Virus record (IMG/VR): IMGVR_UViG_3300023278_000762
Location: 1 to 53,315 of that record
Direction: 5' to 3' (one strand)
Origin: a virus
DNA: 53,315 bases
Shown piece after piece: positions 1 to 53,315 of this stretch. The translations under genes and the position numbers were made by a program. The stretch's first letter is position 1, and the number at the start of each line of letters is the position of its first letter. Under the pieces are notes generated by a model, which worked only from the letters and a program-made list of their open reading frames with translations, was not told where the DNA came from and searched no databases.

Positions 1-1
1 A

Positions 2-3000
2 TTAAGTCTTGTTTCAGAATATGGCGACATTAGAATGATGACTGGTACAGGAGGTGCTGAAGTTGAAAAAATGCGTATCACATCCACAGGTAACGTCGGG
101 ATCGGGACGACTAGTCCTGCGACTAAGTTGCATATTCAAAATGGAAGTTCAGGGCAAGCATATACACTTCTTTCAGGCGCTTTAATAGATGTTAACGGAA
201 CTAGTAATTCTTATTCAGCGTTAAGAGTAGGTAGTAGTACTGGTAGCAACCACTTAGTAGTTACAAACGCAGGTAACGTAGGTATCGGGACGACTATTCC
301 TGGAGCTAAGTTAGAGGTAAATTCAGGTAACACTAACACTGTAGCTAAGTTTGAAAGTACCGACAGTACAGCCCGTATAGTGTTAAAAGATAACGCTGGT
401 GAAGTGCATTTAAATGCCATTGGTGATGATATGGTTTTTGCTACTAGTTCGTCTGTCTCGGAAAAAATGCGTATTACCTCCACGGGTAACGTCGGGATCG
501 GGACGACTAGTCCTAGTACTAAATTAGATATTGACGGGGTAACAACTAGCCTTGGTTTTAGAACAGACACAGCAAACACTGGTTATAGCTTAATATCAAG
601 AGACAGTGCAGGTAACGCACCTTTATACGTGCAATCAGCTAATGATAGCGCAAATCAATGGATAGCAAGGTTTAATTATGGGAGCGCTACAGCTAATGGT
701 GGTGATAACGTATTAACGGTTGCAAAAGATAATTCTTATTTCTTAAACACCAACGTCGGTATCGGAACGACTAGTCCTGATGCTTTGTTACACGTAAGAG
801 CTGCAACTAATGTTACAGGTACTATCGAGGTGCAAGGAGGAAAAGCTACGGTTACCTCTGTAGGTGAGGTAAACTCAGAATTAAATTTTGGGTCAAACGA
901 TTCATCCGCAACAGGAGGGATTGGCGGTAGCATAAAAAGCGTTACGGAAGCCACTAATGGAGCATACGTAGGTATGTCTTTTTACACTTGTAAACAAGGA
1001 AGATCTCCAGTTTTAGAAGAAGCAATGCGTATTTCAAACGCAGGCAACGTTGGTATCGGTACTACTAGTCCTAGTCAGAAGTTAGAAGTAAGCGGAAATA
1101 TTCAAGCAACAGGTACAAGGTTTATTAGTACTTCATTCGATGCTAATCACTACATGCGTATTGAATCAAACTCATCAGGAGGAATTTTAAAAGGAACAGA
1201 TGGTGGTGTAGTTACAACATTGGTGAGAACATATGGTGATTCATATTTTAATGGCGGCAACGTAGGTATCGGCACGACTAGTCCTTTAGAGCCCTTGTCT
1301 ATAAGTTCAGGTACTAATGAAAGTGTTTATGATGTTTTAGGACTTTATAATAATGTAACTGGAACAAGTGCTGTTGGTAAAGGAGCTGCTATAAGAATAG
1401 GATACCTTTCAGATGGTAGATATTCAACAAAAATAGCTACTATATACGAGGGTAGTAATCCATCCTTTTTACAACCTGCGTTAGCGTTTTTTACAATGAA
1501 CAACAGTTACCTTAAAGGTTCCGAAACAGAAAAAATGCGTATATCTTCAAACGGTAACGTCGGGATCGGAACGACTAGTCCACAATCACCATTACATATA
1601 TACAGGTCATTAAATGGAGGTATAGGCGGTGAGTTAAGATTAGATAATAATAATGGTGCTGTAGCAAATAAAACAAGAATATTATTTAGCGATGGAGGTG
1701 GCGCTAGTAACTCTTTTGATAGAGGAGCAATAGTTTGCGAAACAGAAGCTAGTCCTTATATGGGACAACTTCAATTTCAAACAGGTAACGGAACTATTTC
1801 TACTAAAATGACAATATCCGGTAACGGTAACGTAGGTATTGGAACGACTAGCCCTAGCGAGAAGTTAGAGATAAATGGAAAGATAAAAGTAACATCGTCT
1901 AACGATGCATCCCTTATTCTTCAAGAAACAGGTCAAGAAGAATATGAAATTAGAGCAGCTGGAAGCGGGTTATTTTTCAAAAATGACGGTTCAAATCAAT
2001 TCTATTTAGACCAAACGGGAGATATAGGAATGTATAAAGATGATGGAACTGTTGGTTTTAAATTTGAAAGCTCTAACGGCAACGTTGGTATCGGTACGAC
2101 TAGTCCTGGGGCTAAGTTAGAAGTATCGGAGGGGGACATAAGACTGTCAACGAACGCAACGTATTTAAGAGTAAGAGACACGGCTTCAGCTCAGCCTAGA
2201 GTTTTAGGCATGAACGCTTCTAACAACTTTTATATTGGACCTATCGACAGTTACGGTGGAGGGTCTATACTCTATGGAGTTTCATCGAACGTTGATTCTC
2301 AAGGTTTTTATACCAGCGGCAGCGAAAGGGTTAGAATTAACTCAAGTGGTAACGTCGGTATCGGGACTACTAGTCCTGGTTACACCCTAGATGTAAACGG
2401 TACCTTACACTCATCAAACATAACTTTAGCTGATGGTATATACCACGAAGGGGACACAAATACTTATATAAATTTCCTTACTGACACCATACAATTAGCT
2501 ACATCGGGTTCCGTCAGGGCTTATATAAATTCAGTAGGTAACGTCGGGATCGGGACGACTAGTCCTAATGCTACTTTAACTGTAAAGAAACTAGCAGCTT
2601 CTTTTGAAGTTACAACAACAAATGACGAAAGCAACTTGCTTTCATATGACAGAACTAATAGTCTGTATAAGTCAATTGTAATGAGAGGCTCTAATTTAAG
2701 TGTGAATCCAAACGACGCGGGAGAAAGGCTTAGTGTTACTACGTCTGGCTTAACGAGTACAAATATAGCTGGGTGGAAAGGTACTTTTACACATCAAAAC
2801 GCTGCAACAAATATACCTTGTATTGAAACATTTACATCAAATTCTTACCCTAATTGGGCTATTGGTTGGCAACATCAAAGAACATCTACTTCAACGTACG
2901 GTAATATAGCTAAATTTCTTAGTAACACAGGTTCTCAAATAGGTATTATAGGTTACAACGGTGCTAGTGGAGTTACATATGGAACAACTTCTGACTATAG

Positions 3001-3286
3001 ATTAAAAGAAAATATAGTTGCTATCGATAATGCAATAGAAAGAGTTAACAATTTAAAACCATGTAGGTTTAATTTTATTGAAGAAAAAGAATACACGCAA
3101 GATGGGTTTATTGCTCACGAACTGGCGGAGGTTGTACCAGAAGCCGTTACTGGAGAAAAAGATGGCGAGCAAATGCAATCAGTAGATAAATCTAAAGTAA
3201 TACCGTTACTTACTAAAGCCTTGCAAGACGCGATAAATAAAATACAAGAATTAGAAATAAGAATACAAACATTAGAAAACAATTAA
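2..3286 (+). CDS. Tail fibre with GNVGIGTTSP repeats and C-terminal S74-type chaperone (5' partial)
   Basis: Probably a receptor-binding tail fibre or spike. The reading frame is open to the left edge, and residues before the first in-window ATG (position 35) continue the repeat pattern, so the N-terminus that would attach to the virion is missing. At least 1083 residues are visible. The body is a chain of beta-rich segments of about 50-90 residues, each ending in GNVGIGTTSP, often preceded by EKMRI(T/S)S. The last 110 residues (SDYRLKENI, DGFIAHEL, then a terminal coiled coil) match the intramolecular chaperone of endosialidase-type fibres (Peptidase_S74). In that family this domain trimerises the fibre and then cleaves itself off. 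The gene is followed after 11 bases by a small gene. Fibre identity is firm; the receptor is unknown. Confidence 0.9.
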   Translation, partial: LSLVSEYGDIRMMTGTGGAEVEKMRITSTGNVGIGTTSPATKLHIQNGSSGQAYTLLSGALIDVNGTSNSYSALRVGSSTGSNHLVVTNAGNVGIGTTIPGAKLEVNSGNTNTVAKFESTDSTARIVLKDNAGEVHLNAIGDDMVFATSSSVSEKMRITSTGNVGIGTTSPSTKLDIDGVTTSLGFRTDTANTGYSLISRDSAGNAPLYVQSANDSANQWIARFNYGSATANGGDNVLTVAKDNSYFLNTNVGIGTTSPDALLHVRAATNVTGTIEVQGGKATVTSVGEVNSELNFGSNDSSATGGIGGSIKSVTEATNGAYVGMSFYTCKQGRSPVLEEAMRISNAGNVGIGTTSPSQKLEVSGNIQATGTRFISTSFDANHYMRIESNSSGGILKGTDGGVVTTLVRTYGDSYFNGGNVGIGTTSPLEPLSISSGTNESVYDVLGLYNNVTGTSAVGKGAAIRIGYLSDGRYSTKIATIYEGSNPSFLQPALAFFTMNNSYLKGSETEKMRISSNGNVGIGTTSPQSPLHIYRSLNGGIGGELRLDNNNGAVANKTRILFSDGGGASNSFDRGAIVCETEASPYMGQLQFQTGNGTISTKMTISGNGNVGIGTTSPSEKLEINGKIKVTSSNDASLILQETGQEEYEIRAAGSGLFFKNDGSNQFYLDQTGDIGMYKDDGTVGFKFESSNGNVGIGTTSPGAKLEVSEGDIRLSTNATYLRVRDTASAQPRVLGMNASNNFYIGPIDSYGGGSILYGVSSNVDSQGFYTSGSERVRINSSGNVGIGTTSPGYTLDVNGTLHSSNITLADGIYHEGDTNTYINFLTDTIQLATSGSVRAYINSVGNVGIGTTSPNATLTVKKLAASFEVTTTNDESNLLSYDRTNSLYKSIVMRGSNLSVNPNDAGERLSVTTSGLTSTNIAGWKGTFTHQNAATNIPCIETFTSNSYPNWAIGWQHQRTSTSTYGNIAKFLSNTGSQIGIIGYNGASGVTYGTTSDYRLKENIVAIDNAIERVNNLKPCRFNFIEEKEYTQDGFIAHELAEVVPEAVTGEKDGEQMQSVDKSKVIPLLTKALQDAINKIQELEIRIQTLENN
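89..2566 (+). repeat. Eleven dispersed 30-bp repeats inside the tail fibre gene
   Basis: Near-identical 30-bp units encode GNVGIGTTSP at 89-118, 272-301, 485-514, about 749-778, 1043-1072, 1256-1285, 1553-1582, 1826-1855, 2078-2107, 2348-2377 and 2537-2566. Identity is at DNA level as well as protein level: nearly all share the end GACGACTAGTCCT, with only a few synonymous changes. The sequence between the units is not repeated. This suggests recent amplification, gene conversion or recombination at the repeat, shuffling the unlike modules between units. Confidence 0.9.
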
Positions 3287-3297
3287 ACAATTAAACA

Positions 3298-3654
3298 ATG
3301 GCAATTACTTACAAATGGGACATTCCCACAATGAACGCTCACATTCAAGCGGATGGGCAAGACAACGTAATCTACACGGTACACTATAGGTATACTGGTA
3401 CAGAAGAATCAGGAGGAACTACTTACGCTGATACAGTAATAGGCACTCAAAGTTATACGTATACAGAGGGAGATCCTTTTACGCCGTACGCAGACACTGA
3501 AGAGTTTGAAGCTATTGTTATTGGATGGTTAGAAGGATCTTTAGACGTAGATCAAATGCAAGCAAGTATTGCTGCGAGCATACAGTCTCAAATTACACCA
3601 GTAAATGAAGACTTGTTTTTTACATGGCAAAACCAAACACCATCAGCTGAGTAG
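3298..3654 (+). CDS. Small acidic phage protein after the tail fibre, function unknown
   Basis: 118 residues, ATG start 11 bases after the fibre stop. The protein starts MAITYKWDIP and has several short beta-prone stretches rich in Tyr, Thr and Gly (VIYTVHYRYTG, TQSYTYTEG). These are followed by an acidic segment and a short helix (FEAIVIGWLEGSLDVDQMQASIAASI) ending near a Pro/Asn-rich tail. No catalytic motif is visible. Small proteins of this style often accompany fibre genes in marine phages and could be a virion accessory or fibre assembly protein, but that is inference from position only. A gap of 70 bases without a gene separates it from the chaperonin genes. Confidence 0.7.
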   Translation: MAITYKWDIPTMNAHIQADGQDNVIYTVHYRYTGTEESGGTTYADTVIGTQSYTYTEGDPFTPYADTEEFEAIVIGWLEGSLDVDQMQASIAASIQSQITPVNEDLFFTWQNQTPSAE

Positions 3655-3724
3655 GTAATTAATTAAATATTTTGTGCGTAATTATATATCTATACAAATT
3701 AAATAAAATTAAATTATTAGCAAA

Positions 3725-5293
3725 ATGGAATTTAACTTACCAAGTCAAATAGTAAAAAATCTAGACTTCGGAGACGAAGCTAGAAACAAGATATTGTCAG
3801 GTGTCTATAAATTATCCGACGCAGTGAAGTCCACATTAGGAGCTTCTGGAAAATGCGTTATATATGAAGACGCAATGGGCAGACCGGTGATAACAAAAGA
3901 CGGAGTAACCGTTGCAGAAAGCGTAGTCTTAATAGACCCGGTTGAGAATATAGGTGCTACTTTAATAAAAGAATCAGCTAATAACACAGTGCGTGAAGCA
4001 GGAGACGGTACTACTACAGCTACCGTCCTTGCCACCGCTATACTTTCTGGTTTAAGTAATCATAAAGGCAAAGAAAAAATTAGAGATGTTAAAGAAGGTG
4101 TTAACAACGCAGCCAAAGAAGTTGCTGAATACTTAGAGAAATCAAGTACACCTGTAGAAGGAGAAATGTTAAAGCAAGTTGCATACATTAGTTGCAACAA
4201 CGATTCGATTCTTGGAGACAAAATTGGTGAAGCTTTTCAAAAAGTTGGTAAAAACGGAGTGGTCTTAATGGAGGATTCCGAAACAAGTGAAACTTATGTA
4301 GACTTTGTTGAGGGAACGCAATTTCCATCAGGTATAAAATCACAGCATTTACTAACAGACAAAGACAAAGGCACAGCGGTTTTAGATAACCCATACGTTT
4401 TAATTGTTGGATCCTCAATACCTAACATCAGAAGAATACAAAGTATATTGGAGCATGTAGTAAAGACGAAAAGATCATTACTAATCATTGCAGACATGGA
4501 CCAACAGCCGTACGCTACATTATTAGCTAATAAGGTTAAAGGTAACATTAAAGTAAATATTGTTGATTTACCCGGGTTTGGACCAACAAAGAGCGATACA
4601 ATAGAAGACTTAGCTATATTAACTGGCGCTACGGTCATTAACGAGGAGTTAGGGGACGATTTAGATCTAATAGACCCTAATGTACTAGGGGCAGTTATAA
4701 AGTCCGTTACAGACAGTAAAAACACAACCTTGCAAATTGGAGAAGTTAATAAAGATTTAACTAAAAGAATTGCTGAAGTAGAAAAAAAGATTGACAAAGA
4801 ATCAAACGCTTACATAAAGAAAAGAATCGAGCAAAGATTATCAATGCTAACTGGTAAAGTTGGTGTTGTTTATGTAGGAGCTAATTCAGCTGTCGAATTA
4901 AAAGAAAAAAAAGATAGAGTAGAAGACGCTATCCACGCTACAAAAGCAGCTTTGCAAGAAGGTATTGTAGCAGGAGGTGGTATTGCTTTGTTAAATGCTT
5001 CTCAAAGCATTAAAGCTAAGAATGAAGGTTATAACATTTTACTAGAGGCTATTAAAGCACCTTATAAAACTATCTTAGAAAACGCGGGTTATTCGAATAA
5101 ACAAGAACCTCAAGGTGGAATCGGATTCGGGTACGATGTTACCTGTGGATGCGAAAGACAAATGGTTAGCAGCGGTATTATAGATCCAGTACTAGTAACA
5201 AAGTCAGCGCTTAAAAACGCGGTGAGTGTTGCTACTACTATAATTTCAGCTGATTGTATAATTTCAAATGTAAGATCTCTTGAGGGCAATTAA
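3725..5293 (+). CDS. groL: Phage GroEL-type chaperonin
   Basis: Group I chaperonin, 522 residues against about 545 for bacterial GroEL. The equatorial ATPase signatures are present: TKDGVTVAE (residues 57-65), GDGTTTAT (93-100, with the catalytic Asp at 94) and the C-terminal RVEDAIHATKAALQEGIVAGGG region. The apical domain aligns throughout (SLLIIADMDQQPYATL, LPGFGPTKSD, LAILTGATVI). The canonical substrate/GroES-binding strand RGYLSPYF is replaced by PSGIKSQHLL, so its client or co-chaperonin surface looks remodelled. The flexible GGM tail is absent; the protein ends NVRSLEGN. It overlaps the next gene, a GroES, forming a complete phage chaperonin operon. The likely role is folding capsid or other phage proteins; the client is inference. 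Confidence 0.96.
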   Translation: MEFNLPSQIVKNLDFGDEARNKILSGVYKLSDAVKSTLGASGKCVIYEDAMGRPVITKDGVTVAESVVLIDPVENIGATLIKESANNTVREAGDGTTTATVLATAILSGLSNHKGKEKIRDVKEGVNNAAKEVAEYLEKSSTPVEGEMLKQVAYISCNNDSILGDKIGEAFQKVGKNGVVLMEDSETSETYVDFVEGTQFPSGIKSQHLLTDKDKGTAVLDNPYVLIVGSSIPNIRRIQSILEHVVKTKRSLLIIADMDQQPYATLLANKVKGNIKVNIVDLPGFGPTKSDTIEDLAILTGATVINEELGDDLDLIDPNVLGAVIKSVTDSKNTTLQIGEVNKDLTKRIAEVEKKIDKESNAYIKKRIEQRLSMLTGKVGVVYVGANSAVELKEKKDRVEDAIHATKAALQEGIVAGGGIALLNASQSIKAKNEGYNILLEAIKAPYKTILENAGYSNKQEPQGGIGFGYDVTCGCERQMVSSGIIDPVLVTKSALKNAVSVATTIISADCIISNVRSLEGN

Positions 5294-5540
5294 CTATTAT
5301 ATAGTAATCGACAAAATTAAGGAAGCACCTAAGAAGGTTGCTGGCTTAGAATTAACAGAAACACAAAACACGGATATTAGGTATTTAAAAGCTAATGTTA
5401 TAAGTGTAGGAGATAAAGTTAAAGAACTTGTAAAAGAAGGGGATATTGTTAGATACGACAAGCATGCTGGTCACGGAATTGAATGGGATGATCATATGTA
5501 CTATGTTATAACAATCAACGATATAGTACTAGTAGAGTGA
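5280..5540 (+). CDS. groS: Phage GroES-type co-chaperonin (TTG start)
   Basis: 86 residues, the length of a single GroES domain. It begins AINYYIVIDKIKEAP, aligning with the bacterial start of the form RPLHDRVIVK. It continues through a mobile-loop-like region (LELTETQNTDIRYLKANV), the core strand ANVISVGDKVKELVKEGDIVRYD, and ends with the typical YYVITINDIVLVE. The start is a TTG inside the last codons of groL (14-base overlap). No ATG in this frame would preserve the first beta-strand, which supports the rare start and translational coupling. It should cap the phage GroEL, whose apical binding strand is also altered, or replace host GroES. The mobile loop lacks the usual GGI(V/M)L sequence. 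Confidence 0.85.
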   Translation: MRAINYYIVIDKIKEAPKKVAGLELTETQNTDIRYLKANVISVGDKVKELVKEGDIVRYDKHAGHGIEWDDHMYYVITINDIVLVE

Positions 5541-5977
5541 GGATAGATGCACAGGATCTGCGCGATATAAAATTATTTAAGTATTACAGGCTTACTAGAA
5601 GGTGGGCTTGTAAGACTTATAATTTAAGGGACGCTGATTTAGAGTTGTTAATTTATTTGGATTGTAAAAATCATTTTACACGTAATGATTTCCTTAACGG
5701 TGTATATACATATACCTGGGATAAAGCTAGATGGGAAAGATTAAGAAAAGGTGGGTGGATCGATATATTTAGCAAAAGAAACGGAACTACAAGAAAATAT
5801 AATACATATAAAACATCTTTTAAGTGTAAGCAGTTAATAACTAGAATTTATAGAATTCTTTTAGCTGAAGAGGATTTACCTACATCGGAAAGAAGTGTAT
5901 TTTATAAAAACAAAACATACACAGATAAGGTCTTTAATAAAGCTATTGATGACATGATAAAAGACAAAACCAGATAA
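5537..5977 (+). CDS. Basic protein with possible winged-helix fold, function unknown
   Basis: 146 residues, very rich in Lys, Arg, Tyr and Trp. The start is GTG overlapping the groES stop by four bases (GTGA), so translation is probably coupled. Residues about 20-80 (RRWACKTYNLRDADLELLIYLDCKNHFTRNDF, then WERLRKGGWIDIFSKRNGTTRKY) have the spacing of a winged-helix DNA-binding domain: two helices, a recognition-like helix and a hairpin wing. A MarR-like regulator or a DNA-binding virion protein are both possible. No database comparison was possible. Confidence 0.7.
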   Translation: MRIDAQDLRDIKLFKYYRLTRRWACKTYNLRDADLELLIYLDCKNHFTRNDFLNGVYTYTWDKARWERLRKGGWIDIFSKRNGTTRKYNTYKTSFKCKQLITRIYRILLAEEDLPTSERSVFYKNKTYTDKVFNKAIDDMIKDKTR

Positions 5978-5987
5978 AACAAAAATT

Positions 5988-6383
5988 ATGGCATTCAAAA
6001 TGGCACCTAAGTCTTCTACGCTAATAGCTACGGGAAAATTTACATCACAACTTAAGCAAGTTGCTACCACTAGAAAGATCACTCCAGAAATGGCAAAGGT
6101 AGCTAACAAAGAAAGAAATAAAGGAAAAACAAAAGAAGTAAAATCAGTGGCTAAGCAAGCTAAGGTTAATAGAGAAGATGGCGTGCAGGTAAAAGAAGTA
6201 CCAGCCGTTGTAGGGGAAGAGGTTAAAAAAGCAGGTAAGTTTGTTGGGAAAGAAGCAAAAAAAGTAGGTAAGTTTTTTAAAAAATTGGCTAAAAAAGTTG
6301 GTAACACTACTTTAACAAAAACCAAAAAACAAAAAATTAAAAAGAAAGAAGAACAGCTTAAAAAATTAAAATCTAAAAAATAG
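5988..6383 (+). CDS. Small highly basic Lys-rich protein
   Basis: 131 residues, roughly a quarter Lys, with hardly any aromatic residues. Residues about 75-105 form a regular amphipathic Lys/Val/Gly helix (VGKEAKKVGKFFKKLAKKVG) that resembles membrane-active cationic peptides. The tail is almost purely Lys-rich. The start MAFKM is preceded by AAAAATT, the standard start context here. It is followed without a gap by the next gene, which also begins MAFK. A nucleic-acid-condensing virion protein or a membrane-active factor is possible; no function can be assigned from sequence alone. Confidence 0.7.
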   Translation: MAFKMAPKSSTLIATGKFTSQLKQVATTRKITPEMAKVANKERNKGKTKEVKSVAKQAKVNREDGVQVKEVPAVVGEEVKKAGKFVGKEAKKVGKFFKKLAKKVGNTTLTKTKKQKIKKKEEQLKKLKSKK

Positions 6384-6734
6384 ATGGCATTTAAGTTGAA
6401 AAGTAATGCAGAAGTATTCGGTATCCATGAACGGTTATCAGAGTTTGGAAAACCTGTTATTATCAAAGATGACCTAGAAAAAGGTGTTGAAGCCGAAGCT
6501 AACAGAGATGGTACTATATTTGTAGGTTCAGATGTTCCTGATAAAAAGCTTGATGAAGCTGTGCGACATGAAAAAGTTCATTTAGATCAGATAGCTACAG
6601 GTAGATTACAATATAGTGAAGATTCTGTAACTTGGAAAAAAGATACAAAATCACCAGCCAGAAAATACAGTAGAGCTTCAATGAACGAGGGGGATCATGA
6701 CTTTGAATGGGAAGCTGAAGCATATAAAAAATAA
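6384..6734 (+). CDS. Minimal HExxH metallopeptidase-like protein
   Basis: 116 residues. RHEKVHLDQ (His62, Glu63, His66) is a zinc metallopeptidase HExxH motif. A helix near the C-terminus, DFEWEAEAY (Glu108, Glu110, Glu112), offers a gluzincin-type third ligand. Upstream of the motif, EANRDGTIFVGSDV would form the usual edge strands. Between motif and ligand lies KSPARKYSR, one of the SPAK-type basic motifs repeated in several proteins of this phage. The gene starts immediately after the previous stop (TAGATGG). Candidate roles are scaffold or prohead processing, or a virion-borne protease; these are inference. A catalytically dead structural relic is also possible. Confidence 0.7.
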   Translation: MAFKLKSNAEVFGIHERLSEFGKPVIIKDDLEKGVEAEANRDGTIFVGSDVPDKKLDEAVRHEKVHLDQIATGRLQYSEDSVTWKKDTKSPARKYSRASMNEGDHDFEWEAEAYKK

Positions 6735-6739
6735 AAGTT

Positions 6740-7105
6740 ATGGGATTTAATTTTAGAGGAGGTAAAAAAGCTAATTTTAGCACAAAAAATCAACACGGTT
6801 TTCAAGAGAAATCTGCGCCAGGACCAAGAAGAGGTGTCGGGGGAGATCAATCTTACAATGCTGCTGCAGAAAAAAGGTTTTCAAAGCCATTATCAATTAA
6901 AGTTTCCACAAATCCTGTAACTCAGAGAGCTAAGCCTTCTCCTTTAAAAATAAACAACGCTTTAGTACAAGGAGCTGCTCTTACTGGAAAAAAGTTTAAT
7001 GACATAAGCGATGCAATTGGGGATGCTTTTAAGCCGCTTGTAGAGCCAAAAGTTGTAGACTTACGAGCAACTAAAGAAACAGAAACCAAAGATGGCTCTA
7101 AGTAA
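6740..7105 (+). CDS. Small basic SP-motif protein, function unknown
   Basis: 121 residues, Lys/Gly/Ser-rich and probably disordered over the first 70 residues. It contains KPSPLKINN, a variant of the SPAK motif found in other small proteins of this phage, followed by a helix (ALVQGAALTGKKFNDISDAIGDAFKPLV). ATG preceded by AAAAGTT, five bases after the previous gene. No enzymatic motif is visible. It could be a minor virion or DNA-associated protein. Confidence 0.65.
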   Translation: MGFNFRGGKKANFSTKNQHGFQEKSAPGPRRGVGGDQSYNAAAEKRFSKPLSIKVSTNPVTQRAKPSPLKINNALVQGAALTGKKFNDISDAIGDAFKPLVEPKVVDLRATKETETKDGSK

Positions 7106-7166
7106 AATGAAAAGTAATGGTTTCTTTAAAGGAAAAAACCCTTTGAAAAAAGTATATTTTAAATAA
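7092..7166 (+). CDS. Possible 24-residue basic peptide
   Basis: A tiny frame starting MALSKMKSNG and ending KNPLKKVYFK. It overlaps the end of the previous gene by 14 bases and fills most of the gap before 7208. The NPLKK sequence echoes the SPAKK/SPLK motif of neighbouring proteins, the only reason to take it seriously. A shorter start at 7107 is possible. It may not be translated. Confidence 0.35.
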   Translation: MALSKMKSNGFFKGKNPLKKVYFK

Positions 7167-7207
7167 ATAGTAAATAGTAATAATTAATTATCAAATCAAG
7201 TAAAATT

Positions 7208-7480
7208 ATGAGTACAGTAAAAACGTTAGATGTAGAAGCTAAAGAGGTAAAAGCAATTAGTAAAGAAGAATTAAAAGTAATTCAAGAAGCTGTTCAAAAA
7301 CAGAATCAAATACAGATGCAAATCGGAGGGATTGAAGGGCAAAAAGCTTTACTGCTTGATGCTTTAAAAGAAGCTTCTAGTGAATTAAGTAAATGCCAGA
7401 AAGATTTAGAAGAAAAGTATGGCAACATTACTATTAACTTAGCAACCGGAGAAATTACAGATGTCCCAGAAGCTAATTAG
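7208..7480 (+). CDS. Short coiled-coil protein
   Basis: 90 residues, almost entirely helical: residues 15-70 show heptad-like Leu/Ile/Ala spacing with many Gln, Glu and Lys (IQEAVQKQNQIQMQIGGIEGQKALLLDALKEASSELSKCQKDLEEKYG). A short beta hairpin follows (NITINLATGEIT). The pattern is known from small phage proteins of uncertain function and suggests an oligomeric accessory protein. It overlaps the next gene by 20 bases in another frame. Confidence 0.7.
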   Translation: MSTVKTLDVEAKEVKAISKEELKVIQEAVQKQNQIQMQIGGIEGQKALLLDALKEASSELSKCQKDLEEKYGNITINLATGEITDVPEAN

Positions 7481-7685
7481 AAAGATAAGTATTGGTAAAG
7501 ACTATAAGAATGACGCTATGCACTACGCTGTTGGACAGGAAGTGTATGGCGGTCATACTATAGCTCATATCATTGAGGAAGAAGATAAGTTTTCCGTGTA
7601 CATTACAAAAGGCGATATGGTTATGCCTTGGAAAGACTTTAACAAAAACATGTCCATCTCCGTAGAATACAACTTATCCTGGTAA
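7461..7685 (+). CDS. Small protein of unknown function
   Basis: 74 residues. The ATG lies within the end of the previous gene (20-base overlap), a tight packing repeated across this stretch. Beta-rich: YAVGQEVYGGHTIAHIIEEEDKFSVYITKGDMVMPW reads like a small barrel, with a Gly-Gly-His turn. No known motif is recognised. The next gene follows after one base. Confidence 0.65.
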   Translation: MSQKLIRKISIGKDYKNDAMHYAVGQEVYGGHTIAHIIEEEDKFSVYITKGDMVMPWKDFNKNMSISVEYNLSW

Positions 7686-7686
7686 T

Positions 7687-8280
7687 ATGCAAAGTGTTTT
7701 TAATTATCTCGTAGAGCCTAAAGGCGATAGAGTAACAGGAAAAACAGAGATTGAAGGAAATGAATTATTGCTAAACACAGATTTACAAAATCACGAATAC
7801 GTAAATAGAGTAGGAGTTATTGTAGGTTTGCCAAGAGCTAATAAATACAAAGAACTAAAAGAAGGAGACGAGGTTATTATTCACCATAATGTATTTAGAA
7901 GATTTAGAGATATTAGAGGTAAAGAAAAAAACAGTAAAAACTTCTTAAGTGAAAATACATATATAGTCCAACCAGATCAGATATATGCTTACAAAAGGAA
8001 TGGGGAATGGAAAGCTTTAGAAGGCTTTTGTTTCGTTATGCCTATAAAAGAAACAAAAATGTTTTCAATAGATTTTGAAAAACCATTAAAAGGTTTGGTT
8101 AAATATGGAAACGAAAATATAGCAATCGATTCTTTAATTGGATTTAAACCAAATTCAGAGTATGAGTTTGTTATAGAAGGACAGAGGTTATACCGAGTAT
8201 CCGAAAATTCAATTACAATCAACTATGGACATAAAGAAAACGAAGAAGAGTATAATCCAGGCTGGGCACAAAGCAGTTGA
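7687..8280 (+). CDS. Candidate tandem GroES-like co-chaperonin
   Basis: 197 residues that can be read as two GroES-like domains. First half (about 1-110): FNYLVEP.GDRV, ELLLNTDL, then NRVGVIVGLPRA and LKEGDEVIIHHNV, matching the GroES order of N-terminal strand, mobile-loop position, G.V.AVG and (V/L)K.GD.V.F. Second half: CFVMPI at the strand position, GLVKYGNEN in the place of the G.V.AVGNG turn, and a C-terminal LYRVSENSITINY like the GroES end (VLI..SDILAVI). The insertion RFRDIRGKEKNSKN interrupts the first domain. Phage co-chaperonins diverge strongly (T4 gp31), so this could partner the phage GroEL or host GroEL for capsid folding. The assignment is by pattern, not by search. Confidence 0.55.
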   Translation: MQSVFNYLVEPKGDRVTGKTEIEGNELLLNTDLQNHEYVNRVGVIVGLPRANKYKELKEGDEVIIHHNVFRRFRDIRGKEKNSKNFLSENTYIVQPDQIYAYKRNGEWKALEGFCFVMPIKETKMFSIDFEKPLKGLVKYGNENIAIDSLIGFKPNSEYEFVIEGQRLYRVSENSITINYGHKENEEEYNPGWAQSS

Positions 8281-8500
8281 GGAATTAATTCAAGTAGCTA
8301 AAGAAAAGATAGTAGACTCAGGAGATGATATAACAGCAGATAGACTTAAAAATGCTGCCGCTACTAAAAAGTTAGCAATATTTGATGCTTTTGAAATTTT
8401 AAGCCGTATTGATGAAGAGCAAAGGTTACTGGATGACAAGCCGAGAGTAGAGGCGGTAGCTGATGAATTTAAGGGCTTCGCTGAAAAAAGATCTAAATAA
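8225..8500 (+). CDS. Small helical protein, candidate small terminase subunit
   Basis: 91 residues, all helical (HKAVEELIQVAKEKIV, ADRLKNAAATKKLAIFDAFEILSRIDEEQRLL). The ATG overlaps the previous gene by 56 bases in another frame. The stop overlaps the large terminase start by one base (TAATG), so the two genes are translationally coupled. Position immediately before terL is where the small, DNA-recognising terminase subunit usually sits, and the size fits. No clear helix-turn-helix can be assigned with confidence. Confidence 0.55.
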   Translation: MDIKKTKKSIIQAGHKAVEELIQVAKEKIVDSGDDITADRLKNAAATKKLAIFDAFEILSRIDEEQRLLDDKPRVEAVADEFKGFAEKRSK

Positions 8501-10713
8501 TGTATGAGCAGTCACTATGTAATATCATAGAGCCTATTAAACGTACAACTATATCTAGGTTAAACAAAGGCAAGAAGTGGGAATACGGTTACAACAAAGA
8601 ACACGACGTTGTTGTTATTAGTAAATCAGGAAAGATTGGTGAAATATACCAAATACAAAATCTTAAGATAGCACTACCATTAGCTCCCAAGAACATAGAT
8701 AAGAAAAACGATAAATGGACCCCTGAGGAATATCCTAAAGAATTGAAAAGTATTAAAAGCATTTTTGATTGGAGGGATTACCCTGACGGGTTTAAAAACA
8801 AATGGGGAGAATATATAGATGAGCAATTTAAAAGAAGAGAAGAAGGGCACTGGTTTAATAACAAAGACGTTGATACTTATATCACTGGTACTCATTTTAT
8901 GTACTTGCAGTGGTCCAAAATTGATGTTGGGAAGCCAGACTTTAGGGAATCAAATAGATTATTCTATATATTCTGGGAAGCTTGCAAAGCAGACAAGAGA
9001 TGTTACGGTATGTCATATCTCAAGAATAGACGTAGCGGCTTTTCATTCATGGCGTCTGGGGAGACGGTTAATATGGCCACAATATCAAGCGATGCACGTT
9101 TCGGGATATTGTCCAAATCTGGCGCCGATGCAAAGAAAATGTTCACAGATAAGGTTGTACCCATTTCTGTTAACTTCCCCTTTTTTTTCAAGCCCATCCA
9201 GGATGGAATGGACAGGCCCAAAACCGAGCTGGCTTATAGAGTACCAGCGTCGAAACTTACAAGGCGTAGACTCGATTCGAATACGAAGACGGAGACGCTT
9301 GCCGGTCTTGATACCACGATCGACTGGAAGAACACGGGTGATAACGCCTATGATGGAGAAAAACTTAAACTCCTCGTCCACGACGAAAGCGGTAAATGGG
9401 AAAGGCCGAACAATATCCTCAACAATTGGAGGGTTACGAAAACGACATTAAGATTAGGTTCAAGAATTATTGGAAAGTGTATGATGGGATCAACATCAAA
9501 TGCACTTGACAAAGGAGGAGAAAACTTTAAGAAACTATACAACAGTTCAGACGTTACTAAAAGAAACGCAAACGGACAAACGAGATCAGGCTTATATTCT
9601 TTATTCATTCCCATGGAGTGGAATTACGAAGGATTTATTGATGCACATGGAATGCCAGTGTTTAATAAGCCACCAGAAGGCACCACGGGTCCACACGGAG
9701 AAGATATAGAAGTCGGAGTCATTGAGCATTGGAATAATGAGGTTGAAGGATTAAAAGGCGATCAGGATGCTTTAAATGAGTTCTACAGACAATTTCCAAG
9801 AACAGAGGAACATGCTTTCCGTGATGAAACAAAAAATAGTATATTTAACTTAGCAAAAATATACGAACAAATAGATTACAATGAAGACTTAGCTAATAGC
9901 AATGTTGTTACAAGAGGAAGTTTTCAGTGGCAAAATGGCGTAAAAGACACAAAAGTTGTTTTTATGCCAAATCAGCAGGGTAGATTTCTAATTACTTGGA
10001 CACCTTCTATTGATATTCAGAATAAACAAGTAATAAAGAATGGGGTAAGGCATCCTGGTAATGAGCATATGGGCGCTTTTGGATGCGACAGTTACGACAT
10101 ATCAGGTACGGTTGATGGTAGAGGTTCTAAAGGAGCTTTGCACGGCTTAACAAAATTTAGTATGGGTGATGCACCTCCAAGTGCTTTCTTTTTAGAATAT
10201 GTAGCAAGACCGCAAACAGCGGAAATGTTTTTTGAGGATGTTTTAATGGCGTGTGTATTTTACGGTATGCCGATATTAGCGGAAAACAATAAACCTAGAT
10301 TGCTGTATTACTTTAAAAGAAGAGGTTATAGAGGATACTCAATGAACAGGCCGGATAAATTTTGGACTAAACTATCTGTAACAGAAAAAGAAATTGGTGG
10401 AATACCAAATTCAAGTGAAGATATAAAGCAAGCGCACGCAGCTGCTATTGAAATGTATATTGAAAGTCACGTAGGGTTAAACAGTGAAACTGGTGATTAC
10501 GGGAGCATGTACTTTAACGAGACATTAAATGATTGGTCAAAGTTTGACATAAACAATAGAACAAAGTTTGACGCTGCTATTAGTTCAGGGTTAGCTATTA
10601 TGGCTTGTCACAAAGAGCTTTACAGGCCAAGTAACAAAATGCAAAGAGAACCAGTGAAATTAAGTTTCGCTAGATATACTCACGACGGTAATACATCAAA
10701 AATAATAAAATAA
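8500..10713 (+). CDS. terL: Terminase large subunit
   Basis: DNA-packaging motor with ATPase and nuclease, 737 residues. The ATPase shows an atypical Walker A, LKNRRSGFS (residues 174-182), and Walker B LLVHDES with Asp295-Glu296. The C-terminal half carries RNase-H-like nuclease acidic residues starting at GCDSYD (Asp530, Asp533). The N-terminal 150 residues are an extension with RRxEEG and WSKID before the ATPase. Codon use changes sharply over about 9,000-9,440: CTC, GCC, CGT and CCC codons and higher G+C replace the TTA/AGA style of the rest. The ATPase core may therefore have been exchanged by recombination. It is followed by the portal after four bases. Confidence 0.9.
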   Translation: MYEQSLCNIIEPIKRTTISRLNKGKKWEYGYNKEHDVVVISKSGKIGEIYQIQNLKIALPLAPKNIDKKNDKWTPEEYPKELKSIKSIFDWRDYPDGFKNKWGEYIDEQFKRREEGHWFNNKDVDTYITGTHFMYLQWSKIDVGKPDFRESNRLFYIFWEACKADKRCYGMSYLKNRRSGFSFMASGETVNMATISSDARFGILSKSGADAKKMFTDKVVPISVNFPFFFKPIQDGMDRPKTELAYRVPASKLTRRRLDSNTKTETLAGLDTTIDWKNTGDNAYDGEKLKLLVHDESGKWERPNNILNNWRVTKTTLRLGSRIIGKCMMGSTSNALDKGGENFKKLYNSSDVTKRNANGQTRSGLYSLFIPMEWNYEGFIDAHGMPVFNKPPEGTTGPHGEDIEVGVIEHWNNEVEGLKGDQDALNEFYRQFPRTEEHAFRDETKNSIFNLAKIYEQIDYNEDLANSNVVTRGSFQWQNGVKDTKVVFMPNQQGRFLITWTPSIDIQNKQVIKNGVRHPGNEHMGAFGCDSYDISGTVDGRGSKGALHGLTKFSMGDAPPSAFFLEYVARPQTAEMFFEDVLMACVFYGMPILAENNKPRLLYYFKRRGYRGYSMNRPDKFWTKLSVTEKEIGGIPNSSEDIKQAHAAAIEMYIESHVGLNSETGDYGSMYFNETLNDWSKFDINNRTKFDAAISSGLAIMACHKELYRPSNKMQREPVKLSFARYTHDGNTSKIIK

Positions 10714-10717
10714 AAAT

Positions 10718-13147
10718 ATGGCGCAAAACGCAGTAAATAGTTTTTTTCCTAGCCAAGTGGTACCTGACCAAGAGAAAATGTCAGAAGCTTACGGTCTCAA
10801 AGTAGGTAGAGCTATTCAAAACGAATGGTGGTCTAGCAATTCTGGAACATCACGCTACAAAAGTAATCAAACTACTTTTCATAATTTGAGGCTATATGCT
10901 AGAGGCGAACAGTCTGTGCAAAAATATAAAGACGAACTTTCTATAAACGGAGATTTATCATATTTAAACCTTGACTGGAAACCTGTACCTATTTTATCTA
11001 AGTTTGTTGATATCGTAGTAAATGGTATTGCGGATAGATCATTTGATATATCAGCTTATTCTCAAGATCCTTATGGTATCAGTAAGAGAACAGCTTATAT
11101 GGAATCTATTATACGTGATTTACAAACAGCTGAACTAAACAATTTTGCTAAAGAACAATTTGGTATAAACTTATTTGAAAACAATCCAGATAAATTACCT
11201 GACTCTGAAGAAGAGCTAGATATACACATGCAGTTAAGCTATAAGCAAGGTATCGAGATTGCTGAAGAGGAAGCTCTCAATACTATGTTTGAAGAAAACA
11301 GGTATGACTTAACTAAAAAAAGAACCTACTACGATTTGACCACCCTAGGGATTGGAGCTGTTAAAAACAACTTTACAGAATCTTCGGGAGTGACAGTGGA
11401 ATACGTAGATCCTGCTTATCTGGTTTACTCCTATACGGAAGATCCATATTTTCAGGATATTTATTATGCAGGAGAAGTAAAGTTTGTTCCAGTGAACGAG
11501 CTTAAAAAACAATTTCCAAACTTATCGGAAGATGAGCTAAAGAAAATTCAATCGCAAGGATCACAAAGTTATGGTTCTTTTGATAACAATTTATCAAACA
11601 ATAGAGACAATAGGGATTCAAACGTTATACAGGTTTTGTATTTTAACTACAAGACTTATATGAATGAGGTTTACAAGGTTAAAGAAACCGCTACAGGAGC
11701 TAGCAAAATAATTGTTAGAGACGATCAATTTGATCCACCTGTTGAAATGCTTGAGGAGGTGTTCGGTAAGATGTCAAGATCTTTAGAGGTTTTATATGAA
11801 GGTGTTTTAGTTTTAGGTACAGATATACTACTTAAATGGGAAATGGCTAAAAACATGATGCGCCCAAAAAGCGATGCATCAAAAGTTAAAATGAATTACG
11901 CTATAACTGCACCAAGAATGTATCAAGGTAAAATTGATTCATTAGTTAGTAAGTGTACTGGTTTTGCTGATATGGTTCAATTAACTCATTTAAAACTACA
12001 GCAAGTTTTACAAAGAATGATACCTGATGGTGTTTATTTAGATGCAGATGGAATTAATGAAGTTGATTTAGGTAATGGTACGAACTATAATCCGCAAGAA
12101 GCACTTAACATGTTCTTCCAAACGGGCTCTATAATAGGTAGATCATTTACTCAGGATGGCGATATGAATCCTGGTAAAGTACCTATTCAAGAGGTACCAA
12201 CAGGTAGTGGTGGACAAAAATTACAAACACTTATATCTACATACAACTATTATCTACAAATGATAAGAGATGTAACAGGATTAAACGAAGCAAGAGACGG
12301 ATCAACACCTGATTCAAGAGCTTTAGTTGGCGTTCAGAAAATGGCTGCAGCGAATTCAAATACAGCTACAAGACATATATTAGATTCAGGTTTATACTTA
12401 ACAAGAGAAACCGCAGAATGTTTATCATTGAGAATATCTGATATAATAGAATTTCACCCAGCTAAGCAAAGTTTTATTCAAAAAATAGGTGGCTTTAATG
12501 TTGCTGTATTGGAGGAACTATCAGATTTACACTTGCATGACTTCGGTATATCTTTAAAATTACAACCTGATGACGAACAAAAAGCTGTTTTGGAAAACAA
12601 TCTACAAGTCGCTTTAAGTGGAGGGTTGATTGATTTGTCTGACGCAATAGATATACGAGAGGTTACAAACTTAAAACTTGCTAATCAACTTTTAAAAGTT
12701 AAGCAAAAGAAACGTCAAGAACGCCTGCAAGCAGAAAAACAAGCGAATATACAAGCTCAAGCTCAAGCAAATGCGCAAGCTCAACAAGTAGCTGCTCAAG
12801 CTGAAATACAAAAAGATCAAGCTTTATTTTCTACTAAGTCGCAGTTAGAGCAATTAAAAGGGCAAATAGAGAATCAAAGAATAGCGGTAGAGGTGCAAGC
12901 TAAAAAAGAATTAATGGAAATAGAGTTTCAGTACAACATGAAGCTTAAAGGTATTGAAGTTGATAACGCTAAGCAAAAAGAAAAAGAGTTAGAGGATCGA
13001 AAGGACCAAAGAACTAAAATGCAAGGAACACAACAAAGCGAGATGATTGAGCAAAGAAAAAATGGCTCACCCGCTAAAAACTTCGAATCGTCTGGAAATG
13101 ACGTTATGGGAGGAGGATTTAACTTAGGTGGGTTTGAACCTAGGTAA
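10718..13147 (+). CDS. Portal protein
   Basis: 809 residues, directly after terL, the standard portal position. The middle (about 100-560) is the portal-like helical/beta region: EIAEEEALNTMFEENRYDLTKKRTYYDLTTLGIGAVKN, then VEYVDPAYLVYS, and later SRALVGVQKMAAANSNTATRHILDSGL, which resembles the tunnel/stem helix region of podovirus portals. Residues about 665-770 are a long Gln/Ala/Lys-rich coiled coil (barrel-like extension). The tail contains KNGSPAKNF, the SPAK motif shared with small proteins of this phage. It forms the dodecameric ring through which DNA enters and leaves. Confidence 0.85.
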   Translation: MAQNAVNSFFPSQVVPDQEKMSEAYGLKVGRAIQNEWWSSNSGTSRYKSNQTTFHNLRLYARGEQSVQKYKDELSINGDLSYLNLDWKPVPILSKFVDIVVNGIADRSFDISAYSQDPYGISKRTAYMESIIRDLQTAELNNFAKEQFGINLFENNPDKLPDSEEELDIHMQLSYKQGIEIAEEEALNTMFEENRYDLTKKRTYYDLTTLGIGAVKNNFTESSGVTVEYVDPAYLVYSYTEDPYFQDIYYAGEVKFVPVNELKKQFPNLSEDELKKIQSQGSQSYGSFDNNLSNNRDNRDSNVIQVLYFNYKTYMNEVYKVKETATGASKIIVRDDQFDPPVEMLEEVFGKMSRSLEVLYEGVLVLGTDILLKWEMAKNMMRPKSDASKVKMNYAITAPRMYQGKIDSLVSKCTGFADMVQLTHLKLQQVLQRMIPDGVYLDADGINEVDLGNGTNYNPQEALNMFFQTGSIIGRSFTQDGDMNPGKVPIQEVPTGSGGQKLQTLISTYNYYLQMIRDVTGLNEARDGSTPDSRALVGVQKMAAANSNTATRHILDSGLYLTRETAECLSLRISDIIEFHPAKQSFIQKIGGFNVAVLEELSDLHLHDFGISLKLQPDDEQKAVLENNLQVALSGGLIDLSDAIDIREVTNLKLANQLLKVKQKKRQERLQAEKQANIQAQAQANAQAQQVAAQAEIQKDQALFSTKSQLEQLKGQIENQRIAVEVQAKKELMEIEFQYNMKLKGIEVDNAKQKEKELEDRKDQRTKMQGTQQSEMIEQRKNGSPAKNFESSGNDVMGGGFNLGGFEPR

Positions 13148-13183
13148 TAATAAGAAGTAATACTAATTTTATAATATTTTATC

Positions 13184-14347
13184 ATGTCAGAAATCACAGA
13201 AGATGTGCCTGTAGAAAACACAGCGGAAGCTAATTCAGGTGTATCGTTATCAGAAGAAGGAAATATCAAGCTAGATATGTCTGTTATTAACCAACCCACA
13301 CCAGAGCAAGAGCATGAAGCGGTGGTGGAAATTGAACAAACAACACCCGAACCTGTAAAAAACATTACAGAAGAAGTAATTGAAAATGTAGAAGAGCTTG
13401 TAAATGAGTCTTTTATAGAAGAAATTACAGAAGAGGAAGTTGTAGAACAAGTTGAGGAACTTGAAGAGCAAATAGAGCAAGCGGTTGTAGATCAATCCGA
13501 AGGCGTTGTGCTTCCTGAAAATATCCAAAAAGTAGTGGATTTCATGGAAGAAACAAATGGGACGTTAGAAGACTATGTAATGCTTAACCAAGATTACAGT
13601 AAGTTAAATGAAACTCAATTGCTAAAAGAATATTACGAACGTACAAAACCTCATTTAGACAAAGAGGATATTGAATTCTTAATGGAAGACAATTTTTCTT
13701 ACGACGAAGATATTGATGATGACCGAGATATTCGTAGAAAAAAACTGGCTCACAGAGAAGAGTTGGCTAAAGCAAAATCACATTTAGACGGAATGAAGTC
13801 TAAATATTATGAAAAAATAAAAGGGGGTTCAAAATTAGCTCCCGAACAAAAGAAAGCGGTAGATTTTTTCAATCGCTATACAAAAGAAAACGAGGAAGCA
13901 ACTCAGGTAGCTAAAAGACAAGCAGATTTATTTAATAATAAAACAAACAATGTTTTTAATGAAGACTTTAAAGGTTTTGATTATAAAGTTGGGGAGAAAA
14001 AATTCCGTTTTAAAGTTAAAGATTCTGTATCTGTTAAGGAAACTCAAAGCGACATTAATAATTTCATTAAGAAGTTCTTAAATGATAAAAACGAAATGTC
14101 AGATGCTAGGGGTTACCACAAAGGATTGTTTACAGCTATGAATTCAGACGCTATCGCAGAGCATTTCTACGAACAAGGAAAAGCAGACGCAATGAAAGCT
14201 AGCATTTCGAAATCTAAAAACATTAATATGGGTGCGAGAGGCGTTCACGAAGATGTTAAGATACCGGGAGGTTGGCAAGTTAGGTCAGTCGATTCGGGAG
14301 GAGCAGATTCAAAATTAAGAATAAAAAGTTTTAAAAACATTAAATAA
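13184..14347 (+). CDS. Acidic scaffold-like protein
   Basis: 387 residues between portal and major capsid genes, where the scaffolding protein lies in most tailed phages. The first 130 residues are extremely acidic and low in complexity (runs of Glu with Val, such as EEITEEEVVEQVEELEEQIEQAVVDQ). The middle is charged and helical, and the C-terminal 50 residues are basic (SKSKNINMGARG, SKLRIKSFKNIK), as expected for the capsid-binding end of a scaffold. No protease motif is visible. The assignment rests on position and composition. Confidence 0.7.
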   Translation: MSEITEDVPVENTAEANSGVSLSEEGNIKLDMSVINQPTPEQEHEAVVEIEQTTPEPVKNITEEVIENVEELVNESFIEEITEEEVVEQVEELEEQIEQAVVDQSEGVVLPENIQKVVDFMEETNGTLEDYVMLNQDYSKLNETQLLKEYYERTKPHLDKEDIEFLMEDNFSYDEDIDDDRDIRRKKLAHREELAKAKSHLDGMKSKYYEKIKGGSKLAPEQKKAVDFFNRYTKENEEATQVAKRQADLFNNKTNNVFNEDFKGFDYKVGEKKFRFKVKDSVSVKETQSDINNFIKKFLNDKNEMSDARGYHKGLFTAMNSDAIAEHFYEQGKADAMKASISKSKNINMGARGVHEDVKIPGGWQVRSVDSGGADSKLRIKSFKNIK

Positions 14348-14355
14348 CAAAAATT

Positions 14356-15801
14356 ATGGCATTTGCAACCGCGCCCGCAACATTAGCGAATTTGGCACAC
14401 TTAACACCGAGACCTATTAAAGGTTTATTCGGAGACAATTACCTATCTGTAGCAGATATGGATTTCACACAACAATTTTTACCAGAAGTATACGAAAAAG
14501 AAATTGAGCGTTATGGAAACAGAACAATCACTGGATTTTTACGTATGGTTGGTGCAGAGATGCCAATGGCTTCTGATCAAGTAGTTTGGTCTGAACAAGG
14601 AAGATTACATATTGCGTATGACAACTTGACGACTCAAGCAGTAGCTCTTAAAACAATATCTTTACCAGATGCAGCTACGGCTCCTGATGGAAAAGCTCCT
14701 TTATTAGGTGCTGGAATGACTGTAGTTATTTCTAAAGGTAATGTAACTAATAAAGCTTTTATAAAAGGTATATCATCTACTGTAATTGCTAATAGTGTTG
14801 TTTACGATATTGAAGTTTATGATACTTCTAATGGTCAATTAGACGCAGCTCTTGGAGGAGAAACTGCTGTAAACATATTCGTATTTGGATCTGAATATGC
14901 AAAAGGTTCTTCTTTAGCAGGGAACTCTATCGATGCTTCTTTTACTACATTCAGTAACAAACCAATTATCTTGAGAGATAAGTATAGTGTTAATGGATCT
15001 GATGTAGCACAAATCGGATGGGTTGAAGTAACAACTGAAGTTGGGACTGGAGGATACTTGTGGTATTTGAAATCAGAGCATGAATCAAGAATCCGTTTTG
15101 AAGACTACTTAGAAATGAGTATGGTTGAATCTACTTCTGCACAAAGCGCTTTTACAAACGCAGCCAATGCTCCTATTACAGGAACACAAGGTTTATTTGC
15201 AGCTTTAGAAGAAAGAGGATTAGTTTATAATGATCCTGATTTCGGAGCAGCATCTGGAGCTGGTTTAGCTGAATTTGATTCTATCTTAGCCGAATTAGAC
15301 AAGCAAGGTGCAATTGAAGAAAACATGATGTTCTTAGACAGAAATACGTCTTTAGATATTGACAACATGTTAGCTGCGCAGAATTCTTATGGAGCTGGAG
15401 GTACATCTTACGGTGTATTTGAAAATTCAGAAGAAATGGCTTTAAACTTAGGTTTCTCAGGATTCAGAAGAGGTTCTTATGACTTCTACAAGACTGACTG
15501 GAAATACTTAAATGATTCTACAACTCGTGGATTAATTAATGATATCAAAGGAGTAATTGTTCCTGCTGGAACTTCTACTGTTTATGACCAACAATTAGGA
15601 CAAAACATTTCAAGACCATTCTTACATATCCGTTATAGAGCTTCAGAAGCTGATGACAGACGTTTGAAATCTTGGGTTACTGGTTCTGTTGGAGGTAATT
15701 ACACTAGTGATGCGGATGAAATGAATGTTCACTTCTTATCAGAAAGAACACTTTGTACTCAAGCTGCAAACAACTTTGTATTATTGAAAGCTACAGTATA
15801 G
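14356..15801 (+). CDS. Major capsid protein
   Basis: 481 residues, eight bases after the scaffold-like gene, with the strong AAAAATT start context. It begins with TPRPIKGLFGDNYLSVADMDFTQQFLPEVYEKEIERYGNRTITGFLRM, a helix typical of capsid protein N-arm/E-loop regions of Bacteroidetes podoviruses and crAss-like relatives. An acidic long helix and a beta-rich C-terminal half follow. Codon use shifts toward GCT, TCT, GGA and ATC with few rare codons, as expected for the most highly expressed gene. It is followed by a strong RNA hairpin rather than another packed gene, which also fits high expression. HK97-type fold is inferred, not seen. Confidence 0.85.
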   Translation: MAFATAPATLANLAHLTPRPIKGLFGDNYLSVADMDFTQQFLPEVYEKEIERYGNRTITGFLRMVGAEMPMASDQVVWSEQGRLHIAYDNLTTQAVALKTISLPDAATAPDGKAPLLGAGMTVVISKGNVTNKAFIKGISSTVIANSVVYDIEVYDTSNGQLDAALGGETAVNIFVFGSEYAKGSSLAGNSIDASFTTFSNKPIILRDKYSVNGSDVAQIGWVEVTTEVGTGGYLWYLKSEHESRIRFEDYLEMSMVESTSAQSAFTNAANAPITGTQGLFAALEERGLVYNDPDFGAASGAGLAEFDSILAELDKQGAIEENMMFLDRNTSLDIDNMLAAQNSYGAGGTSYGVFENSEEMALNLGFSGFRRGSYDFYKTDWKYLNDSTTRGLINDIKGVIVPAGTSTVYDQQLGQNISRPFLHIRYRASEADDRRLKSWVTGSVGGNYTSDADEMNVHFLSERTLCTQAANNFVLLKATV

Positions 15802-15816
15802 TAGTATTAAATTAAA

Positions 15817-15859
15817 GGTAACACTTACCCTCGTTTATATCACGGGGGTAATGTTTACC
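15817..15859 (+). terminator. Long stem-loop after the major capsid gene
   Basis: Arms 15817-15833 and 15843-15859 pair over 17 positions with three mismatches (GGTAACACTTACCCTCG against CGGGGGTAATGTTTACC) and a 9-base loop. There is no uridine run right after it, so partial termination or an mRNA 3' stabiliser or processing hairpin is more likely than a strong intrinsic terminator. It lies 16 bases after the capsid stop. Confidence 0.6.
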
Positions 15860-15939
15860 CTTATACGACAATAGCTTATATATATTAATAGTAGTAGGCT
15901 ACTGTCACATTATTAATAATTTTTATATCATATTATATC

Positions 15940-16758
15940 ATGGCAGCTAAAAAAGCACCAGCAAAAAGCATTGAGGTTGCACCTCAGCAAGTACAAGCAA
16001 AAACATCTGAACCTGTAAAAGATCAATGGGTTTTTAAAGAAAGGCTTTACGAATTAAAAAGGATTAAACCGGTAATTTTTACATTACCAACTTCTCACAG
16101 TAACAGAAAAACTTTATTATATTTTGATGAAGAACTAGGTTACCAAAGAGAAATAAGATATGCGACCAACCAAAGATCTTGTTTTGTAGACGAACAAGTC
16201 GGACAGGCGGTTATGGGAAGGATAGTTTTTAGAAACGGGGTATTAAGAGTACCTAAAGAAAACGTTACATTACAAAAGCTATTATCAATATACCATCCAG
16301 CTTTAAAGTCTGGTATATACGAAGAGTACAAGCCACAAGAACAAGCAAGCAATGAAGTAGATTGGATTGAATTTGAACTAGCTGCTTTAAACACGGCTAA
16401 AAACTTATCAATTGAAGAAGCTGAAGCAATTCTTAGAGTGGAAATTGGATCTAAAGTAAATGATTTGTCATCATCGGAACTAAAAAGAGATGTACTTATA
16501 TTTGCTAAAAGAAATCCAAACCTATTTTTACAGCTAGCAAATGATGAAGATACGCAGTTGAGAAGCTTCGGAACCAAAGCAGTAGAAGAAGGAATATTAG
16601 CATTATCACAAGATCAAAGAACTTTTACTTATGGTAAAGGGGGAAGAAAAGTAATGACCGTACCTTTTGATGAACACCCTTATTCAGCGTTATCATCATT
16701 CTTTAAAACAGATGAAGGAATGGAAATTTACAAAGCAATAGAAAAGCGACTTAAATAG
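15940..16758 (+). CDS. Virion-region protein of unknown function
   Basis: 272 residues between capsid and connector genes, flanked on both sides by RNA hairpins and so forming its own transcription segment. The N-terminus is Ala/Lys/Pro-rich and probably disordered (MAAKKAPAKS). A beta-rich region follows (VIFTLPTSHSNRKTLLYFDEELGYQREIRYATNQRSCFVDE), then an acidic helical middle and a compact C-terminus (EHPYSALSSFFKTDEGMEIYKAIEKRLK). Proteins of similar layout occur after the capsid gene in related phages, but I do not recognise a named family. A head decoration or minor capsid role is plausible. Confidence 0.75.
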   Translation: MAAKKAPAKSIEVAPQQVQAKTSEPVKDQWVFKERLYELKRIKPVIFTLPTSHSNRKTLLYFDEELGYQREIRYATNQRSCFVDEQVGQAVMGRIVFRNGVLRVPKENVTLQKLLSIYHPALKSGIYEEYKPQEQASNEVDWIEFELAALNTAKNLSIEEAEAILRVEIGSKVNDLSSSELKRDVLIFAKRNPNLFLQLANDEDTQLRSFGTKAVEEGILALSQDQRTFTYGKGGRKVMTVPFDEHPYSALSSFFKTDEGMEIYKAIEKRLK

Positions 16759-16772
16759 TCACCTTTATGGTA

Positions 16773-16796
16773 ATAGGCTACCGAGAGGTGGCCTAT
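16773..16796 (+). terminator. Perfect hairpin with GAGA tetraloop
   Basis: ATAGGCTACC and GGTGGCCTAT form ten contiguous pairs (one G-U) closed by a GNRA-type GAGA loop. It lies 15 bases after a stop codon and 25 bases before the next ATG. It is followed by A-rich, not U-rich, sequence, so it is more likely an mRNA processing or stability element than a classic terminator. Confidence 0.55.
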
Positions 16797-16821
16797 AACT
16801 ATATAAAAAAAATAATAAATT

Positions 16822-17511
16822 ATGGCTGTAAGTATTGATACTGTTTATCAAAGAGTGTTAGCAATATTAAACAAAGAACAAAGAGGGTACGTTACTCCTC
16901 AAGAATTTAATTTGTTTGCTAACCAAGCGCAATTGGATATATTCGAGCAATATTTCTATGACATTAATCAATTTGGTAGACTACCTGGAAACGATACGGA
17001 GTTTTCAGACATGCTCAACATCCTTAATGAAAAAATTAATATCTTTGAAAAGAACGAAGATATGACTTTTACAAACCCTTACTGGACTACACCTGCCGAT
17101 ACTTATAGGCTTGGTACAATAGTCTTTAACGGAGTAACTGAGGTTGAAAGAATAAACTACAATGAGTTTTTATACATTAACCAATCACCTTATGCTAGGC
17201 CTAAAGATTCTAGACCTGTATTCGTAGCAAACGAGTCAGGATATAAAGTTTACGGAGATAACCCTATAGTAACTAATGTTTCGTGTAATTATATAAAAAC
17301 ACCAGCTAAAGTATCATGGGGCTACCAAATGGTATTTGGAGAAGCTTTATACAATTCAACTACATCAACAGATTTTGAATTGCATGAATCAGAAGAAACT
17401 GAACTTGTTATAAAAATACTTTCTTTTGCAGGTTTATCGGTACAAGACATAAATATGTATCAAGTAGCTAACCAAATCGAAGCACAAACTAATCAACAAG
17501 AAAAAGCATAA
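16822..17511 (+). CDS. Head-tail connector/adaptor-like protein
   Basis: 229 residues. The helical N-terminus (VYQRVLAILNKEQRGYVTPQEFNLFANQAQLDIFEQYF) is followed by a beta sandwich-like middle (TYRLGTIVFNGVTEVERINYNEF) and the C-terminal LHESEETELVIKILSFAGLSVQDINMYQVA. This helix pattern is typical of podovirus connector proteins that sit under the portal in Bacteroidetes phages. It lies immediately before a second connector-like gene and the nozzle protein, consistent with a head-to-tail joining complex. Exact ring position is not determinable from sequence. Confidence 0.65.
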   Translation: MAVSIDTVYQRVLAILNKEQRGYVTPQEFNLFANQAQLDIFEQYFYDINQFGRLPGNDTEFSDMLNILNEKINIFEKNEDMTFTNPYWTTPADTYRLGTIVFNGVTEVERINYNEFLYINQSPYARPKDSRPVFVANESGYKVYGDNPIVTNVSCNYIKTPAKVSWGYQMVFGEALYNSTTSTDFELHESEETELVIKILSFAGLSVQDINMYQVANQIEAQTNQQEKA

Positions 17512-17514
17512 CAC

Positions 17515-18423
17515 ATGGGATTGATAAATCAAACACCTGAACTATATTACTTAGGAGCAGATGACGTATGGAATAGTGGGGATGAAAACTACGGAGACTA
17601 CCAGTTCATTAGTATAAAAGATATAATAAACAACTTTATGGTTGCTTACGTAGGGCAAGACAAGCTTATAACAAAAGTTAAAAGAACAGATGTTGCTTAC
17701 TGGGCTCAAAGAGCAGTACAAGAATTTAGTTTCGATTTACTGCCGCAAACCAAGTCAATAGAGATAGAGGTTCCTCCTGGATTGTATATGGTTATGCCAC
17801 AAGACTTCGTGAGCTATATTAAGCTAGCCTGGTCAGACGAAAAAGGAATTGAAAGGATAATATATAGAACAGATAAAACAAGCAACCCAGAAGCTATATT
17901 ACAAGACTCTGATTTTGCATACACTTTTTCTGAAGCAGGTGAGTTATTGAAAGCTCAAAGCTCCGAAACTTTAAAAAGATTTAAAACCGAATCATCTGCT
18001 AATAGTGGTTATTGGGATATAAATAGTAATCCAGATTTAATGGCACTTTACGCTTATGGCGGCAGATACGGTATTTCGCCGCAAGAGGCTCAAGGAAATG
18101 GTGTTTTTTATTTAGATAATGAAGATGGAGTTATAAGATTCAGCTCAGATCTAAGAGGTAGAATCATTACTTTAATATATGTAAGTGATGGACTTGGTAC
18201 AGAGGAAGACATGAATGTACATAAATACGCTATGGACGCTGTTGAAAAGTACATAGCCTATTCTGTTTTATCTACAAGATCAAATGTTCAAGAGTACCTT
18301 GTAGCTAGATTTAAAAAGGAATCATCAGCTGCAAGAAGAAACGCAAAAATTAGATTGTCTAAGCTTAACTTGGAGCAACTAAGTCAAGTGTTCAGAAATC
18401 AAACCAAATGGATTAAACACTAA
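17515..18423 (+). CDS. Tail tubular/connector-like protein
   Basis: 302 residues, three bases after the previous connector gene. Residues about 40-75 (VKRTDVAYWAQRAVQEFSFDLLPQTKSIEIEVPPGLYMVMPQDFVSYIKLAW) and the C-terminal helices (NVHKYAMDAVEKYIAYSVLSTRSNVQEYLVARFKKESSAARRNAKIRLSKLN) resemble tail-tube/adaptor proteins analogous to T7 gp11 or P22 gp4. The beta segment between them (DNEDGVIRFSSDLRGRIITLIYVSDG) is a common feature. It probably forms the ring connecting portal and nozzle. Confidence 0.7.
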   Translation: MGLINQTPELYYLGADDVWNSGDENYGDYQFISIKDIINNFMVAYVGQDKLITKVKRTDVAYWAQRAVQEFSFDLLPQTKSIEIEVPPGLYMVMPQDFVSYIKLAWSDEKGIERIIYRTDKTSNPEAILQDSDFAYTFSEAGELLKAQSSETLKRFKTESSANSGYWDINSNPDLMALYAYGGRYGISPQEAQGNGVFYLDNEDGVIRFSSDLRGRIITLIYVSDGLGTEEDMNVHKYAMDAVEKYIAYSVLSTRSNVQEYLVARFKKESSAARRNAKIRLSKLNLEQLSQVFRNQTKWIKH

Positions 18424-18428
18424 ATTAA

Positions 18429-21400
18429 ATGGCAGAACTTATACACACATTTACCGGAGGGAAAATGAACAAAGATCTTGATGAAAGACTTGTACCCAAC
18501 GGACAGTACAGAGATGCTCTTAACATAAGTATTTCCTCATCAGAAGGTTCTGACACTGGTGCTATAGAAAATATAAAAGGAAATTTAGAGTTAAAAAACA
18601 AAGAATTCAACGCTTCTACTAATACATATACTCAGTGGAGTAGTGATTATATAGATTCACTTTCAAATCCTGTGTGTATAGGATCGATTGCGGATAACAT
18701 TGACGAAAAAGTATATTGGTTTATTGCGTCTGACGCAGTAAGTGCTATAGTACAGTATGACAAAAACACAAGTATAATAAAACCTATAATTGTAGATACT
18801 CAAGATGTACTTAAGTTTTCAAAAGATTATTTAATAACAGGTATTAACATAATTGAGGACTTATTATTTTGGACAGATAACAAAGAAGAACCTAAAAGCA
18901 TAAATATAAAAGACTGGGAAAACTCAACAGTGGATTTTTCTACTCATTCTCAAATATATAACAGAAATTTTATAGAGAAAGATGTTGTGGTTATAAAGCC
19001 CGGTCCTCTTGCCGCACCTACTCTAACGCTTAGCGACAATTTAGGCACAGGTAGTACAACAACGTCTGCAGTATTTGATTTTACAGAAAGCGGAACTAGC
19101 GGCGCGATTAACAATGCAGTTGATATCGGCTCTGCTGTTGTTATAAGTTTAGGGTCTCCTATAAACACACAATCAGGTGACACTTTAGCTTTTACATGTA
19201 ACACCGACAGTTCTGAAGGGTATTCACCTGTGGACCCTGATGGTAATGCGGATACTTATTCCTTCGTTATAAGTGTAACATCTATGAGTAATGGAGGTAC
19301 TGTTTTAAACGGGGTATTGCAAAGCGGTACAGCTGAGCTTGTAAAAGGTAATTTTACATACGAAGTAAGCTTACAAGGCTCAAAGATTCTTTTTGAATTG
19401 AAGCTACCTAGGTTTGGCTATAGATATAAATATAAAAACAATCAATACTCTCCATTTTCCCCTTTCTCAGAAGTAGCTTTTTTACCAAGCACTTTTAAAT
19501 ACAATGCAAAAAAAGGATGGAATAAAGGTATGACTAACAATGTGAAAAGAATTATATTAGGTGGTTTTGATTCACCCTTACCCAAAGGCGTAGAAGAGTT
19601 AGATATACTGTACAAACAAGATGGAGTAAACGTTATTTACAAAGTGGAAAGCTTGTCTCCGGAGGATTTGGAGATAAACTATGTCGAACATGAAATAACA
19701 AACAATAGTACAAATTCTGTTAATTTTACTTTTTTAAATACAAAAAATGAAAGTCAAACAATAACTGTTTTTGCAACGCAAACAATAAATATAATAGCTA
19801 AAGAAAATTCATTAACACCTTCTTCGGTAACAGATGTTGTCATAATAAACACATCACTTGGAACAGTATTTGAAGTAATTAGTGAATTAATATATTCTTT
19901 ATTACCTTCTAATCAAATACTTAGGCCTTGGGATAATGTGCCTAGAAAAGCAAAATCTCAAGAAGCTATATCTAATAGAATAATTTATGGAAACTATTTA
20001 CAAAATTATAATGTATCTTCCAGTTTAAAATTTGATCCCGCAAACACTTTAATTTCGCAATCGCCTATATTAAATATAAATGAGCCGTCTAAATCTATAA
20101 AGTCTATTAGAACATATCAAGTAGGTGTTGTTTTTAAAGACAAGCACGGTAGAGAAACACCTGTATTTACTGACACCTCAGGTGTTTTAGATGTACCGAA
20201 TGAGCTTTCTAATACGTCTAATTCTATAAAGATAAAGTTATCTTCTGATAGCCCTAAAAATATAGATGGTTCTGAAATGTTTGACTCGTTTAAGTTTTTC
20301 ATTAAAGATCCGTCTGCACCATACTATAATGTAGTAGCTGATAGACTTTACGAATCCGAAGACGGTGAAAGCGTTTGGATATCAATGCCATCCGCTGAGA
20401 CTAATAAAGTTACAGAAGGTTCATTTTTAATACTTAAAAAACAAAACGATTCATTTACTGCCGTAAAAAATTATCCTCAAAATAAATTTAAGGTATTAAC
20501 TAAAAGTCCAGAGGCTCCTTTAGAATTAAGAAAAACTAAAAGAATTGAATCATCAAAAAACTATTCATTTGATAGGCAATTTGGTGATGGAAGTTCAGCT
20601 ACCTATAGGTTACCGGGAGCTACCCCAGTGCCAGGATACAGTGTTTTTTTAATAAACGATGAAGAAGGTACGTCAGGAGTACCAGATGCTACTTTTGAAA
20701 AATGGAAAGTTGGTAAATACGTAAGGTTTTCTGACCCTACTAACCAAACGCAGTTTTATGAGATAACTAACATAGAAACAGATACTACAGGTGATCATAG
20801 AGAGCTTAAAGTAAACGTGACACCTCCTTTTAATTCTGATGTTAACTTCATATACACCGATCCAACTGTAAGCAACTCGGCTTTGGTTAGCAATTACACT
20901 ACAATCGAGATTGCTGATGATTACGAAGTATTAGGCAAAGGACAATATCAAGGTAGATTTTTTATAAGGCTAGAAAAAACCAATGAGTTAATGTCTAACT
21001 TCACTGTAAACCAAGAATACATACCAGCTAGCACAACAATAGTTCGAAGAAACTATGACTCTGACAGGTATCAAATATTTTCTGGCGGTGGGGGTGCAAT
21101 GCAAAACTCTTCAGGTACTCAAATAGGTAGTGCAACTAGATTGTATACTGACGTTAGTAGAAGACTAGGAGGTATGGGCACCAGTAATTATAATGCTACA
21201 GGACAATTCGGAAGTCTTTATCAAATACCGTTTGATCCAGGAGAAGCATGGGACTTTGTTTTTGAAAGAATACTAACATCAAGAGGCTCTGGTGAATTCG
21301 GTAAAGCTTTTCAAGTGGGTTCAAAAATAAGATTTTCAACTCACCCAACTATTTACGAAATAAAGTTTATACACGAATTTACTCAAGTAAGCGGTAGCAG

Positions 21401-22994
21401 CTATCTTAGATCTTACACAAGATTAGATAAGCCTTTAGAAGCTTCTATTTCTCCTTGGCATATAAAAAAGGTTTCAGAGCTTAACGGGAATGGACCAGTT
21501 TTTGTAGATGGAGTAGAGATATTTAGCGGTAGTGGAGAACCTTCGGTTACTATAGATATACTAAAGCAAGCAGATTCTGGTGAGATTTCATCTAATGATC
21601 CTGCTATATTTGAAACTGAACCAGCTGAACAAGCTGAACTTGATATTTATTATGAAATTTCAGATGCTTTACCAATAGTGCAATACAATATCCAGCACAC
21701 AAGCCCTTGGTTCAACTGTTATTCTTTTGGTAACGGTGTAGAATCAAATAGGATTAGAGATGACTACAACGCCCCTTATATAAGCACAGGGACAAAAGCA
21801 AATGCTGTTTTAGATAATCCATACAAAGAGGAATATTTACAGAATAACCTTATATTTTCAGGTATTTTTAATTCAATTTCTGGACTAAATGAATTGAATC
21901 AATTTATACAAGCTGAAGCTATAACTAAAACATTAGATCCTCAAAGTGGGCCTATACAAAAATTATTTGCTAGAGAAACAGATTTGTTAGCGTTCTGCGA
22001 AGACAAAGTAGTTAAAATACTAGCAGATAAGGATGCAATATACAATGCAAATGGAAATTCTCAGTTAACTGCTGCTAATAGAGTTTTAGGCCAAGCTATA
22101 ATACCCTCAAGCTTCGGAATGTTTGGTATTGGTAAAAATCCGGAGTCCTTTGCAAACTACGGCTACAGAGTCTACTTTACGGACAATGCTAAAGGTAAAG
22201 TACTTAGGTTATCTATGGACGGAGTAACACCAATCAGCAATTATGGCTTAGATGATTTCTTCCAAGACAATCTTCCTTTAAATAATAAAATACTAGGTTG
22301 CTATAATAATGATAATGGCACGTATAATTTAACGCTAAACAGCTTAACTGACGAATGGTCTGATAAGTATGGCTTAAAAACTACGTTGTCTTTTTCTGAA
22401 AGCATAACCGGTTGGTCTAGTAGAAAATCGTATATTCCAGAAAACGGTGTATCTATAGATACGAAATTTTATACCTTTAAAGAAGGACTGGTTTATGAGC
22501 ATGGCAAAAATGATTTGTATAACAACTTCTATGGAGTCCAGTATCAAAGCACTTTAACTCTGTTATCTAATGAAAGTCCTCTTTCTGTAAAAGGATTCAA
22601 AGCAATAAACTATACAGGTACTGCTGCTAAAAGCAACGTGTATAGCATTTCCAGTGGTGTTTATAATGGCATAAACTACTCAATTAGCGAGATAGAAACT
22701 ATCAAATCTAACGGAGGACCAAATCCTACAAGTGTTATTTCAACACCTGGATGGTGGGTTAGTAATACAAAAACAAACCTACAAAGTGGAACCGTACTTG
22801 AATTTATAGACAAGGAAGGAAAATACTACAACAACATAAAAGGAGATGCTACTACAGTAGATAATATAGACACAACTGAATTTTCTGTTCAAGGAATAGG
22901 TAAGCCTACTACAATTACAGGAGATATTAACGTTACTCAGTTTAAAGTACGTATTTTTGCAGATCCTTCATGTTTTACTAATAATCAACCATAA
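18429..22994 (+). CDS. Large tail nozzle/stabilisation protein
   Basis: 1521 residues. The start FTGGKMNKDLDERLVPNGQYRDALNI is the signature of the T7 gp12-like nozzle/stabilisation protein found in many podoviruses and crAss-like phages. The rest is beta-rich with inserted fold-like segments, including a fibronectin/Ig-like stretch around residues 190-310. The C-terminal half (FARETDLLAFCEDKVVKILADKD, YRVYFTDNAKGKVLRLSMDGV, NNDNGTYNLTLNSLTDEW) has the propeller-like blades of such proteins. It forms the DNA exit channel at the tail tip and probably carries the fibres. It overlaps no other gene and is the longest tail gene here. Confidence 0.85.
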   Translation: MAELIHTFTGGKMNKDLDERLVPNGQYRDALNISISSSEGSDTGAIENIKGNLELKNKEFNASTNTYTQWSSDYIDSLSNPVCIGSIADNIDEKVYWFIASDAVSAIVQYDKNTSIIKPIIVDTQDVLKFSKDYLITGINIIEDLLFWTDNKEEPKSINIKDWENSTVDFSTHSQIYNRNFIEKDVVVIKPGPLAAPTLTLSDNLGTGSTTTSAVFDFTESGTSGAINNAVDIGSAVVISLGSPINTQSGDTLAFTCNTDSSEGYSPVDPDGNADTYSFVISVTSMSNGGTVLNGVLQSGTAELVKGNFTYEVSLQGSKILFELKLPRFGYRYKYKNNQYSPFSPFSEVAFLPSTFKYNAKKGWNKGMTNNVKRIILGGFDSPLPKGVEELDILYKQDGVNVIYKVESLSPEDLEINYVEHEITNNSTNSVNFTFLNTKNESQTITVFATQTINIIAKENSLTPSSVTDVVIINTSLGTVFEVISELIYSLLPSNQILRPWDNVPRKAKSQEAISNRIIYGNYLQNYNVSSSLKFDPANTLISQSPILNINEPSKSIKSIRTYQVGVVFKDKHGRETPVFTDTSGVLDVPNELSNTSNSIKIKLSSDSPKNIDGSEMFDSFKFFIKDPSAPYYNVVADRLYESEDGESVWISMPSAETNKVTEGSFLILKKQNDSFTAVKNYPQNKFKVLTKSPEAPLELRKTKRIESSKNYSFDRQFGDGSSATYRLPGATPVPGYSVFLINDEEGTSGVPDATFEKWKVGKYVRFSDPTNQTQFYEITNIETDTTGDHRELKVNVTPPFNSDVNFIYTDPTVSNSALVSNYTTIEIADDYEVLGKGQYQGRFFIRLEKTNELMSNFTVNQEYIPASTTIVRRNYDSDRYQIFSGGGGAMQNSSGTQIGSATRLYTDVSRRLGGMGTSNYNATGQFGSLYQIPFDPGEAWDFVFERILTSRGSGEFGKAFQVGSKIRFSTHPTIYEIKFIHEFTQVSGSSYLRSYTRLDKPLEASISPWHIKKVSELNGNGPVFVDGVEIFSGSGEPSVTIDILKQADSGEISSNDPAIFETEPAEQAELDIYYEISDALPIVQYNIQHTSPWFNCYSFGNGVESNRIRDDYNAPYISTGTKANAVLDNPYKEEYLQNNLIFSGIFNSISGLNELNQFIQAEAITKTLDPQSGPIQKLFARETDLLAFCEDKVVKILADKDAIYNANGNSQLTAANRVLGQAIIPSSFGMFGIGKNPESFANYGYRVYFTDNAKGKVLRLSMDGVTPISNYGLDDFFQDNLPLNNKILGCYNNDNGTYNLTLNSLTDEWSDKYGLKTTLSFSESITGWSSRKSYIPENGVSIDTKFYTFKEGLVYEHGKNDLYNNFYGVQYQSTLTLLSNESPLSVKGFKAINYTGTAAKSNVYSISSGVYNGINYSISEIETIKSNGGPNPTSVISTPGWWVSNTKTNLQSGTVLEFIDKEGKYYNNIKGDATTVDNIDTTEFSVQGIGKPTTITGDINVTQFKVRIFADPSCFTNNQP

Positions 22995-22998
22995 TAAT

Positions 22999-24567
22999 AT
23001 GAGTACAGTAATAGATAATTTTACAGTAACAGAAACAAACTACGAAATACTTGATGGAGATGGGATACCTACTACGGTACTAACACTGTCTCCTGTACGT
23101 GGATTTGTTATAGCAGCTTCTGATTTTTCAGCTACAATAACCTCTCCAGTTGATACTATTAGTTTTACCCAAGATGGAGATGATGTTCTTATGACGATAA
23201 CTTTCGAAGCAGCATATCAAGTTACATCAAGCTTGTCAATACCAATATGTATGGCTGGATTCTCAACCACAGTTACTATAAGCTTAGCTGTAAATTACGC
23301 TGCGAATTTAACAAACGCTTCGTCTAGTACGACACCATCTTTAATAAATATAGCTGGCTTTTACGGAACAACATCTAATGTGTTTACCAGTACTATACAA
23401 GCTACAGCGGGTTATTATTTTCTGAATGAACCTACATGTGTTATTAGCACAGGAGTTTTGAGCGACTACTCTATTTCGAATGTGAAAACTTTAAATAGTA
23501 ATAATCAATTAACTTCAATTACATTTACAACTGACTATACCTTTCCGGCATCAAGCGTTACGGGTGATATTATAACTGTTAGTGGCTCTGCTATTGAATT
23601 AGCCTCTGTAGCTGCTGAAGAAGTTAGGTCTTATTCTATATCTAACAGAGCAATAAATCCTAATGGAGAAACAAGAAGATTTACAGCTTTAGGTATTTTA
23701 AACGCCGATTGGAACCTTACGGTTAACAACGGTATATCTGACATTTATGATTATAGTAGCGTTATTCCATCAAGCGGTGAAGATTTCTTTGATATTGTTT
23801 TTCCAGCCGGCAGTGGAGTTACGTATACGTTTACCTTAACAGGAGATTTATTAAGCCCGTTCCCGTTACCTACAACATGGACTATAGTTCAAACAGATAC
23901 TAATACTGCCCCTGTTGCTGATGCACAAACAGTAGCTGCGCTCCATAATCACGATACTTTAATTGAGTTATCTGGATCAGACGCCGAAGGCGATGCTTTA
24001 ACTTATATAATAACCTCACTACCTACAGAAGATTTAGAAAGTCCTCCTGGTACAGTTATAACAACAGTTCCTTTTACTTTACCTAGTAATGAAGTTACTT
24101 ATGACGCAGGCAGTATTGGTAGTGATAATTTTCAGTTTAAAGTTAACGATGGCACATTAGATAGCATACCTCAAATTGTTACAATCAATACAGCAGCAGC
24201 TGTTACAACTATACCTATTGGTGTAACATACAACGGAAACACCTTAGTCACAGGACCTTCCCCAACTACAGTCGACGTTGGCTCTAGTGGTCCGTTTGGA
24301 AGAAGTACTACTATAAACGTAACAAAAAATATAAATGGCCCTGGAGGCGGTACAGCTACGTCAGATTATGATGTTATAATAACAGAAGATACTAATAATG
24401 TTGGATTAACCCTAAAAGCTCACAACATACCTCCAACAACAGTTGTTGATCAAGGTGACGGTACAGTAGATATAACTTACTTATTTACTTTAAAAGTTGC
24501 AGACGGAGGTATTGTAGAATCTACAGATGCTATAAACATAACAGTAGAGGTATTTTACTATATATAA
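22999..24567 (+). CDS. Ig/cadherin-like repeat virion protein
   Basis: 522 residues from the ATG at 22999, which has the usual AATAAT leader. An upstream in-frame ATG would need a 38-base overlap with the nozzle gene and gives an unlikely start. Beta-rich throughout. Residues about 300-390 contain TNTAPVADAQTVAALHNHDTLI-type sequence with SGSDAEGDALTYIITSLP and DNFQFKVNDGTLDS, the hallmark of Big/cadherin-like adhesion domains. Such domains decorate phage tails or heads and bind cell-surface glycans. The next gene follows after 10 bases. Confidence 0.75.
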   Translation: MSTVIDNFTVTETNYEILDGDGIPTTVLTLSPVRGFVIAASDFSATITSPVDTISFTQDGDDVLMTITFEAAYQVTSSLSIPICMAGFSTTVTISLAVNYAANLTNASSSTTPSLINIAGFYGTTSNVFTSTIQATAGYYFLNEPTCVISTGVLSDYSISNVKTLNSNNQLTSITFTTDYTFPASSVTGDIITVSGSAIELASVAAEEVRSYSISNRAINPNGETRRFTALGILNADWNLTVNNGISDIYDYSSVIPSSGEDFFDIVFPAGSGVTYTFTLTGDLLSPFPLPTTWTIVQTDTNTAPVADAQTVAALHNHDTLIELSGSDAEGDALTYIITSLPTEDLESPPGTVITTVPFTLPSNEVTYDAGSIGSDNFQFKVNDGTLDSIPQIVTINTAAAVTTIPIGVTYNGNTLVTGPSPTTVDVGSSGPFGRSTTINVTKNINGPGGGTATSDYDVIITEDTNNVGLTLKAHNIPPTTVVDQGDGTVDITYLFTLKVADGGIVESTDAINITVEVFYYI

Positions 24568-24577
24568 AAAACAATAA

Positions 24578-24904
24578 ATGGGATCTATAACAATAAACTT
24601 TGCTAACAATATACAAGACTCTGTTCAAATAGGAGACACAGCTTATTACACTAATGATCCTAACGGGATTGATATTGTACAAATAGGTGAAATTACAGTG
24701 GTAGGTAGCACGTCGATTGATGTGACTATACCCAACAATGTGATAAGGCCCACTGCGGCTTCGTTTATTTTATTTAGCAAAACCAACAAAGCAAATACAA
24801 GTGCTTTAAAAGGATACTATATGGAAACAACTTTAAACAATGACTCTACGGGAAAAATAGAGCTGTTTTCTGTTGGTACAGAGATATTTGAGAGTAGCAA
24901 TTAA
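24578..24904 (+). CDS. Small beta-rich virion protein
   Basis: 108 residues, beta-prone and low in charge. The end SALKGYYMETTLNNDSTGKIELFSVGTEIFESSN is a pattern I associate with small structural proteins encoded after tail proteins in marine phages. The N-terminal half (SITINFANNIQDSVQIGDTAYYTND) would be a beta sandwich. A decoration or tail accessory role is likely from context. Confidence 0.65.
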   Translation: MGSITINFANNIQDSVQIGDTAYYTNDPNGIDIVQIGEITVVGSTSIDVTIPNNVIRPTAASFILFSKTNKANTSALKGYYMETTLNNDSTGKIELFSVGTEIFESSN

Positions 24905-24937
24905 CACGTAATAATAACCACATAAAACAATAAAATC

Positions 24938-25591
24938 ATGGCTATACCAGTACTAGGAGCTATACAAGGTCTTGCGGGAATCGCTGGAGGAATTATAGGT
25001 AGCGGAGCAAGAAGAAGAGAACAGCAGGCAGCGCAAGCTGAGTTTGATAAAAATAAGGATAGAATGCAAAGTGCTGACACTTCTAATCTTATGGCTAATC
25101 AAGAAAATGTTTTTGAAGATTTAACCGTAAATACTCAGGAAGCTGATTTTATAAATCAACAACAGAAAGCAGGATTAGCTACTACTATGAATTCCTTACA
25201 AGGAGCCGCAGGTGGTTCTGGCCTTGCGGCATTAGCTCAAGTAATGGCTGGACAGGATTCTCAGAATGCTCAAGCAGCTGCTGCTAGTATAGGTAAACAA
25301 GAAGCCGGTAATCAGGCAGCTGAAAGACAAATGCAAGCTCAGTTAAATCAACAAGACATACAAGGTCAATATCAATCAAGAGCAGCTGAGAAAGATAAAA
25401 ACGACACACTATTAGGAATGTCTCAACAGAGATTAGGTGCAGCAAACAAAGCAAGAGCCTCAGCTACAAAATCTATTATAGGTGGAGTTGCTGGAGCAGC
25501 AGCTGGTGGGTTAGGTATGTTTGATAAAGATGGTTTTAACCCTTTTATTGGGACTGGGGTTGGTGAATATATTAAAGCACTTAAAAAATAA
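24938..25591 (+). CDS. Internal virion/ejection protein (Gly/Ala-rich, T7 gp14-like)
   Basis: 217 residues. A hydrophobic Gly/Ala-rich N-terminus (VLGAIQGLAGIAGGIIGSG) is followed by an Ala/Gln coiled-coil region and a second Gly/Ala hydrophobic stretch (IIGGVAGAAAGGLGMF). This matches the smallest internal virion proteins of T7-like phages, which leave the capsid and enter the cell envelope to help form the DNA ejection channel. It is the first of three consecutive internal-protein-like genes. Confidence 0.75.
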   Translation: MAIPVLGAIQGLAGIAGGIIGSGARRREQQAAQAEFDKNKDRMQSADTSNLMANQENVFEDLTVNTQEADFINQQQKAGLATTMNSLQGAAGGSGLAALAQVMAGQDSQNAQAAAASIGKQEAGNQAAERQMQAQLNQQDIQGQYQSRAAEKDKNDTLLGMSQQRLGAANKARASATKSIIGGVAGAAAGGLGMFDKDGFNPFIGTGVGEYIKALKK

Positions 25592-25596
25592 ATAAT

Positions 25597-26793
25597 ATGG
25601 CAAACAACCAATTAATACAAGGAGCAGGCACAATGTCTAAAGAATTTTTAGACGTTGGTAAAGCTGTAGGAGAAGGTTTTGCACAATATGTTGATCCAAC
25701 CATTGCTAAGAACAAGTCTATAACAGCTAGGGTGAATAAAAGTATGAGTAAAATGAAAACCGATATGGATTTCACTAGCTTTAGTCCAGCAGAAACTAAG
25801 AGTATGCGTAATTTTTTAGTTGGCGAAAGAGCTAAATACGCTGAAGCAGCTAAATTAGCAGCTCAATACAGTGACACTACCGATCCTGGGTATATGGAAC
25901 AAGTTGACATTATGCAAGGCGTTAACAATAGTTTTATGAACCTAGCTAAGCAATTAGAGTCTTATAAAAAAGGTAAATTAGACTACGCAAAAAATCAGAA
26001 GGAGGGGATTTACTCTAACGGTACTAATAGTGAAGTTGCAACAGACAACGCTATAATGTATGGATTTTATGATGAAGATGGTGACGGTGTTTCAGACGGA
26101 CAGTATGATTCTCCGTTTATAATTCAGGAAGGTGGTAATATTGGTTTTAACATTAAAGGAAAAACAATTGATTATAACAATGCCCCCTCTCCTATTATAA
26201 AGGATTATAAGCTAGCTACATCGATTCTTAAAGGAAATGAGGAGGTTTATAGGGCTGGTATAAAAATATCACAAAACGATCCTTCTATGAAGTCCTACAG
26301 ACTACAGCTTGAGCAATCCTTAGCTGATGAGGATTCTTTAACATCAATTTTATACGACTACGAAGATGAACTTCCAACCGGTAGTATATTAAAAAGAATG
26401 AATTCTGGAGAATTAGATTTAGCTGGAGCAAGGACAGAGCTAGTAAATCTATTGTCAAACGCTAGAGTAGATGTATCTAATGAAGGGTTCAATGCTAAAG
26501 AACAAAGAGAATCAGCTAGAAAAGCTAAAGGTCGGAATGTTGTAAATAACAAAACTCCTGAATGGATTGCGTTAAAGCAAAAGCAATTGCGGGCTATTGA
26601 TAAGTACCAAACAGTAGACGGTCGGGGTTGGGTTGATATTGATAACTTTAAAGGATCCAACCAGTCACAAAAACAAAACTGGAGGGTGTCAAAATCACCA
26701 GATACCGGTTTCTTTTATTACAAGTTACCAGGAGGTGTAGACACAATAATTTCGAAAGAAGATTTAGAAAAAGAATTAGGTTTTAAAATATAA
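25597..26793 (+). CDS. Internal virion/ejection protein
   Basis: 398 residues, helical and charged, with stretches such as NKSITARVNKSMSKMKTDMDF and SYRLQLEQSLADEDSLTSILYDYEDELPTGSILKRMNSGELDLAGARTELVNLLSNARVD. DEDGDGVSDGQYD (about residues 150-162) is a Ca-binding-like acidic loop. It lies between the gp14-like protein and the giant ejection protein. In T7-type phages the three internal proteins form one ejection complex. Sequence similarity to T7 gp15 is not obvious; the assignment is by position and composition. Confidence 0.65.
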   Translation: MANNQLIQGAGTMSKEFLDVGKAVGEGFAQYVDPTIAKNKSITARVNKSMSKMKTDMDFTSFSPAETKSMRNFLVGERAKYAEAAKLAAQYSDTTDPGYMEQVDIMQGVNNSFMNLAKQLESYKKGKLDYAKNQKEGIYSNGTNSEVATDNAIMYGFYDEDGDGVSDGQYDSPFIIQEGGNIGFNIKGKTIDYNNAPSPIIKDYKLATSILKGNEEVYRAGIKISQNDPSMKSYRLQLEQSLADEDSLTSILYDYEDELPTGSILKRMNSGELDLAGARTELVNLLSNARVDVSNEGFNAKEQRESARKAKGRNVVNNKTPEWIALKQKQLRAIDKYQTVDGRGWVDIDNFKGSNQSQKQNWRVSKSPDTGFFYYKLPGGVDTIISKEDLEKELGFKI

Positions 26794-26803
26794 ATTAAAT
26801 ATA

Positions 26804-29800
26804 ATGGCAAATATAGATCCAATATACAAGTTAAACGGAAAAGAGTTTACTAAAGAGCAACTGGAAGCTTCGGCTAGTTACCATTCTTTAAGCTTCGATG
26901 ACTATGTGTCTTCAAGAAACTTTGAAATAATACAACCCGAGGATTTTCAAAACGGAGCTGCGGAAAACAATGCACCTGTGGTTCCAAAAAACAATCAAGC
27001 ATTAAACAATGGGGGTTCAGTTTCGGAAAATGGTTCTTCGGACTTACCAGGTAACCTAGAATTTGGAGAAGCTGTAGACTTTGACTTCAACAACCCATAT
27101 TCAGAACCGAAAAAAGAAAGAAGATACATTCAGTTTAAAAGCGGTAGAGTATATGAAGACACTTATTTAAGTGAACTTGAAGAAAACCCTACAGATGAAT
27201 ACAATAGAGAAAAACCAAAAACATTTGAAGAGTATGCAGAGCAAATGGGTGGAAGCTCTTCTAGTATACGAATATATAAGCCAGATACTTTTGTAAAAGA
27301 ACAAAAGTCTGTAGATGCTAGAGTTATTGAGGCTATAAACTCAAAGTTTGAACAAACTGAAGAGCAAAAGCTAGAGAAGAGAGCCAAAGCTGAGGAGATG
27401 TTTGTGCCTCAAGCAGATAGACCTACTCATATGGTATTTACAGGTGATTATAGCCCGCCTGAGTCAATTGTAACTAAGAACGAGGATTACGACAAGTATG
27501 TTGGAATAGCTAAAAATAAATTAGGTAACAACGCTTCGGAAGATGAAATATTATCTGTTGCTAAAAACTTATATGTAGACGCAAGTGTAAAACCTCAAAT
27601 AGCAAAAAACATCGAGCAAAGTTTAAAAGACGGAGCTTATGACCAAGGTAGTAAAGATTTTTTAAACGAAGCAGACAGTGATTTTATTAAAAAGGCTGCA
27701 GCAAGAGAATATAAAACTAAAAACAAAGCGCAACAAGCAAATGTAGCCAAGCTCGAAAGCATGGGTGTTTTAATGAAAGCAACCATAGCTGAAATGGAAG
27801 CTTTGCAAAAACAATCATATAGCCTAGATACATTTGATGCGGAGGCAGCGAGAGAAAGATACAAATATCTTCGATCAACGCTAGAAGTTGCATCAGAAAA
27901 CTACAATGAGTTTTACAACAACTCTTATCTTGTGGTAAATGAAGAGCTGGAAGGTTTGGCTGACATCGTTGATGTTACTAAAAGAGCATATGGTATTGGA
28001 AATGTTCTAGCTGCAAATGTAGTAGCTACAACAAGTGAGCTAATCGGAGGTGCTTTAAAAGCTCCAGAATGGCTAGGTACGATTATAGAATCTGCTATTA
28101 CAGGAGAAGAGTACAACAATACCTGGATGGCGCAAAACACCGGTATGTTATCTGAAGCTTTGTTGGATACAGAAATGATACGTGGAGCTGTTGCAAAACC
28201 GGTTGATGTTGCTGACATTGGATCTGACGGTACAAACCTTGGGTATTGGATGACTGACCTTATAGGTAATCAAATCCCAACAGCAGCAACAATGATAGCT
28301 TTTCCTGCATCATCACTGTATGTTATGGGAGCGAGTGCGGCTGGGCAAAAAGCTAACGATATGGCTGGATTAATGGAAAGTAGCGAAGCTGATTATAACA
28401 ATTGGCAAATGCTTTTAGCTCCAGCTATAGTAGGTACGCTTGAAACTGTTACTGAAAAAATAAGTCTTGGGCAATTAAAGCATGTTGGCAAAGTATTCCA
28501 AGGAAAGAATAGCGTATTAAAAGAAGCAACTGACTATATACAAAACAGAGTGCTTAACAAAAATTATTTTGTTGACGTTTTAGGAGAAGGTGCATCAGAG
28601 GGGCTTAATCAATTAGGTGGAAACATCACGGACAAGTACTTGCTTAAAGACAAAAACGTTCACATATGGGACGGTGTTGGTAATGCTGTTGCTTCTGGAG
28701 GTTTTATGAGTGGTGTTGTATACAAAGCACCATCTATAGGGGTAAAAATGCTAAATCCATTTGCATCTTCCGATTTAAAGCCAAATATCTATGCTAACAT
28801 TGTAATGCAAAATAAGTTAGCTAAAGAAATGCTTAATAAAGACATTTCCCCTAACATAAAAAGTAGTTTAAAACAAGCGTACGATAAACTTAATGAGGCT
28901 AATAACAAACTATTAAATGATCAGTTTAAGACAATTGATGCTTTAAATGACGACCAAAAAACAGAACTTATTGAAATTGACAAAGCCAAAGCTAAAGCTC
29001 TCCTCGAGCTTCAAGATATAAATGGGTTTGACAACATGAGCGACAGTGTTAAGCAAAACTTAATAGAAGGAAAAGAATCCGAAATAAATAGTCTCGCAGC
29101 AAACAAAGAAAAAATATTATCAACTGTAGGAGCTGATGCTGACGTAGCGTTAACAAAATCGTTGATTGAAGGAGCTAAAGATGGTAGTTCTGTTATGGTT
29201 TTTGAAGACGACACTAAAACAAAAGTTACAGCCGCTCAAAAACAATACGATTTCTTGATAAGTGTTGGGTTATCGGAAGCTCAAGCAGAAGCTAAAAAAA
29301 ATGACTACGGTTTGTTCGTACAAGACAAGGATGGTAATGATATATTAGTTATAAATAAAGCGTCCGCTTTAGAAGACAAAGTTGTTACTACAGGAAAACA
29401 CGAGTTTTTACACAAAGTGCTTAAGAGAGCTATTGCCAAAGACCCATCGTTAGCAGAAAATATGGGTAATATGCTTTTAACTGAAATCGCAAATAATCCT
29501 TCTATAATTACAGAAAGAGGTAAGCAAGCTATTAAACAATACAAAGAAAGAGCTGACGACGTTAATGATTCTACAACACAATCTGATTATTTTGAAGAAA
29601 TTATAACTGTTTTTGCAGAGTCAATGAATCCAGAAGCTGCTTCTCAAGCTGACACTTTTACATCTAAAATAGCAGATATAGTTAGAAGAGCTATGAACAG
29701 TTTAGGTATTAGAAATGTTAAGTTTAAAACAAGTAAAGACGTTGTTAATTTTATAAAGGATTATAATAGAGACTTCGCTTCAGGTAAATTATCAAGAACA

Positions 29801-32800
29801 CTACAAAAATTTGAAGCTGGAGAAGGGGAGGTTGTTTCAGCCGAAACAAAGTCTAGCGCTAAACAAAAACCAACAGTATTACAAACAATAAACCAATTAA
29901 TACCGGAAGGTGTTAAAACCAAAGCAGAATTACAAAAGCCTAGAGTGTTTAATCGTATATACGAAGCTACACTTGAAAACGGAGCTATAAGTAATTATGT
30001 AAAATCTCGAAGCGAGAATAAAGCTGTTTACGAAAAGGCAATAGAAAGCATTCAAGAAAGATTGATTAATTATGATCCAGCAGCTGTTCGAAAGAAAGCT
30101 AATGGACAACCAATTACTTTCGGTGAATTTATATTTGCTAACACTAACTTTGGTAAATTAGACGCTAAAAAGAAATTAGCAATTGAATCTAAAGAAGCAA
30201 AAGAAAAAACCAGTGTAGATAGTAAAGAAGCTAAACAAGTAGCGGACGTGTCAGAGGCTCCTGTTCGTGTTGCAGAAAAACCTAAGTATAAGAACTTAGT
30301 TCAAAGTAAAGTGGTCAGCACAGATGCCTTAAAAAGCATTTCAGGTAAGGTTGGGAAGATAGTTAGAACGCTTAAATCAAGAATGGATGCTAAAACATCT
30401 ATTAATAAAACTATTTCTCCGTTAATCGCTGAGATTAAGAAGGAAATGGGTAAGCAAGCTGATATCGATTTAAAGAAAGAGATTGGTGGTAAAAAAGACG
30501 ACCAGATAAAAAAGTATTTGTTAGCAAACAAGAAAGCAATTCTTGAGAACATGACAACTACATGGCTAATGCAAGCGATGCCTGGCGCAATCCAAAAGCA
30601 AGTTGATGGTAAGTTCACTTCAGATTGGAAAGGAAAGAAAATAGATAGAGAAAAAGTTAGCACAAATGCTGCTGGTAAAACATCTGGAGCAGAAATAGTT
30701 AGAAGATTACCAAATCCAAGTGTAAGTTTAGACGATGCTACCTATTTAGGGTATATTATAGACGACAAAGGCGCGCCAATTAGAGGACGTAAAGAATCTT
30801 TAGCTAAAGCAATGGCTGAAGAGATTTCTTTTGACATATTTTCTCAGCAAATAAAAGATCCCGAAAGCGATATAAGCAAAGCTTTTGAGACTAATCAAGA
30901 AAGGCTAGGTGTTGTAATAGCTGAAAACATTGTAGAGGATCTTACAAGACAAATAGATAGAGGTACAGTTAAGTTCTCTGCTAAAATAATTAATCACAAT
31001 AAAGAAAATCCAAATTTTATACCAGATTTTCTTGAAGATATGCGATCAGCTACGTTTCAGCAAATATTTAGTGAAAACTACAGGAATGGAGTTAATAGAC
31101 CTTGGTTTGATTCAGCGATAAAATACTTTGAACAAAAGTACCCTAAAGGATCAGAAGAGCGTAGCTTAACTATTAATGCTGTAAAAGATATAGCTAATGA
31201 TTTCGCAATGAAAAACAGTAATAAAAAACCTGTTGAAGTTGCTGTATTGAGAGCTGCGCAAGATCCAGAGCAATGGCAAGAGGCTTTAGATGCTGTTAAT
31301 GAAAAGGTTGAAGACGCTTTAACGCTTGGAACGGCTTACGATACTGTTGGAATGATTTACACCGGTAGAACTAATCAATTTGACGACGCTAGTCTTGATG
31401 GAATAAATGAAGCAAGATACGCTTTAAAAGCATTGATAGACTCCCTAGCCGAAAAAGGAATGACTAGGAACGAAATAAGAGCCGCTTTAAAAGATGCTTA
31501 CGTAGGTCCCGGAGGTATCGGTAAGTTTACAGTAGGCAGCAAAGACGCATTGCTAACCCTTACAGATGAAAACCTAGGAGAATTTAAAGGTGGCTCCAGA
31601 GGGGCTATTGTTTTGAATGCTACTGATTTTGACAATAACTTCCTGAAAGACGTGAAGAATGAAGGGCCTAAAGTGGTTAATGATTCTAATATTTTTAAGA
31701 AAGATTACTGGACAAAACCGACTAGTAAGTTCAATAAAATGGACTCTAAAGGACAGTGGGGTTTTCTTAATAACTTATTCAATCAAGGTATTAAAAATCA
31801 AGTAAAGCTAGAAAACACAATAGAGTCTATAAAAGATTTAGATGTTTCAGCTGCTAATAAAAGATGGTTAATAAGAGGTTTGTTCGCTGCAATGCCTGCA
31901 TTAGGTAAAGCAACATCAACAACTAGATACGTTCTTGTAAATAATGATGGTAGTTTAGTTTCTTTTGAAGAATTGAAAAGAAAAGGCTTAGCTGCTAAAG
32001 ACGATAAAGGTGTATTTGAACACACAAAACCTGCTAATAGAGTGTCAGTAGCTGCTTATGCTTATGCTATTGCACCTAGTAAGGCAACCAAAACCGCACT
32101 TGATAACGAGTTAAAGGATTTTGATTCAGCTTTGATATCTGAAAAGATGGATAAAGTTTTAGTAGGTCTAAAATTACAATCTAAAATGGGGCTTGGTTAT
32201 AAGGTAGGTACTGGGCCAATGCTTAGTAGATACAGGGAGCTTATTGCTGAACTGGATTCTAAAGGTGTTTATTTCTATGATATAAAGACAAACAAAAAGA
32301 TATTACCCGCCACAAAGTTTAATGATGCTTTTTTAGCTACAGCCAAAGCGGGATTAAAATCTTCTGCAAAAATTTCTGGCGTAACAGAAGGTGGGGCTTC
32401 TACTTTTGTACCAAACGTTAAAGGAGGGTTCAGTAAAAGTTCTACTGGACTGAAAGCTATATTTATGGTTGGTGGTCCTGGAGCTGGTAAAACTAATGTC
32501 GGTAAAGGATTACAGTTAGGTAGACGTGGTTATAAAGTAGTTAATCAAGATATTGCTTTAGAGGCTATGAAAACAGAAGTTGGATTACCAGCTAAAGAAT
32601 CTGACTATGATGCAGAGCAAAGATCTACAAGATCTAAAATTGGAGCTGCTGCTAGAAAAGCTGCTGTAGCAAAGTTTGACAAGTACGCCGACAATGGTAA
32701 CGGAATGGTTATCGACGGTACTGGAGCATCATACAATGCTACTACAAAAAAAATTAAAGCATTACAAGCTAAAGGTTTTGAGGTACATATGGTTGTAGCT

Positions 32801-35329
32801 AATACTCCTTTGTCAACAGCTATAGAAAGAAATAGAGCTAGAACAGAGAGATCATTACCAGACTTTGTAGTACAAAAAACGTACGATCAAGTTCAAGAAA
32901 GTTTAATGAAGTATAGAGAAGATTTTGGAGATCGCTTATACGAGATTAATACGGAGTCAATTAAATTCGGGGAAGCACTTCCTAGCGAATTCTTAAAGCA
33001 AGTTCACAATGGTATAAACAAAAACATTGTAACACTTAATTCGTCGGTTAAATCTAGCGTTAAGTTAAGCAAAGAGTTTAACAACATGATCGAGCGGGGT
33101 ACTGGTACTCTATCGGATGCTAAGTTTTCTAGTGTAGTAGCTAAAAGAAGAGGCGCAAGAAAAGGTAGATTTAAAGTATGGATGCCTACATCACTAGATG
33201 ACTTTAAAGGGCTAACGTCGTATGTTTTCGCAGGTAAAGGTAGACAAGGAGACGCTGATCAAAAGTGGTTTCAAGACAACTTAATAGACCCTTATTTTAA
33301 AGGTATTGCAGCTATTGAAGTTGCTAGACAGACAATGACAGATGATTTTAAAGCATTAAACAAAATGTTTAAACCTGTTGTAAAGTCTCTAGGCAAATTG
33401 ACGAAAGACGGTGATTATACTAATGATCAAGCAATAAGAATATATTTATGGGATAAAGCTGGGTACGAAATACCTGGTCTAAGTAAAAGGGATTTATCTA
33501 AGATGCTTAAGCATATAGAAAATAATCCAGATCTTAAAGCCTATGCAGATGCAGCACTAGTAATCTCAAAACAAGATAAATGGGTAAAACCAGGCTCTTT
33601 CTGGGATGCTCAAACTATATTATCTGATCTTGGTAACATGACTGAGAAGACCGGTAGAAAAGAATATATTGCTGAGTTTATTGAAAATTCAAAAGAGATA
33701 TTTAGTGTAGATAACTTGAACAAGATTGAAGCCGTATATGGCACAAGACAAGCGGATGCTTTAAAAGATATACTTTATAGAATGGAGAACGGTACAAACC
33801 GTCCTTCAGGAATGAATAAGAATGCAAATAGATTTAATAACTGGGTAAACAACTCGATTGGGTCTATCATGTTCTTCAACAGAAGATCTGCATTACTACA
33901 AACATTGTCTACTGTTAACTTTATTAATTGGTCTGATAATAATCCAGCTAAGGCTGCTTTAGCATTTGCTAATCAACCACAATTCTGGAAAGATTTTTCA
34001 ACGCTGTTTAACTCCCCTAAATTAAAGCAACGTAGATCAGGTTTAAAATCAGATATTAACGAAGCAGAGATTGCTAGTGCTGTTAAAGGCTCTAAAAATA
34101 AAGCTGTTGCTGCTTTAAGTTGGTTATTAAAGAAAGGATTTACACCAACACAAATGGCGGATAGTTTTGCTATTGCTTCAGGTGGAGCTACATTCTATAG
34201 AAATAGAGTAAATTCTTATTTAAAAGAGCAGGCACCAGACAAAGAGTTGACTAAGCAGAACAGAAAAATGACGTATGGCCCTAAGTATACTAGGGAACAA
34301 GCTGAACAAAAAGCGTTTGAGGACTTTAGTAAAATATCAGAAGAAACACAGCAATCAGGTGATCCAGCTTTAATATCATCGGATCAAGCAAGTACTGTAG
34401 GTAGAATGTTGTTGGCGTTTCAGAATACGCCAATACAGCTAAATAGATCTATAAAGAAATCTGCGCAAAACATATATAACAGACGTAGAGTTCCTGGATT
34501 AAACCAGTTTCAAAGCGATGTTACTCATTTGAGTCAGATCATTTATTACGGAGCTATTCAGAACATTATATTTTCAACGTTGCAAAACGCATTGTTTGCG
34601 CTGTTGCCAGGTTTTGATGATGAAGAGCCAACAGACGAAGAACTTGCTGCTAAGCTAGGTGAAAAATCTAATAGAATTTTAAACGGTATTATAAGTACTA
34701 CTTTAAAAGGAGGGTTTGGTATACCAGGAGCTGTTGTAGATACTATCAAAAACGTTATTCAAGAGTACAATAAGCAGGATGAAAAAGGGTTTACGGGAGA
34801 TCATACCTACACAATACTGCAAGCAGCTAACTTAGCCCCACCAATTGGTTCTAAGCTTAGTAAAATATATAAAGGAATTCAAGCTAAAAGATTCAATAAA
34901 GACGTGATTGAAAATAGAGGGTACGATGTGGTTTATGACGGTAGATTCAATATTTCACCAGCGTACTCTGTATTAGGTAACGTAGTAGAAGGTACTACTA
35001 ACTTTCCAATGGCTAGAGCTGTTGATGAATTAAACTCTATAACAGAAGCTTTTGACACAAGAAACACCGTGATGCAACGTATAGCATTAGGTTTAGGCTG
35101 GAAAGCTTGGAATGTAGGCGCAACAAACGAAGAGCATATACTTATTAAGACCAACGCTAAGTTAGATAAAAAGGAAAAGAAGAAGGAAGAAAGAGCTAAG
35201 GGAAAAAAGAAAAAAGCTAAGAAAGCAAAAGACTATAGCGATGTTCCTTTCCATAAATTACCGCCAAAAGAAAAAGCAAAGAGATTAGCTCGCAAGCGTG
35301 CAGAAATTGCTAAATCAAAAAACAAATAA
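26804..35329 (+). CDS. Giant internal/ejection protein with metalloprotease-like and P-loop kinase-like domains
   Basis: 2841 residues. Regions in order: an acidic disordered N-terminus; amphipathic helices around 380-560 (VVATTSELIGGALKAPEWLG, LLAPAIVGTLETVTEK); a zincin motif HEFLH at 866-870 with EEIITVFAES about 60 residues later as possible third ligand; a long Lys-rich helical part; then IFMVGGPGAGKT (Walker A residues 1890-1897) with VNQD, GMVIDGTGAS and TPLSTAIERNRAR, the pattern of zeta-toxin/polynucleotide-kinase-like P-loop enzymes. The end has a hydrophobic stretch (IIFSTLQNALFALLPG) and a strongly basic tail. This is a polyvalent-type virion protein, injected with DNA, that can carry enzymatic domains into the host. 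No RNA polymerase signature is seen. The substrate of the kinase-like domain is unknown. Confidence 0.8.
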   Translation: MANIDPIYKLNGKEFTKEQLEASASYHSLSFDDYVSSRNFEIIQPEDFQNGAAENNAPVVPKNNQALNNGGSVSENGSSDLPGNLEFGEAVDFDFNNPYSEPKKERRYIQFKSGRVYEDTYLSELEENPTDEYNREKPKTFEEYAEQMGGSSSSIRIYKPDTFVKEQKSVDARVIEAINSKFEQTEEQKLEKRAKAEEMFVPQADRPTHMVFTGDYSPPESIVTKNEDYDKYVGIAKNKLGNNASEDEILSVAKNLYVDASVKPQIAKNIEQSLKDGAYDQGSKDFLNEADSDFIKKAAAREYKTKNKAQQANVAKLESMGVLMKATIAEMEALQKQSYSLDTFDAEAARERYKYLRSTLEVASENYNEFYNNSYLVVNEELEGLADIVDVTKRAYGIGNVLAANVVATTSELIGGALKAPEWLGTIIESAITGEEYNNTWMAQNTGMLSEALLDTEMIRGAVAKPVDVADIGSDGTNLGYWMTDLIGNQIPTAATMIAFPASSLYVMGASAAGQKANDMAGLMESSEADYNNWQMLLAPAIVGTLETVTEKISLGQLKHVGKVFQGKNSVLKEATDYIQNRVLNKNYFVDVLGEGASEGLNQLGGNITDKYLLKDKNVHIWDGVGNAVASGGFMSGVVYKAPSIGVKMLNPFASSDLKPNIYANIVMQNKLAKEMLNKDISPNIKSSLKQAYDKLNEANNKLLNDQFKTIDALNDDQKTELIEIDKAKAKALLELQDINGFDNMSDSVKQNLIEGKESEINSLAANKEKILSTVGADADVALTKSLIEGAKDGSSVMVFEDDTKTKVTAAQKQYDFLISVGLSEAQAEAKKNDYGLFVQDKDGNDILVINKASALEDKVVTTGKHEFLHKVLKRAIAKDPSLAENMGNMLLTEIANNPSIITERGKQAIKQYKERADDVNDSTTQSDYFEEIITVFAESMNPEAASQADTFTSKIADIVRRAMNSLGIRNVKFKTSKDVVNFIKDYNRDFASGKLSRTLQKFEAGEGEVVSAETKSSAKQKPTVLQTINQLIPEGVKTKAELQKPRVFNRIYEATLENGAISNYVKSRSENKAVYEKAIESIQERLINYDPAAVRKKANGQPITFGEFIFANTNFGKLDAKKKLAIESKEAKEKTSVDSKEAKQVADVSEAPVRVAEKPKYKNLVQSKVVSTDALKSISGKVGKIVRTLKSRMDAKTSINKTISPLIAEIKKEMGKQADIDLKKEIGGKKDDQIKKYLLANKKAILENMTTTWLMQAMPGAIQKQVDGKFTSDWKGKKIDREKVSTNAAGKTSGAEIVRRLPNPSVSLDDATYLGYIIDDKGAPIRGRKESLAKAMAEEISFDIFSQQIKDPESDISKAFETNQERLGVVIAENIVEDLTRQIDRGTVKFSAKIINHNKENPNFIPDFLEDMRSATFQQIFSENYRNGVNRPWFDSAIKYFEQKYPKGSEERSLTINAVKDIANDFAMKNSNKKPVEVAVLRAAQDPEQWQEALDAVNEKVEDALTLGTAYDTVGMIYTGRTNQFDDASLDGINEARYALKALIDSLAEKGMTRNEIRAALKDAYVGPGGIGKFTVGSKDALLTLTDENLGEFKGGSRGAIVLNATDFDNNFLKDVKNEGPKVVNDSNIFKKDYWTKPTSKFNKMDSKGQWGFLNNLFNQGIKNQVKLENTIESIKDLDVSAANKRWLIRGLFAAMPALGKATSTTRYVLVNNDGSLVSFEELKRKGLAAKDDKGVFEHTKPANRVSVAAYAYAIAPSKATKTALDNELKDFDSALISEKMDKVLVGLKLQSKMGLGYKVGTGPMLSRYRELIAELDSKGVYFYDIKTNKKILPATKFNDAFLATAKAGLKSSAKISGVTEGGASTFVPNVKGGFSKSSTGLKAIFMVGGPGAGKTNVGKGLQLGRRGYKVVNQDIALEAMKTEVGLPAKESDYDAEQRSTRSKIGAAARKAAVAKFDKYADNGNGMVIDGTGASYNATTKKIKALQAKGFEVHMVVANTPLSTAIERNRARTERSLPDFVVQKTYDQVQESLMKYREDFGDRLYEINTESIKFGEALPSEFLKQVHNGINKNIVTLNSSVKSSVKLSKEFNNMIERGTGTLSDAKFSSVVAKRRGARKGRFKVWMPTSLDDFKGLTSYVFAGKGRQGDADQKWFQDNLIDPYFKGIAAIEVARQTMTDDFKALNKMFKPVVKSLGKLTKDGDYTNDQAIRIYLWDKAGYEIPGLSKRDLSKMLKHIENNPDLKAYADAALVISKQDKWVKPGSFWDAQTILSDLGNMTEKTGRKEYIAEFIENSKEIFSVDNLNKIEAVYGTRQADALKDILYRMENGTNRPSGMNKNANRFNNWVNNSIGSIMFFNRRSALLQTLSTVNFINWSDNNPAKAALAFANQPQFWKDFSTLFNSPKLKQRRSGLKSDINEAEIASAVKGSKNKAVAALSWLLKKGFTPTQMADSFAIASGGATFYRNRVNSYLKEQAPDKELTKQNRKMTYGPKYTREQAEQKAFEDFSKISEETQQSGDPALISSDQASTVGRMLLAFQNTPIQLNRSIKKSAQNIYNRRRVPGLNQFQSDVTHLSQIIYYGAIQNIIFSTLQNALFALLPGFDDEEPTDEELAAKLGEKSNRILNGIISTTLKGGFGIPGAVVDTIKNVIQEYNKQDEKGFTGDHTYTILQAANLAPPIGSKLSKIYKGIQAKRFNKDVIENRGYDVVYDGRFNISPAYSVLGNVVEGTTNFPMARAVDELNSITEAFDTRNTVMQRIALGLGWKAWNVGATNEEHILIKTNAKLDKKEKKKEERAKGKKKKAKKAKDYSDVPFHKLPPKEKAKRLARKRAEIAKSKNK

Positions 35330-35332
35330 CTT

Positions 35333-35491
35333 ATGAGTATACCAATAACGTCAAGAGTACAAAGCGCAAGATCTAAAGTAAAATTTCCCAAAGGAATGGA
35401 AATATCTATAAGCGCAGACGGAACCGGACCAGCGGTGCCAGATACAAACCCATCACCCGCTAAAAAATATGGGTGTAACAGAAAAAAATAA
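35333..35491 (+). CDS. Small SPAKK-motif protein
   Basis: 52 residues, ATG four bases after the giant gene. Ends DTNPSPAKKYGCNRKK: a SPAKK motif next to a single Cys and basic tail. The same motif recurs in at least five other proteins here. It could be a DNA-binding or virion-associated peptide; no other motif is visible. Confidence 0.55.
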   Translation: MSIPITSRVQSARSKVKFPKGMEISISADGTGPAVPDTNPSPAKKYGCNRKK

Positions 35492-35502
35492 AGTAAGATA
35501 AT

Positions 35503-35784
35503 ATGGCAAACAAAATTAGCGAAAGCACAGAAGTAACTCTTGACATTAAAACAATAGCTCTAGTAGTCGGAGGAGCTATATCATTTGCAGGGTTGTATTT
35601 TACTTTGAAAAAAGATATTGAGTTAGCTAAAGAACTACCTGAACCTACTATCACTAGGACAGAGTACGATCTTAAAGATCAGTTAGTTAGAGAAACCATA
35701 ATGACCACTCAAGATAAGGTTGAGGAGAATAGCAAGAAGTTAGATAAAATAGATGAGAAGTTGTATAAAATAATTCAAAGATAA
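35503..35784 (+). CDS. Membrane-anchored coiled-coil protein, holin/spanin-like candidate
   Basis: 93 residues. One membrane segment at about 16-34 (IALVVGGAISFAGLYFTL) is followed by a charged linker and a coiled coil (QLVRETIMTTQDKVEENSKKLDKIDEKLYKIIQ). The topology fits a small lysis-associated membrane protein (a holin or an inner-membrane spanin subunit), and it precedes an exported protein and a peptidase. Neither can be proven from sequence. Confidence 0.6.
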   Translation: MANKISESTEVTLDIKTIALVVGGAISFAGLYFTLKKDIELAKELPEPTITRTEYDLKDQLVRETIMTTQDKVEENSKKLDKIDEKLYKIIQR

Positions 35785-35789
35785 GCAAG

Positions 35790-36104
35790 ATGAAAAATAC
35801 TTTAATTATATTAATTACAATGCTTTCTATCAGCTGCTACTCTCAAAAATATACTTTACTTGAGATCAACGCTAAATGGAATGGCAAAAACAATCTAAAG
35901 CAAACAAAGATTGGTGGCATAAGAATTAACTTTGGATGGTTAGAAGATCAGCCTAAGAAAATGCAAGCCAAAATAAGATCCGTGCCTATTTTAGTTTTAT
36001 TTAACAATGGTAAACCTGTTTATCAGTGGGTGGCAGGAATTAATTTTAAACTTGAAGTTACAGAAGAGCAATTTGAAAAAGTAATTAATAAACTTAAAAA
36101 TTAA
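35790..36104 (+). CDS. Exported thioredoxin-fold protein without CxxC
   Basis: 104 residues. The N-terminus MKNTLIILITMLSISCYSQ is a signal peptide with a possible lipobox or signal-peptidase site. The remainder follows the thioredoxin order: LLEINAKWNGKNN at the active-site strand/turn, but with no CxxC, then SVPILVLFNNGKPVYQWVAG with the canonical cis-Pro turn and EEQFEKVINKL as the final helix. It overlaps the endolysin by one base. An exported, redox-inactive thioredoxin fold in a lysis cassette is unusual; it may act as a chaperone or periplasm-facing lysis factor. Confidence 0.65.
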   Translation: MKNTLIILITMLSISCYSQKYTLLEINAKWNGKNNLKQTKIGGIRINFGWLEDQPKKMQAKIRSVPILVLFNNGKPVYQWVAGINFKLEVTEEQFEKVINKLKN

Positions 36105-36487
36105 TGAAATTAACAGAAAATTTTAGCTTAGAAGAGTTTGAATGCAATTGCGGGTGTGTCATGCCTAAGTTTGTTGAGGAAAATGTAGTAAAATTGGCAG
36201 ATAATTTGCAGACGTTAAGAACAGTTATTCTTAAACCTATAAAAATAACAAATGCTTACCGTTGTAAATCTCACAATGCAAAAGTTGGCGGAGCTAAAGC
36301 TTCACAGCATTTATTAGGCAAGGCTGCTGATTTGCAGGTGGAAGGTGAATCTCCTGACAGTGTAGCTGATGCAATAGACGACTTAATGAAAGCGGAAGTT
36401 TTTGATCTAGGCGGACTTGGAAGATACAATACGTTTACACATGTTGACATCCGAGGTACTAAAGCGAGGTGGAATAATAAAAAATAA
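36104..36487 (+). CDS. M15-type peptidase, candidate endolysin
   Basis: 127 residues. SQHLLGKAADL (Ser67, His69, Gly72, Asp76) is the SxHxxGxAxD zinc-binding motif, with THVDIR (His113, Asp115) as the remaining ligand/catalytic pair of family M15 (VanY/D-Ala-D-Ala carboxypeptidase-like). Residues 10-19 include a Cys-rich FECNCGCVMP start, common in phage M15 enzymes. It lacks a signal peptide, so it probably depends on the preceding membrane protein for release to the murein. The gene sits next to the membrane and exported proteins, forming a lysis cassette. Confidence 0.85.
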   Translation: MKLTENFSLEEFECNCGCVMPKFVEENVVKLADNLQTLRTVILKPIKITNAYRCKSHNAKVGGAKASQHLLGKAADLQVEGESPDSVADAIDDLMKAEVFDLGGLGRYNTFTHVDIRGTKARWNNKK

Positions 36488-36493
36488 ACTAAT

Positions 36494-36646
36494 ATGAGAA
36501 CAAAAGGAATTGGTCCTCAAGGGCTAGGATTGCTGGGTAACAACGGATACCACATTGGATCTCCTGCTAAAAAAGCTTGTTGGAAAAATTATAAAAGAAA
36601 GCCTGGCACTGAAGTAGGTACTAAAGGAAGTTGCATTAAAAAATAA
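36494..36646 (+). CDS. Small SPAKK/KGxGPxGLG protein
   Basis: 50 residues. The N-terminal KGIGPQGLGLLG is repeated as KGFKGVGPNGLGG in the next gene, and GSPAKKACWKN contains the SPAKK motif. Positively charged with a C-terminal Cys (KGSCIKK). Stop and next start are five bases apart. The two neighbours look like paralogues differing in length. Confidence 0.6.
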   Translation: MRTKGIGPQGLGLLGNNGYHIGSPAKKACWKNYKRKPGTEVGTKGSCIKK

Positions 36647-36651
36647 ATAAT

Positions 36652-37047
36652 ATGTATAAAGGATTTAAAGGTGTAGGACCTAATGGATTGGGTGGTGCTA
36701 AGAAACAATCAAGCTGCGGATGTAGTTCAGACTGCGGATGTAGTTCTCCGGCTAAAAAAACAAAAAGCAAATCGTATTCTCCTCCAAAAAATAAAAAATC
36801 TGGAAACTTTGCAGAAGTTAAAAAAGGTGGTGGCACAGGTAAAGATGCTGGCGGTGGAATGACAGCTAAAGGTGTTGCTAATTATAATAAGAAAACAGGG
36901 GGTAATCTAAAGACAGCTGTAACTAAAAAGCCGTCTGAAATGGATCCTGATAGTAAAGATGCTAAAAGAAGAAAATCATTCTGTGCTAGATCTAAAGGCT
37001 GGAGCTCTGAAAGAGGTAAAGCCGCTAGAAGAAAATGGAATTGTTAA
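36652..37047 (+). CDS. Cys- and Lys-rich SPAKK protein with C-terminal nucleic-acid-binding-like domain
   Basis: 131 residues. A tandem CGCSSDCGCSS unit (two near-identical 14-base DNA repeats) may bind metal. A SPAKK motif and a disordered Lys/Ser/Gly region follow. The end GGMTAKGVANYNKKTGGNLKTAV then AKRRKSFCARSKGWSSERGKAARRKWNC is a compact motif-rich domain that I recognise from small proteins of marine phages and cyanophages, with conserved CARS and RKW.C. It may bind nucleic acid. It is the second-to-last gene before the convergent terminator. Confidence 0.7.
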   Translation: MYKGFKGVGPNGLGGAKKQSSCGCSSDCGCSSPAKKTKSKSYSPPKNKKSGNFAEVKKGGGTGKDAGGGMTAKGVANYNKKTGGNLKTAVTKKPSEMDPDSKDAKRRKSFCARSKGWSSERGKAARRKWNC

Positions 37048-37064
37048 AATAAAAACAAATAAAA

Positions 37065-37301
37065 ATGAGAAATTTAAACTTAAGACAACAATTAAAAGAG
37101 TTTAGCAAAAGAAAAAAAGTTTCTATATTAAATTCAAAACCTCCAGTAGATCCGGATGCTCCGGGAACACCAGGTAAACCAGGATACGAGCCTCCTGTAA
37201 ATAGAGAAGATTTAGACGATAAAGGCAAAAAACTTTTTGATGCTAATCAGAAAAAAATAAAAAATAAAGTAAAAAAAAATAAAGTAAAAAAGAAAAAGTA
37301 A
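37065..37301 (+). CDS. Small basic protein with Gly/Pro segment
   Basis: 78 residues. Helical start (NLRQQLKEFSKRKKV), a short collagen-like GTPGKPGYEPP segment, and a very Lys-rich tail (KKIKNKVKKNKVKKKK). The last gene of the rightward module; its stop lies two bases before the terminator hairpin. The function is unknown. Confidence 0.6.
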   Translation: MRNLNLRQQLKEFSKRKKVSILNSKPPVDPDAPGTPGKPGYEPPVNREDLDDKGKKLFDANQKKIKNKVKKNKVKKKK

Positions 37302-37303
37302 AA

Positions 37304-37336
37304 AATAATGCCGCTAATTAATTTAGCGGCATTATT
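37304..37336. terminator. Bidirectional terminator between convergent modules
   Basis: Perfect 14-bp stem AATAATGCCGCTAA with a five-base loop (arms 37304-37317 and 37323-37336). On the - strand it is followed by long U runs (complement of the A-rich end of the previous gene), giving a textbook intrinsic terminator for the metabolic module. On the + strand the tail is weaker. It separates the two convergent transcription units. Confidence 0.9.
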
Positions 37337-37354
37337 AATTATATGTATAGCATA

Positions 37355-39076
37355 TTAGCCATCACACGCTAGACAATCTTCACTCATAGCTGAAGCCGCA
37401 ATATCTCCACGCAAGACGCTTTCAGTTCTAGTATAGTATAAAGTTTTTACACCTTTCTTCCAAGCTTCGAAATGAACTTTGTTCAACCATTTAGGAGTAG
37501 CTTCAGAAGGGAATGCAAGATTAAGACTTACGGATTGATCTACGTACTGTTGCCTGATCCCTGCTTGATTAACTAATTCCAACTGATTAATCTCCTTGAA
37601 TGTTCTAAAAACTTCCTTAGAAGGGATATTATGATCTCCTATCAATACATTATCAAGAGCATCGATATTTTGAACAGAACCTCCATCAGCTAATATCTTA
37701 TTCCATATATCACTAGTGTTTAATTCGTTGTCTTCAAGAACCTGTTCTAAGGTAGGATTCTTTCTTATAAAAGTCCCCTTGGCCGATTGCTCTGTGAATA
37801 CGTTCGCGGCCCACGGCTCAATACCCGGAGAAACATTACCGGAAAGCTTACTATTAGAGACAGTAGGAGCGATAGCACGAAGGTGAGTATTACGCCTACC
37901 AGTACCAACACACCAAAGAGGTTCCCCATATATTTCAGCAAGATTCCTTGATGCTCTTTCGCTTTCAATTTTGATTTGCGAAAATATCTTCCTAGTCTCA
38001 AACTGAGAAAGTAAACCTTCGAAAGGAATACCCTTTTCTTGGAGATACGTGTGCCATCCAAGGACTCCCAAGCCCAATGCTCGCCCTTTCTGTGCAGATC
38101 GAATAGCATTTTCGAACCCACGTAGTCCCTTTGCTCTTTGAATAAATTCTTCCATAACTCCATCAAGAAAGTAAATGGCGTCATGTATAAGATTAGTGTC
38201 TTTCCACTCTTCATATTTTGCTAAGTTTAATGATGATAAACAACATACAAAGCTATGTGTTTCATCCGTGTGTAATGCGATTTCAGAACATATATTAGTC
38301 ATATGCACCTTCAATCCGTTTTGTTTGTATGCTTCTGGATTTGCTTTATTAACGTTACCTTTAAACATTATATAAGGCTCACCAGTCGCTTTTCTTTTTC
38401 TTAATAATTTACTCCATTTAGCACGAGCTTCTTTGTCTCCTTGCTCTAGTCTACGCATAAACTTATCTCCAACAATAGCGCATTGATGCAAGTTAAGAGA
38501 TTGCCTATTAACATCTCCTTTGGGTTCCCTGATTTCAAGCCAGTCTTCGAAATCATTGTGTTCAATGTTAATATTAACAGAAGCAGCGCCTCTTCTTACA
38601 GAACCTTGATTGGTAGCAAGAATTGTAGAATCGTAAATTTTACAAAATGGTACTACTCCATCTGATGTTCCATTACCAGTTATCCTAGCTCCAGCGGGTC
38701 TGATTTGATTAATACCAATGCCAACACCGCCTCCATGCTTAGCTAACAGCATCATCTCTAGATTTTTCTGACCTATGTCCTGTATTGAATCTGCTACATC
38801 AACACCGAAACAACTAATAGGGAGACCACGGTCAGTACCAGTATTGCTAAGTACAGGAGATGCCAAACATAACCAACCATTCCAAATATAGTTGAAAAAT
38901 GTTTCAGCCATTTCAGGTTTATATAACCTACGAGCAACTGCTTTACTGACGCGATGGTATGCTTCTTTAGGCGTTTCTCCGTCAAATAAATATCCCCCGG
39001 ATATTGTCTTCTTGTATACGTCTGTATCACCCCACGCAGGGTAATCTTCTCCTTTAATCCAATTTTCATTCCACAT
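37355..39076 (-). CDS. nrdA: Ribonucleotide reductase, large subunit
   Basis: Class I ribonucleotide reductase alpha subunit, 573 residues, reducing ribonucleotides to dNTPs for phage DNA synthesis. Visible signatures: CFGVDV with the first redox Cys, NICSE (Asn261, Cys263, Glu265: thiyl radical and its neighbours), VCCLSSLNL with the partner Cys, the tandem Tyr of TLYYTRTES near the end, and the terminal CLACDG Cys pair for reduction by thioredoxin or glutaredoxin. The N-terminal ATP-cone seen in many bacterial NrdA proteins is absent, as usual for short phage versions. It is encoded downstream of nrdB with one small membrane gene between. Confidence 0.96.
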   Translation of the reverse strand: MWNENWIKGEDYPAWGDTDVYKKTISGGYLFDGETPKEAYHRVSKAVARRLYKPEMAETFFNYIWNGWLCLASPVLSNTGTDRGLPISCFGVDVADSIQDIGQKNLEMMLLAKHGGGVGIGINQIRPAGARITGNGTSDGVVPFCKIYDSTILATNQGSVRRGAASVNINIEHNDFEDWLEIREPKGDVNRQSLNLHQCAIVGDKFMRRLEQGDKEARAKWSKLLRKRKATGEPYIMFKGNVNKANPEAYKQNGLKVHMTNICSEIALHTDETHSFVCCLSSLNLAKYEEWKDTNLIHDAIYFLDGVMEEFIQRAKGLRGFENAIRSAQKGRALGLGVLGWHTYLQEKGIPFEGLLSQFETRKIFSQIKIESERASRNLAEIYGEPLWCVGTGRRNTHLRAIAPTVSNSKLSGNVSPGIEPWAANVFTEQSAKGTFIRKNPTLEQVLEDNELNTSDIWNKILADGGSVQNIDALDNVLIGDHNIPSKEVFRTFKEINQLELVNQAGIRQQYVDQSVSLNLAFPSEATPKWLNKVHFEAWKKGVKTLYYTRTESVLRGDIAASAMSEDCLACDG

Positions 39077-39077
39077 A

Positions 39078-39347
39078 TTATATTAAGTGATTTAACCAGG
39101 CTATTAACCCATTAATGTTTAATGCTACAAGGTTCCATTGTTTTCTTGAGGCTGTTTGTACTACTACTAATATAAAACCTATAATATATAATTCAGGTTG
39201 TATAGTCCATTGGGCAGCGATTAAAAAACCACTACCCATGTAACCTAGCCTACTCGCTAGTTTTTCTGAAGGCGTTAACTTTCTGGATCTTACCAAAGCT
39301 TTTAGCCATTTCTTTTTAAAACTTTTTAATTTATGAATCATTACCAA
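39078..39347 (-). CDS. Small membrane protein between nrdB and nrdA
   Basis: 89 residues, two or three hydrophobic segments (LGYMGSGFLIAAQWTI, LYIIGFILVVVQTAS, LVALNINGLIAWL) after a basic N-terminus. It overlaps the nrdB end by seven bases and lies one base before nrdA, so it is cotranslated with both. I do not recognise it. Small membrane proteins of this type accompany nucleotide genes in some marine phages, and transport of a precursor is possible but unsupported. Confidence 0.65.
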   Translation of the reverse strand: MVMIHKLKSFKKKWLKALVRSRKLTPSEKLASRLGYMGSGFLIAAQWTIQPELYIIGFILVVVQTASRKQWNLVALNINGLIAWLNHLI

Positions 39348-40309
39348 ATGTCTTCGAAGTTCTCCCCTTCACCAGCCTTCGAATAATCTGTCGGCCTAGT
39401 TGCGAAAAAATCAGTATGAGTGACCCCGCCGGTAAGATGATAGAACCAATCAAGATTAGCTGCTGCTTTCTCGTCATACGCGAAATACGAACCAAGGTCA
39501 ACGTAGCCAAGTTCCACAAGTTTTTCATTTGTTCTCTTTTTTATAAAATGCTTAAGATCATTAGCAGATATACCTTCTATATCACCCATTTCAAACATTT
39601 TGTTAATATAATCTATTTCTAACTTAACCATAGTCTCTGCAGCATCGACAACATCTGATCTACAAAGATTTAGTAGTTGGTTGTCTTCAGAGCACATGTC
39701 TCTAAATAATTTACAACCCATCTTACTGTGTAAAGATTCATCTCTAACAGACCATTTCATTTGTTGACCTACGCCTTTAAGAAGATTACGCATCTGAAAA
39801 CTATATAACACAGCAAAAGCAGAGTAAAGAGATACTCCTTCAGCAAAAGCACTAAAAATAGCAAGAGACTTACCGATGCTAGCAGGAGTATTACCTGAGT
39901 ATGCAAGTAGGTTTTCAAATCTTTTAGCCGTTGCAGGCTCGTGTAAAAACGCTTCATAATCTTCTAGTCCTAAAGTTTCGTTTAAATAGCTGTAAGCTAC
40001 AGCATGTATCGTTTCTTGTGATCCAAACATCATAGCCATTTGCTGTATTTCGTGTTTTGGAAACCAACCAACAACCTTTTGTGTCCAGTAATCAGACACA
40101 GCGCATTCTGTTTGTGCAAAACCTAGTAGTATATTACCAACTAAGTTTTTTTCTTTTTTATCTAGCTTCTCGTTCCAGTCTTTAACATCGCTTTGCATTG
40201 ATATCTCAGTGTGAAGCCAGAAAGCTTGAGCTTGTTTTAGCCAACCTTCAGTGTAGTACTCTGGGTACTCAAATGGTTTGTAAGCTATTCTTTTGTCAAA
40301 TAATCCCAT
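39341..40309 (-). CDS. nrdB: Ribonucleotide reductase, small subunit
   Basis: 322 residues. Di-iron ligands are visible: Glu68 (FAQTECAVSDYW), Glu99 and His102 (ETIHAVAY), Glu157 (AFAEGVSLY), Glu191 and His194 (RDESLH). The radical Tyr is Tyr106, seven residues after Glu99, as in E. coli. It should therefore form a tyrosyl-radical class I enzyme with the NrdA encoded next to it. The end GEGENFEDIW is the short C-terminal tail that docks into the large subunit. The start has an AATTAAT leader directly after a small frame. Confidence 0.96.
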   Translation of the reverse strand: MGLFDKRIAYKPFEYPEYYTEGWLKQAQAFWLHTEISMQSDVKDWNEKLDKKEKNLVGNILLGFAQTECAVSDYWTQKVVGWFPKHEIQQMAMMFGSQETIHAVAYSYLNETLGLEDYEAFLHEPATAKRFENLLAYSGNTPASIGKSLAIFSAFAEGVSLYSAFAVLYSFQMRNLLKGVGQQMKWSVRDESLHSKMGCKLFRDMCSEDNQLLNLCRSDVVDAAETMVKLEIDYINKMFEMGDIEGISANDLKHFIKKRTNEKLVELGYVDLGSYFAYDEKAAANLDWFYHLTGGVTHTDFFATRPTDYSKAGEGENFEDIW

Positions 40310-40310
40310 A

Positions 40311-40487
40311 TTAATTTTCTGTGTTTAATGATTTAATAGTCTCTAATGTATTTAGCCAGGCAGACATACTTGCAACTAAGTTTATTTTTGTTGGTGGTTT
40401 CTTTACAGCTGCTTTAAGCTGATAAATAACCTCGTCTAAAAAAAACACAGTAGCTTCTACTCTTTGACTTTCTTCTTCGTTATTCAA
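40311..40487 (-). CDS. Small helical protein before nrdB (TTG start)
   Basis: 58 residues with no ATG in frame; TTG at 40487 is the only start after a stop, overlapping the previous frame by eight bases. It reads as a helical acidic/amphipathic protein (NNEEESQRVEATVFFLDEVIYQLKAAVKK, then MSAWLNTLETIKSL). Its stop TAA is one base before the nrdB ATG (TAATATG). The tight packing suggests a real gene; function unknown. Confidence 0.5.
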   Translation of the reverse strand: MNNEEESQRVEATVFFLDEVIYQLKAAVKKPPTKINLVASMSAWLNTLETIKSLNTEN

Positions 40488-40632
40488 TCTTGTAGTATAG
40501 TGTTAAAGCAATGTCTACAAACGGCACGTATAGCACGTAAGTAGTTTGGTTCTCTTCAGGGTAAGTTCTTAATCCAAACAATATTCCAGGATATAATCCT
40601 ATTTCTAATATATACGCTTCAAGTTTTTTCAT
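40480..40632 (-). CDS. Small protein of unknown function
   Basis: 50 residues, ATG overlapping the previous gene's stop (ATGA) and its own end overlapping the next. Hydrophobic and aromatic, with LYPGILFGLRTYP and VLYVPFVDIALTLYYKIE. No catalytic motif. Cotranslated small genes like this fill the space upstream of nrdB. The TGCTATACGTG motif discussed elsewhere lies inside this frame. Confidence 0.5.
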   Translation of the reverse strand: MKKLEAYILEIGLYPGILFGLRTYPEENQTTYVLYVPFVDIALTLYYKIE

Positions 40633-40799
40633 CCTATAAATATTTTGTATTTGTCTTGTAGTTTAACTATATCTCTATATCTTACCTTACCTCTCATAGC
40701 CCAGCTCCATTTCCAATACTTCTCAATTTGCCTTTCAGCATACTTAAGTCTAGCTATTCTTTTCGATTGGCCAGGATGTGTTGTATCGTTTCGTCGCAT
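40629..40799 (-). CDS. Small basic protein of unknown function
   Basis: 56 residues, very basic with many Trp, Tyr and Lys (LKYAERQIEKYWKWSWAMRGKVRYRDIVKLQDKYKIFIG). The start lies 46 bases inside the endonuclease gene end in another frame, a longer overlap than neighbours, so a shorter downstream start is possible. It ends in an ATGA overlap with the next gene. Possibly nucleic-acid binding; function unknown. Confidence 0.45.
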   Translation of the reverse strand: MRRNDTTHPGQSKRIARLKYAERQIEKYWKWSWAMRGKVRYRDIVKLQDKYKIFIG

Positions 40800-41203
40800 G
40801 TCTTTTGATTTGATGGTTTATAAATCGCTCTAGGATCTTTATTGTTAGTCAACCAAAGCTTAAACAACTTCCATCTCATAGGGAATGATTCGTTAGCTCT
40901 ACCTTTAGTTTCTATTATGTAATCCCAAGATGAAAAGTCAGGCGTGTACTTGATGCCTAATATCTTTTTATTACCGCGGTTAACATATTCTCCTTTGCCG
41001 TTAGACTGCTTCTCAATAGATGTGTTGGTAAATTGAAACCCATCAACTAATTGAAAAACTTCTCCTTCATATCTGTCAAACAACTTATTCTTTTTAAGTT
41101 GAATGTACATATATTTCTCAAGCCCTGAAGCAAAGTCGATACCATCATATGATACCTTCTTTGCTCTAACTGGACCTTTCTTTTTTGATCTACGCTTAAT
41201 CAT
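40754..41203 (-). CDS. T7-endonuclease-I-like resolvase
   Basis: 149 residues from the ATG at 41203. A longer upstream extension has Cys/Lys-rich non-domain sequence and would overlap the next gene, so I prefer the later start. Pattern matches T7 endonuclease I: FASGLE (Glu29), YTPDF (Asp89) and IIETKG (Glu98, Lys100), the PD-(D/E)XK set that cleaves Holliday junctions and branched DNA. It would debranch replicative and recombination intermediates and cut host DNA. The surrounding genes are nucleotide-metabolism and replication genes, consistent with this role. Confidence 0.8.
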   Translation of the reverse strand: MIKRRSKKKGPVRAKKVSYDGIDFASGLEKYMYIQLKKNKLFDRYEGEVFQLVDGFQFTNTSIEKQSNGKGEYVNRGNKKILGIKYTPDFSSWDYIIETKGRANESFPMRWKLFKLWLTNNKDPRAIYKPSNQKTCDETIQHILANRKE

Positions 41204-41441
41204 GGAACTCTTGTAGCATTGATTCTTGCTCTTCTTCAGTGTATGCTTCTTTAGCTTTTTGTAAATACAATACAGCATCCATAAGCTCTTCTTGTAAGTG
41301 ATTAAGCCAATCAAACATTGCTGATGGATCTTGATCAAGAGTAACGCCGTACTTCTTAAAGCCTACATCAGATCTTTGTACAAATTTGTTAACAACACGT
41401 TTAACAACCGGGTCTCTAAATTCTATTTCTTGTTTTGTCAT
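41196..41441 (-). CDS. Small MazG-like/nucleotide-associated protein
   Basis: 81 residues, all helical (VVKRVVNKFVQRSDVGFKKYG, FDWLNHLQEELMDAVLYLQKAK). The EELMDA sequence resembles the metal-binding helix of all-alpha NTP pyrophosphohydrolases, but only one such motif is seen. It overlaps both neighbours, so it is cotranslated with the MazG-type gene upstream and the resolvase downstream. Similar small proteins occur in many marine phages. Confidence 0.6.
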   Translation of the reverse strand: MTKQEIEFRDPVVKRVVNKFVQRSDVGFKKYGVTLDQDPSAMFDWLNHLQEELMDAVLYLQKAKEAYTEEEQESMLQEFHD

Positions 41442-42238
41442 TATAGCGTAGATTTTACATAGTCATTAATTAACTCGTCTGTAGATTTTTCTTTTACAAA
41501 TGTCCCGTTAGTCATTTTACCTTTTCTGTCTTTAATAACACCATAAGCGTCTTCAACACAGTTTTCAATCTTAAGACCTTCTAATACCGCTAAATTAGTA
41601 AGAACAACAACTATGTCGCCAATAGCATCTATAATTTCAGGTTTATCTTTCCTAAGTAAAGCTGAAGCTAATTCACCAGCTTCTTCCATTAACTTAACAT
41701 ATTGCGTGTGTGAGTTGCCTTTGTCATATATACCTTTTTCATCAGCCCATATTCTTATTTTGTCATATATATTAGCTTTGCTTTTCTTTTTCTTTTTTGA
41801 AACGTTATTAGCAAAAGCTTTATTATATATGTAGCATCTATTTGGATTAAACATAGATGTTCTAGCGTTTTTTAATATCCAATCTATATTTTTTTTGGTT
41901 AGGCTAAAATTGCCATGTTCCGTTTCCCAGCTTAAATCTAAATTGTCCATTAGTTGGCCTTTCAGCTTGTTTAATGGACACGGAAATGTACTTGTTTGTT
42001 CAGTAACGTTTATTTTCATTTTATTTGAATTTATTAATTGTTTATAAGTTTGTCTATCAACTTTGTAACCATAAGCTTTTTGTAATGCAATTTCCTGAGC
42101 AGATATAAAATCTACATCTTCACTAGTCATTATAATTTTGTACTCATCAGATGAATAGCCTTGTTGCTTTGTTATGCGTCTTGCTGGGTTTTGTGTTATA
42201 CCTACTTTTTTTCCAGGTATGTGATAAAGATAATACAT
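41441..42238 (-). CDS. GIY-YIG-like domain fused to MazG pyrophosphohydrolase
   Basis: 265 residues from the ATG at 42238; an upstream TTG would overlap thyA. The C-terminal part (about 150-225) is a MazG-type NTP pyrophosphohydrolase: YVKLMEEAGELASALL with EExxE-like ligands and DAIGDIVVVLTNLA, the second ExxD-type helix. Such enzymes hydrolyse non-canonical or excess nucleoside triphosphates. The first 75 residues (MYYLYHIPGKKVGITQNPARRITKQQG) fit the start of a GIY-YIG nuclease domain with a degenerate YxL...VGIT motif and following Arg. The fusion suggests a DNA- or RNA-cutting activity linked to nucleotide cleanup; the nuclease part may be inactive. Confidence 0.8.
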   Translation of the reverse strand: MYYLYHIPGKKVGITQNPARRITKQQGYSSDEYKIIMTSEDVDFISAQEIALQKAYGYKVDRQTYKQLINSNKMKINVTEQTSTFPCPLNKLKGQLMDNLDLSWETEHGNFSLTKKNIDWILKNARTSMFNPNRCYIYNKAFANNVSKKKKKSKANIYDKIRIWADEKGIYDKGNSHTQYVKLMEEAGELASALLRKDKPEIIDAIGDIVVVLTNLAVLEGLKIENCVEDAYGVIKDRKGKMTNGTFVKEKSTDELINDYVKSTL

Positions 42239-42248
42239 AATTTTTAGT

Positions 42249-43076
42249 TTAGCCAACACTTAACGGAGCAGGAATTGCAGCGTAAGGATTGTAGTTATTA
42301 ATTTTAATTTGATCTTTCTCAGGAATGTAAACATGGTTAAGATTTATAAACATACCCTTGTCTAATTCTAAATCAGGTAACTTTCTGTTTGGACGCTTTA
42401 AATATTCTTTGGTTTGCTCTATATGATTGTTATATATGTGACAGTCACCAAGCTGAGCTGTTAAAGTACCTGGTATTAACCCAGCACCTTTAGCCAGCAT
42501 TTCTAGCATCAACCCATACATTACAATATCGTAAGGTAATCCTAAGAATAAATCAGCAGATCGTTGTTGCCACATTAAATTTAACTTACCATCAGCAATA
42601 TGTACTTGACAAGCATAATGACAAGGAGGCAGCGCCATGTCTTGCATCTCCTGTGGAGCCCATGCGGATATCATAAGGCGTCTTGAAGTTGGATTGTGTT
42701 TAATATCATTAACAAGATTATAAAGCTGATCTACGCCTTCGAAATCGCGCCATTGTTTTCCATACACAGGACCTAAAGTTTCATCAGTTCTACCTGAACG
42801 TTCATAATCAGGTCGCCAGTACTTAACACCGTTGTCTTCTAAATACTTTAGATCGGTTCGTCCTTGTAAAATCCATAGTAGCTCTGTTCTTGCAGCATTG
42901 AAAGATACTCTTTTTGATGTAAGAATTGGAAAGCCATGTGACATTTCATGCTTAAGTGTCCTGCCAAATAACGATCGTGTGCCTGTACCAGTTCTATCTG
43001 CTTTTTCAGAACCCGTGTTGAGAGTTTCTGATAGCAGTTGTTTATACTCGTTTTGTATGTCATTTGTTTTTTTCAT
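42249..43076 (-). CDS. thyA: Thymidylate synthase (ThyA type)
   Basis: 275 residues from the ATG at 43076; a longer upstream reading is out of pattern. Folate-dependent conversion of dUMP to dTMP. Signatures: RTGTGTRSLFGRT at the N-terminal dUMP/phosphate loop, LPPCHYACQVHI with catalytic Cys152, QQRSADLFLGLPYDIVMYGLM (the QRS(C)D.FLGLPFN motif), and GDCHIYNNH. With nrdA/nrdB, MazG and deoxyribonucleotidase genes it gives the phage its own dTTP supply. It overlaps the neighbouring small gene by a few bases. Confidence 0.95.
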   Translation of the reverse strand: MKKTNDIQNEYKQLLSETLNTGSEKADRTGTGTRSLFGRTLKHEMSHGFPILTSKRVSFNAARTELLWILQGRTDLKYLEDNGVKYWRPDYERSGRTDETLGPVYGKQWRDFEGVDQLYNLVNDIKHNPTSRRLMISAWAPQEMQDMALPPCHYACQVHIADGKLNLMWQQRSADLFLGLPYDIVMYGLMLEMLAKGAGLIPGTLTAQLGDCHIYNNHIEQTKEYLKRPNRKLPDLELDKGMFINLNHVYIPEKDQIKINNYNPYAAIPAPLSVG

Positions 43077-43305
43077 AGTAAAATTTTGCGTATTCAAATA
43101 TTTTAGTCCATATTTCAGTCTTGCCAAATGTTTCTGGACTTTGATTAGTTCTACCTTTGTTAGTTATGCTAACATACCAAGCTGTATCGTTTCTAGATAC
43201 TGGACCAATAAGTATGTCGTTTCTACAACACCACCTATAACTTTCCCATAAGTCCTCGTCGAATGGAGGTTTACCCATATTGCATTGCTTTTTCTTTACT
43301 CCCAT
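43060..43305 (-). CDS. Small protein between primase-helicase and thyA
   Basis: 81 residues. The ATG overlaps the primase-helicase stop by about ten bases and the frame ends 17 bases inside thyA; an internal ATG (43278) is an alternative. The sequence KPPFDEDLWESYRWCCRND and TAWYVSITNKGRTNQSPETFGK is Trp/Cys-rich with no recognised motif. Function unknown. Confidence 0.55.
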   Translation of the reverse strand: MGVKKKQCNMGKPPFDEDLWESYRWCCRNDILIGPVSRNDTAWYVSITNKGRTNQSPETFGKTEIWTKIFEYAKFYYEKNK

Positions 43306-45008
43306 GGCATCTTAACTCCGTCTAATGATACTTGCTCGTGAGGAATATATCCTCCTGAGTCAGGATTCCATTTGAAGTGTGCTTCTGCACCATTCTCTCC
43401 AAGATTTTGAAACTTTACTTTTAGAACTTTAACCATAACAGTTTTCTGTTCGTAGTTTCTATGCACTACTAATCCATGATAAGATGCATCATACCATTCA
43501 CCACCACCTTTAATATTGTACATTGTTGGCACTTCTATAACGCCTTTGTCGTTTTTGTACATCTTAGTTGGGTGAGCTACAATAATAACTAGTACATCAT
43601 ACTTCTTAGCAAACACTTCTATTTGCATTAAGTACTCCATAGTATACTTGTTTATATCATTGTCGTTTGCAGTATTCGCTCTTACTTTATTGAATGGATC
43701 AATAACTAAACACTTAATTCCTTTACGCTTTACTAGCTCAGCTCCTTTAGCAAGAACAGATTCTAAGTTATAACGCTCCATATCAACGTGATAGAAGTTG
43801 TCATTAACGTGATCTGCTACTGCATTCCAACGCTCGCCATAAACATCCGCTTTAGTAGGCATACCTCCCCAGACTTTACGCATTAATTTGTGGGCATGCA
43901 AAAAGTTCGGCTTGTTTTCAGGTGACGCAAATGCAGTCTTCCAACCGTAGTTAGCATTGTAACCTACACACATTTGATCAACAAAGTCAGACTTACCCGA
44001 ACTAGGTATGCCTGTCACTGTAATAAACTGTCCAGTATATGTTGAAAATATATCATCAAAGTTATCTAAACCAACTTGAAATCCTGGTTTAAATCCATTG
44101 TTGACAAAATCAATAACTTCAGCTTCGTGATCTTTAAATGTAGTTACATTTTCTAGAGGTACTGGCTTTGCGCCAGTTATTCTAGCTACTAGCTTATCTT
44201 TGCCATGTTTAATTAAGTATTCGTTCGCATCTTTACAATCTTCAAAAGTTGCAGTTAAGCACACTTCGGAACCTAATCTTCTAATTAATTCAGTTTGCAA
44301 CGCTAAACCTGCGTCGTCAGTGTCTGTAGCAATTATTATGTTATCCATGTGCTCGAAATAATCGATACAAGAATCTAAATAGTCAAGGTTGTTGGTTTTT
44401 AATGTAGCTCCGTTAGGAACAGATATTGCATTAGAAATACCTGCTTCATATAAAGCTAACACATCCATTTCACCTTCAACTATAACACAGTAATCGTGTC
44501 CTACAATACTATCTATGTTATAAAATACTTTTTCAGCTCCTTTAAAAAGCTTAAAGTTTTTTCTACCGTCACGATATTTGACATTTAATAGCTCGCCACC
44601 CATAAAGTAATTAAACTTTATAACGTTTTCAGACTTTTGTGTTTGGGGCATCCATTCAGGACCCTCACCGACTTTTAGATCAATGAGAGTCTGTTTGGAA
44701 ATACCTCTAGTTTTAAACCAATCTTCAACAGCAGTACTTGGTTCACGTATAGCATCCGTCTGTGGAGGTTTAACATAAACCTTTTCAGCTTCACCTTTAC
44801 GCTTGTAAGTATGCAATTGAAAACTAGTATCACAATTATGACAAGTACCGAGACCACGTTCCCAATCATAAGAAGCACACTTTGCTTTCTGATTCTTAGG
44901 TTTTCTATCAGGAGAACAAGTTGGGCATATACCCTGCTTCTTGCCTTCTTCAAGTTTGTGTTGATTGAATACATCAATCTCAAATCCATTGATCTCGTTT
45001 GTTTGCAT
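43296..45008 (-). CDS. T7-type primase-helicase
   Basis: 570 residues, the T7 gp4 layout. An N-terminal zinc ribbon (Cys28, Cys31, Cys56, Cys59: CPTC...CHNC) reads template for primer synthesis. TOPRIM primase motifs EGEMD (Glu178) and ATDTDDAG (Asp229, Asp231) follow. The RecA-like hexameric helicase has Walker A GIPSSGKS (333-340) and Walker B CLVIDPFNKV. It unwinds DNA at the fork and primes the lagging strand. A partner DNA polymerase is expected but not in this window. The codon use is typical for the module. Confidence 0.95.
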   Translation of the reverse strand: MQTNEINGFEIDVFNQHKLEEGKKQGICPTCSPDRKPKNQKAKCASYDWERGLGTCHNCDTSFQLHTYKRKGEAEKVYVKPPQTDAIREPSTAVEDWFKTRGISKQTLIDLKVGEGPEWMPQTQKSENVIKFNYFMGGELLNVKYRDGRKNFKLFKGAEKVFYNIDSIVGHDYCVIVEGEMDVLALYEAGISNAISVPNGATLKTNNLDYLDSCIDYFEHMDNIIIATDTDDAGLALQTELIRRLGSEVCLTATFEDCKDANEYLIKHGKDKLVARITGAKPVPLENVTTFKDHEAEVIDFVNNGFKPGFQVGLDNFDDIFSTYTGQFITVTGIPSSGKSDFVDQMCVGYNANYGWKTAFASPENKPNFLHAHKLMRKVWGGMPTKADVYGERWNAVADHVNDNFYHVDMERYNLESVLAKGAELVKRKGIKCLVIDPFNKVRANTANDNDINKYTMEYLMQIEVFAKKYDVLVIIVAHPTKMYKNDKGVIEVPTMYNIKGGGEWYDASYHGLVVHRNYEQKTVMVKVLKVKFQNLGENGAEAHFKWNPDSGGYIPHEQVSLDGVKMPWE

Positions 45009-45029
45009 TTAATTTAATTTAATTGTTAG

Positions 45030-45119
45030 TTACTCTCCGTCTAAGCACTCGGGACATATGTCGCAATAATCAAAGTCACACTTAGTCATGACTTCTTTGC
45101 ACATCTCACACTGATCCAC
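45030..45119 (-). CDS. 29-residue zinc-ribbon-like miniprotein
   Basis: GTG start sharing one base with the stop codon of the SSB-like gene (TAGTG), so it is translationally coupled. Six Cys in 29 residues (Cys4, Cys7, Cys14, Cys19, Cys22, Cys25) with CEMC, YCDIC and CPEC pairs make a plausible one- or two-zinc ribbon. It is too short for most gene finders. It may assist SSB or the primase; function is inference. Confidence 0.5.
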   Translation of the reverse strand: MDQCEMCKEVMTKCDFDYCDICPECLDGE

Positions 45120-45433
45120 TAGAACGGTAGATCATCTGCTTCAGGAACTAAAGACGCTGGTTGCCCGCCTCCTTGTTGATCATCTCTAGGTGCTGTTGCA
45201 ACGTTATCTCCGTTAGTCCATACGACTTTTACATTTCCTAAATAGATTTTAGCTGTCTTAGCTTCTCTCTCTTCTTTAGTTTGTTCAATAACAACTGGAC
45301 CTTGATTTCCATAGTTGTCAACTTCATCGTTGATTGTAATTGTGATTGGTAGATACTTACCTTTCTTACCAACATAGATTTTAGATTTGTCAATCATGTC
45401 TAGGTTGATACTTGCTTTAATAATACTTGCCAT
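45119..45433 (-). CDS. SSB-like single-strand DNA-binding protein
   Basis: 104 residues. The beta-rich OB-fold-like body (IKASINLDMIDKSKIYVGKKGKYLPITITINDEV, KTAKIYLGNVKVVWTNG) is followed by a Gly/Gln linker and the terminal acidic tip EADDLPF. That is the classic SSB tail (DDDIPF type) that recruits replication proteins. Position between primase-helicase and the recombination nuclease supports the assignment. Confidence 0.8.
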   Translation of the reverse strand: MASIIKASINLDMIDKSKIYVGKKGKYLPITITINDEVDNYGNQGPVVIEQTKEEREAKTAKIYLGNVKVVWTNGDNVATAPRDDQQGGGQPASLVPEADDLPF

Positions 45434-45446
45434 AATTTAATTGGTT

Positions 45447-46178
45447 TTAAAGGGTTTGGTTAATAAAATAGTTTTCCGGTTTAAATTCCGGATTGTTAAA
45501 AAATAAATCGTAAGTTGCAACCGCTTTCTGCACCTTATCTTCTCCTAAAGCTAAAAACTTTTCAGAGCAATCGTATACACCGATCTGTTGTGTTGACTTA
45601 TCTATGACTATAAAAATCATTTCATAACCAAACAACTTCTGGTATATATAAGCTTGACTGTTGTAATTGTACTTAGAGGCTGAATAACGAAACTTTGAAA
45701 TGTCGGCTGTGGTTTTTAAATCAATAACCAATTTCTCGTCATGATTAATGATATCCGCTTTACCTTTCCAAAGCTTTCCGTGGATTTCAGCAATGCCAGG
45801 AACTTCGTACTCTACATTGTCACCAAGAATCATAGACTTACAGAATTCATTAGACATCATTGTCTCTACTAGTGCATCTGTTTTGTCTGCCTCATGTTGT
45901 AACAAGCATAGTTCTCCGCCTGACATCTCTTTGTACGCTTTTGTGTTTCTGGTTGTTGCTTCCACAATCCTGAAATTCTTAAGTTTGTTAGGCTCAAGAA
46001 TTGCAGTGTGAAAATAACCTCCGATTAAAAAGTTAGGATTAGATCCTTGCTTTTGTCCAAGCGACAAAGGGTTAGATAATAACGTAGAGATATCTGAGTT
46101 ACTAAGGAATTGCTTTCCAAAGTCGCCATAGTAGTGCTCATCTTCTCTAAGTTTGTTTAACTGTTCTTCTCTTGTCAT
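45447..46178 (-). CDS. PD-(D/E)XK exonuclease (recombination)
   Basis: 243 residues. LWKGKADIINHDEKLVIDLKTT contains the nuclease core (Asp in GKADI, then the D-x-K of IDLKTT), and FLIGGYFHTAILEP is the upstream helix typical of phage Cas4/RecB-like exonucleases. It overlaps an ERF-type annealing protein by one base, the usual exonuclease-annealing pairing (like lambda Exo-Bet). It would resect double-strand ends during recombination-dependent replication. Confidence 0.85.
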   Translation of the reverse strand: MTREEQLNKLREDEHYYGDFGKQFLSNSDISTLLSNPLSLGQKQGSNPNFLIGGYFHTAILEPNKLKNFRIVEATTRNTKAYKEMSGGELCLLQHEADKTDALVETMMSNEFCKSMILGDNVEYEVPGIAEIHGKLWKGKADIINHDEKLVIDLKTTADISKFRYSASKYNYNSQAYIYQKLFGYEMIFIVIDKSTQQIGVYDCSEKFLALGEDKVQKAVATYDLFFNNPEFKPENYFINQTL

Positions 46179-46702
46179 TACAGGGTTTTTAATACATCAG
46201 CAGGTATATCGTATTTAGCTTTGATAGCTTCGATGCTACCTCCCGATTTAATAAAGCTTTTCGCTTTTGTTAATGCTGCTCCTTCTAACTTTGGTTTGGC
46301 AGCTTTACCAGAATGGGTGTTACTCGCGTCACTGTCTTGGGTATCGTCTATTAAGAATAGATTTCCTAAAGCGTACTTTTTACCATAACTTGAAGCACTA
46401 CCGAATTTTTGAGGCATTTGCATACCTTTCTGATTCAGATCAATCCCGACAATAGAAGTAGCACGTATAGCATCTTTGCCATCAGAGACAGTTGCGCACG
46501 ATTCTAAAATAGGAAAATCCTGATTAGATTCAATTAACCGTTCACTAATCGTAACGGACACTCCTAACTCTAATAGATAGGGCTTTGTTGCTTCTAGGAT
46601 GTCTTCGGCTGATCTGAAGTTGTACTTGCCGAATGAGTTAAATCTTGATTTTTTAGATTTAAACTTTGTCTGGATTGTAGCCAGTTTTTCATTTAATTGC
46701 AT
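46178..46702 (-). CDS. erf: ERF-family single-strand annealing protein
   Basis: 174 residues. The start IQTKFKSKKSRFNSFGKYNFRSAEDILEATKPYL is the ERF family signature, followed by the conserved VSDGKDAIRAT.IVGI segment and GSASSYGKKYALGNLFLIDD. These proteins anneal complementary strands and are the partners of PD-(D/E)XK exonucleases, here in the adjacent gene. The C-terminus (KPKLEGAALTKAKSFIKSGGSIEAIKAKYD) is a small helical appendix. Confidence 0.9.
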   Translation of the reverse strand: MQLNEKLATIQTKFKSKKSRFNSFGKYNFRSAEDILEATKPYLLELGVSVTISERLIESNQDFPILESCATVSDGKDAIRATSIVGIDLNQKGMQMPQKFGSASSYGKKYALGNLFLIDDTQDSDASNTHSGKAAKPKLEGAALTKAKSFIKSGGSIEAIKAKYDIPADVLKTL

Positions 46703-46741
46703 ATTGGTTACTTATTTATAATTACATATTTATTGGATAAC

Positions 46742-47494
46742 TTAAAGATAATCAATCACTTGATCTTCACTTACGTTAGCGATAAGATGATCTATAGCTT
46801 CTTTTTTAATCTGAGAAACTATTACAGTTGCAGTAGGAACGTTAATATTCACGTACTCCGCAATTTGTTTAGCTGATTGTTTTTCACAATCTAAACCGTA
46901 AAATAATCTTACAACATCATATTGCTTTTTAGTTAAATACTCCCGCATGATACCTAACAAATAGCTGTTCAATAGATCTATATTATATTCTTTAGAATTG
47001 TCAGGCAACTGGTATGCAAAGTTATCTTCATTCAACGGATTAATGTCGTAACTAGAAAACATACTGTTGAAAAACATTGCTACCATTTTACTATTCTCAG
47101 GATTTTTTCTGATAGTAGTTAGTACATGCTCAGGTATTTTAATGTCTCCGCGGTTAATGTCAATGGCTCTACGTATAGCACCTTTAATTCGCTTACTGAA
47201 GAACGACTTTAAGGTTTTTTCTATATCGTCAGAAGCGTCGAGCTGGTCCCAGTCTAATCTATCTACAGCTTTAACTAAGCCTGAACTACCTTCTTGAATT
47301 AAATCATTAATACTCAACACTCCAGATGCTTGCTGTGAGGTTGAAAACTTTCTAGCTAGACTTTCTACTAATGGTAAAAATTTAACTATAAGTTCGTTTC
47401 TTGAGTAATCTTTGTATTCGCTTTTCATAGGAGGCATAGATTCTTTTAAGTCTTCTTTATATCTTACATAGTTCTGTATGTTATATTTTTTCAT
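46742..47494 (-). CDS. Sigma-70 family RNA polymerase sigma factor
   Basis: 250 residues. The sigma2 region is visible (VESLARKFS, NDLIQEGSSGLVKAVDRLDWDQ), with the -10-contacting helices. Region 4 is at the end (LTKKQYDVVRLFYGLDCEKQSAKQIAEYVNINVPTATVIVSQIKKEAIDHL), a helix-turn-helix for the -35 element. There is no region 1.1 and only a short region 3. It probably redirects host RNA polymerase to phage promoters, possibly the 26-bp motif repeated at the right end of this window or late promoters. This regulatory link is inference. Confidence 0.9.
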   Translation of the reverse strand: MKKYNIQNYVRYKEDLKESMPPMKSEYKDYSRNELIVKFLPLVESLARKFSTSQQASGVLSINDLIQEGSSGLVKAVDRLDWDQLDASDDIEKTLKSFFSKRIKGAIRRAIDINRGDIKIPEHVLTTIRKNPENSKMVAMFFNSMFSSYDINPLNEDNFAYQLPDNSKEYNIDLLNSYLLGIMREYLTKKQYDVVRLFYGLDCEKQSAKQIAEYVNINVPTATVIVSQIKKEAIDHLIANVSEDQVIDYL

Positions 47495-47603
47495 TATCTT
47501 CTATTATTTGAAATGCTCTAGCCATCATATTATCGTTAGGGTAATGTATGTTACCTATAGAAGCCATCCATTCGTTAAACTCTTTTGCATAATTTTTAGT
47601 CAT
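47481..47603 (-). CDS. Small protein between HTH and sigma genes
   Basis: 40 residues with the start inside the end of the HTH gene (eight-base overlap) and the end inside the sigma gene (14-base overlap). Helical with YAKEFNEWMASIGNIHY and NMMARAFQIIEDNEK. The mutual overlaps and its good context make it likely translated; function unknown. Confidence 0.5.
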   Translation of the reverse strand: MTKNYAKEFNEWMASIGNIHYPNDNMMARAFQIIEDNEKI

Positions 47604-48231
47604 ATCTTTTTTTTAATTGCTGGTTAAGTAATTCTTTTTCTTTTTTTAATTCATTACCAATATTACGATGTATTGTTCTAGTAGAACATTCTAGATACTC
47701 AGCTAGTTTGTTAATAGTTATTTTTACGTTGTTATCATTTAACATTATCATTGCTTCGTATATTTCTGAGGATGACAATTTCTTTCTGCCAATCATTTGC
47801 CCTACTATAGATAGCTTTTGTCGCATATCTAAACCGCAATGGTCTTTAAATATAATTTTACGCAGCTTATTCGGCGGAGGTTTATCAAGATCCATAAGGG
47901 ATACATCATATACCATGCTCTGCAATAATTGACCTGAAACTTTAAAAGTAACAAATCCATTTATATTATCGCAAAGCATTCGTGTTAGGTCTGTAAATCC
48001 ATCAGGATCCATTTGAGGATTTAAGTACCACAACGTATATAGATGCCACTTTAAGGACTTGTAGGTATTTATTTTAGCTTTAGATGCAAACAAGTTGTAA
48101 CACTCGTGCGTACCCTCTTCATAATAAACACCCCAGTCGAATGATTTAGTAGGTACATCGCTAATCGGATCACGCCTATATATAACTTTTCGTTTTATAA
48201 GGTAGTTTGTGTTTCTTTCGTTTAGTGACAT
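47596..48231 (-). CDS. Helix-turn-helix regulator-like protein
   Basis: 211 residues. The C-terminal end (SSEIYEAMIMLNDNNVKITINKLAEYLECSTRTIHRNIGNELKKEKE) contains a clear helix-turn-helix with ITINKLAEYLECSTRTIHRNI as recognition region. The N-terminal part is basic/aromatic (YLIKRKVIYRRD, SLKWHLYTLWYLNPQ). It sits upstream of the sigma gene and after a 103-base gap, so it may control a promoter in that gap or act in replication initiation. I cannot decide between them. Confidence 0.7.
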   Translation of the reverse strand: MSLNERNTNYLIKRKVIYRRDPISDVPTKSFDWGVYYEEGTHECYNLFASKAKINTYKSLKWHLYTLWYLNPQMDPDGFTDLTRMLCDNINGFVTFKVSGQLLQSMVYDVSLMDLDKPPPNKLRKIIFKDHCGLDMRQKLSIVGQMIGRKKLSSSEIYEAMIMLNDNNVKITINKLAEYLECSTRTIHRNIGNELKKEKELLNQQLKKRYD

Positions 48232-48334
48232 TAGCCTATTACTATTAAATTATACTACCTATTGTCATGTTTTTGACTTTGGTCGTGTTATTGGTTTTTG
48301 AATTTGTTTTACTCTATTTGTTATACTCCTGTAA
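48232..48334 (-). promoter_or_regulatory. Gap with possible promoter before the HTH gene
   Basis: 103 bases without a gene on either side of packed genes. On the - strand it contains a TATAAT box (48249-48254, read leftward) about 17 bases before the HTH start codon. No good -35 hexamer at 17-base spacing is seen, so the promoter is weakly supported. No other structure is noted. Confidence 0.3.
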
Positions 48335-48811
48335 TTAACTGAGAGTAAGTGGTCTACTAATTTTTTGCTCATTTTTGTTTGCTACTTTACATTTTTCTTG
48401 TTCATAATAATTCCAATACGCCTTAACGGAGTCTCCCTCTACTTTATACTCATCTGGCATACATTGAGGAGGTTCTTCGAAAGTACCTGCTTGAAGCGAA
48501 CTTGGGGGTGAGGATAAAATTTCTTTGCATTTTGTGATTGTTAAGTGTGTTTTGTTATATCTTTTTGTGTATTCATTACCTAAAGCTAACATATGATTGT
48601 ATAACCACATATAGTTGCTTATGTTTCTCCGCACCCACACAGAACTTGGATGATTTAAATGTGATTGCTTGTATGGTACATCGTCATTGCCTAGTGCATG
48701 ATGCGCTGTACATAGCATTTGAGCACATTCTAAGATCATTTTAACTTTGTGCTTGTCGTAAAAGTAACTTGCTGCTACTTTTGGATCTTTGTCTAAATAA
48801 AATATATTCAT
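48335..48811 (-). CDS. Conserved phage protein with HxxKM motif, function unknown
   Basis: 158 residues. Start MNIFYLDKDPKVAASYFYDKHKVKMILECAQMLCTAHHALG with DKHxVKMxLE..Q.L.TAHH is a strongly conserved pattern I recognise from proteins of many marine phages and cyanophages, usually without assigned function. His and Asp in DKH and the TAHH pair suggest a metal-binding or glycosylase-like site. The middle NHPSSVWVRRNISNYMWLYNHMLALGNEYTKRYNKTH is the second conserved block. DNA modification, repair or nucleotide salvage are possible; the family assignment is from memory, not search. Confidence 0.75.
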   Translation of the reverse strand: MNIFYLDKDPKVAASYFYDKHKVKMILECAQMLCTAHHALGNDDVPYKQSHLNHPSSVWVRRNISNYMWLYNHMLALGNEYTKRYNKTHLTITKCKEILSSPPSSLQAGTFEEPPQCMPDEYKVEGDSVKAYWNYYEQEKCKVANKNEQKISRPLTLS

Positions 48812-48915
48812 TAGTAGTTTCTATGATTTCGGTTAAAGTGTTCATCTAGCAACACATTTGCTATTTCTTTTGATATTAGGTTGTCATTGTACAACTGCCA
48901 TATTAATTTACTCAT
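48811..48915 (-). CDS. Small protein of unknown function
   Basis: 34 residues (LIWQLYNDNLISKEIANVLLDEHFNRNHRNY), helical. Its stop shares a base with the next start (TAATG), and its ATG overlaps the previous stop (ATGA). Such coupling on both sides supports real translation. Function unknown. Confidence 0.5.
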   Translation of the reverse strand: MSKLIWQLYNDNLISKEIANVLLDEHFNRNHRNY

Positions 48916-49106
48916 AATCCTGATTTTTTTAAGAAATAGTTATAAACATCTGGTATATGTTTCTTGTAATAAGGTTGCTCTTGTGCAACCCAGCGTTTAA
49001 GACTTTGTTTATCCATAAGCGGTGCACACATATCAAATATAGGCTCTATATCATCAATAAAGTCACCGACTGTCCAACCTTCCCATATATGTTTATCTCT
49101 ATTCAT
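48912..49106 (-). CDS. Small acidic protein of unknown function
   Basis: 64 residues, acidic and Trp/Asp-rich (WTVGDFIDDIEPIFDMCAP, LKRWVAQEQPYYKKHIPDVYNYFLKKSG). It overlaps the ligase stop region by eight bases and the next frame by four. Possibly an accessory protein of the ligase or the next gene; nothing recognised. Confidence 0.6.
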   Translation of the reverse strand: MNRDKHIWEGWTVGDFIDDIEPIFDMCAPLMDKQSLKRWVAQEQPYYKKHIPDVYNYFLKKSGL

Positions 49107-49938
49107 AGTTTCTTAATGTTTTATAAAGTGGATGTCTATAGCTATTTGCTTTAGTACGTTCAAAATAAGTAAACGTTGCACGCTTACCGATAAACTGGTC
49201 AATGTTAGTTAGCATATCAGCTAACATTTTATAGTTGTAACCTTTGCCGGGAGGACAACCGAATTCAATACCGTCGTCGTCACGCATTATAAACTTGCCG
49301 ATAGTACCGGTACGTTTACCCTTACCGGGTACGTAGCCGATAATAGTAGCTTCAGTATCGTGGAAGTCTTTAAACTTTTGCAAGTTATAAGATCGCTTTT
49401 GTTGATACGGAGCATTTAGGCGCAGTATAGAGCCTTCGTAGCCGCGTGCTAGATTAACATTATGTAACATTAATGCTTCATCGTGAGAGGCAACGAGAGC
49501 GTTGTCAGACAATTTGACATATTCGGAGAATGAAGGACCGTAATCCCAGAATTCTTCGCGAATAAAAGCGTAACGCACGTCGTAATTTGCATCGGATATG
49601 AAATCGTAGCAGTGAAATTGAACAATCTGCTCAGCTTCAGCGCGATCAGCGTCAGTTGGCTTGGTTTTACGAACTAATGATATGATTTTTTCGAAATTAT
49701 CGCGTAAGTCGTGGTTGTATAATTCACCGTCAAGTATTTTATTAGGATGACGTTGAAAGAACCGCTTAAGCGACTGCTCGATGTGATCAACATTTAGCCA
49801 TTGTTTACCGGTACGCGTATAGCATCCGTCTTTAGTGATTACGCAACGCACGCCGTCAAGTTTTGGTTGTAAGAAAACAGGGTCAGTGTAATCAATTTGT
49901 TTTTTGCCTACTTTATAGGCGAGCATTGGTTTAATCAT
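49099..49938 (-). CDS. ATP-dependent DNA ligase
   Basis: 279 residues. Nucleotidyltransferase motif I LQPKLDGVRC with the adenylated Lys26, motif III-like LDGELYNHD, motif IV EGSILR and motif V-like YNLQKFKDF are all present, followed by a C-terminal OB-like region (ATIIGYVPGKGKRTGTIGKFIM, FGCPPGKGYN). It is shorter than host LigA and needs no NAD. It would seal Okazaki fragments during phage replication. Codon use is more G+C-rich in several stretches (GCG, CGC, TCG) than its neighbours. Confidence 0.92.
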   Translation of the reverse strand: MIKPMLAYKVGKKQIDYTDPVFLQPKLDGVRCVITKDGCYTRTGKQWLNVDHIEQSLKRFFQRHPNKILDGELYNHDLRDNFEKIISLVRKTKPTDADRAEAEQIVQFHCYDFISDANYDVRYAFIREEFWDYGPSFSEYVKLSDNALVASHDEALMLHNVNLARGYEGSILRLNAPYQQKRSYNLQKFKDFHDTEATIIGYVPGKGKRTGTIGKFIMRDDDGIEFGCPPGKGYNYKMLADMLTNIDQFIGKRATFTYFERTKANSYRHPLYKTLRNYE

Positions 49939-49960
49939 ATTTATTTATTTTATATTCAAT

Positions 49961-49986
49961 TATATTATCGATTTGTAATCGTATTG
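49961..49986 (-). promoter_or_regulatory. 26-bp motif copy A, candidate early promoter
   Basis: Read leftward: CAATACGA, six variable bases, then ATCGATAATATA. One of four nearly identical copies (also 50532-50557, 51867-51892, 53075-53100). It ends 22 bases before the DNA ligase ATG. GATAAT/TAATAT can serve as a -10 element. The shared spacing to start codons supports a promoter. Confidence 0.65.
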
Positions 49987-49996
49987 TTTTTGTATG

Positions 49997-50275
49997 TTAT
50001 AAGTTATATTTTTTTTCAAGATCATTAATTTCGTCAGAAATTCTTTTTGCTTTCAAGAAATCTTGGTCATCAATGGATTTTGCTAACAAAGTTTTAAGTT
50101 CGCTAATTTTATTTTGTATAGCGTTTTTGCTATTGCTTAACTCAACTTTAATTTCTGTGCCTTCTTTTACAAGAACTTTTACGTCCTCGAGAAATTGTTT
50201 GTCATATTCTTCTTGCTTCGCCATCATCTTCAAGACAATGGCGTTAGCTAGCTTATCTATTTGATCGTCAGTCAT
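49997..50275 (-). CDS. Small coiled-coil protein
   Basis: 92 residues, helical throughout with heptad-like spacing (LANAIVLKMMAKQEEYDKQFLEDVKVLV, SKNAIQNKISELKTLLAKSIDDQDFLKAKRISDEINDLEKKY). Followed by the 26-bp motif copy A on the downstream side. Function unknown; an oligomeric regulator or accessory protein is possible. Confidence 0.65.
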   Translation of the reverse strand: MTDDQIDKLANAIVLKMMAKQEEYDKQFLEDVKVLVKEGTEIKVELSNSKNAIQNKISELKTLLAKSIDDQDFLKAKRISDEINDLEKKYNL

Positions 50276-50278
50276 ATA

Positions 50279-50509
50279 TTATACTCTTGAATAAGAGTAA
50301 GATCTAAGAATGTAACGGTTAATAAATTTACCTTTAGAAGGTGATGATCTTAAGCCTTCAAATACGTGATTTGGTACGCTTTTGTACTCGTATCTGTCGC
50401 CGTTTACGAATTCTAATTCTAAGCTGTAGTTGTCATAAGCGTAATTAGCTGTTGAAATTGCTGTTGAATTTACTTCAACTGTTTGCATTGGTAAAATTTG
50501 TTTGTTCAT
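50279..50509 (-). CDS. KTSC-domain protein
   Basis: 76 residues. STAISTANYAYDNYSLELEFVNGDRYEYKSVPNHVFEGLRSSPSKGKFINRYILRSY is the KTSC domain: alternating Y.Y....L.V.F..G..Y.Y..VP..V...L..A.S.G...N..I...Y. Members are small and often next to phage replication genes; nucleic-acid binding is suggested by the known family. It starts 22 bases after motif copy B. Confidence 0.8.
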   Translation of the reverse strand: MNKQILPMQTVEVNSTAISTANYAYDNYSLELEFVNGDRYEYKSVPNHVFEGLRSSPSKGKFINRYILRSYSYSRV

Positions 50510-50531
50510 AATTTAATTGTTTTTAGTTATT

Positions 50532-50557
50532 ATTATTATCGATTTGTATTCGTGTTA
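50532..50557 (-). promoter_or_regulatory. 26-bp motif copy B, candidate early promoter
   Basis: Read leftward: TAACACGA, six variable bases, then ATCGATAATAAT. It overlaps the stop codon of the upstream gene by three bases and ends 22 bases before the KTSC ATG, the same distance as copy A before the ligase. One T-to-C change and two end differences from the consensus. Confidence 0.65.
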
Positions 50558-50821
50558 ATCTAGCAAGGCATAATACGCTGCAGGGTTTTTAGTGCGGAAC
50601 CAAGTTAATCCGCGATGAAAGTCGTCAATCATTTTTTTACTGACAGTTTTAGGCATCATTTCGAACACCATTTGAGTACCCATGATAAAATCGTACATAG
50701 CTAGCTCAACGTTGTTTAATTCATATTCTTCGCCACTAAATTTGTTAGTAACTACATCACCGGTTTCGTAAATTACGCCCTTAAACCATTTTGGCATTGT
50801 TTGTGTTTTAGTTTTTGTCAT
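50555..50821 (-). CDS. Conserved marine phage protein, function unknown
   Basis: 88 residues. PKWFKGVIYETGDVVTNKFSGEEYELNNVELAMYDFIMG and LTWFRTKNPAAYYALLD are conserved blocks that I recognise in many marine phages and cyanophages (PKW.KG..Y..G..V.N.FSGE.YEL...EL.MYDFIMG). No biochemical function is known to me. It overlaps the next gene by 14 bases. Confidence 0.75.
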   Translation of the reverse strand: MTKTKTQTMPKWFKGVIYETGDVVTNKFSGEEYELNNVELAMYDFIMGTQMVFEMMPKTVSKKMIDDFHRGLTWFRTKNPAAYYALLD

Positions 50822-51125
50822 TATTATTGTTTATTAAGTTTTTTAAATATTCCCATACTTTTAGATCTTTACGTTCTATATCTGCCATTATTATTAATGT
50901 ATCAATATCGGTAAATGTTGTGTTGTTTTTTTCAATATCTGTTTCAGCAGCGGCAATTCTTATAGCTTGGTTAATTATTTTTGATTCAATTAAGTCAATT
51001 GCACGATCACGTATAGCATCCTCAACCGATACTGTATACTTTGTTTCAATCTTAGAAAGCATATGTTGCATCCAAACATTATCGCTAGTGTCAGCTAAGT
51101 CTTGTAGTAATTTTAATTCTTTCAT
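50808..51125 (-). CDS. Small helical protein of unknown function
   Basis: 105 residues, helical: LLQDLADTSDNVWMQHMLSKIETKY, VEDAIRDRAIDLIESKIINQAIRIAAAETDIEK. Overlaps the previous gene and lies ten bases after an acidic gene. It contains one copy of the GATGCTATACGTG motif within its DAIRD sequence. No function recognised. Confidence 0.6.
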   Translation of the reverse strand: MKELKLLQDLADTSDNVWMQHMLSKIETKYTVSVEDAIRDRAIDLIESKIINQAIRIAAAETDIEKNNTTFTDIDTLIIMADIERKDLKVWEYLKNLINNNNDKN

Positions 51126-51135
51126 ATTTTATTTT

Positions 51136-51594
51136 TTAATCTTGTTGCTCATAACCTTCGCCTATCAACTCGTCAATAACTTCTTCTTCGAATCTTTCAG
51201 CCAAATATACGAATAATTGCTCGATAGCGTCGTCAATAAATTGTTGGTAAAGATCGTCTACATATATAATTTCAGGATTATCTTCGTCGCCGTTAGAATA
51301 TTTGATATATTCTGCAAGGGCACCACTTAAATCACTATCATAATAGTATACGTTTTCGTTTACATTAACAGAACTTTGGTCATGCGTAGCTACATACACT
51401 GAATAGCCATCTGCTGTTGATTCTTCGTATACATAAAAATCTGCAGAACTAGAGTAGTCATCTATAAATTCTACGCCAAAGTGTTTTAATACTGCTTTTT
51501 TAGCTAGATCTTCGTCTTCGCTTTGCTTTTCACCAAAGCCTTTAGCTTCTAGTCTTTCGTTAATTAGTTCGTCTGTAATTAGTTTTTTACTCAT
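51136..51594 (-). CDS. Highly acidic protein, possible DNA mimic
   Basis: 152 residues, dominated by Asp, Glu, Tyr and Ser (DDYSSSADFYVYEESTADGYSVYV, DDLYQQFIDDAIEQLFVYLAERFEEEVIDELIGEGYEQQD). The charge pattern resembles small phage anti-restriction or DNA-mimic proteins, but no named family is recognised and the structure is unproven. It sits in the small early-gene cluster. Confidence 0.65.
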   Translation of the reverse strand: MSKKLITDELINERLEAKGFGEKQSEDEDLAKKAVLKHFGVEFIDDYSSSADFYVYEESTADGYSVYVATHDQSSVNVNENVYYYDSDLSGALAEYIKYSNGDEDNPEIIYVDDLYQQFIDDAIEQLFVYLAERFEEEVIDELIGEGYEQQD

Positions 51595-51605
51595 AATATA
51601 TAGTT

Positions 51606-51842
51606 TTAGTTGTTTTTTTCTATTAATTCAATGTTAGGATAAAAAGCGTCTCCAAAGAAGTCTAGATTACATGCTGACATTACGTCGAAAGCAGTACCGT
51701 AGGGAACAGCAGTAAAGAAAACTAGTTCGCTTAGTAATTTAATTAGTACGGCGTGAGAGTGAGGATAGTTACTAAACTTAGCGGCTATTGACTGTTTGTG
51801 TTCTGGTTTAAGTCGCTCCCAAAGTGTTAATCTTATTTTCAT
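51606..51842 (-). CDS. Small protein of unknown function
   Basis: 78 residues (LTLWERLKPEHKQSIAAKFSNYPHSHAVLIKLLSELVFFTAVPYGTAFDVMSACNLDFFGDAFYP). Helical first half, hydrophobic middle. The ATG lies 24 bases after 26-bp motif copy C. Function unknown. Confidence 0.65.
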   Translation of the reverse strand: MKIRLTLWERLKPEHKQSIAAKFSNYPHSHAVLIKLLSELVFFTAVPYGTAFDVMSACNLDFFGDAFYPNIELIEKNN

Positions 51843-51866
51843 AGTATTATATTTATTTGTTACATT

Positions 51867-51892
51867 TATATTATCGATTCTTGTTCGTATTA
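51867..51892 (-). promoter_or_regulatory. 26-bp motif copy C, candidate early promoter
   Basis: Read leftward: TAATACGA, six variable bases, then ATCGATAATATA. It ends 24 bases before the following ATG (51842) and overlaps the stop of the upstream deoxyribonucleotidase gene by three bases. The first eight bases are identical to the T7 promoter start, but the rest is not T7-like. Confidence 0.65.
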
Positions 51893-52315
51893 GATTTGTA
51901 AATGATTTAATACCGCTTTCCAGTCAGGAAATTTATCTGTACCAAACTGTATTAACTCACCGTCAAACTCACCTGCTCCGTTAGCCGTTCTATCGTCGAT
52001 CAATATGTCGCCACGTAGTAGGTTTTTATGGTTAGACAATATCAACCGCTTGTGCGCAAGAGGACCTAAGTATTTACTCACCCATTGTCGTTTATGAGTC
52101 CACGAGGCAGGCATATTCCACGGTGCAGTAGATAAGATATAGACGTCAAATTCATCTGTCATACATAATTCTGCAAATGCTTCAACCGCTCCGTCGATTG
52201 GTTTGGGATTCTTGAATATGTTAGGATGCCATTTACCGTTATTTTTATCAATTTCGGATTGGAGATCGACTAATACGCCGTCCATATCTACATATACTGT
52301 TTTATTCTTGTTCAT
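51890..52315 (-). CDS. 5'-deoxyribonucleotidase (HAD family)
   Basis: 141 residues. VYVDMDGVLVDL gives the HAD nucleophile Asp10 and acid/base Asp12. VYILSTAPWNMPASWTHKRQWVSKYLG contains the motif II Thr/Ser and a Lys-rich segment. DILIDDRTANGAGEF has the paired Asp of motif IV. This is the NT5C type that dephosphorylates deoxynucleotides, widespread in phages to tune dNTP pools or remove host dUMP/dGMP. It is in the nucleotide-supply cluster with nrdAB, thyA and MazG. Confidence 0.88.
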   Translation of the reverse strand: MNKNKTVYVDMDGVLVDLQSEIDKNNGKWHPNIFKNPKPIDGAVEAFAELCMTDEFDVYILSTAPWNMPASWTHKRQWVSKYLGPLAHKRLILSNHKNLLRGDILIDDRTANGAGEFDGELIQFGTDKFPDWKAVLNHLQI

Positions 52316-52505
52316 AATATCTTCTTTTTATTGACATATACATTTTTTCAACCGCTAAAAACATTACATCTTCACGTATAGCATTGTACTCATCACCGTC
52401 TTGATTAAAGTCTTCTAATTGCCAATCAACACTATCATACATTAGTTCTTTTGTAACGTCAGCTATGCCTTGAGCGATGTCATTAAGTTCTTCTAATTTA
52501 TTCAT
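52302..52505 (-). CDS. Small acidic protein of unknown function
   Basis: 67 residues, acidic and helical (LNDIAQGIADVTKELMYDSVDWQLEDFNQDGDEYNAIREDVMFLAVEKMYMSIKRRY). It overlaps the deoxyribonucleotidase by 14 bases. It contains a copy of the GATGCTATACGTG-type motif in NAIRED. Function unknown. Confidence 0.6.
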   Translation of the reverse strand: MNKLEELNDIAQGIADVTKELMYDSVDWQLEDFNQDGDEYNAIREDVMFLAVEKMYMSIKRRYYEQE

Positions 52506-52507
52506 AG

Positions 52508-52687
52508 TTATTTTCTTATATAGGTTAGTCCTTTGTAGTTAAACCATTGACTTATTCCGTCAGTATCGTTTTCTTCATCCCACTTGAAAGCGAATGATGG
52601 AGGTAAGTTACCTACAGTATAAGGCTTGTATAGTACTTTGCCTAGTTTGATATTGTTTGTTGTTCTTTGTACTTTAATTGATTCCAT
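52508..52687 (-). CDS. Small basic protein of unknown function
   Basis: 59 residues from the ATG at 52687. A longer version from a GTG at 52765 would run through the tRNA-like RNA and is rejected. Sequence ESIKVQRTTNNIKLGKVLYKPYTVGNLPPSFAFKWDEENDTDGISQWFNYKGLTYIRK, basic with Trp/Phe/Tyr. It ends two bases before the next gene's ATG. Function unknown. Confidence 0.55.
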   Translation of the reverse strand: MESIKVQRTTNNIKLGKVLYKPYTVGNLPPSFAFKWDEENDTDGISQWFNYKGLTYIRK

Positions 52688-52707
52688 ATTGTTTATTTTT
52701 AAATTAG

Positions 52708-52785
52708 TGGAGGTGGAGAGAATCGAACTCTCTTCCGCAATAGTTCCATATAGGCTTTCTATCACGTCAAAACCAGGTCACCCCC
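52708..52785 (-). ncRNA. Stand-alone tmRNA tRNA-like domain (78 nt)
   Basis: Read leftward: acceptor strand GGGGGUG, then the tmRNA-type D region CCUGGUUUUGACG (bacterial tmRNA has CUGG-N-UUCGACG). A P2-like stem (GUGAUAG with CUAUUGC) is capped by a CC...GG mini-hairpin. The T arm GAGAG-UUCGAUU-CUCUC and acceptor strand CACCUCC with discriminator A close it. All seven acceptor pairs form, and the third is G-U, the alanyl-tRNA synthetase identity pair. The 3' CCA is not encoded. In ordinary tmRNA about 250-300 bases of tag and pseudoknots lie inside P2; here there are none. It would be charged and bound by SmpB but encode no tag. It is not a normal tRNA: no anticodon arm. Confidence 0.75.
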
Positions 52786-53070
52786 GTGTGCTACAAGCTA
52801 GGGTAATAACTATTGAGTGTTTTTAGTGGAGGGCTAAGAACCTCATACACTTGCATTATCACTCGCATTACTACTCGATACTAACTTGTAGCTACTAGCA
52901 ATTCACTTATGTGATTTAGGTACCGCTCCTCGCGGTATCTTTACAGCATTCGCCCACCTAAACCCTAATTAAGCTACTCGTCTAGTTTATTATAGGAAGC
53001 GTGATCGGCGTCTAATACATTTTCGTCGTTAGATATACCGGCCGGTCCGCTAATGTTTGCTTCCTTATTA
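52786..53070 (-). ncRNA. Long structured RNA region upstream of the tmRNA-like domain
   Basis: 285 bases with no gene, rich in self-complementarity when read leftward. A 12-bp stem joins GCUACAAGUUAG (52892-52881) to CUAGCUUGUAGC (52801-52790), whose end is four bases from the tRNA-like domain. Inside it GUAAU/AUUAC and GAGUG/CACUC pair further. A separate hairpin has UUUAGGU/ACCUAAA arms and a UACCGC/GCGGUA stem (about 52915-52962). AGGAAGC/GCUUCCU arms enclose the start, which contains AACGACGAAAA. The 26-bp motif copy D lies five bases upstream, so the whole could be one transcript of about 360 nt, the length of a tmRNA. Function unknown. Confidence 0.5.
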
Positions 53071-53074
53071 CATA

Positions 53075-53100
53075 TATATTATCGATCGGTGATCGTATTA
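53075..53100 (-). promoter_or_regulatory. 26-bp motif copy D, candidate promoter of the RNA region
   Basis: Read leftward: TAATACGA, six variable bases, then ATCGATAATATA; identical outside the variable core to copy C. It stands directly before the structured RNA and tmRNA-like domain, with no coding sequence following at the usual 22-24 base spacing. This suggests that it drives a non-coding transcript. Confidence 0.65.
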
Positions 53101-53110
53101 TGTTTGTGTA

Positions 53111-53218
53111 TTATTTGTACCATCCGTATGTAGGCAATTTCTTGCATCTTTTTCTTTTCACACTTCCACAACTAGCAAGCATGGATCCTAGTATTATTAG
53201 TAATATTATTTTCTTCAT
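53111..53218 (-). CDS. Small lipoprotein
   Basis: 35 residues. MKKIILLIILGSMLASCGSVKRKRCKKLPTYGWYK: a short signal peptide with lipobox LASC (Cys17 lipidation site), then a basic tail. The ATG overlaps the preceding gene's stop (ATGA). Very short lipoproteins with this basic, Cys-Lys-containing tail are common in flavobacterial phages; an outer-membrane, superinfection or lysis role is possible. The lipobox is the firm part. Confidence 0.6.
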   Translation of the reverse strand: MKKIILLIILGSMLASCGSVKRKRCKKLPTYGWYK

Positions 53219-53315
53219 AATATTGTTTTTAAATGGTTTTTAATTAGTTGTACATCTTCATCTGGTATGTCGCCATACTCGTCTTCTTCTCTTTGCATAA
53301 TACAATCATAGATCG
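53215..53315 (-). CDS. Partial small acidic protein at the right edge
   Basis: Frame open to the window edge, ending MQREEDEYGDIPDEDVQLIKNHLKTIL. The earliest in-window ATG is at 53298, but IYDCI upstream keeps the frame open, so the true start is probably outside. It overlaps the lipoprotein start (ATGA). Function unknown. Confidence 0.45.
   Translation of the reverse strand, partial: IYDCIMQREEDEYGDIPDEDVQLIKNHLKTIL

What the first reader, a model, noticed from the sequence alone, without database searches (positions are those of the whole stretch)
52708..52785. A 78-nt tmRNA tRNA-like domain with no mRNA-like region
The sequence shows the full tRNA-like half of tmRNA: acceptor stem with the G3-U70 pair, CUGG..UUUUGACG D-region, closed P2-type stem and T arm. 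The tag-reading-frame/pseudoknot part is replaced by a five-base loop. Known tmRNAs carry an mRNA-like region, as one piece or two; the tag-less forms I recall are in some mitochondria. A phage-made, alanine-chargeable, SmpB-binding RNA without a tag could jam or divert host ribosome rescue, or serve as a primer or a packaged RNA. The structure is seen; the function is speculation.
Basis: partly seen in the sequence, partly recalled or inferred. Interest (0 to 1): 0.85.

Follow-up and report, generated by a model that had tools for sequence, protein, structure and literature searches.

The report
Phage tag-less tmRNA decoy
A virus of marine flavobacteria encodes an 81-base RNA that is only the tRNA-shaped end of the bacterial ribosome-rescue RNA (tmRNA), without the message part; one such phage RNA was already known, but close structural copies turn out to be common in many unrelated phages, including cultured ones, where they probably act as decoys that weaken the host's ribosome rescue.

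Summary
Confirmed. Minus strand 52785-52705 is a complete tmRNA tRNA-like domain (TLD): Rfam RF00023, 69.4 bits, E 5e-25. It has a 7-bp acceptor with G3:U70, a stemless D region, a closed P2 helix, a T arm and A73. A 15-base apical loop replaces the whole tag and pseudoknot region. ARAGORN misses it. In relatives it is an 81-83-base island at 83-98% identity in mostly unalignable flanks. A set of 53 distinct phage TLD-only RNAs shows strong P2 covariation (89.9% paired in register, 35-47% when slid). None of 43 virus records searched carries SmpB or a second tmRNA; Bacteroidota hosts have full-length tmRNA. Unannotated copies lie in tRNA arrays of cultured Streptomyces phages. The idea is not new: TLD-only tmRNA is published for mycobacteriophage DS6A, and such a molecule inhibits tmRNA in E. 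coli (PMC4131195, PMC11915505). The most likely role is a decoy that titrates SmpB or stalled ribosomes (inferred). The main rival is template-free alanine addition. New here: the breadth of the class, its shared structure, and cultured phages in which to test it.

The parts
52705..52785 (-). Tag-less tmRNA (tRNA-like domain only), 81 nt including the encoded tail ACTA
   Evidence: RF00023 69.4 bits, E 5e-25; conserved island in relatives
52779..52785 (-). Acceptor stem 5' strand GGGGGUG (G3 of the G3:U70 pair)
   Evidence: 7/7 paired; G3:U70 in 53/53 phage TLDs; same acceptor as most Bacteroidota tmRNAs sampled
52766..52778 (-). Stemless D region ACCUGGUUUUGAC
   Evidence: sequence; matches RF00023 consensus
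52759..52765 (-). P2 helix 5' strand GUGAUAG
   Evidence: covariation across 53 TLDs
52744..52758 (-). Apical region AAAGCCUAUAUGGAA that replaces the mRNA-like domain and pseudoknots
52737..52743 (-). P2 helix 3' strand CUAUUGC
52716..52732 (-). T arm GAGAG-UUCGAUU-CUCUC
   Evidence: sequence; T stem 99.6% paired in 53 TLDs
52705..52715 (-). Acceptor stem 3' strand CACCUCC (U70), A73, encoded tail CTA; CCA would have to be added
   Evidence: sequence; ACTA tail in 8 and ACCA in 17 of 53
52894..52986 (-). Upstream conserved RNA module M1: invariant 5' and 3' blocks around a variable hairpin
   Evidence: found in relatives; no Rfam match
52790..52892 (-). Upstream RNA module M2, closed by GCUACAAG/CUUGUAGC, with a variable insert
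   Evidence: found in L104 and L048
53065..53116 (-). Promoter-like repeated element that would drive M1, M2 and the TLD (inferred)
   Evidence: copies upstream of minus-strand ORFs at 51857-51908 and 49951-50002
52508..52687 (-). Small ORF (59 aa from ATG at 52687) that starts 17 nt after the TLD tail; the longer GTG ORF overlapping the TLD is probably not its true start

Best explanation
The RNA is a phage-encoded tmRNA reduced to its tRNA-like domain. Shown: it has the elements read by AlaRS (G3:U70, A73), by SmpB (D region with T loop) and by EF-Tu (acceptor and T arm), keeps a P2 helix under selection, and has no tag, resume codon or pseudoknots; no SmpB gene is found in the phage. Inferred: it is transcribed with the small RNAs upstream of it, trimmed like a tRNA, given CCA, charged with alanine and bound by host SmpB and EF-Tu. 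It then competes with host tmRNA for SmpB and for stalled ribosomes without being able to supply a template, so it dampens trans-translation, and with it the tagging of nascent proteins and the decay of nonstop mRNAs, during infection.
For: Rfam match. P2 paired in 85% of cells by a fixed rule against 52% (maximum 59%) when 3' strands are swapped among sequences, with up to six pair types per position; 89.9% in register against 35-47% when slid by 1-3 nt. The TLD is the sharply conserved piece between relatives whose flanks differ. The same class occurs in loci with terminase, portal or primase genes; 53 TLD loci fall into 36 groups sharing no protein in the DNA fetched. The TLD lies 1-7 nt from tRNA genes in several phages, including the window's clade (L017, L291), which fits tRNA-type processing. 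0 of 43 TLD-bearing virus records have SmpB or a second tmRNA over the cut-off, so host SmpB would be the partner. Published: a DS6A-like TLD, chargeable or not, strongly inhibits tmRNA, perhaps by titrating SmpB (PMC4131195; in E. coli, PMC11915505). SmpB binds an isolated TLD fragment (PMC3929946).
Against: No expression or binding data. The inhibition experiment is known to me only through later papers (Mao 2009 is not held). That an overexpressed TLD inhibits does not show that the phage uses it so. If titration of SmpB alone were the aim, strict retention of G3:U70 and A73 would not be needed, although part of that conservation is built into my search patterns. Some phages carry full-length tmRNA instead, so phages as a group do not uniformly benefit from less rescue.
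Confidence: 0.55

Rival explanations
1. Productive tag-less rescue or alanine tailing: alanyl-TLD with SmpB enters the stalled ribosome, accepts the nascent chain and either lets it be released untagged or adds several alanines without a template, freeing ribosomes for the phage.
For: AlaRS identity elements are kept in all 53 TLDs. SmpB with a TLD fragment supports polyalanine synthesis in vitro without mRNA (Shimizu and Ueda 2006, as reported in PMC3929946). Tag-less mitochondrial tmRNAs persist together with SmpB (PMC11915505).
Against: The published in vivo effect of a TLD is inhibition of tmRNA, also when it cannot be charged (PMC4131195). No release factor or hydrolase partner was identified in the window.
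Confidence: 0.22
2. Decoy for something other than trans-translation: a bait for RNA-cleaving defence or toxin enzymes, or a regulator of AlaRS or of the neighbouring RNA modules.
For: It sits in arrays of tRNAs or of odd structured RNAs, and phage tRNA arrays are thought to counter tRNA cleavage (general knowledge).
Against: There is no anticodon loop for anticodon nucleases to cut. The conserved features are those of ribosome rescue.
Confidence: 0.12
3. Attachment-site remnant or decaying copy of a host ssrA gene.
For: tmRNA 3' ends are common integration sites; a 43-nt fragment next to an integrase is seen in Mycobacterium phage Shandong1.
Against: Both halves and P2 are kept with compensatory changes. 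No tyrosine integrase is found in the window. An attP copy would be a 3' fragment identical to the host gene, not a closed TLD with its own P2.
Confidence: 0.04
4. Half of a split or permuted tmRNA whose tag piece is elsewhere.
For: Permuted tmRNAs exist in Bacteroidota phages (Panino, MA9V-3).
Against: Here both acceptor strands and both P2 strands are in one short piece in the ordinary order. No permuted or mRNA-like match is found, and P2 has no free end to hold a second piece.
Confidence: 0.03

Closest known systems
TLD-only tmRNA of Mycobacterium phage DS6A (tmID 11587; Mao et al. 2009; PMC4131195, PMC11915505)
   Same: Phage-encoded; little more than the tmRNA tRNA-like domain; no tag.
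   Different: Different host group (mycobacteria versus flavobacteria). The present class has tens of members.
Engineered TLD used for the SmpB co-crystal (T. thermophilus 5' 25 and 3' 34 residues joined by UUCG, PDB 2CZJ, described in PMC3929946)
   Same: Same design: TLD closed by a short loop, binds SmpB.
   Different: Man-made and shorter; the phage RNA has a longer closed P2 and a recurring apical motif.
Tag-less mitochondrial tmRNA (jakobids, oomycetes; RF02544) and about 65-bp plastid forms of Mallomonadaceae (PMC11915505)
   Same: TLD without reading frame.
   Different: Organellar reductive evolution; it is the organelle's own tmRNA. In phages the RNA is added to a host that has full-length tmRNA and SmpB.
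Full-length or permuted phage tmRNAs (Cellulophaga phi38:1 and Calle_1; Maribacter phage Panino and Chryseobacterium phage MA9V-3; Melnitz, PMC9004378)
   Same: Phage-encoded ssrA, some in phages with a related terminase.
   Different: They keep an mRNA-like region.

Membership tests
tmRNA (RF00023) | Acceptor stem with G3:U70 and A73 (alanine identity) | tested here: met
   Sequence 52709-52715/52779-52785; 53/53 phage TLDs, partly enforced by the search pattern
tmRNA (RF00023) | Stemless D region and T arm with TTCRANN loop | tested here: met
tmRNA (RF00023) | P2 helix joining the TLD to the rest | tested here: met
   Covariation; here it is closed by a short loop
tmRNA (RF00023) | mRNA-like region with tag reading frame and pseudoknots | tested here: not met
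   Middle of the model missing; nothing nearby; absent in all relatives of this class
Two-piece (permuted) tmRNA | 3' acceptor half encoded upstream of 5' half | tested here: not met
   Order is the standard one; RF04321 only 13.4 bits
TLD-only phage tmRNA (DS6A type) | Phage-encoded and consisting of little more than the TLD | tested here: met
   definition in PMC4131195
TLD-only phage tmRNA (DS6A type) | Sequence relationship to DS6A RNA | not tested
   DS6A record not in the collection
TLD-only phage tmRNA (DS6A type) | Inhibits host tmRNA when expressed | not testable with these tools
   Needs an experiment; published for a similar molecule in E. coli
Functional SmpB ligand | Binds SmpB | not testable with these tools
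   Required elements present; no SmpB gene in the window or in 43 virus records
attP copy of ssrA | 3' fragment next to an integrase | tested here: not met
   Complete closed TLD; no tyrosine integrase

The most novel reading that the evidence does not exclude
Tag-less tmRNAs are a widespread, selected phage RNA class, often carried in tRNA arrays by phages of several bacterial groups, that interferes with or rewires host trans-translation; in some phages it may make the ribosome add alanines without a template rather than merely titrate SmpB.
Probability: 0.5. Interest if true: 0.78.

Novelty: new member of a known kind. Interest (0 to 1): 0.56.

Why it matters
Whether phages attack ribosome rescue is an open question that has rested largely on one odd RNA in phage DS6A. 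Finding the same minimal design with independent compensatory changes in dozens of phages, and unannotated in sequenced Streptomyces phages with laboratory hosts, makes it directly testable. It also shows that standard annotation (ARAGORN) misses the class or mis-extends it.

Tried and rejected
ARAGORN finds nothing in the window; in five loci it-490-nt 'tmRNAs' that end on a TLD but have implausible tags, so these are judged mis-extensions. A direct blastn of the whole 3' region against phages gives no match. DS6A could not be fetched, and Mao 2009 is not held. The first covariance model, built from the MAFFT alignment, lacked the acceptor because of end gaps and was not used; covariation was computed on a fixed structural register instead. 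Panino and MA9V-3 looked like possible TLD-only forms from the Rfam span but are permuted tmRNAs. Eremiobacterota hits fit ordinary cloverleafs with a D stem, so they were left out of the class. Promoter and terminator scans gave no clear excess over shuffles.

Full report
What is there. The window is a whole IMG/VR record of 53,315 bases. On its minus strand, 52785-52705 matches the Rfam tmRNA model from first to last position with the middle of the model missing (69.4 bits, cut-off 47, E 5e-25). Read 5' to 3': acceptor GGGGGUG; stemless D region ACCUGGUUUUGAC; P2 GUGAUAG; apical AAAGCCUAUAUGGAA; P2 CUAUUGC; linker GGAA; T arm GAGAG-UUCGAUU-CUCUC; acceptor CACCUCC; A73; encoded CUA. The predicted fold agrees. 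ARAGORN, which most annotators use, reports nothing. A scan for this pattern finds it once in the window and twice in 300 shuffled windows.

Whose genome. The terminase matches 87 phage records, all of them phages of Flavobacterium, Cellulophaga, Tenacibaculum or Maribacter apart from one uncultured record. The window carries terminase, portal, tail-fibre, ribonucleotide reductase, thymidylate synthase, primase-helicase, DNA ligase, ERF recombination and sigma-factor genes, and no SmpB or tyrosine integrase. The host is therefore most likely a flavobacterium (inference). The phage acceptor stem is identical to that of most of the Bacteroidota tmRNAs sampled (GGGGGUG/CACCUCC).

Conservation in the clade. 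Pattern and neighbour-protein searches brought in about twenty related phages. Between them the TLD is an island at 83-98% identity while the flanks mostly cannot be aligned. In L291 and L017 it lies 1 and 4 nt from a tRNA gene. P2 changes in step: GUGAUAG/CUAUUGC, GUGAUAG/CUAUUAC, GUAGUAA/UUACUAC, GUGGUGU/ACACUGC.

A wide class. Fifty-three dereplicated phage TLD-only RNAs of 77-85 nt were compared. Caveat: the searches themselves required the D, T-loop and often the CUCCA motifs, and the script required at least 6 of 7 acceptor pairs and 4 of 5 T-stem pairs; only P2 and the apical region were free. P2, taken by a fixed rule, is 85% paired against 52% with strands swapped among sequences (maximum of 2000 swaps 59%), and 89.9% in register (6 bp) against 35-47% when slid. 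The apical region often reads RAA(A/G)(G/C)CC-N4-GG (a strict form in 26 of 53). The 53 loci form 36 groups that share no protein in the DNA fetched (loci are fragments, so this is an upper bound on independence). Of ten proteins from ten other such loci, eight match named phage families such as terminase, portal, primase, tail fibre or a phage-borne tRNA-modification gene. A search with a longer gap (46-76) gave few candidates, so the class is centred near 80 nt.

It is an addition to the host system. None of 43 TLD-bearing virus records has SmpB or a second tmRNA match over the cut-off (many records are partial). The bacterial genomes G069 and G071-G075, which hold a TLD-like hit, also hold full-length tmRNA and SmpB. 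In 148 Bacteroidota genomes, 142 match at E 1e-12, nearly all with a full-length tmRNA of about 350-430 nt; the few remaining short matches are weak, 37-40 bits. TLD-only is thus mainly a phage form.

Cultured examples. A blastn with the L289 and L299 TLDs found Streptomyces phages LuckySocke, GiJojo, pSt2308, BRock, Alone3 and Shaeky. In LuckySocke, BRock, pSt2308 and Shaeky the TLD scores 57-64.5 bits as RF00023 and is unannotated among tRNA genes; Alone3 scores 36.8, below the cut-off. These were found without the CUCCA pattern and still have G3:U70 (for example GGGUCUG/CAGAUCC). The Shaeky paper reports 16 tRNAs found with ARAGORN and no tmRNA.

What is known. PMC4131195 lists phage DS6A as 'TLD only' and says that a similar molecule, chargeable or not, strongly inhibits tmRNA, perhaps by titrating SmpB. 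PMC11915505 repeats this, adds CDS-less plastid forms and notes tag-less mitochondrial tmRNA. The primary paper (Mao 2009) could not be read. SmpB binds an isolated TLD, and TLD with SmpB makes polyalanine in vitro without template (PMC3929946). No paper found describes a class of phage TLD-only tmRNAs, in a library that lacks most subscription journals.

How it most likely works. As a decoy: charged, bound by SmpB and EF-Tu, taken into stalled ribosomes or holding SmpB in solution, but with no message to resume on. Shown: anatomy, selection on P2, absence of a tag region, absence of a phage SmpB gene. Inferred: expression, charging, binding, inhibition, benefit to the phage. The strict alanine identity leaves room for the rival in which it adds alanine or frees ribosomes without tagging.

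Surroundings. A promoter-like element at 53065-53116, repeated upstream of other minus-strand genes, precedes two further structured RNA modules (M1, M2) and the TLD. M1 has 21 invariant bases near its 5' end and a nearly invariant 3' block around a hypervariable hairpin whose closing pairs covary by eye; relatives carry other modules, one with a T arm. The window's modules match no Rfam family. They deserve their own study.

Verdict. The value lies in breadth, structure and testability.

Noticed in passing
window 52894-52986 (-); L164, L048, L340, L356, L101, L069, L017, L104, L003, L200: RNA module M1: invariant blocks (C)TAGACGAGTAGCTTAATTAG and ACATAAGTGAAT(W)GCTAG around a hypervariable hairpin with covarying closing pairs; no Rfam match; AGUA/GAA parts could form a sarcin-ricin-type motif.
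   Followed up: partly
window 52790-52892 (-); L104, L048: RNA module M2 with conserved flanks, a closing helix and an exchangeable hairpin insert directly upstream of the TLD.
   Followed up: partly
L104, L356, L101, L003, L163, L166, L291, L338, L340: Module M3: about 60-100 nt, acceptor-like ACTAG/CTAGTTAC ends and a true T arm (GGTTCGATTCC) but little or no anticodon arm; a second odd tRNA-like RNA in the same arrays.
   Followed up: partly
window 53065-53116, 51857-51908, 49951-50002 (minus strand; weaker 47952-48003): Repeated element TAATACGA-N8-ATCGATAATATAAATG upstream of minus-strand genes, probably a phage promoter (the phage has its own sigma factor at 46742-47494).
   Followed up: partly
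L374, L366, L378, L386, L391, L392, L396, L408, L409, L411, L424, L437, L442 (Eremiobacterota and unnamed bacterial MAGs): Multiple 75-nt tRNA-like genes with G3:U70 and varied anticodon loops, up to three in a row about 225 bp apart in L374; some are called tRNA-Asp, Ile or Val by ARAGORN.
   Followed up: no
L483 (Maribacter phage Panino), L485 (Chryseobacterium phage MA9V-3): Permuted tmRNA order (3' acceptor piece upstream of 5' piece) in phages of Bacteroidota hosts.
   Followed up: partly
L537, L538 (Cellulophaga phages phi38:1 and Calle_1): Full-length phage tmRNA whose reading frame appears to encode ANMEAVNAILNLEVAVGV, without the usual ALAA-like degradation end; reading frame read by eye.
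   Followed up: no
L451, L452, L459, L462, L467, L468, L470, L479, L481: A 95-nt group (GGGGTCGCAAYCTGGCATCGACG...) with TLD ends but a much longer P2 loop.
   Followed up: no
L261, L262, L299, L343, L353: ARAGORN-490-nt tmRNAs with odd tags that end on a TLD-only RNA; probable source of mis-annotated phage tmRNAs.
   Followed up: partly
L549 (Mycobacterium phage Shandong1): A tmRNA 3'-end fragment directly beside an integrase gene, i.e. a likely attP in ssrA; a useful contrast to the closed TLDs.
   Followed up: no
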